Part shown: piece after piece, positions 1 through 42,562 of the stretch
Layout of the letters: the number at the start of each line of letters is the position of its first letter
Position numbering within the stretch: position 1 is the first letter of the stretch
DNA from: Candidatus Woesearchaeota archaeon
GTDB taxonomy: Archaea > Nanobdellota > Nanobdellia > SCGC-AAA011-G17 > GW2011-AR18
NCBI GenBank assembly: GCA_018302235.1
Contig: JAGVZW010000035.1
Coordinates: forward strand, 1 to 42,562
Length of the DNA: 42,562 nucleotides
Direction: 5' to 3'
Notes under the pieces: model-generated
What the model was told of the DNA's origin: nothing
Databases searched by the model: none
The model's input: the letters and a program-made list of their open reading frames with translations, nothing else
Position numbers and translations under genes: made by a program

Positions 1-803
1 GGTGTACTCAATTAATTTCTTTACCTAGAAAATGGATTATAAATAATAATGTTAAGAAAGGAACGGAATTAGATGTTGATGAAGAAGATAATAAAATAAT
101 TGTTTCTTTAGATAAAATTGAGATAAAAAAGAAAGAGATTGATCTAAGAGATTATAATGAAAGGATGATTAGATGGGTCATTTCAGCTTTCTACAAATTA
201 GGTTACGATGAAATTATTGTGCAATATAATAATGAAAAACAATTAGAAATAATTCAAAATTTAATAAAAAATATTACTCCTGGTTTTAACTTAGTAATAC
301 AGAAAAAAAGATGTATAATAAAATCATTGGTGAAAGAGAATATTGAAGAACTAGAAGAAACCTTGAGAAAGGCCTTTTTAATCACAATTTCTATGGGAAA
401 TAATATTATTGAAGCTATTAAAAATAATCAATTTAATGCCTTAAAAAATATAAGAGATATAGAAGAAATAAATAATCAATTAACAAACTATTATGAAAGA
501 TTAATTAATATCAGGCATGTAAGAAATGCTAATTTAAGATATGTTATTGCTTGGAATTTAGAAAAGATAGCAGATAAATATAAAGAAATTTGTGACAAAA
601 AAATAGATCGTATAAGAGAATTAGAGGATATTAATCGGATTTTAGAGGGGTTTTATCAATTATATCTTAATTTTGATATGAATAAATTACAAAAATTGGA
701 GGGTTTAAAAGCTAGATTTAAGGCTCAAGATCCTATTTTAATGGCTTTAATCTCTATTGTTTATGATTTTTCTACTACTTTAATTATGTTAAATGATAAT
801 TAG
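1..803 (+). CDS. AbrB-PhoU domain phosphate-uptake-type regulator (5' end cut off)
   Basis: The reading frame is open from base 3 at the left edge, so the true start lies outside the window; at least 266 residues are present. The first ~35 residues read as an AbrB/SpoVT-type DNA-binding strand pattern (SLPRKWI, then KKGTELDV, then KIIVSL). After that comes a long helical part with residues typical of archaeal PhoU-like proteins. Archaeal AbrB-PhoU fusions are thought to regulate phosphate uptake genes; that role is inferred from the architecture only. The gene converges on the DUF362 gene. A first in-frame ATG at 165 would remove the whole AbrB domain, so it is not the start. Confidence 0.75.
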   Translation, partial: CTQLISLPRKWIINNNVKKGTELDVDEEDNKIIVSLDKIEIKKKEIDLRDYNERMIRWVISAFYKLGYDEIIVQYNNEKQLEIIQNLIKNITPGFNLVIQKKRCIIKSLVKENIEELEETLRKAFLITISMGNNIIEAIKNNQFNALKNIRDIEEINNQLTNYYERLINIRHVRNANLRYVIAWNLEKIADKYKEICDKKIDRIRELEDINRILEGFYQLYLNFDMNKLQKLEGLKARFKAQDPILMALISIVYDFSTTLIMLNDN

Positions 804-809
804 TAAAAG

Positions 810-825
810 AAGAAAATATTTTCTT
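810..825. terminator. 16-bp perfect palindrome in convergent gap
   Basis: AAGAAAATATTTTCTT is self-complementary and lies in the 60-bp gap between two converging genes. It could act as a weak bidirectional transcription terminator. It is so AT-rich that chance is possible. Confidence 0.25.
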
Positions 826-863
826 TGGTATTTTATTAAAAGAACAATAAATAATATTATAAA

Positions 864-2075
864 CTATAATTTTAATTTATGAATAAATTTACCAAATCTA
901 TCAATATGCTGTTGAAGATAACCAAACTCTCCTTTAATTTTAATAGATTTTTTATTATCTAAAAAATAACAATACATACATTTTAAACATTTATCTATTG
1001 GAATATTTCCATTTTCTACTTTCAATTCCATTGGACAGATAATATCTAACAATCTATTACATTCATTAACATCTAGAATTTCAAAGGCATCAAGATTAAC
1101 TTCATCTTTAATATAAACATCCTGCCTAACTTTTATTTTGTATAAAAAATCTGGGATAAACCCTGAGGAGAATATTGGATCAAAGGCCCTCCAATATCTT
1201 GGTCTAACAAAAATATTTTTCAAAAGAACAGAACTCATAAGGTTTTTTTTGGCTTTTATAAAATTATAAGTATTTTGAATTTTATCTAAAACATCTAAAT
1301 CTTCTCTGCTAAAACCTTTTATTTTTAGATATTTGATTTCATTGATTTCATAGCCCATTAATTTAGCACAAACGGCATCAACTAAAAAACAGTCATTCCC
1401 AGCTACTAAACAACCAACCTTTTTGGCTATACCATCACCTGGACCATTGCCTTCCATAGCAATGATACCATCAACTATATTTAAGTTAATTCTAATTTGG
1501 TTACCTAAAGAAACAATATTTGGAAAAAAATTATCGTGGATTCTTCTTTTCTCTAATCCTTGTAAACAACCCATTAAATTCTTAGTTGCGATACTTATTC
1601 CAGCTTCTACATGTGTTTTTAATTTAGGTAAATTAATAACAAAATCTGCTTTAAATATTTCTTCGCTTATTTTAACAAATTTATCGTCTGCTAGAGTTAT
1701 CTTTCTATAAGTCGTTTTGTTCAAGTCAATAATTTTAACATTTAAAATTTCACCTAAGGATTTAATTCTTAATCTTTCTAAAACATCAATACCAATATGA
1801 TTAATGCCACAATTACAGCCTTCAGCAAGAATAATCTCCTTATAACCTCTCTTTTTTAATTCATTAATAACACAAACTATTACCCTTAGATCTGTACTGT
1901 TTCCTGTTAATGCATTCAAATCATTGTTACAGTTTGGTTTTAATAAAATTCTGATGTTCTTATTTTCTGGTAGAGGAAATAAATCAAAGATTTTAGAAAT
2001 AGATTTCTCAATTTCTTTAAACGAAAAAATATTTCTCTCTACAACTACTTTTTTGGATAAATTATATAATTCCAT
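864..2075 (-). CDS. DUF362 family protein with C-terminal CxxCxxC
   Basis: Typical DUF362 features run in order: the KPNCN segment near residue 45, the AEGCN segment, INLPKLKTH followed by KNLMG (the family hallmark), and a C-terminal CLKCMYC near residue 365 that could bind an Fe-S cluster. The biochemical role of the family is not settled. An ATG at 2084 is also in frame, but a TATA-like box (ATTTATAAAT, 2096-2105) is centred about 26 nt before the ATG at 2075, which fits a leaderless start there (403 residues). It belongs to the minus-strand surface-glycan group; the next gene upstream starts with its own promoter. Confidence 0.8.
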   Translation of the reverse strand: MELYNLSKKVVVERNIFSFKEIEKSISKIFDLFPLPENKNIRILLKPNCNNDLNALTGNSTDLRVIVCVINELKKRGYKEIILAEGCNCGINHIGIDVLERLRIKSLGEILNVKIIDLNKTTYRKITLADDKFVKISEEIFKADFVINLPKLKTHVEAGISIATKNLMGCLQGLEKRRIHDNFFPNIVSLGNQIRINLNIVDGIIAMEGNGPGDGIAKKVGCLVAGNDCFLVDAVCAKLMGYEINEIKYLKIKGFSREDLDVLDKIQNTYNFIKAKKNLMSSVLLKNIFVRPRYWRAFDPIFSSGFIPDFLYKIKVRQDVYIKDEVNLDAFEILDVNECNRLLDIICPMELKVENGNIPIDKCLKCMYCYFLDNKKSIKIKGEFGYLQQHIDRFGKFIHKLKL

Positions 2076-2129
2076 ATTATTCATTTAAGTTAATAATTTA
2101 TAAATCTTTATTATAGTTTCTAAAAAAAA

Positions 2130-3161
2130 TTAAATATAAGTATAACAATCCCATAATTCTAATTCTTTGGGGGTTTCAAAATTACTAATAAAACACCCAT
2201 CTAAATTGGGATAACCGTGCATTCCTTTTATTTTCTCTTTGTTATAATAGTTTGGCCAAAAAACACCGCTATTCTTTAAGCTTATTATCGTTTCTCCATG
2301 CTTTCCACCATGGGGTAAACTGCTTTTTCTCATCATTTCTTCATTCCAAATAATAACTCTACTATCGTCTATATTATCTAGAATTTTCTCTCCGATATCC
2401 CAAAATCTACAGATTGTAGAATCAATAAACATTTTTCCTCTAAAATCTCCAACTAAATCCATAATATCCACAAAAAATTCAACATTGCTCATTCCGTGAT
2501 CACTCCAAATAATTATCTTTCCCTCACCAAAAGCCTCAACAATAAATCTAATTCTATCATCCATTTCTTTCAAACAATCTTCAAATTCTATGGAATTTAC
2601 ACCGAACTTATGGCCTGTTTTATCCAATTTAACCAAATGAATATAATACACATCAAAATCTTTATCAAAATATCTAACAAAGATTTTTGTATTATTCTCT
2701 TTAAAAAATGGTCTAATTTTATGTTTTCCATTCACAACAAAATGCGGCCAAGTATACACTAAATATTTTTTATTTGAAAAATAACTATTTTTAATGTCCC
2801 AAACATTTCTTTCTGTAGAAACATCTATCCAAGAAAAAACATCAAAAGGAATGTTGTGTAATTTACACAAATAACTTCTTCCGTCTAAATATTGTTTTAA
2901 AGCAAAAATATAATCTAAAGTACCTCTAAATCTTTCCAAATATTTTTTATCTTTTAAAAATCTAAAATATCCCTCTTTCTTAATAAATTCAACCCAAATA
3001 TCATTTTCTATGGGCTTTTTACCAGTAAAAAAACTAAATTCTATTCCAGTATAACCAAAAATTGTTTTTAGCCTAGCTTTATTCTGGAAACTATTTAAAA
3101 ACTTCATTTTATCTAATTGATCATAACCTAAGGCATCCAAACAAATAATTAATGTTTTCAT
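2130..3161 (-). CDS. Alkaline phosphatase superfamily (phosphodiesterase-type) protein
   Basis: It has metal-binding patterns of the type I phosphodiesterase/AlkP superfamily: LDALG near residue 9, a probable Thr nucleophile in GYTGIEFS (about residue 38), LDKTGHKFG, SDHGM, and a late MHGYP. It has no signal peptide or membrane segment, so it probably acts in the cytoplasm on a phosphoester or phosphosugar substrate. The substrate cannot be read from the sequence. The setting among glycan genes suggests a phosphotransfer or hydrolysis step in surface-glycan metabolism (inference). A TATA-like ATTTAAAT is centred ~26 nt before the ATG, so it is probably leaderless and separately transcribed. 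Confidence 0.75.
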   Translation of the reverse strand: MKTLIICLDALGYDQLDKMKFLNSFQNKARLKTIFGYTGIEFSFFTGKKPIENDIWVEFIKKEGYFRFLKDKKYLERFRGTLDYIFALKQYLDGRSYLCKLHNIPFDVFSWIDVSTERNVWDIKNSYFSNKKYLVYTWPHFVVNGKHKIRPFFKENNTKIFVRYFDKDFDVYYIHLVKLDKTGHKFGVNSIEFEDCLKEMDDRIRFIVEAFGEGKIIIWSDHGMSNVEFFVDIMDLVGDFRGKMFIDSTICRFWDIGEKILDNIDDSRVIIWNEEMMRKSSLPHGGKHGETIISLKNSGVFWPNYYNKEKIKGMHGYPNLDGCFISNFETPKELELWDCYTYI

Positions 3162-3327
3162 AGTTTTTAAAGATAGAACAATAATTTAAATCTTATTTTT
3201 CTTAAGATTGTATTTAATAATTTCTTAATGCCAATATTAAAAATATAATTTTAATAAGTATAATGGTTATTAATTACAACATTAAACTTTCTCGGTAAAA
3301 GACATACTTTTTTCTGTGTTTTTTAAA

Positions 3328-3606
3328 TTAATTTGCTTGAGAAAGCTTAATTAATCTTGCCTCTAAAACCGTTCCATTAGATTTAAAATCAGTATCTCCA
3401 TTACCTTCTACCCTTTCATAAGACAATAATTCAGTATAACATTCACAATCAGCCCATCTTAGTCTATCAATATACCTAATTAATTCCCATTTAGTCTCGA
3501 AGCAGATAAAACTATTAGAGCCATTAAAAGCAACAGCATAGTTAAATTTAAGCGTATCATCACACCTAACAAGTTCTTTACCATTAAATACATAATATTC
3601 TTTCAT
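3328..3606 (-). CDS. Small hypothetical protein, 92 residues
   Basis: Not recognised. The product is a soluble, mixed alpha/beta-looking protein with four cysteines and a WADCECYTE segment, but no clear zinc motif. It is probably a real gene: a TATA-like TTATATAAA (3625-3634) sits about 24 nt before the ATG, the position seen for other leaderless genes here, and no longer ORF covers it. The 166 bp downstream (3162-3327) hold only AT-rich sequence and the promoter of the phosphodiesterase gene. Confidence 0.5.
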   Translation of the reverse strand: MKEYYVFNGKELVRCDDTLKFNYAVAFNGSNSFICFETKWELIRYIDRLRWADCECYTELLSYERVEGNGDTDFKSNGTVLEARLIKLSQAN

Positions 3607-3663
3607 GAAAATACAAAAAATAGCTTATATAAAAAGCTTCTTCATTAATAAAAAATATATTTT

Positions 3664-4935
3664 CTAAACTATCTTTTGTAAAAAGAAAGCAACATAAGCA
3701 TTAGCGTAATCCTGGCTTATTGATTCCCAATCATTGCCTTTTACAGGATAAACCTTACTCAAAACTTCCTTTCCCTTCATTAACATTTCTTTATCCACTG
3801 AATCCTCTTTCAAAGAAAATAATACAAAAGGCATAGCAGAAAATATTATTAAATCAGGTCCTGACGAAGAATACAACATCTTAAAATAATTCTCTTTTAA
3901 TTGATTTTTTACCCTTTTAAAAAATTTATACTTAAAATAATAAGGCAAAGTCACTCTCATGAGTTTAGGAATAATCTTATTATTTAATCCTCTTAATTTT
4001 AGAAACCAATACCCATATGGCTCATAATAATTTTTATTCATATTTTGAATTGCATTACTTAAATCATCAATATTAAGAATATTTTTTCCAGTAAATTTAG
4101 AAAAGAAATATTTAGAAACCTCTAACATATCTTCTCTGGCTTGATGCCAATATTCTATGTCGCTTAAATTAATTTCTTTATCTAAATCTAATTTCCATAA
4201 AGTAGCTTCACTAACTCTATCAGCAAAATATGGAATGACTTCATATAATTCAGAAAAATCTTTTTTATATGTTTCTTTAAAAATTTGCATTCTTTTAAAA
4301 TAAGTGGGGGCATATTTTTCACTTAAAATTAACAAAGCAGTACATGCATCAATATAAACCTTAGCAACAAAGTATTTTAACATCTCTGGATCGTGTTTTC
4401 CATCCAAAGAGATATATTCTATCATATGAGTCATTCTATTTAACAAAATCCTTGCACCCTCAGCTAGCGGTATATCTTCTACTTTATAATTTGGAATTAA
4501 ATATCTTAAATCTTCACCCCAGACAATAGTGGAGGCATTACGTAACTCATAGTATCTTAACATAGGAAATAATTTTTTTAATTGTTCAACAGTTAAACAT
4601 TTGAAATCATAATAAAAATTATCCCCTAATGTTTGATTTTTGTCAAACATCTCTAAAATAATTCCTTTTTTTCCCCATCTAGAAGCGACTTCTTTAGCAA
4701 CATTTTCAATATAATCATCATCTATTTTTTCATCTGTTATAACATAAACATCATAATCGTTTGCAGGAAAAAATTTATCGTGAATAAATCTTCCACTACC
4801 TTCTCCCCTACCAAAACCTCCATAAAGTATGATACTTCTAACACCTTTAATTCTTTCTAAAACAACTTTATTAGCCAAATCCATATGTTCTTTGACATGA
4901 CTATCTCCTTTTGAATTAAAACAATATTCACCCAT
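3664..4935 (-). CDS. Nucleotidyltransferase-fold protein
   Basis: The N-terminal ~150 residues carry the polymerase-beta-superfamily signature: GGFGRGEG (39-46) followed by NDYDVYV with acidic residues D60 and D62, the expected metal ligands. The remaining ~270 residues are helical, with no known domain recognised. This architecture matches archaeal nucleotidyltransferase-domain proteins of unknown target, which could be a sugar, lipid head group or protein. The setting among glycan genes makes nucleotide or phosphosugar activation possible but unproven. The gene lies 39 bp downstream of the flippase-like gene. Confidence 0.7.
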   Translation of the reverse strand: MGEYCFNSKGDSHVKEHMDLANKVVLERIKGVRSIILYGGFGRGEGSGRFIHDKFFPANDYDVYVITDEKIDDDYIENVAKEVASRWGKKGIILEMFDKNQTLGDNFYYDFKCLTVEQLKKLFPMLRYYELRNASTIVWGEDLRYLIPNYKVEDIPLAEGARILLNRMTHMIEYISLDGKHDPEMLKYFVAKVYIDACTALLILSEKYAPTYFKRMQIFKETYKKDFSELYEVIPYFADRVSEATLWKLDLDKEINLSDIEYWHQAREDMLEVSKYFFSKFTGKNILNIDDLSNAIQNMNKNYYEPYGYWFLKLRGLNNKIIPKLMRVTLPYYFKYKFFKRVKNQLKENYFKMLYSSSGPDLIIFSAMPFVLFSLKEDSVDKEMLMKGKEVLSKVYPVKGNDWESISQDYANAYVAFFLQKIV

Positions 4936-4974
4936 ATTAAAAAAATGATATTTGGATTTATTAACTTTTATATA

Positions 4975-5901
4975 TTATTTCTTCCATCTTAAACTAATAA
5001 AAAACCCAAAGATAGCTGGAATTATTCCAAGAAAAAACATAGAAATTAAAGAAGTTAGTACAATAATATCTGGATTTATTCCAAATTTTGACATAAAGAA
5101 TATAAGAGATAATTCTCTGATACCCAATCCTGCTATTGATATAGGCAGTAAACCAATTATTGTTCCTAATGGGAATACAGAAATAAATATTAAATAACTC
5201 ATTTTTAAACCTAAAGCTACTCCTATTAAATATGCAAAACTATAATTACCTATCCAATATAAAAAAGAAAATATTATTGGCTTTAAACATTTTTTAAATG
5301 GTGGAAGATTAGAATAAAATTCATCAAAAAATTCCTTAATTTTGTCTTTAAGTTTGTTTGGAATAAAATGAATATAAAAGAATCTAAAAAACCATTTGCT
5401 TCGTTTTTTACTATAAAAAAAATATAATAATAAGAAAAAACAAATTATAAAAATTAATAAATATAAATAGATATTTTGAATAAAATCAATTAAAAAAAAA
5501 CAACCTAATAGGGCTAAAGGAACAATTACTAAAATATCAAAAATTTTTTCAATAAAAAAACTTGAGCTACATACTGCTAAAGATTTGTTACAATGGTCTT
5601 TTAGATATAATGATCTTAGAATGCCTCCACTTTTAGATGGTGTAATATAGCTATAATAAATTCCAATCAAACTTATTTTGAATAATTTAAAATAATTAAC
5701 ATAGATATTTTGCAATTTTAATATTTCAAACCATTTTTTAACACACATAAATAAAACAAATACACCAAGGATTAAAGCAATAAAAAGAATTTTAAGATTA
5801 AGATTAATAAATGACTGTATTAATTTTAACCACCCTATATTCCATAATAAATAAATAAATACGATAAGACCGGTTAAAGATAATATTTTTTTGTAATTCA
5901 T
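4975..5901 (-). CDS. Flippase-like / LPG-synthase TM-domain membrane protein
   Basis: A polytopic membrane protein of 308 residues with about eight hydrophobic segments. It has the signatures of the lysylphosphatidylglycerol-synthase TM (UPF0104) family: SYITPSKSGGILR near residue 85-97 and LPISIAGLGIRE near 255-265. Archaeal members often sit in polysaccharide and N-glycosylation clusters, and a lipid or glycolipid transport role is suspected. There is no attached catalytic domain. A TATA-like ATATAAAT (5923-5931) is centred 26 nt before the ATG, which supports a leaderless start. Confidence 0.8.
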   Translation of the reverse strand: MNYKKILSLTGLIVFIYLLWNIGWLKLIQSFINLNLKILFIALILGVFVLFMCVKKWFEILKLQNIYVNYFKLFKISLIGIYYSYITPSKSGGILRSLYLKDHCNKSLAVCSSSFFIEKIFDILVIVPLALLGCFFLIDFIQNIYLYLLIFIICFFLLLYFFYSKKRSKWFFRFFYIHFIPNKLKDKIKEFFDEFYSNLPPFKKCLKPIIFSFLYWIGNYSFAYLIGVALGLKMSYLIFISVFPLGTIIGLLPISIAGLGIRELSLIFFMSKFGINPDIIVLTSLISMFFLGIIPAIFGFFISLRWKK

Positions 5902-5931
5902 AATTCTTTAAAAAAATTTAAGCATATAAAT

Positions 5932-7389
5932 TTATCCTTTAAAATCCTTAATGTGCCCAAATACTGCCTTTAACCCCTTTAATTTATATTTTATGTCGTT
6001 TATATTTCTAATTTTAGATATGTGCCTAAGTATATATTTTGGATTTAAAAATATTTTTGTGTATATCATATTGCAAATATTCATAACATCATCAGCTTCC
6101 ATATCTATTGTTTTTAAAACTGGTTCTCTCATATCATATCTTTCATAGTATTTATAATTAAATCTAAACCATCCCCTTTCAAGTGCTTCTTTAAATAATG
6201 GTGTACCTGGATATGGAATAATAATTGTAGATTGTAAAATATCAGCATCTCCACTCAACATTAATTTTTTAGCTAATATTAATGTATTCAATGCTTCTTT
6301 TCTTGTCTCCCATGGATAACCAATTATCATTGTTAAATGAACATTTAATCTATTTTTTTTAATTAATTTACAACCATTAATAATTTGTTCAATAGTTATA
6401 CTCTTACAGATTTTATCAAGTGTTTTTTGATTTCCACTTTCCAATCCTAGTTTTAATAATCTAAAATTTGCTTTTTTCATTAATCTTAAATTCTCATCAT
6501 TAATAAAATCAAACCTCATATTGCAACTAAAACTTATTTTTTTATTGTAACCTCTATTAATTATTTCATTACAAAAGTCTTCTAACCATTTTCCATTCAT
6601 AAATGTTCCACTATCATCAAATATTTCTTTAACATCATATTTCTCTATTAAAATTCCAATTTCATCTAAAACATTTTTAACACCTCTAACCCTATGTTTT
6701 GGAAATAGTATTGGCCAAGCACAAAATTTGCATTTACCATATGGGCAATCTCTTCCTGACATAATATACATAAATGGCTTAACAGGAATATTATATTCTA
6801 TATTATATAAATTACATTTAGTTAACTCTCTATCAATAAATGGCAAATCATCTAAATTATTATTTTCTAGATTTAGAATACCTGATTTTTTAATAACGTT
6901 GTTTTCTTTAAAATATATACCCCCTATCATCCAACTATGTTTATGGCTTAAATAATCACAGATGCTTAACAAAGAAAAATCATAATCTCCCCCTGTAATA
7001 ATAAAATCAACTTTAGAATTTTCAAAAGATTCCTCAGGAAATGCACTAACATGGTCTCCCATTAAGACAATTTTAACTTCTTTGATATCTTTAAGTCTTT
7101 CAATCCACTCCCAATGCATTTTAATCACTGGGGTTTTTGTTTCTATAGCTATGATATCTACATTAGATTTTTTAAAAAATTCTAAGAATTCTTGATCGAT
7201 TAAACCCTCAACAATTGCATCCTTCCAAATGACGTTATATCCATTAAATTTTAATAAAGTAGCTGCAGATGCTGGAATTATTGGAAATATATAGGTCGGG
7301 TTATTAAACCATTGAAATTGTCTGTTTTGTGATAATAAGGGCACACCTTTATAACTATGTAAAGGTGGATAACAAACCATAATATTCAT
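5932..7389 (-). CDS. B12-binding-type radical SAM enzyme (CX4CX2C variant)
   Basis: The N-terminal ~150 residues have a cobalamin-binding-like Rossmann pattern (PASAATLLKFNGY; VLMGDHVSAFPEES; VDFIITGG). A radical SAM core follows with cluster cysteines C215, C220 and C223. The first spacing is four residues (CPYGKCKFC), not the classic three. Later elements FDDSGTFMNG, LLKLGLESGNQ and MIIGYPWET are typical of the class. Substrate unknown; relatives act as methyltransferases or on lipids and natural products. It overlaps the flippase gene by 4 nt (ATGA), so the two are translationally coupled, tying it to lipid-linked glycan work. Confidence 0.85.
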   Translation of the reverse strand: MNIMVCYPPLHSYKGVPLLSQNRQFQWFNNPTYIFPIIPASAATLLKFNGYNVIWKDAIVEGLIDQEFLEFFKKSNVDIIAIETKTPVIKMHWEWIERLKDIKEVKIVLMGDHVSAFPEESFENSKVDFIITGGDYDFSLLSICDYLSHKHSWMIGGIYFKENNVIKKSGILNLENNNLDDLPFIDRELTKCNLYNIEYNIPVKPFMYIMSGRDCPYGKCKFCAWPILFPKHRVRGVKNVLDEIGILIEKYDVKEIFDDSGTFMNGKWLEDFCNEIINRGYNKKISFSCNMRFDFINDENLRLMKKANFRLLKLGLESGNQKTLDKICKSITIEQIINGCKLIKKNRLNVHLTMIIGYPWETRKEALNTLILAKKLMLSGDADILQSTIIIPYPGTPLFKEALERGWFRFNYKYYERYDMREPVLKTIDMEADDVMNICNMIYTKIFLNPKYILRHISKIRNINDIKYKLKGLKAVFGHIKDFKG

Positions 7390-8612
7390 TTTTCCCTCAA
7401 AAGAGCATATATAAATAATAATAAAAATAAAGAGGTTATTAAAATTACCAAATTATAAACAATAGTATTTAAACTATCATGTTTAAAATATATAATTAAA
7501 ACCTGTATAATATTAAATAGGTATAAAATAACAATAAAAAAATATTTTTTTATTGTTATTAGATAAAAACATAATAAATAGAGTAAACAATAAACACCAA
7601 TAAAAAGACCATACCATCCTAATAAATAAGCAATATCTAGATACTGTTTACCATAAAAAATATTTAAAATAACATTACTAAATGTAAAATATAAAAAAAC
7701 CAAGATTGAGATGAAACAAAAAACAATTAATATAGATTTTAATAAGATATTCTTAGTTTTTTCTTGTTTGATGTGTTTGTCAACAATCTTTGGTACCATA
7801 ACCTGACTGACAGATATAGAACCAAAAAATAAAACCTTTCCAATCATACTCAATGCTATATAAAAACCAGTCTCTGTACTAGAAAAATAATGTTTAATCA
7901 TTAGTATATCTATTGTATAAAAGGCTGTTAAAGAAATTAGCATAAATAATATTGGTATAGAATCAAATAAATTTTCTTCTATTTTTTCCTCTTTTTTCTT
8001 TAAAATATTTTTTAAGGAAAAAAAACCAAAGATTAATGGAATTAATATAGAAATAATAACTGCTAATAATGCCCCTCCTATTTTATAACCTAAAACTATT
8101 AAAAGTAATACAACAAAAACCTTAACGAGAGCCTCTATAATTAGGTTTGCTCCTAATTTCTTAAACCATTGAAGTCCTTGAAGCATACCCCTTTGAAGCG
8201 ATAATAATAGGGTTAGAACAATAAATGGTGTAATTATATATAAATAAATGATGTCTATATTTAAATAATCTGCAATTGATTTACTAAACAAAATAAAAAA
8301 AAATATGATAATAAGCCCTATACAAAATAGTTTTAATAATGTTCTTCTAAATAAAAAATTAATCTTTTTATATTCATTTTTAGCCTTTAATTCTGCAATA
8401 TGCTGTGCAGTGGATGTTTGTACAGCATAATAAAGTACTGTAAACATATATATTAAACTTAAAATAACACCTAAAACACCATATTCGTTTGGCCCTAGCC
8501 ATCTTCCTAGAATAAAATGAAATACAAACCCTAAAAAATTATGAAAACTTGAGGCTAAAAATAGAATAAAATTATCTCTAAAGAATGCGTTTTCTTTTAA
8601 GATTTTAAACAT
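7386..8612 (-). CDS. Polysaccharide / lipid-linked oligosaccharide flippase (MATE/Wzx-like)
   Basis: A membrane protein of 408 residues with about 12 hydrophobic segments. Its N-terminal LGRWLGPNEYGVLGV pattern is characteristic of Wzx-type flippases in the MOP superfamily. It likely moves a lipid-linked glycan across the cytoplasmic membrane. It starts directly after the stop of the GlcNAc-1-phosphate transferase gene (zero spacing) and overlaps the radical SAM gene downstream by 4 nt, so initiation, possible modification and flipping of the glycan lipid form one operon. Confidence 0.85.
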   Translation of the reverse strand: MFKILKENAFFRDNFILFLASSFHNFLGFVFHFILGRWLGPNEYGVLGVILSLIYMFTVLYYAVQTSTAQHIAELKAKNEYKKINFLFRRTLLKLFCIGLIIIFFFILFSKSIADYLNIDIIYLYIITPFIVLTLLLSLQRGMLQGLQWFKKLGANLIIEALVKVFVVLLLIVLGYKIGGALLAVIISILIPLIFGFFSLKNILKKKEEKIEENLFDSIPILFMLISLTAFYTIDILMIKHYFSSTETGFYIALSMIGKVLFFGSISVSQVMVPKIVDKHIKQEKTKNILLKSILIVFCFISILVFLYFTFSNVILNIFYGKQYLDIAYLLGWYGLFIGVYCLLYLLCFYLITIKKYFFIVILYLFNIIQVLIIYFKHDSLNTIVYNLVILITSLFLLLFIYALLREK

Positions 8613-9608
8613 TTAAATCACCCAAATCAACAAACTAAAGAATATTTCTATTCCAATCATAAAATACATTATTTGTTTTTCTGTATATTTTCCGGAATTA
8701 GTAAAAAAATGGATAACAGAATAATATTTTTTATAGTTTGTTTTGACCTTTTCATTAATGTATTCTCCATAACATTGAGCCTTAAACTTGCTTCTTAATT
8801 TTAAAATAAACTCTAAAATAAATGGAATGGATACAATTAAAGCTGCTTTTTCTAGATTTCCAACTATAGCTATAACTGCTAAAGATCCGCCTAAAAAATA
8901 GGTTAAAGAATCTCCTGGAAATATCTTGGCTGGAAATTTATTATAATAAAAAAAGGCTATTAAAGCAGAAAATATCATTAATGCGAACATTGCAGCAATG
9001 TAACTTTCATTAATATATGCATACAACCCTAAAGAACCAAAGTAAATTATACCCATACCTGTTTCAACGCCATTAATTCCTCCCAATATATTAATCATAT
9101 TAGCTGCTCCAATTACACCAATTGGAACAAAGAATATGGGATAAAGAATACCAAAGTTTATATCTCCAAAAAAAGGCAGATTCATTACTTCATGACCAGC
9201 ATTAATAACCATTAATGGAACAGCAGCAAATAGGGTTAAAAATGGCTTTTGCCATTGATTTAATCCTCCACTCCTTTCTTTATCTTTGTGCACTAATAAA
9301 TCATCTAAAAAACCTACAAATGTTATAATTGATATTGTTAATAAGGAAGCAAAAACAATAATTAGGTTTTCTGTTGTTAATATTTTTGTTTGTATGATAA
9401 ATGTCCTAAAAAAAATAAAAACTAATACTCCAACTAATACACCAGCAACAACTATTAAACCTCCAGATAAAGGAATTAATGGTTTATCTCTTTTATTTTG
9501 GTCTTTGACTTCTAACCCTAGTTTTTTAAGATATCTAATCAAATGTGGGGTTCCAAGATATACTATACTAAAACTTAATAATGCACAAAATAAATTAAAG
9601 TAATTCAT
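8613..9608 (-). CDS. DPAGT1/AglH-type UDP-GlcNAc--dolichyl-phosphate GlcNAc-1-P transferase
   Basis: An integral membrane GT4/MraY-WecA superfamily enzyme, expected to make the first dolichol-PP-sugar of N-glycosylation. Motifs: GFLDD (99-103), NMINILGGINGVE (170-182) and FPGDSLTYFLGG (230-241). The last two are closer to eukaryotic DPAGT1/ALG7 (INILAGINGLE, VGDTFCYF) than to bacterial WecA. Length (331) is normal for archaeal members. A TATA-like TTATAA is centred ~26 nt before the ATG (leaderless), and it is the first gene of the operon with the flippase and radical SAM enzyme. The exact sugar nucleotide is not visible. Confidence 0.85.
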   Translation of the reverse strand: MNYFNLFCALLSFSIVYLGTPHLIRYLKKLGLEVKDQNKRDKPLIPLSGGLIVVAGVLVGVLVFIFFRTFIIQTKILTTENLIIVFASLLTISIITFVGFLDDLLVHKDKERSGGLNQWQKPFLTLFAAVPLMVINAGHEVMNLPFFGDINFGILYPIFFVPIGVIGAANMINILGGINGVETGMGIIYFGSLGLYAYINESYIAAMFALMIFSALIAFFYYNKFPAKIFPGDSLTYFLGGSLAVIAIVGNLEKAALIVSIPFILEFILKLRSKFKAQCYGEYINEKVKTNYKKYYSVIHFFTNSGKYTEKQIMYFMIGIEIFFSLLIWVI

Positions 9609-9659
9609 AAAATTCTAATCAATAAAGAAATTATAAAGATTTCTAAAAAATAAGAAAAA

Positions 9660-11993
9660 TTATTTTTTCTTTTTAAAGTAATATATGGCAAATCCTACAG
9701 CTACTAAAATTAATAATATTATTATTGTTAATAGCCATTTTCCTTTTGTTGTTTCTTCTATTATTTCTGTAGGTTCTGCTGTAGGTAATTCTTCTGTAAT
9801 TGAAATTTCTTCTTCACTCGGTACCTCAACACTTGTTTTTGCAGTCACAGCAAAATAACTAAATCCTGGTGTTGTTGCTTTAAATGTTGTATATTCTGAA
9901 TCAGCATTTAGATAATTTGTTTCTAATTCTTGCCAATCATTATCATACCTCATTAATACAATATCACTAATCCCATAGCCATTTTCTTGCATCCATGTAT
10001 TTTCTACTTTAAATGTGATCTCTGCATTTGCTAGATTCTCATCTGTTAATTTATCACTATCTACCTCGAAATATTTGTATACGTCGCCCTCTGGAGAAAC
10101 ACTTCCTGTTTCTGCTGGTTGAACAGTATATTGAGTTAATGTAAATTTAACATCTGATACACCTTCTGTTGTTGTGAAAATAATACTCTCAACCCCAACA
10201 TCTTCATTGCTGATTAATACCTCTGTTGGTGTATTAGCCACTGCGTCTGTAGTAGCAGCAACACTAGCGCCTGCTCCTCCACTTCCACCACCACTTGAAG
10301 AGCTGCTTCCAGATCCTGTATCTGAGACTGATAAGGTTAAAGTTGTTGTGGTTGATCTTGAAACATTATCTTCTCCAGTACATGTTACTGTAAAAGCACC
10401 TGCTTGTGAAGCAATATAGCTAGCTGAACATCCTGTTCCTGTTGTTTCTCCTGTAGTGGTTACTGAACATGAACCTCCTGTGCCAGCATTAACACTCATT
10501 GAAGCGCTCCTTGGATGTAAATCTCCTATTGAACAAGTCAATGTTGTATCTTGACCTAAAGCTAATGTTGTTCCAGCAGAAGAAGTGATAGTGGCTGTTG
10601 GTTTAACATTATCAACAATTATCCTCTTTTGATGGGTACTAACACCTAATTCTCTTGTATCTAACATTATTGCTTGTCCACCAATTACATCAGTACAATT
10701 AATCTCATATTTATAACCAGTACTATTATCTGAGACGTTAATCTTATTAAAAGTCAACATTGGATTTACTCTTTCATCCAAATAACCAGGAGTTATAGTC
10801 TGATTCACAACATAATTTCCATTGAAATCTGCGTATAAACTACAATTATTCCATCTGTTGGTATATGGTGTTGCATTGAATAACAAACCATCATCATCTC
10901 CTCTAATAATGCTTGCGTTTTTATATGAATCTGTTGTACCATTTCTTATAGTTATATTACCAACAAAGAATACATACATTATTGAGCTATTTGTGTTGTT
11001 CACTGAATCTGTTAATGATAGATTCATATAATAAGTTGTATTACTTACAAAATTTACTATTTGCTGAGTCCAATTAATACTAACGTGTTTTCCCATACCA
11101 TAAAATCTACTTTTATTGGTTGTATTAACACTAGCAAAACTCTGGTTACCCCATGTCGTTGAATTCCATAAATCTATTGTTAACTCTGCAGTACTTGTAC
11201 TATTCCAAATAGTTAAATCATTTAAAGTAATATTTAACCAAATCATATTTGGGTATCCAAGGGTCACACCATTAGAATAATTAAAACCTGTTCCATTTAA
11301 CAGAGAGTCATTTACACTATCTCCTCCAAAAATCTCAAATCTTGGTGCTAAGTCGTCTACTGTATAATTAAGATAGGTGACATTCATTACCCCGGCCGAT
11401 GACCTAATTAACCTAATAGAAAATCCCGCTGCATGAGGTATTTCTGTACCTGGAGAGTTAGCACATAATGTGGCTTGAACAATAACAGTACCATTAAGAC
11501 CAGGTACATAATCTGGTTGACCTGTCTTGGTTAAATTAGAACACACAATTTGATTTATATTTATTCCACTAACAACCCCGGTAGCATTCACACCTGTACA
11601 ATTAAAATTAGTTAAATCTACTGGTACTGTAGTAAGAGCACTAGGACTTTGGGTATAATTAACTGTATAATTATTACCATTATAAGTCCATCCTGTAGGT
11701 AAAGATATATTTATAGATGACAAATTTATATGTGTAGTTGCACTTCCCTGTGATACATTTATAAAAAAGGTATAGTTACCACATACTCCTCCTTTTGTAA
11801 CGTTAGCTAATATATTAGAACCCATTATGTTTCCAAGAATCCCTGTACGATTTAACCATTGACCTGTTACATTTTGATTCCAACTAGTACCTGGGATATA
11901 GGTATTTAATGTTGTATCACTAAAAACAATAACACTTAAACTAATTAAAAATAATAACCCGATAAAAAGAATTTTTATATTTCCTTTGTCCAT
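9660..11993 (-). CDS. PGF-pre-PGF domain surface glycoprotein
   Basis: The product has 777 residues: an N-terminal signal/membrane segment (about 7-25), a long beta-type extracellular region, a Ser/Gly linker (~555-577), a PGF-pre-PGF domain (~590-725) and a C-terminal membrane anchor (~751-772) ending in lysines. By hand count there are about 39 N-X-S/T sequons, nearly all before residue 560, so it should be a heavily N-glycosylated surface protein and a likely AglB substrate. The start is fixed by a strong Shine-Dalgarno, GAGGTGAT, 3 nt before the ATG. Its own TATA box lies further upstream, so the leader is ~26 nt. Codon use is richer in GC than its neighbours, as for a highly expressed gene. 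Confidence 0.85.
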   Translation of the reverse strand: MDKGNIKILFIGLLFLISLSVIVFSDTTLNTYIPGTSWNQNVTGQWLNRTGILGNIMGSNILANVTKGGVCGNYTFFINVSQGSATTHINLSSINISLPTGWTYNGNNYTVNYTQSPSALTTVPVDLTNFNCTGVNATGVVSGININQIVCSNLTKTGQPDYVPGLNGTVIVQATLCANSPGTEIPHAAGFSIRLIRSSAGVMNVTYLNYTVDDLAPRFEIFGGDSVNDSLLNGTGFNYSNGVTLGYPNMIWLNITLNDLTIWNSTSTAELTIDLWNSTTWGNQSFASVNTTNKSRFYGMGKHVSINWTQQIVNFVSNTTYYMNLSLTDSVNNTNSSIMYVFFVGNITIRNGTTDSYKNASIIRGDDDGLLFNATPYTNRWNNCSLYADFNGNYVVNQTITPGYLDERVNPMLTFNKINVSDNSTGYKYEINCTDVIGGQAIMLDTRELGVSTHQKRIIVDNVKPTATITSSAGTTLALGQDTTLTCSIGDLHPRSASMSVNAGTGGSCSVTTTGETTGTGCSASYIASQAGAFTVTCTGEDNVSRSTTTTLTLSVSDTGSGSSSSSGGGSGGAGASVAATTDAVANTPTEVLISNEDVGVESIIFTTTEGVSDVKFTLTQYTVQPAETGSVSPEGDVYKYFEVDSDKLTDENLANAEITFKVENTWMQENGYGISDIVLMRYDNDWQELETNYLNADSEYTTFKATTPGFSYFAVTAKTSVEVPSEEEISITEELPTAEPTEIIEETTKGKWLLTIIILLILVAVGFAIYYFKKKK

Positions 11994-11996
11994 AAC

Positions 11997-12004
11997 ATCA
12001 CCTC
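11997..12004 (-). promoter_or_regulatory. Strong Shine-Dalgarno of the surface glycoprotein
   Basis: GAGGTGAT on the minus strand, 3 nt before the ATG. It is the best anti-16S match noticed in the window. Most other genes with their own promoter look leaderless, so this marks a special translation mode for this product. Confidence 0.8.
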
Positions 12005-12040
12005 ATATTTTTTTAATAATGATAAATTTAATCTAAACTA

Positions 12041-12050
12041 ATATATAAAT
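12041..12050 (-). promoter_or_regulatory. TATA box of the surface glycoprotein
   Basis: ATATATAAAT is centred about 26 nt before the predicted transcript start near 12019, which gives a leader of roughly 26 nt containing the Shine-Dalgarno. The divergent radical SAM gene has its own AT-rich box near 12110. Confidence 0.55.
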
Positions 12051-12137
12051 ATTTTTATTCCTTTTCTAAAATATCTTTAGCAAAACAACATAGATACTAA
12101 TCAAAAGAATTAAAAATAAATTTGAATTAACAAAAAA

Positions 12138-13172
12138 ATGATTCCAAATAAATTAAAATTAATAAAATCAATATCAAGTAACATTCTCTTAAAAAAACCA
12201 ATACCCTTTATACTATTATTTGAACCTTCACAAATGTGTAATTGTAAATGTACGTTTTGCTATCATTGGAAAGAAGATCATAAAAATGAATTAACAACAG
12301 ATGAAATAAATAGGGTTTTAAAGGAGGCATATAAACTCGGTTGTGGCTACCTTTTATTTAATGGGGGAGAGCCATTTGTAAATTCACATGTTGAATATAT
12401 AATAAAAACAGCATATAACATAGGTTATGACATTTCTATAACAACAAATGGATATTTATTAATGGATAATATAGAAAAATATGGCAGATATATAGATAGT
12501 ATTACTGTTTCTATAGACTACCCTGATAATAGGCATGATATTGATAGAAAACTTCCCGGATTATTTGACAGGGCTATAGCTGGAATAAAAGAAACTAAAA
12601 AATATGTAAAAAATATAAGAATTAATTACAATATTCATCAAAAAAATTATAAAGATATAAGAAAAATATGTGAAATAGCTAAAGAATTAGGAGTACAGGT
12701 TTATTTCAGATTCTTAATTTCAGAGGTAGATAATCTGGATGATTGGTTGATTAAAGATAAAGAATTAATAAATAAGATTATTTTAGAGATAAAGGATTTA
12801 AAAAAGAGGTATCCTATTATAACTTCAGATATTGTATTGGATTATACTTATACAAAAAAAAATTTTAAATGCTTAGCTTCTACTTTTATAATGAATATAG
12901 ATTCAATGGGTAGAGTCTATAATTCATGTCTATTGCATGAAAATAAAAAAGATAGTATTTTTGGAAATATTAGAGAAAATTCTCTTAAGGAGATATGGTA
13001 TTCTGAACTGGCTAGAGATATTAGAGGGATTAACTATAAATGTATCCCTAAATTTGATTGTTATGCTTCATGTATAATAGAACCCTCATTATTATTAAAA
13101 CCTGATTTTAAATACTGGAGGGAATATATCTTTGGCAATACAGTTGGATCTTTTTTTAAAAAAATAAAATAA
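12138..13172 (+). CDS. Radical SAM / SPASM-like enzyme
   Basis: A radical SAM core begins with C34, C38 and C41 (QMCNCKCTFC; C36 is an extra cysteine), then LFNGGEPF and ITTNGYLL, the SAM-binding and strand motifs. The C-terminal third has further cysteines (CLAS, NSCLL, KCIP, CYASC) and GNIRENSLKEIW, typical of SPASM/Twitch regions that bind extra Fe-S clusters. Such enzymes modify peptides, sugars or lipids; the substrate is unknown. It is transcribed away from the surface glycoprotein, probably leaderless, and is the first of three + strand genes leading to a GT2 glycosyltransferase. Confidence 0.85.
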   Translation: MIPNKLKLIKSISSNILLKKPIPFILLFEPSQMCNCKCTFCYHWKEDHKNELTTDEINRVLKEAYKLGCGYLLFNGGEPFVNSHVEYIIKTAYNIGYDISITTNGYLLMDNIEKYGRYIDSITVSIDYPDNRHDIDRKLPGLFDRAIAGIKETKKYVKNIRINYNIHQKNYKDIRKICEIAKELGVQVYFRFLISEVDNLDDWLIKDKELINKIILEIKDLKKRYPIITSDIVLDYTYTKKNFKCLASTFIMNIDSMGRVYNSCLLHENKKDSIFGNIRENSLKEIWYSELARDIRGINYKCIPKFDCYASCIIEPSLLLKPDFKYWREYIFGNTVGSFFKKIK

Positions 13173-13186
13173 TAATAAACCACCAT

Positions 13187-13198
13187 TATATTTATTAA
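13187..13198 (+). promoter_or_regulatory. TATA-like box of the DegT remnant / GT2 transcript
   Basis: TATATTTATTAA lies about 27 nt before the remnant's ATG at 13221, the spacing of a leaderless archaeal promoter. It probably drives the GT2 gene that overlaps the remnant's 3' end. Confidence 0.45.
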
Positions 13199-13220
13199 AC
13201 AAATTATTGAGAGAATAATT

Positions 13221-13385
13221 ATGAAGAAATTTATAGCAGTATCTGCACCATTGATTCAAGATATTGAAATAAATGAAGTGATAAAAACATTAAAAAGTGG
13301 ATGGCTTGGTGCTGCATATTCAGAGGAAGAGATAGAATATGTAATTGATAGTATAAATAAGGTGATAAAGGATGTCAGAAATTGA
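13221..13385 (+). pseudogene. Internally deleted DegT/DnrJ/EryC1/StrS aminotransferase remnant
   Basis: A 54-codon ORF joins the two ends of a PLP-dependent sugar aminotransferase in frame. The first ~33 residues match the family N-terminus (SAPLIQDIEINEVIKTL, then KSGWLG). The last ~20 match its C-terminal helix (YSEEEIEYVIDSINKVIK). Everything between, normally over 300 residues with the catalytic lysine, is missing. It cannot be an enzyme. It still has a TATA box at the leaderless distance and overlaps the start of the GT2 gene by 14 nt, so its transcription, and perhaps its translation, feeds the GT2 gene. Confidence 0.7.
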
Positions 13386-14094
13386 TCTAAGTCTAGTATT
13401 GGCTTGTTATAATGAAGAAAAAATATTTCTTGAATCGGTTAAAGATATAACTAAAACCTTAGATAATACAAAAATAAATTATGAAGTCATATTTGTTGAT
13501 GATTGCAGTAAAGATAACACTAGGGAACTAATAAAACTGGCTTGTGAAAAAGATAATAAGTTAAGATATATCTTCCATGAAAAAAATAAAGGAAGGGGGG
13601 GTGCAGTTAAGACTGGATTTAATGCTGCTAAAGGGGTAGTTGCTGGTTTTATAGATATAGATCTAGAAACACCAGCATATCACATCCCACAATTATATCA
13701 AGAGGTAATGGAAAACTATGATGTTGTGACTGGATTAAGAATATATTCATTTGATATTACGGGGATACCAAGAGATATATCTTCTATTGTTTATAGAAAA
13801 TTAGCTAAATTATTGATTAATATGCAAGCAAAGGATAGTGAAACTGGATGTAAATTTTTTAATAGAAAAAAATTATTAGATTTATTACCATTTACACCGA
13901 ATAATGGCTGGTTTTGGGATACTGAAATAATGATGGCTGCTTATTTAAATGGATATAAAATAAAAGAAATGCCTACTTTATTTATTAGAAAGGTTAAACA
14001 AAAGGGTTCAACTGTTAAGCTTTGGACAGATTCTTATGAATATTTTTTAAGATTATTGGAATATAGAAAAAAATTAAAAGAAAAAACTATTTGA
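13372..14094 (+). CDS. GT2 family glycosyltransferase (dolichyl-phosphate sugar synthase-like)
   Basis: A GT-A fold enzyme of 240 residues with LVLACYNEE at the start, VDDCS (DD at 43-44), NKGRGGAVKTG and a DID metal motif (95-97), then SETGCKFF and WFWDTEIM, the pattern of dolichyl- or undecaprenyl-phosphate sugar transferases. It has no C-terminal membrane segments, so it is the soluble or peripheral type. It probably makes a lipid-linked sugar donor for the surface glycan. A run of seven G (13595-13601) lies in the coding region. It converges on a B12-type radical SAM gene with an 8-nt overlap of 3' ends. Confidence 0.85.
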   Translation: MSEIDLSLVLACYNEEKIFLESVKDITKTLDNTKINYEVIFVDDCSKDNTRELIKLACEKDNKLRYIFHEKNKGRGGAVKTGFNAAKGVVAGFIDIDLETPAYHIPQLYQEVMENYDVVTGLRIYSFDITGIPRDISSIVYRKLAKLLINMQAKDSETGCKFFNRKKLLDLLPFTPNNGWFWDTEIMMAAYLNGYKIKEMPTLFIRKVKQKGSTVKLWTDSYEYFLRLLEYRKKLKEKTI

Positions 14095-15460
14095 ATAATT
14101 TTTTAAATAAAAATGAAAAGGCTTTGAAATTGTATTTTAGCTGATCAAGGGATTTTATTCTTCTCATATGGCTATAAATCTTAGATGCTCTCAGATAAAA
14201 GATTCTATTTGCTTTTTTTTGATATTTATAGATTGTATCGGCATTTACTTCTTCCAATTTATGTACTGGATAGGTATAAGGGCCATAATGATCATAATTA
14301 AAATCAAAAATAAATTTAGCATTATTTAATTGATCATAAATCTCTGTTCCTGGGTATGGTTTTAAGACTAAAAATTTAGCAAAGTCTGGATCTAATTCTA
14401 ATGCAAAAACAATTGTGTCTTGCATAGTTTTTTCATTTTCTCCTGGTAAACCAAACATAAAAAAACCCCATGTTTGAAAACCCTTTTCTTTAGCCAATTT
14501 AAATGCTTTTCTTACTTGATCCTTGGTTATTCCTTTCTTTATATTTTTTAAAATTTCTTCATTCCCAGATTCTACACCAAAGCCAAGATTAATAACTCCA
14601 ATTGATTTTAAAGCGTTAAGAACCTCTTCATTTATACAATCAGCTCTTAAACCATTTGCAAATTCAAAGATTAAATCATAATTTCTTTTTTTCAATTCTG
14701 AACAGAATTCGATTACTCTGTTTTTATCATAAACAAAATTGTCATCCATAAAATGAATCTCTTTTACATTAAATTTGTTTACAACTACATCTATCTCATC
14801 TAATATATTTTTAACACTTCTAGTTCTTAATCTAAAACCGTAGATATTTTTAGTACAACAGTAAGTGCATTTTCCATAACATCCTCTTGTTGTCATGATA
14901 GATGCAACTGGCTTTCTAGTAGCATCTGGAGGAACATAAAAATTTGGATTTTTTAATAAATGTCTAGCTGGAAATGGTAAATCATCTAGGTTTTCAATTA
15001 ATTTTCTTTCATTATTCTTAATAATTTTTTTATCTTTTTTGTAGAATAAACCATCAATAGTATACTTTCCATTAGAATTTACTAATTCTAAGATCGTTTG
15101 TTCTCCTTCTCCTTTTATAACAAAATCAATGTAATCATTATTTAAGGATTCAAAAGGAGATATAGTAGCATGTACTCCTCCTAAAATAATTTTAACATCT
15201 AATATTTCTTTTATTTTTTTAGCAATTAATATGGCATTATTAAATGTTGGGGTTGTCGCTGTAATTCCTACAAAATCTGGTTTAAACTCTAAAATGTAGT
15301 TTTCATTAAAACCATCACTATCTATGTTTAATAAATCTATAACATGTCCATCTTTTTCTAAAACTGCTCCTATGTATAATAAACCTAATGGCGGATAGGC
15401 TTGTGGCATTGGAGTACCATAGACATTTCTTTGCGATGGATTAATCAATAAAATTTTCAT
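14087..15460 (-). CDS. B12-binding-type radical SAM enzyme
   Basis: The N-terminal cobalamin-binding-like domain shows YPPLGLLYIGAVL, VGITATTPT, ILGGVHATISP and FVIKGEGE. The radical SAM core has C194, C198 and C201 (RGCYGKCTYC), then MDDNF and LGFGVESGNEE, with FGLPGE further on. Substrate unknown; relatives methylate or rearrange lipids, hopanoids, sugars and antibiotics. It is the second gene of a minus-strand pair with another such enzyme, overlapping it by 4 nt (ATGA). The two are probably made together and may act in sequence on one substrate. Confidence 0.87.
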   Translation of the reverse strand: MKILLINPSQRNVYGTPMPQAYPPLGLLYIGAVLEKDGHVIDLLNIDSDGFNENYILEFKPDFVGITATTPTFNNAILIAKKIKEILDVKIILGGVHATISPFESLNNDYIDFVIKGEGEQTILELVNSNGKYTIDGLFYKKDKKIIKNNERKLIENLDDLPFPARHLLKNPNFYVPPDATRKPVASIMTTRGCYGKCTYCCTKNIYGFRLRTRSVKNILDEIDVVVNKFNVKEIHFMDDNFVYDKNRVIEFCSELKKRNYDLIFEFANGLRADCINEEVLNALKSIGVINLGFGVESGNEEILKNIKKGITKDQVRKAFKLAKEKGFQTWGFFMFGLPGENEKTMQDTIVFALELDPDFAKFLVLKPYPGTEIYDQLNNAKFIFDFNYDHYGPYTYPVHKLEEVNADTIYKYQKKANRIFYLRASKIYSHMRRIKSLDQLKYNFKAFSFLFKKLFK

Positions 15461-16935
15461 AATAATCCTTTCTTAATGTGATGTAAATAATGCTTTATAT
15501 AATTAATAGTCTCATAATCTTTGTTTTTAAAGGCAACAATTACTTCTAAAAGGATAGGAATGATAAAGGGAAATTTATAATATTTTTTGTATGAACCTTT
15601 ATTTATTATTTTTTTTATTCTTTTTTTAGACAATAATGGAAGTAATTTAAATAAAAAATCATAATTTTTTACAATTATCGTGTGTTTTTTTTCTACAGAA
15701 CCACCATCATGATACATCTTTTCATTTGCTAAATTTATATTTTCTATACGATTATCATCAATTAATCCCATATTTTTAGAGATATTAATTATTTCTGTTT
15801 TAGGGAAATATTCCAGCCAAAAACATGCTATTCTGTCAATCTTAAAATTATTATAGAATAAAACATCATTTTTTAATTGTTCTTCTGTTTCTCCAGGTAA
15901 CCCGAAGATATGATCTACCATTAAACTTAATTTTGCCTTCTCACAGGCTTTAAATGCTCTAATAAGGTGTTCATTTTTTTCTCCTCTTTTTAAGATATTT
16001 CTTCTACAGATTTCATCTGTAGATTGTACACCTAATTCTATTCTATAACAACCTGCTTTTTTTAATTTTATAGCGATTTCTTCATCTAGATATAATGGAT
16101 GAGATATTGCTCTAAATTGGAGATTAATATATTTCACATATTTTTCTAAGAATTCATTTAACCATTCTTTATCTGATGTAAAAACATCATCCATAAAACT
16201 AATTATCTTGGGATTAAATTTAGTTTTGGCTATTTTTAATTCTTCAATAACATTGTTAACACTTCTTCTTCTTAAATAACTGCCCTTCTTTTTATACAAA
16301 TCTAATAAAAAGGCATTTGAACAATAACTACATCTAAAAGGACAACCTCTGCTGGTTTGAATCATATAACAATCTTTTATTCTAATCTCGTCTTTAAATA
16401 ACTCTTTGTCTGGAAATGGAATATTATCTAAATCCATGTTAATTGGTCTTAGTTCGTTTTTGTATATTTTATTATTTTCTTTTATCCAAAAATTTTTGAT
16501 ATCTTTAATTTCTTGTTTTTTAGTTAATTTATCACATAGCTCTATTAGTGCTTCTTCGCATTCACCTAATGCAACAATATCTATACAATCATTTTTTATT
16601 ACTTCCTCTGGGACTAGAGTTGGGTGAATGCCTCCAAAAATTATTGATGTGTTTATTCTTTTTTTAACTTCTCTTGCTACTTCAATTCCCCATCTATACG
16701 TATCTGTCATTACTGAAAAACAAATTAAATCTGGTTTAGAATCAATTATTTTTTTAATTGTCTTTTTTCTCTGATTAAATATCTTTCCTAGGGATGGAAT
16801 ATGAAAATAATATTTATCATCAAACAAACCAGGATCAAAGACTAATTTAACCTTATTGTTTGCTTTTTTTAATGTTGCAGATAAATATTCAATTCCTAAA
16901 CTTTCAGCACCTATTGTAACAAAAGTAACTCGCAT
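15457..16935 (-). CDS. B12-binding-type radical SAM enzyme
   Basis: The N-terminal domain has FGGIHPTLVPEEV and VALGECEEAL (cobalamin-binding-like). The radical SAM core follows with C198, C202 and C205 (SRGCPFRCSYC), then MDDVFTSDK, IELGVQSTDE and FGLPGE. The C-terminal ~120 residues are helical and basic. Substrate unknown. It is the first gene of the coupled pair, with a TATA-like ATATTTAA at the leaderless distance before the ATG. It diverges from the GT-C-like membrane protein. Confidence 0.87.
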   Translation of the reverse strand: MRVTFVTIGAESLGIEYLSATLKKANNKVKLVFDPGLFDDKYYFHIPSLGKIFNQRKKTIKKIIDSKPDLICFSVMTDTYRWGIEVAREVKKRINTSIIFGGIHPTLVPEEVIKNDCIDIVALGECEEALIELCDKLTKKQEIKDIKNFWIKENNKIYKNELRPINMDLDNIPFPDKELFKDEIRIKDCYMIQTSRGCPFRCSYCSNAFLLDLYKKKGSYLRRRSVNNVIEELKIAKTKFNPKIISFMDDVFTSDKEWLNEFLEKYVKYINLQFRAISHPLYLDEEIAIKLKKAGCYRIELGVQSTDEICRRNILKRGEKNEHLIRAFKACEKAKLSLMVDHIFGLPGETEEQLKNDVLFYNNFKIDRIACFWLEYFPKTEIINISKNMGLIDDNRIENINLANEKMYHDGGSVEKKHTIIVKNYDFLFKLLPLLSKKRIKKIINKGSYKKYYKFPFIIPILLEVIVAFKNKDYETINYIKHYLHHIKKGLL

Positions 16936-17035
16936 AATATTCTTTTTTTTATGTTGATATTTAAGATTTATTGTATAAAAAAAATATTCAATAAAAAAGC
17001 GATATATTATTAAAATACTTGAATTTGACTTGATT

Positions 17036-18577
17036 ATGACTGATGAAAAACAAAATATTCCAGATTCGTGGTTTTATTTGTCTATTATAACTTTAGGAAT
17101 ATATCTAATTATCAGACTAATAGATCAATCTAAAATGATTAATATATTCGCATTGGATATTGTTAATGATTATAGTTCACATATGGCACAATTATATTTT
17201 TTAGACAAATGTGGTTTTCATAATATTTGTAATTATTGGTATAATGGATTCGAATTATTTAAATCATATCCTCCTTCTTGGTTTTTTTTTACTGATTTTT
17301 TTATAATGAACCTAACTAAGAACAATATTATGCTAAGCACTTACATTTCATTAATTACTATGATTGTTATGTCTTTTATTACAATATTAATCCTGGGAAA
17401 ATTAATAAATCTTTCTTTAGTTAAGAGAATTGCGTTTTTTATATTAATAATTGCTAATCCCCTTTCAATAGGTAATTTTATAAGACTTGGAAGAATGCCA
17501 GAATTTATAGGATGGGTATTTTTTTTACCATTGGCATTTTTGATTTTTTTATATAAAGAAAAAGAATTTGATAACAAATCTTTGTTGTTTATTCTTTTTT
17601 ATTTTTTAATTATGATTTCTAATCCTTTTGTAATAATTTTATCACATATATTAATTTTAGGATTATTTTTAATAAAACCTAAAAAAGAAAAAATAAGATT
17701 AATAATATATTGTTCTATTGGGGCGATTTTTTCCTCTTTTTGGTGGCTGCCTTATTTAATAAATATATTTAATAATACAATATTAGGGGCAGTAAGATCC
17801 ACTAGAATGTGGGATTTTTCAGGTCCTTGGTTTAATGATAATATACTTGGGATTATAATACCAATTTGTATGTGGTTAATATTCTATTTATATCTTAAAA
17901 ATAATGAATTGAAAAAACAAAAGGAACTAATATTTTTTGCTCCTATACTTTTAGTTAGTATACTTTTTTTTATAAGAGTAATTCCTTTTATTCCTATACT
18001 TAAACATATATACCCTGATGCTTTTCTTTTTTTCTTTTTATTTTTCATAATTTTTTATTTATTCAGAATAAATTATAAATCAATTTCCAATAAAGAAAGA
18101 GCTTTGATATTTACTTTTTTAATAGTAACCCCTATTATAGCAATAATTACATCTATTACTTTAACACCTTGGTTTAATGATTCTCAAGATCCTGTTGCAA
18201 GACAAACTGTAGAATTACTTTCAAAGATTCCAAATGAAGAAAAATATTTAATAACTTATTGTTCAGAAGATGGATGTTGTAAGGAACCTGGATGTTATAT
18301 TGCTGCGATATATTCCTATTTGGTCTTTAAATATGACATTTCAACTGCTGGGGGGTTTTCTCCAGAAGAAATAAATAAAAAATATGTGGAACGATTAAAT
18401 GCTTCTACTTTTTTAAATGAAAATATAAATTGTAATATTTATCTAAATAATTTAAATTTTTTAAATGTAACTTATGTAGTTAGCTATAGAAATTATTGCA
18501 ATTATTTAGAAAATTGTGGTTTAGAAAAGATTGAAATAAAAGAAAATACTTGTTTGCTTAAAAATAAAATCTATTAA
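17036..18577 (+). CDS. Polytopic membrane protein, GT-C / PTPS-related-domain-like
   Basis: A membrane protein of about 513 residues with ten or more hydrophobic segments. It has an early loop holding an acidic and a His residue (NDYSSHMAQLYF) and KSYPPSWFFF, which resembles the '6-pyruvoyl-tetrahydropterin synthase-related' membrane family and other GT-C-type transferases. A soluble C-terminal part with several cysteines (CSEDGCCKEPGC) follows. It may be a lipid-phosphate-sugar-dependent glycosyltransferase (inference). A TTG at 17030 is in frame, but the ATG at 17036 sits ~28 nt from the TATA box (17002-17014), so it is preferred. Its 3' end overlaps the convergent GT2 gene by 4 nt. Confidence 0.65.
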   Translation: MTDEKQNIPDSWFYLSIITLGIYLIIRLIDQSKMINIFALDIVNDYSSHMAQLYFLDKCGFHNICNYWYNGFELFKSYPPSWFFFTDFFIMNLTKNNIMLSTYISLITMIVMSFITILILGKLINLSLVKRIAFFILIIANPLSIGNFIRLGRMPEFIGWVFFLPLAFLIFLYKEKEFDNKSLLFILFYFLIMISNPFVIILSHILILGLFLIKPKKEKIRLIIYCSIGAIFSSFWWLPYLINIFNNTILGAVRSTRMWDFSGPWFNDNILGIIIPICMWLIFYLYLKNNELKKQKELIFFAPILLVSILFFIRVIPFIPILKHIYPDAFLFFFLFFIIFYLFRINYKSISNKERALIFTFLIVTPIIAIITSITLTPWFNDSQDPVARQTVELLSKIPNEEKYLITYCSEDGCCKEPGCYIAAIYSYLVFKYDISTAGGFSPEEINKKYVERLNASTFLNENINCNIYLNNLNFLNVTYVVSYRNYCNYLENCGLEKIEIKENTCLLKNKIY

Positions 18578-19542
18578 TAATTACAATTTCTTTTAAAAAT
18601 ATAGAGTTTTAACCCTTTAATTATTCCTAAAATCCAAATGAAATTTCTTATTAAAACAAAAAATATAGAATAAACTGTAAATTTTAAACTAATTTCTTTT
18701 CTAATTTTATTTAAAAAATTTAAATTTAATAAAAAAAGAATAATGAAACTGAAGATTAATATCCACAAAAAATAAAATTTAAAAAAAATTAATGGGATTG
18801 TAACAAAAAACAAAGAAGAAAAAAATAAATCTAAAACAACATCTCTTTTACTAAAACTAGCGCTTTTGATTAATATATGGGGATATAATAAATAAACCAT
18901 AATGGTGGTACTTACCCAAGAAATCTGTTGTTTAAAATATGATTTAAAAGTAGCTCTATAATTATGAGCTACTCCATTTTCTTTATGCCAGTAAATTTTA
19001 TATTGTTTTGGGAGTTTAAAAGCAAGCCTCCAATCTTCATTTATCCATGTTTCTGAAAAACCACCAATTTCAAAAAATATATCTTTTTTACAGGCTAAGT
19101 TACATGAAGTACAAGTATTTATAAAACCAGATGTACGCTCTTGAAAGCGCGAGATATCATAGTGTTGAAATATTGAAATAAATTTTGTTTCTACAGATTT
19201 AGAGTATGGTCCTGTAATTATAGCGACATCTTGGTTTTTTTTGAAAAAATCTTCAAATTTTCTAAGCCAATCTCTAGGAACCTCGCAATCAGAATCTGTA
19301 AAGGCAAGAATAGAACCATTAGCTATTTTAGCACCATTGTTTCTAGCCACCCCTGGGCCAAAATTCTTTTCATGGTTGATAATTTTAACATTGTATTGTT
19401 TTGCTATATCTAAAGAATTATCTGTGCTACAATCGTTAACAATAATTACTTCAAAATCTGTATAATCTAGATTAAAAATACTATCTAAACAATTAGATAA
19501 TGTTCTAGCAGCATTATAAACTGGTATAATAACTGAAATCAT
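18574..19542 (-). CDS. GT2 family glycosyltransferase with C-terminal membrane segments
   Basis: The N-terminal GT-A domain (about 1-225) has VIIPVYNAARTL, VNDCSTDNS, GPGVARNNGA and the metal motif DSD (83-85), then NLACKKDIFFEIGGF. About three hydrophobic segments follow (230-315), anchoring it to the membrane. It likely adds a sugar to a lipid-linked or surface glycan; donor and acceptor are unknown. It overlaps the upstream SPASM radical SAM gene by 4 nt (ATGA), so sugar transfer and radical SAM chemistry are co-expressed. Confidence 0.87.
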   Translation of the reverse strand: MISVIIPVYNAARTLSNCLDSIFNLDYTDFEVIIVNDCSTDNSLDIAKQYNVKIINHEKNFGPGVARNNGAKIANGSILAFTDSDCEVPRDWLRKFEDFFKKNQDVAIITGPYSKSVETKFISIFQHYDISRFQERTSGFINTCTSCNLACKKDIFFEIGGFSETWINEDWRLAFKLPKQYKIYWHKENGVAHNYRATFKSYFKQQISWVSTTIMVYLLYPHILIKSASFSKRDVVLDLFFSSLFFVTIPLIFFKFYFLWILIFSFIILFLLNLNFLNKIRKEISLKFTVYSIFFVLIRNFIWILGIIKGLKLYIFKRNCNY

Positions 19543-20630
19543 ATAACGCTCCTTTTAATAATAAATTTTAATAAATTTTTCTTAGAAAGAACTATATTGC
19601 AAAGATTAGCACATTCAAATCCACAGTGACATTTACTGTTCTTAATAAAAGAGATTATTTCTTTGCTCTTTGGATTCTTAAGTACTTTATTTATGTCATA
19701 ATCAAAATCTCTTAAGTTACCCATTATAAACTTATAATTTTTAAAAATATAAGAAATTATTTCACAGGGGTAAATATCCCCATTTTCTTTTATAGTGATA
19801 AATTTTTTTACTGCTAGACATGGCACAATCATTTTATCATTGTTTAATGTTTCTTGATTTAATTCATACATAGCCTGAACAAGTTTATTAAAAAAATCAA
19901 AAAAACCTGAAACACTTTTGTGTTCTTTTTTAATAAGATAATGCCATGTTTTAGAATAAGCATTTAAATCTATATCTTTTGAACTGGCTTCTTTAACATC
20001 ACCTCTTACAAAACTAATTGTATGATCATTTATTTCTAGATTTTGAGAAACATAGTCTATAAAATTAAAAATATGGTCTTTATTTAAAGCAGAAAGTGTT
20101 GTAGCAATATTAAGTGCAAATCTGTGATTTTTTAGAGGCAATAAAATATTATAGGTTTGTAAGGCTTTTTTAAACAGACCATTGATTCCTCTGATATTAT
20201 CATGTATATTTTCTAAACCATCTAAAGAAATTGAAAGTTTAATATTTAAATTTGGACATTTAATCAATAGATTTCTAATAAGTTTATTTGTTTTTTCAGG
20301 TAAACTACCATTGGTTGTAATATTAACAAAGCGGGTATTTGAATTTATATAAAAGGCATGAATTATCTCTAATAAATCTTCACGTAAAATTGGCTCTCCT
20401 CCTGTGATACTTAAATATGCTAAATTTTTAAGTTTTTGAGAAATTTTGATATATTCGTTTAAAGTGAGTTCTTCTTTAACTTTTGTATTATTAATGTTTT
20501 TCCAATAAAAACACATTTTACAACGAGAATTACAAGAAGAAGTAACAAAAAGAATTAGATAAGTCTGATTTTTAGAAAAATAAGATCTAGATAAATAATA
20601 AACACTGTTAATTTTTTGCCAATTAAACAT
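19539..20630 (-). CDS. Radical SAM / SPASM-like enzyme
   Basis: The radical SAM core has C33, C37 and C40 (SSCNSRCKMC), then LSITGGEPILRED, NITTNGSLP and LSISLDGLE. The C-terminal part holds VPCLAVKKF, IYPCEI and HCGFECANLC, typical of SPASM auxiliary-cluster regions. The substrate is not visible. It is the first gene of a two-gene operon with the membrane-anchored GT2, with a TATTTAAA box ~25 nt before the ATG. Coupling to a glycosyltransferase suggests action on a sugar, a lipid-sugar or a surface peptide. Confidence 0.86.
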   Translation of the reverse strand: MFNWQKINSVYYLSRSYFSKNQTYLILFVTSSCNSRCKMCFYWKNINNTKVKEELTLNEYIKISQKLKNLAYLSITGGEPILREDLLEIIHAFYINSNTRFVNITTNGSLPEKTNKLIRNLLIKCPNLNIKLSISLDGLENIHDNIRGINGLFKKALQTYNILLPLKNHRFALNIATTLSALNKDHIFNFIDYVSQNLEINDHTISFVRGDVKEASSKDIDLNAYSKTWHYLIKKEHKSVSGFFDFFNKLVQAMYELNQETLNNDKMIVPCLAVKKFITIKENGDIYPCEIISYIFKNYKFIMGNLRDFDYDINKVLKNPKSKEIISFIKNSKCHCGFECANLCNIVLSKKNLLKFIIKRSVI

Positions 20631-20673
20631 TATTAAAGAATAAAATACTCTTATTTAAATTTTCTGAAGGATT

Positions 20674-23316
20674 TTAATAATCCTCTAGAACATTATTTAC
20701 ATTAGGATCTGGTAATTCAATACCTCTCATCCAAGGGATGTCTTTTTGATTCTCTGGGTAATGCATCTCCCAAATTTTTAATGGTCCTATAATTCTTCCA
20801 GAATAGAAGGCTAGAGGAAACTGAGCAGAATCATCATATACTTTTTTAAAATTCTCATTTTGTTCGTCATAAAGGTATAAATGTGTAAATCTCGAATCTC
20901 TAACATCTTTAGAAAGATATAAACCAGCACCAATCATATCAGTTTGCCCTGTATTTGGATCTATTATTGCTGGAATTAATCTAAAACATCCGTCTAATCC
21001 TTCTACATCAAATGTAATTTCTTCTTGATAAAAAAATAAGCATTTTAATGGTATTTGATACATTTTTCCTTGTTTAACAACTTGTGCAATTGGTACATCT
21101 AATAGCTCTCTAGTAAGAACTGGTGAATTTTGAGCTTCTTTTTTGATTGGAATTTGTATAGCTATAATTCCAGCTTGTTTTCTAGGAAATACCTCTCCCT
21201 GATAGATAAAGTCATCATCAAATGGAAAATTGCCAGCATATGTGTAAACTAAATTATTCGTAATATCGTAACTTTTTTCTTTATCCAAAACAAATGGCTG
21301 AATCCAACTAAACCTATCATAATTTGCATCAGCACCAATTGAAGAAAATGCTGTGTATTTACCTATCTCATCACTTACAATTAAAACATGTGTAACCTTG
21401 TTTGCATATAAAAAATCTAAAGTATCTGTATAATTTGGGGCTGTTAATAAATATCTTCCAACAAAATGATTTATAGCTGGTCTTGCATTTCCTCCGTCGC
21501 TAATAGCTGATCTTTCACCACCTGTAACAACCCAATGACCATAATCCCACCAATGAGCAAATACTGCATCTTTTGGTGTATTCTTTCTTACCCAATCCAT
21601 AGCTATTTGCCATTCATAATTGTAGCTTGGTCCCATTGATTTGGCTTGTGCAACTGTAGATTCTTGAAAGTTCCACCACATTGGAGCAAAGATAAGAATA
21701 ATTATGATATAACCAATAAATTTCCATATATTATTCTTAAAACTTTTAATATAATCAAATACAAAATAAATAAAATAAGCTAAAGCTATAGATGCTACTG
21801 GTGCTAAAAACATAAATAATCTTACAGCACTTCTAGCGGCTACTAGAGAGATTAAAAACCAGAAAACAAAAAATAATTCTGGAGTAACTAAATCCTTTAA
21901 TTTATCATATTCTTTCTTTTTAAACAGATAGTATGTACCATAGATAAATAAAAATAAAAATAAAAATATTCCTCCAAAATAGAATAAATTGGCTTCAAAT
22001 GATCTTCCATTAAAAATAGAATTAGAACTATATATGCTATATAAAATACTTAACATAAAAAATGAATAAACTATACAAACTGTGTATTTAATCTTTTTAT
22101 CAAATGTTTTGAGTAGATTATAAACAACAAATATTGATCCAATTAAAATAATATAAAAGGCTAGTTCTCCAATGCTTGGAATTAATTCAACTAGATATGG
22201 TTGTCGAGATTCAGCGACTGTTAGCGCCCATCTGTTTCTACCAAAAGGGGTGGTTAAATCTGTAATAGTTTCTCTAAGTATGGTAATGATATAATTTGGT
22301 CCTCTTATAATAATTAAAAAGATTAAACTTATTGCCCCTGAAACAATAAAACCCAAGAAACTAGATGGATATTTCTCTCTAAATTTCTTTAATTTTCCAA
22401 ACCAATCTTTTTTATTAAAATAATAAAATATTATTGATGTAAATATTCCAAATATTAACATCAAAATTGGTATTTCACTTATAAAATAATCTAATGTATA
22501 CCTATTTCCAGATAAAAATAACATCAAAAAAGACGCTACACTAAACCAGATAATAATAGCATAAAGCTTATTTTTATTAACTTTGTTCCATAAAATAGAA
22601 CAATAAATATAAAAAGCAAAACCATAGATAATTAAACTAATTCCCCCCCAAACTAGGGCCATTAGCCCTAATAATATACCGGATATTACTGCTAAAAGTA
22701 ATGTTTTTTTTAATTCTTCTTCTTTAATAAAACAAACAAAAAAATACAAGCTAGCAAATAATAATGTAAAGGCTAAGGCTTCTTTATCAGAAAAACCTGC
22801 TATTGTTCTTTGTAAGTATGTGGGTATAATTATTAAAAATGCTGTGGCGATTATTGCAACATATTTATTAAATAATTTCCTAACAAGCAAAAAGAAAAAT
22901 ATCATTCCTATAGCAAATGCTATTACTGGATAAATAACATCAACAAAGTCTAATGTTACAGATGGACTAAATGCATGGATAAATTTATACAAATAAGCAA
23001 TAAAATAAGATAATACTCTAAAATCTCCTATTGGATTATAACCAATAGGTACATACCTCATGGTATCATATTGCATCATTTGGCCATTATCAACAATATA
23101 CTGTGCATATCTTAAAAAAACAAAAGAATCTAGTTCAACAGATATATATTTACCATTAGTTACATCTTTAATCAAAGGTAAATTTAAAACTCTTATATAA
23201 GTACCAAAAATAATTAATAAGATTAAGATAATAAAGATATATTTATTCTTAGAAATATTTAATTTATTAAAAAATTCTTTAATCTTCTCTTTTCTTTTTT
23301 CAATAATATTTTCCAT
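20674..23316 (-). CDS. aglB: Oligosaccharyltransferase AglB/STT3
   Basis: An integral membrane GT-C enzyme of 880 residues that transfers the lipid-linked glycan to Asn in N-X-S/T on the outer face. Catalytic acidic residues lie in the first loop (VELDSF, D63) and in GFSDKE (D177). TVAES (366-370) matches the external-loop TIXE/SVSE motif, and WWDYGHW (from 589) is the hallmark sequon-binding motif, followed by a soluble C-terminal domain. The ATG at 23316 is chosen over a GTG at 23325 because AGGTG stands 6 nt before it. That ribosome site overlaps the stop codon of the SpoIIM-like gene, so the two are translationally linked. Confidence 0.93.
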   Translation of the reverse strand: MENIIEKRKEKIKEFFNKLNISKNKYIFIILILLIIFGTYIRVLNLPLIKDVTNGKYISVELDSFVFLRYAQYIVDNGQMMQYDTMRYVPIGYNPIGDFRVLSYFIAYLYKFIHAFSPSVTLDFVDVIYPVIAFAIGMIFFFLLVRKLFNKYVAIIATAFLIIIPTYLQRTIAGFSDKEALAFTLLFASLYFFVCFIKEEELKKTLLLAVISGILLGLMALVWGGISLIIYGFAFYIYCSILWNKVNKNKLYAIIIWFSVASFLMLFLSGNRYTLDYFISEIPILMLIFGIFTSIIFYYFNKKDWFGKLKKFREKYPSSFLGFIVSGAISLIFLIIIRGPNYIITILRETITDLTTPFGRNRWALTVAESRQPYLVELIPSIGELAFYIILIGSIFVVYNLLKTFDKKIKYTVCIVYSFFMLSILYSIYSSNSIFNGRSFEANLFYFGGIFLFLFLFIYGTYYLFKKKEYDKLKDLVTPELFFVFWFLISLVAARSAVRLFMFLAPVASIALAYFIYFVFDYIKSFKNNIWKFIGYIIIILIFAPMWWNFQESTVAQAKSMGPSYNYEWQIAMDWVRKNTPKDAVFAHWWDYGHWVVTGGERSAISDGGNARPAINHFVGRYLLTAPNYTDTLDFLYANKVTHVLIVSDEIGKYTAFSSIGADANYDRFSWIQPFVLDKEKSYDITNNLVYTYAGNFPFDDDFIYQGEVFPRKQAGIIAIQIPIKKEAQNSPVLTRELLDVPIAQVVKQGKMYQIPLKCLFFYQEEITFDVEGLDGCFRLIPAIIDPNTGQTDMIGAGLYLSKDVRDSRFTHLYLYDEQNENFKKVYDDSAQFPLAFYSGRIIGPLKIWEMHYPENQKDIPWMRGIELPDPNVNNVLEDY

Positions 23317-23322
23317 AATAAA

Positions 23323-23327
23323 CACCT
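23323..23327 (-). promoter_or_regulatory. Shine-Dalgarno that fixes the AglB start
   Basis: AGGTG on the minus strand, 6 nt before ATG 23316. It overlaps the TAG stop (23326-23328) of the preceding gene, a stop-restart arrangement. Confidence 0.6.
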
Positions 23328-24222
23328 AAAATAGTAAAGGTGTTATAAACACTTCAACAAGTGCACCAACAACCAATAATATAATTGCTATCAACATCAA
23401 TATTAGTGCATCAAACATGACATTTTTAAACTTTTTGGTATTGGCGCCATGATTTATAATACCAATAGAAATAATACCTCCCGCTAAACCGCCAATAAAA
23501 TATGCTATAATCTCGAAAACGCCGTGTATCATGTATCTCATAATACTTAAAGAAAAAATATGCAAATACATAGCTATTTTATTAAAGCCGAAGATTCCAG
23601 CATAATTTCCTAAAAAATTTCTAAAATATGTTCCTACAGCAGCTGCTATTACAGATGCATTCCATGTCAAAATAAATATAGAACCTGCACCAAAGAAAAA
23701 GGCAAAAAAAATACAAAATATTAAAACCTTTACATTATTACTTAATATGCCTAAAAAGGTAGTAAACCCTAGTTTGTAATCTATTATGTTTGAAGTCATA
23801 AAATGTACAACATTAGAATTTATTGCTTCTATTGTCTCTAGTTGACTGCTGAACATTAAATTAACAGTTGATTGTGGTAAGAATATAAACCATAATGAAA
23901 AGCTTACAACAAAACCTAAAAATAAAAATGTTAAAAAGACTATTGCTTTGCTATGTTCTTTTAAAATAGTCATTTCTGATTCATCCTTCCAATCTTCCTC
24001 TTCTTCATCTTCAATTGTAGCATACATTAATGGTACAGAAACAACTACTGTTAAAAAAACCATTATTAATGAAGTCTGGGCTTTAAATACCCATAGAGAA
24101 AATAATATGCTCATACTAGAGAATAATAATCCTATTAAAAATAATTTTAATGGCCTCTTTTTTGCTGTTCTTGGGTCTATTAAAGATTCTAAAACCATAA
24201 TATCTAATTTCTGAATACTCAT
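23326..24222 (-). CDS. SpoIIM/DUF95-family membrane protein
   Basis: A membrane protein of 298 residues with about seven hydrophobic segments, matching the stage II sporulation protein M (DUF95) family common in archaea. The recognisable C-terminal half has NNVKVLIFCIFFAFFFGAG, then HGVFEIIAYFIGG and GLAGGI. An acidic insert (EDEEEEDWKDE) lies between the first segments. The function in archaea is unknown; a membrane transport or biogenesis role is suspected. It is the first gene of an operon with aglB. Its ATG lies inside one arm of a 20-bp inverted repeat shared with the divergent ABC gene. Confidence 0.75.
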   Translation of the reverse strand: MSIQKLDIMVLESLIDPRTAKKRPLKLFLIGLLFSSMSILFSLWVFKAQTSLIMVFLTVVVSVPLMYATIEDEEEEDWKDESEMTILKEHSKAIVFLTFLFLGFVVSFSLWFIFLPQSTVNLMFSSQLETIEAINSNVVHFMTSNIIDYKLGFTTFLGILSNNVKVLIFCIFFAFFFGAGSIFILTWNASVIAAAVGTYFRNFLGNYAGIFGFNKIAMYLHIFSLSIMRYMIHGVFEIIAYFIGGLAGGIISIGIINHGANTKKFKNVMFDALILMLIAIILLVVGALVEVFITPLLF

Positions 24223-24275
24223 TTATAAATGTTATTATGTGTCTCTAGTAGATTTATAACATTTATAAATGAGTA
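24216..24275. promoter_or_regulatory. Divergent promoter made of a perfect 20-bp inverted repeat
   Basis: The arms 24216-24235 and 24256-24275 are exact reverse complements, separated by 20 bp. Each arm contains the self-complementary box ATTTATAAAT. The right-hand box is centred ~25 nt before the ATG of the ABC ATPase (leaderless). The left arm contains the ATG of the SpoIIM-like gene. The layout suggests a two-sided operator or a duplicated and inverted promoter. Confidence 0.6.
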
Positions 24276-24290
24276 ATTTTTTAAATCTAG

Positions 24291-24977
24291 ATGAATAAAA
24301 TTATAAATCTCAATAATGTTTGGAAAAAATATCATATTTCTGAAGAACCATTAATTGCTCTTAAAGAAATTAATTTAAATATAAATAAGGGTGAATTTGT
24401 TGCGATTACTGGCCCAAGTGGTAGCGGAAAGTCTACAATAGCAAATTTAATTGGTGCATTAGATAAACCGTCAGTTGGCTCTATTTATTTAAAAGGAAAG
24501 AATATCTCTGAAATGTCAGAATCCTCTCTAGCTGTTTTAAGAGGAAAAACTATAGGATTTATCTTTCAACAATTTAATCTAATTCCAAATCTTACTGCTC
24601 TGCAAAATGTAATGCTGCCAATGGATATTTTAGATATACATGAAAATGTTTCGAAACAAAGGGCAGTAGAATTATTAATTTCTTTGGGTTTAGAAGAGAG
24701 ACTTAATCATAAACCAAATCAACTTTCTGGTGGGCAACAACAGAGAGTAGCAATAGCAAGGGCATTAGCAAATAATCCGGATATTTTATTAGCAGATGAA
24801 CCAACAGGAAATTTAGACAGTGAAACAGGAAAATTTGTAATGAACTATTTAGAGAGAATAAATAAAGAAGAAGGAAAAACAATAATTTTAATAACCCATG
24901 ATTTAGATCTTTTAAATTATTCAAAACGAACTGTGTATATAAAAGATGGAAAAATTGAAAAGGACACCATAATGTGA
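24291..24977 (+). CDS. ABC transporter ATPase (MacB/LolD type)
   Basis: A complete nucleotide-binding protein of 228 residues: Walker A GPSGSGKST (41-49), Q-loop FQQFN, signature LSGGQQQR (145-152), Walker B ILLADE (165-170) and the H-loop ITHD. Family members power MacB/LolD-type mechanotransmission or export with an FtsX-like permease, which is two genes downstream. It is the first gene of a three-gene module; a 9-codon out-of-frame ORF in its 5' region starts within the inverted repeat at 24269. Confidence 0.93.
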   Translation: MNKIINLNNVWKKYHISEEPLIALKEINLNINKGEFVAITGPSGSGKSTIANLIGALDKPSVGSIYLKGKNISEMSESSLAVLRGKTIGFIFQQFNLIPNLTALQNVMLPMDILDIHENVSKQRAVELLISLGLEERLNHKPNQLSGGQQQRVAIARALANNPDILLADEPTGNLDSETGKFVMNYLERINKEEGKTIILITHDLDLLNYSKRTVYIKDGKIEKDTIM

Positions 24978-24984
24978 TTTTAAA

Positions 24985-25854
24985 ATGATGGGGGGAAAAT
25001 TAATAGGACTTTGTATTTTTACTTTTTTATTTTTTATGAGTGTTGTAATGCCGGAAGCAATGACAAAGATATGCAACTTAAATGTAAGTTTAGTAAACCA
25101 AGATCCTAATCCTGCTATTCCTGGTGGTTATGTAGATGTCCTTTTCCAAGTAAATGGTGTAGAAAATGTGGATTGTGATGGTGCAAGATTTCAACTTATT
25201 CCATATTATCCCCTTTCTTTAGACTATCAAGATATAAAAATATTGGATGGTAGTACCTGGACACCTAGTTCTAATAATGTGTGGAATATTCCATATTCTT
25301 TAAGGGTTGATAAGGATGCTTTTGATGGCAATGCAGAACTTGATGTTCATTACTCTCCAAATAATTTAAATTCAGATTTATTTTCTATTAAAAAATTTAG
25401 TATACCTATAAAAGATACTAGAACTGATTTTGATGCTGTAATACAAGCAACAACAACTTCAGAGGTGACTATCGCTATAGCAAATATAGGAAAATATCCA
25501 GCAAATTCAATAATTATACGTATTCCAGAACAAGAAAATTTTCAGGTTATTGGTACAGATGGCCAAATGGTTGGAAATTTAGAGAGTGGAGATTATACTA
25601 TAGTTAGCTTCTCTATTTTACCAAGGAATCAAGAAAAACAATTATTGAAATTTGATATTTATTATACTGATGCTATAGGTGAAAGAAGAATACTTAATAA
25701 AGAATTATTATTATCTATAACAAATACTTCAGATTCTTCTGAAGATATATATAAAAAAAGTCCATCTTTATTTACATCATTTAACATTTTAATTTTATTA
25801 ATATTGCTTTTAATTATTTATATTATATACAAAAAATATTTTTCTAAAAAATGA
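24985..25854 (+). CDS. Exported COG1361-like protein with C-terminal membrane anchor
   Basis: 289 residues: a signal-like hydrophobic segment (about 6-24), a beta-rich extracellular part starting NVSLVNQDPNPAIPGG that resembles S-layer-type COG1361 repeats, and a C-terminal membrane helix (~265-283) before a basic tail. It probably displays an Ig-like domain outside the cell as a partner of the ABC module. A cysteine after the signal (KIC) does not fit a lipobox. It lies 7 nt after the ATPase gene and overlaps the permease by 4 nt, so the product is very likely a stoichiometric partner. Confidence 0.75.
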   Translation: MMGGKLIGLCIFTFLFFMSVVMPEAMTKICNLNVSLVNQDPNPAIPGGYVDVLFQVNGVENVDCDGARFQLIPYYPLSLDYQDIKILDGSTWTPSSNNVWNIPYSLRVDKDAFDGNAELDVHYSPNNLNSDLFSIKKFSIPIKDTRTDFDAVIQATTTSEVTIAIANIGKYPANSIIIRIPEQENFQVIGTDGQMVGNLESGDYTIVSFSILPRNQEKQLLKFDIYYTDAIGERRILNKELLLSITNTSDSSEDIYKKSPSLFTSFNILILLILLLIIYIIYKKYFSKK

Positions 25855-27071
25855 AACTAAAAAAGGCATTTCAATTAGCTTTGAATATTCTTCTTCATAG
25901 TAAGTTAAGGAGTTGGCTGACAATTATAGGGATAATAATTGGTATTGCTGCAATTATCTCAATAATATCGATTAGTGAGGGTGCTAAAGAAAATCTAAAG
26001 GAAAGATTGGCTGGATTTGGAGCAGATATTATAACTATTACACCTGGAACAACTAGGGCATTTAGAGCAAATTTTGGAGATTTTGAAGAAAGCCAAATAA
26101 TTGTAAAACAGAAAAATCTTACAGAGAAGGATGTTCTTGTTTTAAAAACAATTCCAAATGTAAAATTCGTAATGGGGGATATTTCTGATAAAGCTGAAAT
26201 AAAATATATAGATAAAAGTGCTACTCTATCTGTGAATGGTGTGGATCCTTATATTTGGAAAGATATAACTACTGAAAAAATATTAGATGGAAGATTACTA
26301 ACAAAAGGAGACTTATTTTCAATAGTTTTGGGGGGGGATATAGTAAAAAATGTTTTTGAAAATAAAATTTTATTGAATACTAATGTTTTAATTCAAGAAA
26401 AAACATTTAAGGTTGTTGGGATTTTAGAAGAGGGTTCAACAATTTATATGCCTATAACTGTAGCAAGAACTATACTTCCTCAGGTTGGAGAAAAAGAATT
26501 TGCTTCAATAGTTATAAAGATAGATGATATAAATATAGCAGAACAAACGATAGAGAATATTAATAAAAAATTAATGCTTGCTCGCGGAATATTGAATGAA
26601 AAAGATAAAGATTTTAGTGTTTTATCCCCTATAACTATGCAAAAAAGAATGCAAGAAACTTTAAATTCTATGATGTTGTTTTTGGGGGCTATAGCTGCTA
26701 TATCTTTAGTAGTTGGCGCGGTTGGAATAGCAAACACTATGTTTACTTCTGTTTTAGAAAAAACAAAAGAAATAGGGATAATGAAGGCTATTGGGGCTAA
26801 AAATAAGGACATATTATTTATATTTCTATTCAATTCTAGTCTAATAGGGCTGGTTGGCGGTATTGGTGGTGTAATTGTTGGATTTTTTGTATCTTCTTTT
26901 ATAAACTCTGTTGGGGATTTAGAAAAAGGATTTGTCCTGCACTCAATAATATCTTTTAAATTAATAATTGGTGTATTATTGTTTTCTATTTTAATAGGAA
27001 TAATTGCTGGATTAATTCCTGCATATATAGCATCAAAATTAAAGCCTGTAGAGGCTTTACGATATGAGTAA
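25851..27071 (+). CDS. ABC transporter permease (MacB/FtsX family)
   Basis: 406 residues: an N-terminal membrane helix preceded by LNILLHSKLRSWLTIIGI, a large extracellular MacB-type domain (~45-265), and three C-terminal helices with GIMKAIGAKNKDI and LKPVEALRYE, both hallmarks of the MacB/FtsX permease family. Together with the ATPase it would form a complex that moves or extracts a substrate at the outer face. It overlaps the COG1361-like gene (ATGA). A run of eight G (26330-26337) encodes LGGD, an oddity in such AT-rich DNA. Confidence 0.9.
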   Translation: MKLKKAFQLALNILLHSKLRSWLTIIGIIIGIAAIISIISISEGAKENLKERLAGFGADIITITPGTTRAFRANFGDFEESQIIVKQKNLTEKDVLVLKTIPNVKFVMGDISDKAEIKYIDKSATLSVNGVDPYIWKDITTEKILDGRLLTKGDLFSIVLGGDIVKNVFENKILLNTNVLIQEKTFKVVGILEEGSTIYMPITVARTILPQVGEKEFASIVIKIDDINIAEQTIENINKKLMLARGILNEKDKDFSVLSPITMQKRMQETLNSMMLFLGAIAAISLVVGAVGIANTMFTSVLEKTKEIGIMKAIGAKNKDILFIFLFNSSLIGLVGGIGGVIVGFFVSSFINSVGDLEKGFVLHSIISFKLIIGVLLFSILIGIIAGLIPAYIASKLKPVEALRYE

Positions 27072-27104
27072 AATATATAAACAACTTAAAAATAAGAAAT
27101 ATTT

Positions 27105-28442
27105 ATGGAAAAGTTTTTAAAATTAGCAGAAAAAAATGGTTGCAATTTTGTAGAATTAAAGGAAAGCAATTCTGAAAATAATACTATTTGTTTAGAAGAT
27201 AGAGAAGTGAAAGAGCTTTCTTCAATAACTTCATCACAATTTTCAGTTAGAGTATTATATAAAAATAAAATTGGTTTTGCTTCTTCAAATAAAAATAATT
27301 TTAAAGAATTAATTAATCGGGCAATAAAAACAACAAAAAGTAATGAACAAGAGTTTAATTTTGATTTTAAACCGTATAAAAATAAGATTAAAACAAAATT
27401 AAAGATCGATCCTAATAATATTTCTATGGAAGAGAAAAAAAATAGATTAATATCCCTAATAAAATTAAAAAAGCATGGGATTCAATCATTAAATTTAAGA
27501 TATATGGATAGTATTAGAAGATATAAAATAATTAATTCTTTAGGAACTGACTTAGAATTTAATGATGTTATGTCTGGTTTTTTGGCTTCTGCTTTTGCTA
27601 AAAAAAATGATAGAATAGAACAGGCTTGGGAAGTAGAAAAGAATCATTTTGGCTATGAGATTATGAATAATGCTGAAAACATAGTAATGAAAGCAATGCG
27701 TATTTCTATTGATCTATTAAATGCAAAAATAGCTCGTGGTGGAGATTTTCCTGTAATAATAGACCAAAAATTGGGTGGTGTTTTTACACATGAGGCTGTA
27801 GGTCATGCATGTGAGGCAGATTCAATATTACAAAGGGCTTCTATACTATATAATAAAAAAAATGCAAGACTTGGTTCAGATATTTTAAATATCTCTGATG
27901 ATGGTTCAATTCTAGGAAATGGTTTTATTCCATTTGATGATGATGGTGTAAAATCTCAAAAAAATAAGTTAATAGAAGATGGAATCTTAATAAATTTCTT
28001 ACATTCTTTTGAGACTGCTTCTATAATGAAAGAAAAATTAACTGGGAATGGGCGGGCTCAAGATCTTTCTAAAAGGGTTATTCCTCGGATGACAAATACA
28101 TTTACAGAAAATGGAAACTCGTCATTTGAAGAGATGTTAAAAGAAATAAAAAATGGGTATTATTTAAAGGACTCGGCTGGTGGAGAGGTAAATCCAACAA
28201 CAGGGGAGTTTATTTTTAATTCACAATTTGGTTATAAAATAAAAAACGGAGAATTAAAGCATATGGTAAAAAAAGCGTCTTTAATGGGTATGATTTTAGA
28301 TATATTGCCCAGAATAATGTTAATAGCTAAGGATTTAAGACTTAGTTCTGGTAATTGTGGAAAAAGTGGACAAACTATTAATGTATGTACTGGTTCACCA
28401 CATATACTAATAGAAAAAGCAAAAATAGGTGGGAAGATATGA
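27105..28442 (+). CDS. tldD: TldD-type metalloprotease subunit
   Basis: 445 residues with the TldD zinc site HEAVGH (229-234), followed by the family patterns GSILGNGFIPFDDDGV and GKSGQTINVC. TldD and TldE form a heterodimeric protease; in bacteria it matures modified peptides such as microcin B17, while archaeal substrates are unknown. A TATA-like ATATATAAA lies ~28 nt before the ATG, so it begins its own leaderless transcript. It overlaps the partner gene by 4 nt (ATGA). Confidence 0.92.
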   Translation: MEKFLKLAEKNGCNFVELKESNSENNTICLEDREVKELSSITSSQFSVRVLYKNKIGFASSNKNNFKELINRAIKTTKSNEQEFNFDFKPYKNKIKTKLKIDPNNISMEEKKNRLISLIKLKKHGIQSLNLRYMDSIRRYKIINSLGTDLEFNDVMSGFLASAFAKKNDRIEQAWEVEKNHFGYEIMNNAENIVMKAMRISIDLLNAKIARGGDFPVIIDQKLGGVFTHEAVGHACEADSILQRASILYNKKNARLGSDILNISDDGSILGNGFIPFDDDGVKSQKNKLIEDGILINFLHSFETASIMKEKLTGNGRAQDLSKRVIPRMTNTFTENGNSSFEEMLKEIKNGYYLKDSAGGEVNPTTGEFIFNSQFGYKIKNGELKHMVKKASLMGMILDILPRIMLIAKDLRLSSGNCGKSGQTINVCTGSPHILIEKAKIGGKI

Positions 28443-29701
28443 TTGAAGATGCTTATATTAAAAAAAAAGTAAAAGATTACGAAATTTATTATTCTGAATT
28501 AAATAAAGAACAATATGATTTTACAAATAAAGATATAAATTTTATTTCTAATAATGAAAATTCTGGTTTTGGTGTAAGAATTTTGAAAAATAAAAGGATT
28601 GGATTTGCTTCAACAAATACAAATAATCTAAAAAAATGTATTGATAAGGCCATAGAAATTTGCTCTTTGAATAATGAAAATAATAATTTTAAAAATTTTG
28701 CTTTACCTTCGGAAAAATATACTAATGTTAATTCATTTAATAAAACTTTAATTGATTTTGATGGAGAAGATATAAAGGATTTTATTTCTGAGATAAGAAA
28801 AGAAAATGTTAATATAACTGAAGCTATTTATTTAAAAACAGAAGGGGTAGTAAAAATAATAAATTCTAATGGTATAGATAAGGAATCAAAATTTTGTACA
28901 AACTCGCTATCTTTGGAGATAAAGGAAGATAATAATAGTATTTATTTTGGAATTGATGATGTTTTTCCCATAAATATTGATATAGTTAAGGAATGGATTG
29001 AGAGACTAAAAAATCAAAAAGATAAAAAAAAGATAAAAAATTTTCAAGGGGATGTATTATTTTCTGAAGAGACTTTAGCCTCATTGTTAGACAATATTTT
29101 AAGTTATAATTTATCTGGTGAAAATATTTTTTATAATAGGTCTGGATTTTGTAATAAAATAAATAAGAAGGTTTTTTCAGAAAAAATAACAATAATTGAC
29201 GAACCATTAACACTAAATAGAGTAAATACTCGTTCTTTTGATGCTGAGGGGGTTGCATGCAAAAATTTATCTCTTATAGAAAATGGTATTTTAAAAAATT
29301 ATTTATTTGATTCTTATTATGGGAATTTAATGAATAAAAATGGAGGAAATACTTTTAGGGGTATTTTTTCTCTGCCTTTTATTTCATTGAGTAATATAAC
29401 AATGAAAAAGGGAAATAAAAATGATTTAGTAAGGGAGATTGATAGGGGTTTAATAGTTAATGGATTAATGGGTGTACATACTATGGATGCTGTTTCTGGA
29501 AATTTTTCTTTAGCTGTTTCTGAAGGATTTTTTGTGAAAAATGGTGCAATTGAATGTGCTTTGAAAGATTGTATGATTGCTGGAAATTTCTTTGAAATGA
29601 TGAATAATGTTTTGAATGTAGGAAATTCTTTAAAAAATGTTTCTAGTGGTTTTTACTTACCTAAGGTTTTATGCTCAAATGTTAATGTTATAGGAAATTG
29701 A
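28439..29701 (+). CDS. tldE: TldE/PmbA-type subunit
   Basis: 420 residues, homologous in fold to TldD but lacking HExxxH, as expected for the non-metal partner. The C-terminal half has NRVNTRSFDAEGV and MGVHTMDAVSGNFSLAVSEG, which are PmbA/TldE signatures. The start at 28439 is preferred because its ATG overlaps the tldD stop (ATGA). An earlier in-frame ATG at 28385 would run 58 nt into tldD. It ends at a hairpin with a T-run that overlaps the tRNA promoter. Confidence 0.9.
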   Translation: MIEDAYIKKKVKDYEIYYSELNKEQYDFTNKDINFISNNENSGFGVRILKNKRIGFASTNTNNLKKCIDKAIEICSLNNENNNFKNFALPSEKYTNVNSFNKTLIDFDGEDIKDFISEIRKENVNITEAIYLKTEGVVKIINSNGIDKESKFCTNSLSLEIKEDNNSIYFGIDDVFPINIDIVKEWIERLKNQKDKKKIKNFQGDVLFSEETLASLLDNILSYNLSGENIFYNRSGFCNKINKKVFSEKITIIDEPLTLNRVNTRSFDAEGVACKNLSLIENGILKNYLFDSYYGNLMNKNGGNTFRGIFSLPFISLSNITMKKGNKNDLVREIDRGLIVNGLMGVHTMDAVSGNFSLAVSEGFFVKNGAIECALKDCMIAGNFFEMMNNVLNVGNSLKNVSSGFYLPKVLCSNVNVIGN

Positions 29702-29732
29702 TTAGAAAGGTTTATATCTTTCTAATTTTTTT
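29701..29732 (+). terminator. Hairpin plus T-run, overlapping the tRNA promoter
   Basis: ATTAGAAAG (29701-29709) pairs perfectly with CTTTCTAAT (29718-29726) and is followed by a run of T, like an intrinsic terminator for tldE. The loop holds GTTTATAT, a TATA-like box ~29 nt before the tRNA start. One 32-nt element seems to end one transcript and start the next. Confidence 0.5.
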
Positions 29733-29741
29733 AAAAAATAT

Positions 29742-29843
29742 GCACTAGTAGTCTAATGGCTAGGAGTTACCCTACTTTTGTAAGGGACTAGTAAATAGAA
29801 GCCTTCCAAGCTTCTGGTCGGGGTTCGAATCCCCGCTAGTGCA
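29742..29843 (+). tRNA. tRNA-Gly(UCC) with a D-arm intron
   Basis: A 7-bp acceptor stem (GCACTAG/CTAGTGC) with discriminator A; T-arm CGGGG-TTCGAAT-CCCCG; anticodon arm GAAGC-CTTCCAA-GCTTC, so anticodon TCC reads GGA (Gly). Removing 29765-29794 gives a 72-nt tRNA with a D-stem GTCT/GGAT and a textbook D-loop AATGGCTA. CCA is not encoded. A TATA-like TTTATAT is ~29 nt upstream. Glycine identity is supported by C35, C36 and A73. Confidence 0.9.
29765..29794 (+). other. Non-canonical tRNA intron (30 nt), D-arm position about 23/24
   Basis: A relaxed bulge-helix-bulge can be drawn. GCTA (29759-29762) pairs with TAGT (29789-29792, one G-U pair), with 3-nt bulges GGA (29763-29765) and AAA (29793-29795). 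The intron's own stem is CCCT/AGGG. Cutting after the second bulge base on each side gives exactly the intron needed for a normal D-arm. A shift by one base leaves the same mature tRNA. Confidence 0.75.
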
Positions 29844-29867
29844 ATTATTAGGGCTATAAGCCATCAG

Positions 29868-29882
29868 AAAGGTTTATAAAGG
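29868..29882 (+). promoter_or_regulatory. Promoter of the zinc ribbon gene
   Basis: It repeats the AGAAAGGTTTATA sequence seen before the tRNA (29704-29716) and holds a TATA-like TTTATAAAG. The transcript would start near 29902, leaving a ~44-nt leader with an AGGAG ribosome site. Confidence 0.5.
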
Positions 29883-29945
29883 ATATCGTATGAATAAAAT
29901 TAGTATATACTTGTGATTTCTAATCATGGTAATACTAGGAGAAAA

Positions 29946-30116
29946 ATGGTATTTAGAGAACATAATAGACAAAATTTCAATAAAAGTTTTGGACCTAGAG
30001 AAATGCATAAAGCAATATGCTCAGATTGTGGCGAAGAATGTGAAGTTCCATTCAAACCAAAAGAAGGACAAGATGTTTATTGTAAAGAATGTTATCAAAA
30101 ACATAAAAAATTCTAA
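29946..30116 (+). CDS. Small CxxC...CxxC zinc ribbon protein
   Basis: A 56-residue basic protein with GPREMHKAICSDCGEEC and, after the KPKEGQDVY segment, CKECYQK: two CxxC knuckles ~20 residues apart, the pattern of a widespread small archaeal zinc-ribbon family (CxxC-x17-CxxC type). A nucleic-acid or ribosome-linked role is often assumed but unproven. The ATG at 29946 follows AGGAG with 4-nt spacing; a GTG at 29913 in the same frame would give 67 residues. It has its own promoter after the tRNA. Confidence 0.8.
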   Translation: MVFREHNRQNFNKSFGPREMHKAICSDCGEECEVPFKPKEGQDVYCKECYQKHKKF

Positions 30117-30156
30117 TCTTTTATTTTAAAACTTTTATTTTTAAAAAAAAATAAAA

Positions 30157-30831
30157 TTAGATATGTTTTTTAAATTTTTTTAATATATCTTCTGCATGAT
30201 TTCTTAATCCTAAACCAAATCCTATTCCTACAGCTATTGCAAAGCCAAGGCCTGCTGCGCCTACTAGGATTAAAAATGTATTTTCTAGCAATAATATATT
30301 CACACCTATTTGTCCTAAGCTAACTAATAAAGCTGCAAATATTATTACTACCTTTAATATACCACTAAAGAGATGCATACCTCTCATGACAGTTACTGAC
30401 TTGATTTTATAATCTACATAATGTGCAACTGCTATTCCTCCAAAGAATACCAATATTGCTAATATCAGTTGTGGTAACCAAGCTATAAAACTACCTAATA
30501 CATTTGAAAATACACCTAAATCTAATTCGCTAACTGCTTGCTGTAAAAATATTAGAAATATCAACCATTTGACTATTTCACTGATTAATATTGGTAAATC
30601 TGTATGTCCAATGGTTTTTGTCATTATTGATTTTTTAATATATTTATCTAAGCCTACTTTGTATAAGGCTGATTTAATAATATGCCCTACTGTCCAAGCA
30701 ACTATATAACCAATTATTAACAAAAGTATTGCAAGAACTATGTTTGGAAATGTTAAAACAAAAGATCTCCATAAAGTAACTAATGGATCGAGTAAATAAT
30801 TACCTGTTATACTTATTACATCTGAAACCAT
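30157..30831 (-). CDS. MscS-type TM-helix-repeat membrane protein
   Basis: 224 residues with about four hydrophobic segments arranged as repeats: NIVLAILLLIIGYIVAWTVG, then LPQLILAILVFFGGIAVAHY, and a C-terminal Gly/Ala-rich helix ending AVGIGFGLGLRNHAEDIL. These match the conserved TM-helix repeat of mechanosensitive-channel relatives, without the cytoplasmic MscS beta domain. It may be a small ion channel or a stress-related membrane protein. The start is supported by GGGGGTGAA 8 nt before the ATG and an upstream TATA box, so it is a leadered gene. Confidence 0.75.
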   Translation of the reverse strand: MVSDVISITGNYLLDPLVTLWRSFVLTFPNIVLAILLLIIGYIVAWTVGHIIKSALYKVGLDKYIKKSIMTKTIGHTDLPILISEIVKWLIFLIFLQQAVSELDLGVFSNVLGSFIAWLPQLILAILVFFGGIAVAHYVDYKIKSVTVMRGMHLFSGILKVVIIFAALLVSLGQIGVNILLLENTFLILVGAAGLGFAIAVGIGFGLGLRNHAEDILKKFKKHI

Positions 30832-30938
30832 TTATTAGTTCACCCCCTTATTGATAATACTATTTTATTTATATATTTTTTCTTTATATAGTTTTTGGTA
30901 GCTTTATTAGAAAATTTTGTGGAAAATAAAAGTTAATT

Positions 30939-30954
30939 GTTTAAATATTTAAAC
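30939..30954. repeat. 16-bp perfect palindrome
   Basis: GTTTAAATATTTAAAC is fully self-complementary. It lies 18 nt past the stop of the TRM11-like gene and ~110 nt upstream of the membrane-protein gene. It could be a terminator hairpin or a regulator site. The rest of the 140-bp gap holds only AT-rich promoter sequence. Confidence 0.3.
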
Positions 30955-30971
30955 TATTTTGTTGCTTTGAT

Positions 30972-32090
30972 TTATAGTTTTATTTTTTCAATTAATTTTA
31001 CTTCTCTTAAAAGTATCATTTTTCCCGGTTTATAATATGGAATAGAATCTATTATTTTGAATTTTTTTGTTAAAATTTTTCTCAAATCCAGATAATATTT
31101 TTTGTTAGTGTTTGAAATAAATATAGGAAATATCATTACACATCTTTTATCTTTTTTTAATATTTTTTCTAATTCTAAAAATAATGATTGATATATTTGT
31201 GTCAAATAATTTATAGTTTTAATGATTATTTCTTCTTTTTGATAGTTGGCAAAATATGGTCCCATAAATGGTTCTGTAGCTACCGCGTCTATACTATTTT
31301 GTGGAATAAATGTGGATAATTCTTTGCATAAGGATGTATAAAGTTTATGATAGTTATTTATCTTATAATTTTTTTTTAACCATTTTAAGTTTCTTTCTGC
31401 TTTATTTATCATAGTTTTTTCTTTGTCTATGCCTATTACATTTATATTTCTAAGTAAGGCTTCTTGTAATAATGTTCCTGTTCCACAAAATGGATCTAAA
31501 AGCACTTGATTTTGTTTTATTCCTGTTAAATTAATTAAAATTTTTGCTAATCTCAAAGAAATTGATTGTAAAAAATCTGGGCATGGTCTTAACTCATCTC
31601 TTTGTTCTAATAAAAATGGATTTGTAACTTGGATAGTTTTAGCAATGAAATGTTTATAAACAATTAGCTCTGTACAATTATCTGGAAAGTTATTTTTTAT
31701 TAATTCTGTTGGAGATGTTTTTTTTAATTTTGATTTTGGTTTTTTATAAATGGCTTTAAATTTATTCTTTTTAAAATAATATTTTATTATGTTTTCTATG
31801 TCTTCAAAATAATATGGGTTATAATCTGTTATGTAAAAAAATGGTTTGTTTGAAGAATATGCAAAAAGTTCTGTTGATAAGATATTTTTTTCCATTTCTT
31901 CTAAATCTTTTGTTTCTGAGATAATTTTTGCTATTTTTATTGTTCCGCCTAATTCATCTATATTTGGAAGTTTATCTGTTTCTAAGATTAGAATCTCTTT
32001 ATCTTTGCTCTCTATTTTTGGATTAAAATAATATTTTAATTCTGCTTCTGACAGTTCTGGATTTCTGCCTAAAATAAATAAATATTTCAT
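30972..32090 (-). CDS. TRM11/Trm-G10-like RNA methyltransferase
   Basis: 372 residues: an N-terminal TRM11-type region (FILGRNPELSEAEL, then GGTIKIAKII), RPCPDFLQSISLRLAKILINL, and a Rossmann methylase domain with LDPFCGTGTLLQEA (198-211) for SAM, GID (220-222) and a catalytic motif ATEPFMGPYF (271-280). The family usually has DPPYG there; TEPFMGP is a variant. It probably makes N2-methylguanosine in tRNA, perhaps at G10 (inference from family). A TATA-like ATTTAAAG is ~27 nt before the ATG (leaderless). Confidence 0.78.
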   Translation of the reverse strand: MKYLFILGRNPELSEAELKYYFNPKIESKDKEILILETDKLPNIDELGGTIKIAKIISETKDLEEMEKNILSTELFAYSSNKPFFYITDYNPYYFEDIENIIKYYFKKNKFKAIYKKPKSKLKKTSPTELIKNNFPDNCTELIVYKHFIAKTIQVTNPFLLEQRDELRPCPDFLQSISLRLAKILINLTGIKQNQVLLDPFCGTGTLLQEALLRNINVIGIDKEKTMINKAERNLKWLKKNYKINNYHKLYTSLCKELSTFIPQNSIDAVATEPFMGPYFANYQKEEIIIKTINYLTQIYQSLFLELEKILKKDKRCVMIFPIFISNTNKKYYLDLRKILTKKFKIIDSIPYYKPGKMILLREVKLIEKIKL

Positions 32091-32195
32091 TTGATTAAAT
32101 TAAGAAGATAAGTATTTAAAGTTGCTTTTAAAACTCTGTTGACTTCTTTTGTTTATATTTCTTGTTTAAAATTAGTTTAAATTCTTAAATATTTC

Positions 32196-32342
32196 TCATT
32201 TTCTTTTTATTCTTGTATCTTTTTCAGCTCTGCCATCTGCCTAACCATAATAGAATTCTCTTGGTTTTATATTTCCTAACAAGGTTTTTGCTCTTTCTAA
32301 TTCATTAACCATAGCTTTAATTGAATAGAAATGTTTGTAATA
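32196..32342 (-). other. Possible small gene interrupted by TAG, or decayed relic
   Basis: Directly after the U32 gene's stop and in the same frame, 33 sense codons run to a TAG at 32243-32241, then 14 more to a TGA. An ATG at 32312 gives a 23-residue peptide, MVNELERAKTLLGNIKP then REFYYG. After the stop comes ADGRAEKDTRIKRK. Both parts look protein-like (charged, balanced), which suggests one ORF broken by a single base change, or chance. No ribosome site is evident. The remainder of the 252-bp gap (32091-32342) shows only the promoter of the methylase gene. Confidence 0.25.
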
Positions 32343-33473
32343 TTATCTATTAAGTAGTAAAAATACCTTATCTCCTTTTCTAATCTTTTTATCTGTTAAC
32401 AAAGCTATTTTTTCTCCTTTTTTAGCTATGGTGATTGGTTTATTATTCTTTTGTATTGAGGTTACTTGTTGAGTTAAGACCCCTGTTGTGGTTCCTGTGA
32501 TTAGAATAGTATCATTTAATTTTAAAGATTTTGAAATTAAGTGTATCTCTGCTGCTGTTTGTTTATTGAAATAATTGGTTACTTTACCTATTTCTATTTT
32601 TTTTGTTTTTGATGCATTGCCTGAATAAGTAGTTATATCATCTTTATTTGGCGTATCAAGATAAAATCCCTGTGAAAATTTTCTATTATATACTGAATTT
32701 AGTCTTTCCATTAAAATTGGAAGTTCTTTTTTGAATTCGTTTGGATCATTATTATAGGAGTCTATTGCTTCTCTGTAGGTTTTTGTTACTGCATAAACAT
32801 ATTCTGGAGATTTTGAACGTCCTTCTATTTTAAAAGAAGTAATATTTGAATTAATTAACAAAGGTAAGAATGGTAAAGTACAAAGATCTTTTGAACTTAA
32901 AAATAAATTATTTTTTACTTGAATTTCTTTTTGAGTTTCTAAATCTATTAATTTGTAAGATCTTCTACATGGATGAATGCATTTTCCACGATTAGCAGAT
33001 TCATTATATAATCCTTGAGAGAAAAAACATCTTCCAGAGATGGCATAACACATTGCACCATGAACAAATGTTTCTATTTCTAAATCTGTTTTTATATTTT
33101 TAATTTGTTTCAAAGATAATTCTCTTGCTAAAATTACTCTTTTAATTCCTAGTTTTTTATATAATTCTAAAGATTTTGAGTTTGCTACTGATGCTTGGGT
33201 AGATAGATGTATTGGAATTTTTTCTTTTGCTTTCTTTATTATTTTGTCTATATCTTTTAATTCATTATCAAAAATTATTGTGTTTAGGGTTAAATAACAT
33301 TTTATTTTATTTTTATGACAAATTGTACTTATTTTTTTAATATCTGAAAATTCAAAATTTTTTGTTTTTACTCGCATATTTAGTTTTTTAATTCCAAAAT
33401 AAATTGCATCTGCTTTTGCTTCTATTCCCGCTCTTAATGATTCCCAATCTCCTGCTGGTGCTAAAAGTTCCAT
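32343..33473 (-). CDS. U32 family protein (RNA hydroxylation-type Fe-S enzyme)
   Basis: 376 residues that start MELLAPAGDWESLRAGI, the typical U32 opening, with a TIM-barrel-like N-terminal part. Cysteines C142, C149, C165 and C198 have a spacing like the [4Fe-4S] ligands of TrhP/RlhA proteins (HGAMCYAISGRCFFS, RGKCIHPC, KDLCTLP). A C-terminal beta domain follows (IEIGKVTNYF onward). Although called peptidases, studied members hydroxylate tRNA or rRNA or assist ubiquinone synthesis. An RNA-modifying role fits its neighbours (inference). Confidence 0.85.
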   Translation of the reverse strand: MELLAPAGDWESLRAGIEAKADAIYFGIKKLNMRVKTKNFEFSDIKKISTICHKNKIKCYLTLNTIIFDNELKDIDKIIKKAKEKIPIHLSTQASVANSKSLELYKKLGIKRVILARELSLKQIKNIKTDLEIETFVHGAMCYAISGRCFFSQGLYNESANRGKCIHPCRRSYKLIDLETQKEIQVKNNLFLSSKDLCTLPFLPLLINSNITSFKIEGRSKSPEYVYAVTKTYREAIDSYNNDPNEFKKELPILMERLNSVYNRKFSQGFYLDTPNKDDITTYSGNASKTKKIEIGKVTNYFNKQTAAEIHLISKSLKLNDTILITGTTTGVLTQQVTSIQKNNKPITIAKKGEKIALLTDKKIRKGDKVFLLLNR

Positions 33474-33496
33474 AGAAATACATATTTAGAAAGATT

Positions 33497-34390
33497 TTAA
33501 AATGTTTTTAATATTACTTGTCCTTTGAGTTTATTAGATAAAATTTCATTTGCTTTTTGTGTGGTTTTTTTTGTATTGCTTAGATAGATTACTGGTAAAT
33601 GTTTTTGTTGACCTTCTGCATATGCTAAAAATAGATCTTTATCATTTACACTTCTTTGATCTTTTGCTTTTAACAAAAATGTTAAAAAACCTATTTTTGA
33701 AGGTATTCTCACTACAAAATTAAATTCTTTTGCTTTATTTATAGTTTCCATTGATAATAATTCTATATCGTTTTCGGATAAAAAATTTAATACTTTGTTA
33801 TAAAACTGTCCTTCTGCTGGGACTATTTTCTTTTTTTGTGGTTTTTCTACTTCTTTTTTTATTGGTTCAAAAATTAATTGTTTTTCTTCTGGTTTTTGTT
33901 CTACTGTGTTTTCTTGTTCAGACTTTTCTATTTTGGGTTGTTCTTCTTTAAGTAAATTATATATACTTTCTTTTGCAGAATCATTAGTCATTAAATGAAA
34001 TTTCCAGAATATTTCATTACCATTTTTTGTTATAACTTGGAGGGGAATAGCAAAGTCTTTTAGATTTGATAGGGCGACTCTTTGCCATGGTTCTAATTGA
34101 GATTCTTTTAATATTTGTTTATCATTTAGAAGGATATATGCTTGTTTTTCTTTTTCTTTTAAATACTCAAAGACCTTATCTTTTAATTTGTCTTCTTGAC
34201 CTTCTATATAATAAACTGGAGAAGATCCTATTTTTGAATGACTTATTCTAATTAATTTTCTGGCTACTAGCTCAGAAAGCATTGCTGAAGCAAAAATTAT
34301 ATCGGTATTTATATGCTTTGATACCTGGATTGGAAGGACTGGGCCCATTAATTTTATGTATTGTATTATTTTCTCTCTTGTATCTGTCAT
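33497..34390 (-). CDS. Winged-helix protein with possible nuclease-fold C-terminus
   Basis: 297 residues. The first ~75 look like a winged helix (EKIIQYIKLMGPVLPIQVSK, then SELVARKLIRIS). A charged Glu/Lys/Gln-rich linker (~145-195) follows. A C-terminal domain (200-297) has FVVRIPSKIGFLTFLLKAKDQ and DLFLAYAEGQQKHLPVIYLS, which hint at a restriction-endonuclease-like fold without a complete visible catalytic triad. The function is unknown; DNA or RNA binding is likely. It lies 23 bp upstream of the U32 gene and 46 bp downstream of endA. Confidence 0.6.
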   Translation of the reverse strand: MTDTREKIIQYIKLMGPVLPIQVSKHINTDIIFASAMLSELVARKLIRISHSKIGSSPVYYIEGQEDKLKDKVFEYLKEKEKQAYILLNDKQILKESQLEPWQRVALSNLKDFAIPLQVITKNGNEIFWKFHLMTNDSAKESIYNLLKEEQPKIEKSEQENTVEQKPEEKQLIFEPIKKEVEKPQKKKIVPAEGQFYNKVLNFLSENDIELLSMETINKAKEFNFVVRIPSKIGFLTFLLKAKDQRSVNDKDLFLAYAEGQQKHLPVIYLSNTKKTTQKANEILSNKLKGQVILKTF

Positions 34391-34436
34391 AAAATTTTAA
34401 TTATATTTGAGTTTAAAAGAATTTTGGATTTCTGAA

Positions 34437-34961
34437 TTATGGTTTTATCCATTTAACTTCATAATATGTTACACAGTCTTCTACATCAACAATACCCAAT
34501 AATAATCTTTTTTTGGTTGAATGGGCTACCCTGTTTTTTGCAGCAAAATCATACCATGTAAGTGTTTCCCCCTCAGAAATTGGATAAACTACCCATTTAG
34601 CATGATCTTCACCTGGTTTTACTCCTCTCTCATAAACTCTAAAATCTGCACCGAATTTGAGGGCTGTTTTTACAATATACCCTCTTTTTCTTAGGTCTTT
34701 AAATACAGAATAACGAATCTTAAAATTTGGTTCTAGTTTAAGTGATTTTTTTAAAAATTGTTCATAATTTAATATATTTCTTCCTGATTTAACGATAAAT
34801 TTTTGCCTTTCTAAAAGATATAAAGCCTCTAATAGTGAATATTGAAATTGTTTTTCTATTGGTTCTCCATACCTTGATTTATCATATAGATCCCTAGTTA
34901 GATCATTAGACTCTGTAAGTATTATATTACCTATCCATGTTGCTTCAACGTTTTCTTCCAT
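34437..34961 (-). CDS. endA: tRNA-splicing endonuclease EndA
   Basis: 174 residues, the usual length of a single-domain archaeal catalytic subunit. The RNase triad is visible as Y110 (FRVYERG), H120 (GEDHAKW) and K151 (HSTKKR), with the same 10- and 31-residue spacings as the M. jannaschii enzyme. It cuts bulge-helix-bulge introns. A tRNA with such an intron lies 4.6 kb away in this window. It is divergent from the RNase Z gene across only 52 bp. Confidence 0.93.
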   Translation of the reverse strand: MEENVEATWIGNIILTESNDLTRDLYDKSRYGEPIEKQFQYSLLEALYLLERQKFIVKSGRNILNYEQFLKKSLKLEPNFKIRYSVFKDLRKRGYIVKTALKFGADFRVYERGVKPGEDHAKWVVYPISEGETLTWYDFAAKNRVAHSTKKRLLLGIVDVEDCVTYYEVKWIKP

Positions 34962-35013
34962 TAAAATATATATTAAGAAAAATATATAAAAAGGTTTTGA
35001 TTGTACTTATGAT
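34962..35013. promoter_or_regulatory. Shared divergent promoter of endA and RNase Z
   Basis: The 52-bp gap holds one near-symmetric box AATATATAAA centred near 34985, 24 nt before the endA ATG and 29 nt before the RNase Z ATG. A single TATA element could serve both tRNA-processing genes, both leaderless. Confidence 0.5.
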
Positions 35014-35904
35014 ATGGAAATCATTTTTTTGGGAACATCTGGAATGCAACCCACTAAACAAAGAAATCAACCAAGTATCTATTTGAGTTATGGTTCTACT
35101 AAGCTTTTGATAGACTGTGGAGAAGGAACGCAAAGACAAATGAATATTGCTGGTTTAAAACCAACTAAATTAAGCAAAATTTTAATTACACATTTTCATG
35201 GGGATCATGTTTTGGGGTTGGGTGGATTAATAAGAAATTTAGGGGCTAATGAATTTAAGGGCACCTTAGAAATATTTGGGCCACATGGCTTAAATGATTA
35301 TTATAAGAATATAATGCATTCTTGTGTTTTTAATGAAAAAATTAATGTTAAATTAAAAGAATTAAAACAAGGAATAGTTTATAAAGATAATGAATTTGTT
35401 GTTTATACAAAGAGATTAGATCATACTTCTGCTTCTTATGGCTTTAGATTTGAAGAAAAGCCAAAACGAAAGATTAATTTAGAATTTTTAAAAAAAATAG
35501 GATTGATAAAAGATCCGTTATTAGGAGGATTACAAAGGGGTAATGATATTATTTGGCAAGGAAAAAAAATCTATGTGAAGGATGCAACATATTTATTAAA
35601 AAGCAAGATTATAACTGTTATTTCAGACACTAGGTTTTGTAAAAATACAATTGAATTATCTAAAGATGCTGATTTATTGATTTGTGAATGTACTTTCTTA
35701 GATGAAGAAAAAAAAGCAAGAGAATATATGCATCTGTCTGCTAAGGATGTTGCAAAAATAGGCAATGAAGCGCGAGTTAAAAAGATAATTGTTACGCATT
35801 TTAGCCAAAGATACAAAAATACTGGTTTAATTAAAAAAGAGATTAGTAGTAATTTTAAGGGTGATGTTGTTTGTGCTGACGATTTTTTAAAGATTAAGAT
35901 GTAA
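35014..35904 (+). CDS. rnz: RNase Z (tRNA 3' processing endonuclease)
   Basis: 296 residues of the metallo-beta-lactamase superfamily. It starts MEIIFLGTSGMQPTKQRN, has the zinc site HFHGDH (60-65) with the following LGLGGL, LDHTSASYGFRFEE (the RNase Z substrate-recognition region), a later SDTRFC and the late HFSQRY. It cuts pre-tRNA after the discriminator base, needed here because CCA is not encoded in the tRNA-Gly gene. Its 3' end overlaps the convergent membrane-protein gene by 11 nt. Confidence 0.93.
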   Translation: MEIIFLGTSGMQPTKQRNQPSIYLSYGSTKLLIDCGEGTQRQMNIAGLKPTKLSKILITHFHGDHVLGLGGLIRNLGANEFKGTLEIFGPHGLNDYYKNIMHSCVFNEKINVKLKELKQGIVYKDNEFVVYTKRLDHTSASYGFRFEEKPKRKINLEFLKKIGLIKDPLLGGLQRGNDIIWQGKKIYVKDATYLLKSKIITVISDTRFCKNTIELSKDADLLICECTFLDEEKKAREYMHLSAKDVAKIGNEARVKKIIVTHFSQRYKNTGLIKKEISSNFKGDVVCADDFLKIKM

Positions 35905-36712
35905 TTTCTTTATAGTTTTTAAATATGAATATATCTATTAACAATGCAAATGCCAAATTTATTATGGTTCTCAATATAAACATTAATAATGTTGTACTAT
36001 AAAATGCAAATTTAGATGCTACATATTGCTCAAAAACAGAGGATGCACTTAAAATAGCTACCAAAATTATATTTATAAATGTTATTAATAATAAAATAAT
36101 TATTGTTTTTTTATATGTCTTTCTGAAAATTTCATAAGCATGTTTTAATACTTTAATTGAATTCTTTGTTTTATAAAATAATGATGGTATTCTAAATAAA
36201 AAAAATAATTTTACTATGATAAGTAATATTACCATTAATAAAATTGCAAGGAATCTAAATTTGTTAATAATTAATAAATAAATTAAAATTAATAATGGAA
36301 TAAAATAAATTAAAAATATTATAAACTTTAATTTAAATAAAGGCCATATATATCCTTTAGATGTTTTAATTAATGAATTAAAATTTATTTTTTTATTATC
36401 TATGGTTTCTTTGATAAGTTCGTATTTGATTGTACTTAATGATATTCCTGTTAGTAGATTTATTAATAAACCTATAACGAATGTAATTATAAATTTAATT
36501 AAGCTTGGGGTGTGCTGCAGTATTGAAGATATCTCTGTTTTAAAGGTTTCAATGGGGTTTGTTGCATATATTATTGATGTTAAATTATTTATATAAATAA
36601 CTAGAAATGTTAATAATAGTGTAATAAAAACTAAGAGCAAATCCGGGATCCATAATCTTATATTTTTTAATTGAGATAAACTGTATTTTAGTCTTAAAAT
36701 ATACTCTCCCAT
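35894..36712 (-). CDS. Hypothetical polytopic membrane protein
   Basis: 272 residues with about six hydrophobic segments in pairs separated by short basic or amphipathic loops (YELIKETIDNKK, FYKTKNSIKVLKHAYEIFRK). This pattern is seen in archaeal membrane proteins of the glycerophosphodiesterase-membrane-domain / DUF4013-like type, but no diagnostic motif was found, so no function is given. A TATA-like TTAAATATATT lies ~29 nt before the ATG. Confidence 0.6.
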   Translation of the reverse strand: MGEYILRLKYSLSQLKNIRLWIPDLLLVFITLLLTFLVIYINNLTSIIYATNPIETFKTEISSILQHTPSLIKFIITFVIGLLINLLTGISLSTIKYELIKETIDNKKINFNSLIKTSKGYIWPLFKLKFIIFLIYFIPLLILIYLLIINKFRFLAILLMVILLIIVKLFFLFRIPSLFYKTKNSIKVLKHAYEIFRKTYKKTIIILLLITFINIILVAILSASSVFEQYVASKFAFYSTTLLMFILRTIINLAFALLIDIFIFKNYKEITS

Positions 36713-36822
36713 AAGTTATTTCTTTTTTTTTCTTTTTTAAATATATTGCTTATTTTTTGAATTTTATTATTACATAACTTTATAAAAACTATTTTATTAA
36801 TGAAAAGATTATTAAATTGATT

Positions 36823-36826
36823 GGTG
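36823..36826 (+). promoter_or_regulatory. Shine-Dalgarno fixing the lgt start
   Basis: GGTG lies 5 nt before ATG 36832, with a TATA-like CTTTATAAAA at 36776-36785, implying a leader of ~24 nt. It favours the ATG over an in-frame TTG at 36817. Confidence 0.5.
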
Positions 36827-36831
36827 GGCTA

Positions 36832-37545
36832 ATGGATCCTGTTTTATTAAATGTGTTTGGTTTAGAAATTAGATGGTATGGTCTATTAATGGTTATTGCG
36901 TTTATTTGTGGGTATTATATTCTTTTAAAAATAAGAGATGATGTTAGTAAGGAATTAATAGAAGAATATGTATTTTATATGATCCTGGGACTTATAATTG
37001 GAGCAAGGGTTGGGGAGGTTTTATTTTATGAGCCTACTTATTATTTTTCTAATCCAATTAAAATATTTTATATCTGGGAAGGTGGTCTAGCTAGCCATGG
37101 GGCTTTAATTGGTGGGATTATTGCAAATTATTTGTTTTGTAAAAAGTATAAATTTAGTTTTTATAAAATGGCTGATAAGGCTGTGATTCCTATTGCCATT
37201 GGTGCTGTTTTTGTAAGAATTGGGAATTTTATTAATAATGAAATAATTGGAAGAATTAGTGATTTTATCTTTAGTATAGATATAAATGGTGAAAAAAGAC
37301 ATCCCTCCCAACTATATGAGTCACTAAAAAATCTTTTAATATTTGGTATTTTATTGTTCTTAAATAAAAAGAAAAGAAGGGATGGTTTTATCTTCTGGAT
37401 GTTTATTTTATTATTTGGAATTTTTAGATTTATTGTGGAATTTTGGAAAGAAGGTGGCCTTTATTTTGGTTTGACTAATGGTCAGTGGTTAAGTATACCT
37501 GTAACTCTCATTGGGTTATTTTTTATGAGAAAAATATATAAATAA
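36832..37545 (+). CDS. lgt: Prolipoprotein diacylglyceryl transferase (bacterial-type Lgt)
   Basis: A seven-helix membrane enzyme of 237 residues. It shows the Lgt hallmarks: IRWYGLLMV near the N-terminus, GGLASHGALIGG with H89, the signature RIGNFINNEIIGR (129-141) holding the key R and N residues, RHPSQLYES and FRFIVEFWKEGG. The enzyme transfers diacylglycerol from phosphatidylglycerol to lipobox Cys in bacteria. In an archaeon with ether lipids the donor would have to differ, unless the cell takes up bacterial-type lipids. It is followed closely by a TreT-like gene whose promoter lies within the lgt 3' end. Confidence 0.9.
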   Translation: MDPVLLNVFGLEIRWYGLLMVIAFICGYYILLKIRDDVSKELIEEYVFYMILGLIIGARVGEVLFYEPTYYFSNPIKIFYIWEGGLASHGALIGGIIANYLFCKKYKFSFYKMADKAVIPIAIGAVFVRIGNFINNEIIGRISDFIFSIDINGEKRHPSQLYESLKNLLIFGILLFLNKKKRRDGFIFWMFILLFGIFRFIVEFWKEGGLYFGLTNGQWLSIPVTLIGLFFMRKIYK

Positions 37546-37561
37546 AAAATGCATTAATATT

Positions 37562-38779
37562 TTGTTAAACGAAGTGGGACTACGACAAGAATATATTAAT
37601 CTTATTGGAAAAGAATTGATAGAGGAATTTGAAGAAGAAAGTGAAAAATTTGGAAATAGAAGTATCTTAATGGTTTCTAGTTTTAAAAAAAGTAAGGGTG
37701 TTGAGGTTTTAGTTGGGGACTTAAAAGAATTATTTTCTGAATTTAAGATCAAGATTGATTTTAAAATATTAATAGGAGACAAAAAATTCTATGATGTTGT
37801 AGATAATTTATTGATTGGAATTCAAAATGAAAATTACAATAAGGAAAATATAAATGAATATTTAAAATTTTTTAATGAGAGAATAATAACTTATAATTAT
37901 GAGCTGTTGTCTGAGCTGGATAAATATGATATGATTATTGTACATGATTTACATTCTTTTGGCTTAATTTCTTTTAAAAAATGGAATAAATGGATATGGC
38001 ATGCACATTTGGATTTAACTAGGCCAGACCGAGATTTGTGGGGATTTATAACTAATCTAAGTGAGAATTATGATAAGGTTATTGTGAGTGCAAACAGTTA
38101 TAAATTAAATGACAAATGGGTTGTTTTACCCCCTGGATTAAATCCTTTTTCCTTAAAAAATAAAGAAATAGAAAAAATAGATGAAATATTGTTAAAAAAT
38201 AATATACCGGTAAATAAACCATTGGTCGTTCAGGTCTCTAGAATGGATAGAAACAAAGATCCTTTCGCTATATTTGAGATTTTTGAAATTGCTATGGATT
38301 TTGGTGGTGATTTTAATTTTGTATATAAAACAATTTTACCTGAAGAAAATAATTTATTAAAAGACTTTTTAAAAAAAATAGAACGATGTAGATATAGAGA
38401 ACATTTTTTTATAAATTGTTCAAATGATGATATTTTGATTAATGCTCTTCAAAGAAAGGCTGTTTGTGTTATTCAAGAGTCTAAACGTGAGGGCTTTTCA
38501 TTAAGTATTTCTGAGGCATTATGGAAAAGAACACCTGTAATCAGTACTGGGGTTGGTGGAATCCCGTTACAAGTACGGGATGGATATAATGGTTTTTTAG
38601 TAAATACAGAATATAAATCTCATTATAGGAAGATTGCTGAGGCTATTATCTATTTATTAGAAAACAAAGATAAAGCTAAAGAAATGGGAATAAATGGAAG
38701 AAATTTGATAAAAGAAAATTATTTAATGATATTACATGGTTTAGATTATATAAAAATAATTAATTCTTTAGTTCACTAA
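37562..38779 (+). CDS. GT4 glycosyltransferase, TreT (trehalose synthase)-like
   Basis: 405 residues with a GT-B fold. The N-terminus follows the TreT pattern (YINLIGKELIEEFEEES and so on), with VHDLHSFGLI and WIWHAHLDLTRPDRDLWGF. The C-terminal half has QVSRMDRNKDPF and the nucleotide-sugar site REGFSLSISEALWKRTPVIST, then GVGGIPLQVRDGYNGFLV. It may make trehalose from NDP-glucose plus glucose, or a related glycoside. No ATG is available; the TTG at 37562 is ~26 nt from a TATA box (AAATATATAAAT), which fits a leaderless TTG start. It overlaps the convergent relA-like gene by 20 nt. Confidence 0.8.
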   Translation: MLNEVGLRQEYINLIGKELIEEFEEESEKFGNRSILMVSSFKKSKGVEVLVGDLKELFSEFKIKIDFKILIGDKKFYDVVDNLLIGIQNENYNKENINEYLKFFNERIITYNYELLSELDKYDMIIVHDLHSFGLISFKKWNKWIWHAHLDLTRPDRDLWGFITNLSENYDKVIVSANSYKLNDKWVVLPPGLNPFSLKNKEIEKIDEILLKNNIPVNKPLVVQVSRMDRNKDPFAIFEIFEIAMDFGGDFNFVYKTILPEENNLLKDFLKKIERCRYREHFFINCSNDDILINALQRKAVCVIQESKREGFSLSISEALWKRTPVISTGVGGIPLQVRDGYNGFLVNTEYKSHYRKIAEAIIYLLENKDKAKEMGINGRNLIKENYLMILHGLDYIKIINSLVH

Positions 38780-40622
38780 TATAGACCTTTTTTATATCTT
38801 TTATTTTATTTATACGATTGATTAAATCTACAAGCTGTATAGTTAATTTAATATTGTCTACTATGAAACTACATTCTATTGTGTTTTTGCTTAATGTTTT
38901 TCCTTTTACAGAAGATATATTTATATTTTGGCTTGAAACTGTGTTTAATATCTCTGCGAAGATTCCTATTCTGTCTAATGCTTCTATCTTTAGATATATT
39001 TTTTTATTAATTTTCTCTTTCCATTCAACATGTAAGCGCTTTTTTGGTTTTTTTTCTTTAATTGTTTTACAATCTGTTCTATGAATACTTATTTTTTTTT
39101 CTCCTAAATTAAAACCTGTTATTTTATCTCCGGGTATTGGATTGCAACATAAAGAAAATTTTATTTTTGGCTCATGTATTCCTTGCACTTCAATTAGGTT
39201 TTCTATTACTTCTTTTGATACCTCTTGTTTTTTAACCAAAAAAGCATTTATTATAGGTTTACCTTTTTCTCTCAAAAAATGTCTAATCTTTGATCTTGCT
39301 TTTTCAGTTACAACAAACGAAAGCCAATCTTTTGATGGGGATTGTGTTTTGGATGTAATTATTTCTACACTATCTCCGTTTTTTAATTCTGTTTTTATAT
39401 TTTCAAATTTTTCATTAATTTTTGCTCCAATACATTTTTCTCCTACATCAGAATGAATAGCATAAGCAAAATCTAAAACGGTGGCTCCTTTTGGCAATTC
39501 TATAATTTTTCCTTTTGGTGTAGAAATATAAATGTTTTCAGTGAAAAAATCTACACTTATTATATCCTGTTCTAACGATCGTTTTAATAATGTTAATTTT
39601 TTATCGAATTCTTCTTCTGTTATGTTTCCCTTGTAGGTCCAATGTGCTGCTGTACCTTCTTCACAAAATAAATGCATTTCTTTTGTTCTTATTTGTATCT
39701 CTGTTGGTGTATTATCTATTCCTAAAACTGCCGTATGTATAGATTGGTAGTTGTTAAGTTTAGGATTTGATATATAGTCTTTAAATCTATTTTCTATGGG
39801 TTTCCATAATTTATGTATTATTTCTAAAACTTTATAACAGTCTTCTATTGACTTAGTTAAGATTCTTAAAGCTACTAAATCATACATTTCTTCAAATTTG
39901 TATTCTCTATTTTTTATCTTTTTGTATATACTATAAATGTGCTTTGCTCTTCCGTTAATCTCTGCTTCTATGTTTTGATTTTTTAAGACTTCTTCAATTA
40001 TTTTTTTTGTTTTGTGAATTTTTATTTCTCTTGATTCCCTTTTTTCATTTAATTTATTCTTTATTTCTTTGAATTTCTTTGGGTGTAATATTTTAAATGA
40101 TAAATCTTCTAATTCCCATTTAATAGCCCCTATACCAATCCTATAGGATAATGGTGCATATATAGCAATTACTTTTTTTGCTATTTCTTTTCTTTTCTCT
40201 ACGCTTAGTTTTTTATAATGTCTAAGATAATCTAATTTTGAAGCTATTTGGATAAATAATGCCTTTATATCTTTAATTTCTGCAAGTAAAATTTTTTTAA
40301 TATCTGAGGAATTCTCTTCTACATTATTTAAATTTAATTTATTTAGGTTACTGAGGTCCTTAAGTAAATTAATTATTTGTTTATTGAATAATGATTCCAT
40401 TTCTTTTTCATTTTTTTCTGTTAAAATTGATTGTAATAAAGAAGCTGAAATGATTGTAGAGTTTAATTTAAGATTTGTAAGTATTTCAGCTGTATTAAAA
40501 TTATGCTCTATAATATCCTTATTTTTTGAATTTTCTAAATATTTAAATGCTTTTTCTATTAGATTTAAATTTGCGTTTTTATTATATCTTAGTATTTTTT
40601 TTGCTAATTCTGTGATTAACAT
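38760..40622 (-). CDS. RelA/SpoT homologue, (p)ppGpp synthetase with dead hydrolase domain
   Basis: 620 residues in the full bacterial 'long RSH' layout. The degenerate HD domain (1-155) has the usual ALLHDVVED replaced by SLLQSILTEK and the ADRLHNMRT region by ASKLDYLRHYKK. The synthetase (200-335) has GRAKHIYSIYKK, YDLVALRIL, NNYQSIHT and EIQIRT. Then come TGS (364-425), a Cys-containing region CCNPIPGDKITGF to HRTDC (491-518), and ACT (545-615). It should synthesise but not hydrolyse (p)ppGpp. RSH proteins are rare in archaea. TTTTAAA ~27 nt before the ATG suggests a leaderless start. Confidence 0.9.
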   Translation of the reverse strand: MLITELAKKILRYNKNANLNLIEKAFKYLENSKNKDIIEHNFNTAEILTNLKLNSTIISASLLQSILTEKNEKEMESLFNKQIINLLKDLSNLNKLNLNNVEENSSDIKKILLAEIKDIKALFIQIASKLDYLRHYKKLSVEKRKEIAKKVIAIYAPLSYRIGIGAIKWELEDLSFKILHPKKFKEIKNKLNEKRESREIKIHKTKKIIEEVLKNQNIEAEINGRAKHIYSIYKKIKNREYKFEEMYDLVALRILTKSIEDCYKVLEIIHKLWKPIENRFKDYISNPKLNNYQSIHTAVLGIDNTPTEIQIRTKEMHLFCEEGTAAHWTYKGNITEEEFDKKLTLLKRSLEQDIISVDFFTENIYISTPKGKIIELPKGATVLDFAYAIHSDVGEKCIGAKINEKFENIKTELKNGDSVEIITSKTQSPSKDWLSFVVTEKARSKIRHFLREKGKPIINAFLVKKQEVSKEVIENLIEVQGIHEPKIKFSLCCNPIPGDKITGFNLGEKKISIHRTDCKTIKEKKPKKRLHVEWKEKINKKIYLKIEALDRIGIFAEILNTVSSQNINISSVKGKTLSKNTIECSFIVDNIKLTIQLVDLINRINKIKDIKKVYISELKN

Positions 40623-40673
40623 AATAATCTTATTAGAGATATTCTTTTAAAGGTTTCCTGGTGGGGCTTTAAG
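40623..40673. promoter_or_regulatory. Shared divergent promoter of the RSH gene and GT39 pseudogene
   Basis: In this 51-bp gap one TTTTAAAG box (centre near 40649) is ~27 nt from the RSH start and ~24 nt from the GT39 start. The GT39 side also has GGTGGGG 8 nt before its ATG. Confidence 0.4.
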
Positions 40674-42009
40674 ATGAATAAAAAGTGGATTTTATTACTT
40701 ATCCTTTTTATACTTGGATTTTTTATAAGAGTAATTCCTTTGCAACAAGCTCATTGGTGGGATGAAACCGTATATTTGCAGATGTCGGAGGTAGTTTTTT
40801 CTGATTTGAATAATTATGATGAATTTTATCTAAGGCCTCCATTATTACCTTTAGTTTTAGCAGCTTCATATTTATTTTGGCATAATGTGTTTATGGCTGG
40901 AATAGTTGTTGCGCTTTTTGGATCATTAGGCATTATTTTTATTTATTTAATTGGAGAAGGATTATTTAATAAAAGAGTTGCTTTAATTTCTGCCATATTC
41001 TTTACTTTTTTGCCTTATTTTGTTCAATCTTCTCATTGGATAATGAGCGATATCCCTCTTTAGTTCTTATTATGGTTTGGTTCTACTGTTTATTATTATA
41101 TCTTAAAAAAGAGAGAAATGTTTATTTGATTTTGGCAGGTATGTTTTTTAGTCTATCCATCTTAATGAGATTTACCTCTTTAATTTTAGGATTTGTAGTA
41201 TTAAGTTATTTTTTTATAAAAAAGATCAAATGTGTTAAATTTTTGTGGTTCTTTGCTAGTTCTTTTTTTAGTTTATTGCCTTATATCTTTTATGCGCAAA
41301 TAAAGTATGGAAATTTTTTATTGCCTTTTATTAGAGCTCAAACTGCAGTTTCTGATTTAGTAGGGAATAAATTTTTTTATTTTATTCATTTCAATGAAAT
41401 CTTTTGTTGGATTGTTTCAATTGGTATCTTAATATTTGCACTTTCTAAAATATTTTCAAATATTTCTAAGAATGAATGGATTTTATTAATTTGGATTGTT
41501 TTGTTTTTTGGTTATATATCCATTACCCCCCCCATAAAGAAGCAAGATATATATTACCGATTGCTTTGCCTATTTTGCTAGTTTCTTCTAAAGGATATAT
41601 TGATCTTTTTGCCTATTTAAGGAATAAATCAAGATTATTAATATTAGTTTTGTTTTTTATTTTTTTAATTTATTCTTTCTTAATTAGTTTTAATACTCTT
41701 TTAGGTGATTGGGTAAATACCACAAAGACTACTCAAATGGAAGTTTCAGATTATATTCTCTCTCTAGGTCATACAAATAGAACTATTTTTACTAAGTTTA
41801 ATTGGCCGGTATATGCTTACTATTCTGGAATGAAGGTAAATAAATATCATCCAGATCATTATGTAGTTTTAGTTAATCCACAAGAAATTAATGAAACAAG
41901 TTATTTTATTTATCAGGAGGGTGTTGAGATTAAGGATTATTTAGATAAGAATTTTAATTATTTGAATAAAATAAATGATGTTTATATCTATGAATATGTT
42001 TATAAGTGA
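40674..42009 (+). pseudogene. GT39/PMT-like membrane glycosyltransferase with two frameshifts
   Basis: Three consecutive frames together encode one ~445-residue GT-C protein. Part 1 (from 40674) has the first-loop HWWDETVYLQ with the catalytic acidic pair, and ends in SSHWIMSDIP. It continues one base back as SLVLIMVWFY (near 41057), then shifts by -1 again at a run of eight C (41526-41533) inside the conserved ...ITPP/HKEARYILP motif. One extra base at each site would restore the frame. The family transfers sugars from dolichyl-phosphate donors on the outer face. It may be decay, phase variation or sequence error; the neighbouring relic favours decay. Confidence 0.75.
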
Positions 42010-42048
42010 AGAAATTTAAACTTTATTATGCAGAAAATTTATCGCGTT

Positions 42049-42282
42049 GATTTAAATTTTTCAAAAGAAATGTTTCTAGAGATATATTTTCTAGGTTGCT
42101 TTTAAATCGCTGGGCTTTTGATATTGAAGTATTATTTATTGCTAAAACTATAGCATTAAAGAAATCCAAATTTTGGGAAGATAAAGCTGGAAGTAAGGTC
42201 CATCCAATTTGAAATGCTTTTTTTAATGTTTAAAGATTTAATTAAGATTAGAATTAATGATTTTAAAGGAAAATATGACTAG
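42049..42282 (+). pseudogene. 3' relic of a GT2 dolichyl-phosphate sugar synthase-like gene
   Basis: After the GT39 gene the sequence still reads as the C-terminal third of a GT2 enzyme. One frame gives FKFFKRNVSRDIFSR, then NRWAFDIEVLFIAK and WEDKAGSKVHPI, matching the usual FDVEILFIA...W...SKV order. After a frameshift near 42230 comes LFLMFKDLIKIRINDFKGKY, the typical tail, ending in TAG. The N-terminal ~170 residues are gone, and some residues between IAK and WED are lost. It accounts for most of the 303-bp gap 42010-42312; the first ~40 bp show nothing clear. Confidence 0.65.
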
Positions 42283-42312
42283 TTTTATAAAATTATAGTT
42301 TTTCTTCTTATT

Positions 42313-42562
42313 ATGGATTTATCTAGACAGATTATATTTGAGCATATTGGAAAAGAAAAACAGAAATTAATAGAGGAAGCCAAAATTGCTGTAATTGGTA
42401 TTGGGGGATTAGGAACAGTAGTTAGTGAATTGTTAGTTAGATCAGGGGTTGGTAATTTATTAATTATAGATAGGGACTTTGTAGAGGAGAGTAACTTACA
42501 AAGACAAAGTTTATTTTTAAAACAAGATGTTGGTGAGTTAAAGGCTTATGCTGCAAAGAAAA
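42313..42562 (+). CDS. ThiF/MoeB-type E1-like enzyme (3' end cut off)
   Basis: The frame is open to the window's right edge; 83 codons are seen. It begins MDLSRQIIFEHIGKEKQKL, then the nucleotide-binding VIGIGGLGTVVSELLVRSGVG, IIDRDFVEESNLQRQ and the start of the next helix, all hallmarks of ubiquitin-activating-like E1 enzymes. Members adenylate ubiquitin-like sulfur carriers for molybdopterin, thiamine or tRNA thiolation, or ubiquitin-like modifiers. Which one cannot be told from this part. A TTTTATAAAAT box centred ~26 nt before the ATG supports a leaderless start. Confidence 0.85.
   Translation, partial: MDLSRQIIFEHIGKEKQKLIEEAKIAVIGIGGLGTVVSELLVRSGVGNLLIIDRDFVEESNLQRQSLFLKQDVGELKAYAAKK

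Follow-up and report, generated by a model that had tools for sequence, protein, structure and literature searches.

Does a tRNA gene whose D-stem is split by 30 extra bases encode a working tRNA, and how would the extra bases be removed? The locus at 29742–29843 raises this question, as its sequence and coordinates describe a tRNA-Gly(UCC) gene whose D-stem contains 30 surplus bases in its 3' strand. The gene lies in a stretch of 42,562 nucleotides (hereafter the window), contig C13 of a genome of 816 kb and 37 contigs. ARAGORN and Rfam detect no other tRNA in the window. The gene is read as follows:

29742–29843, plus strand: pre-tRNA-Gly(UCC) gene including the discriminator base A (sequence, cloverleaf scan, homologues)
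29742–29764, plus strand: 5' exon, tRNA positions 1–23 (cloverleaf scan; intronless orthologues, e.g. L138)
29765–29794, plus strand: 30-nt intron at 23/24, shift-equivalent to 29766–29795 at 24/25 (cloverleaf scan, BHB shuffle tests)
29795–29843, plus strand: 3' exon, positions 24–73, with the anticodon TCC at 29805–29807 (sequence, pattern search, cloverleaf scan)
29711–29717, plus strand: TATA-like box TTTATAT, about 25–31 bases upstream of the tRNA (read by eye)

Every contiguous deletion of 0–45 nt within 29742–29843 was scored against the cloverleaf (21 pairs) and the invariant bases (nine conserved features). A single best mature tRNA-Gly(UCC) is obtained, with a score of 58/60, when 30 nt are taken out at 29765–29794 (junction 23/24) or, equivalently, at 29766–29795 (junction 24/25); the two removals give identical mature RNA. 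The product reads GCACTAG TA GTCT AATGGCTA GGAT A GAAGC CTTCCAA GCTTC TGGT CGGGG TTCGAAT CCCCG CTAGTGC A. Its acceptor (7/7), anticodon (5/5), and T arms (5/5) are fully paired, and the removal restores the D-stem GTCT/GGAT, with G-U pairs at 13:22 and 10:25. The exhaustive scan yields no fitting intronless reading of 29742–29843. The unique best cloverleaf confirms what the earlier note had claimed, namely a tRNA-Gly(UCC) with its intron in the D-arm instead of the anticodon loop and with perfect acceptor, anticodon, and T arms; a better alternative fold, the possibility raised there, does not emerge. The sole Rfam match in the window is the tRNA, and a group I intron is not matched. In any case, 30 nt is far too short for a self-splicing group I intron.

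The same note had warned that a scanner may misread or miss the gene. ARAGORN calls an intronless tRNA-Gly at 29770–29842, the start of which falls inside the intron, and the Rfam match covers 29785–29843 only, that is, the 3' part of the gene. Therefore, the predicted misreading does occur. The ARAGORN call is also what speaks for an alternative in which the extra bases are retained in an oversized D-arm, or in which the true gene is the intronless reading at 29770–29842. However, that reading throws away the perfectly paired 5' acceptor strand at 29742–29748, no cloverleaf that keeps the insert fits in the deletion scan, and Gly(UCC) orthologues without the insert exist; we regard it as scarcely credible. 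For the Gly(UCC) gene, a scanner that lacks models of non-canonical introns thus returns a wrong but plausible gene, and the tRNA sets of such archaea, which are mostly known from metagenomes, will seem to have gaps or oddities as long as introns in the tRNA body are left out of the models.

A bulge-helix-bulge (BHB) structure is possible at the intron, its central helix being 4 bp long and each of its two bulges 3 nt. The BHB test puts the cut between the second and third bases of each bulge and uses exon boundaries chosen to restore the cloverleaf, which gives the following elements:

29759–29762, plus strand: exon strand GCTA of the 4-bp central helix (BHB test)
29763–29765, plus strand: 5' bulge GG^A with the 5' cut (BHB test)
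29766–29788, plus strand: intron hairpin GU(UA)CCCUAC-UUUU-GUA(A)GGGAC (energy evaluation; a close variant appears in folding)
29789–29792, plus strand: intron strand TAGT of the central helix (BHB test)
29793–29795, plus strand: 3' bulge AA^A with the 3' cut (BHB test)

Shuffled introns with the same flanks match the BHB score in about 1.5–2% of cases. The site departs from the strict hBHBh' motif, as the inner hairpin is interrupted and the outer helix is absent. In addition, the minimum-energy fold of the precursor has −37.3 kcal/mol, compared with −32.6 kcal/mol when the BHB is enforced, a cost of 4.7 kcal/mol. Therefore, the motif is a relaxed one. A relaxed BHB with cuts that restore the D-arm had been proposed before, and the helix GCTA/TAGT, the bulges GG^A and AA^A, and the restored D-stem agree with that proposal.

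The predicted BHB geometry favours junction 23/24 over 24/25. Excision at a slightly different junction, for example with the D-arm shorter by one base or longer by two, is unlikely. A 31-nt deletion from 29764 or a 28-nt deletion from 29767 loses just a single point against the best score of the cloverleaf scan, and the orthologue L145 favours 22/23. However, the same D-arm, GTCTAATGGCCAGGATA, is found in the intronless orthologue L138, and cutting the BHB behind the second base of each bulge yields a D-arm of the L138 type.

A pattern built on the anticodon-to-T-loop segment of Gly(UCC) retrieves 19 genes when applied to 61 genomes of the order. Eight of the 19, the gene in the window included, carry a D-arm intron at the corresponding place (the others are L127, L134, L135, L136, L139, L140, and L145), and 11 do not (L128–L132, L137, L138, and L141–L144); the exon sequence of the intronless genes is common with that of 29742–29843. 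The fraction 8/19 is not an estimate of prevalence in the order, because genomes negative for the pattern may carry other introns or sequence changes. The intron-bearing genes are spread over families f1, f2, f10, f12, f13, and f16, and their introns vary in sequence and in length (14–30 nt). In seven of the eight introns, BHB complementarity exceeds that of 95% of shuffles. For the seven orthologous introns, the fractions of shuffles that reach the observed score are 0.022 (L127), 0.24 (L134), 0.002 (L135), 0.006 (L136), 0/2000 (L139), 0.045 (L140), and 0.0005 (L145), so that only the intron of L134 presents no clear BHB. When folded without constraints, the minimum-energy structure of L135 coincides exactly with the BHB. 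At least one further Gly(UCC) gene found by BLAST, L011, apparently carries both a D-arm and an anticodon intron.

The extra bases are assigned to the archaeal BHB tRNA introns because the BHB stands above shuffles, the orthologues are either intronless or have a different intron at the site, and one unconstrained fold is exactly the BHB. With a probability of roughly 0.93, the tRNA-Gly(UCC) gene at 29742–29843 is functional and single-copy and carries a 30-nt intron of the archaeal BHB type at 23/24, in the 3' strand of the D-stem, that would be spliced by the endonuclease and RtcB. In the precursor, the D-loop bases GCTA (19–21) would pair with TAGT near the 3' end of the intron and leave the two bulges, and the splicing endonuclease (34437–34961) would cut after the second base of each. 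RtcB would then join the exons, restoring the D-stem, and the expected junction is GGCTAGG joined to ATAGAAGC. Transcription, cleavage, and ligation of the precursor are inferred. An RtcB ligase gene is present on contig C18 as a fragment cut by the contig end.

A broken pseudogene, disabled by the insertion of the 30 bases while Gly(UCC) comes from a different gene, is very improbable. The genome does hold at least one unexplained tRNA-like fragment (C30:5024–5086), but no second Gly(UCC) is found in the genome by pattern search and BLAST, all arms of 29742–29843 are perfectly paired, and at least six families of the order have introns of differing sequence at this site.

The D-arm intron of this Gly(UCC) gene is one more of an already known class. 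Non-canonical positions including 20/21, 22/23, and 25/26 have been described, and Crenarchaeota and Nanoarchaeota are rich in them (PMC4090602); non-canonical tRNA introns occur in Thaumarchaeota (PMC8450103) and Asgard archaea (PMC11291895) as well. The earlier note had held D-arm introns to be known mainly from Crenarchaeota and scarce elsewhere; the richness of Crenarchaeota stands, but the scarcity elsewhere has to be revised in view of Nanoarchaeota, Thaumarchaeota, Asgard archaea, and the 8 of 19 Gly(UCC) genes in this order. The Gly(UCC) intron shares with the non-canonical BHB introns of Thermoproteales, Nanoarchaeota, Thaumarchaeota, ARMAN, and Asgard archaea a short intron in the tRNA body, a (relaxed) BHB, and a cloverleaf restored by its removal; it differs in its junction, 23/24 or 24/25, and in its Woesearchaeota-type host. 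The open literature searched contains no report of such introns for this order.

The gene of the putative processing enzyme lies 4.6 kb from the Gly(UCC) gene:

34437–34961, minus strand: endA, tRNA-splicing endonuclease catalytic (alpha-type) subunit, 174 aa (Pfam PF01974 and PF02778)

Its closest proteins come from contigs mostly labelled Woesearchaeota, for which reason the host is taken to be a Woesearchaeota-type DPANN archaeon, and the nearest solved structure is the alpha chain of Nanoarchaeum equitans (3iey_A). Searches of the genome with Pfam and a profile of 20 relatives detect no paralogue, second subunit, or fused three-unit protein, and most relatives likewise have a single clear endonuclease match. 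The enzyme resembles the (αβ)2 endonuclease of N. equitans (alpha chain 3iey_A, beta chain NEQ261) in having its closest alpha chain there and an aligned Trp171, but differs in that no beta subunit gene is detectable in this genome. Trp171 is invariant in 20 aligned proteins and aligns with the Trp of N. equitans, A. pernix, and 2cv8; it is probably the Trp that a review lists for the (αβ)2 and ε2 endonuclease types (PMC6379350). The endonuclease lacks a CSL or ASL loop with the conserved Lys: the CSL stretch of A. pernix (3p1z_B) corresponds to a 10-residue gap in it, and no long insertion is seen at the place of the CSL loop in 19 relatives. Published work ties CSL/ASL loops and heteromeric endonucleases to diverse introns. 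Two options are left for these substrates, a partner that has diverged strongly or a lone subunit that deals with them without the loop.

Directly downstream of endA, a 297-aa protein is encoded at 33497–34390 on the minus strand, and this neighbour follows within 150 bp of endA in 43 of 64 relatives. Its predicted structure comprises winged-helix-like domains and a domain like that of restriction endonucleases, with matches of the MspJI type. Weak matches to Mrr_cat occur in 8 of 47 members of its family. The neighbour was considered as a hidden beta subunit, which is not supported, as the predicted fold is winged-helix-like and restriction-endonuclease-like and there is no profile similarity to the endonuclease (E 0.25). 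Weak second PF01974 matches in three relatives are not related to this neighbour.

The Rfam search and manual reading of loci yield secure readings of 27 tRNA genes in this genome, which are not a complete catalogue. Nine of them are apparently intronless, and in another seven ARAGORN puts introns only at or close to the canonical position. At least 11 of the 27 have an intron outside 37/38:

Gly(UCC): intron at 23/24
Initiator Met: four apparent introns
Gln(UUG): two introns, one near 8/9 and one in the D-arm
Phe(GAA): intron in the acceptor stem
Arg(UCU): intron next to the D-arm
Ala(UGC), Lys(UUU), Asp(GUC): T-loop intron each
Ile(UAU): introns in the T-loop and at 37/38
Ser(GGA): intron at 30/31
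Ser(UGA): introns at 29/30 and 37/38

Twelve of the 17 introns in these 11 genes pass the BHB shuffle test at 0.05. A 13-nt intron of the Gln gene and the 15-nt intron of Arg(UCU) have no inner helix. The tRNA-Ala(UGC) gene (contig C14, about 10668–10745, minus strand; L149), with a T-loop intron of about 21 nt, sits between rRNA-like sequences read as the end of 16S and the start of 23S. The 16S–23S spacer is the usual place for a working tRNA-Ala gene.

The initiator tRNA-Met gene (contig C14, about 34336–34530, minus strand; L151 and L220) has apparent introns of 31, 31, 27, and 30 nt. Removal of all four gives AGCGGGATAGGGCAGTCAGGAGTGCCCGTCGGGCTCATAACCCGGAGGTCAAAGGTTCAAATCCTTTTCCCGCTA, which is almost the same as the intronless initiator gene L222 of a relative (G043), the differences being one D-loop base and the T-stem. 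The third intron (37/38) falls short in the shuffle test (0.126). Archaeal multi-intron tRNA genes are likewise interrupted by several short introns at known kinds of position, but the maximum in the sources consulted is three per gene (PMC8450103, PMC4033280), compared with the four by which the initiator gene is apparently cut.

Woesearchaeota-type archaea may be a little-noticed hot spot of tRNA disruption, with introns in the acceptor, D, anticodon, and T arms and up to four per gene, all processed by a single alpha-type endonuclease with neither a detectable beta subunit nor a CSL/ASL loop; we give this broader reading an even chance. Co-evolution of endonuclease type with intron diversity has been proposed (PMC6379350, PMC12397907), and many body introns alongside one loop-less endonuclease would be a direct, testable challenge to it. 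The clade-wide intron load and the apparent four-intron gene are of more interest than the Gly(UCC) intron alone.

Some further loci deserve mention. In other genera, the initiator tRNA genes L221 (G059) and L223 (G021) look multiply interrupted, probably by about four introns each. In the present genome, a Leu(UAA)-like locus on contig C16 near 1.1–1.3 kb (L166) seems to need the removal of several introns, one of them at 31/32. The 5' acceptor strand of a Leu(UAG)-like locus on contig C36 (18797–18863, minus strand; L152) seems interrupted and is imperfectly paired. The tRNA-like sequence on contig C30 (L153) resembles a tRNA 3' half in which a hairpin replaces the body, and may be a fragment, a split half, or a pseudogene.
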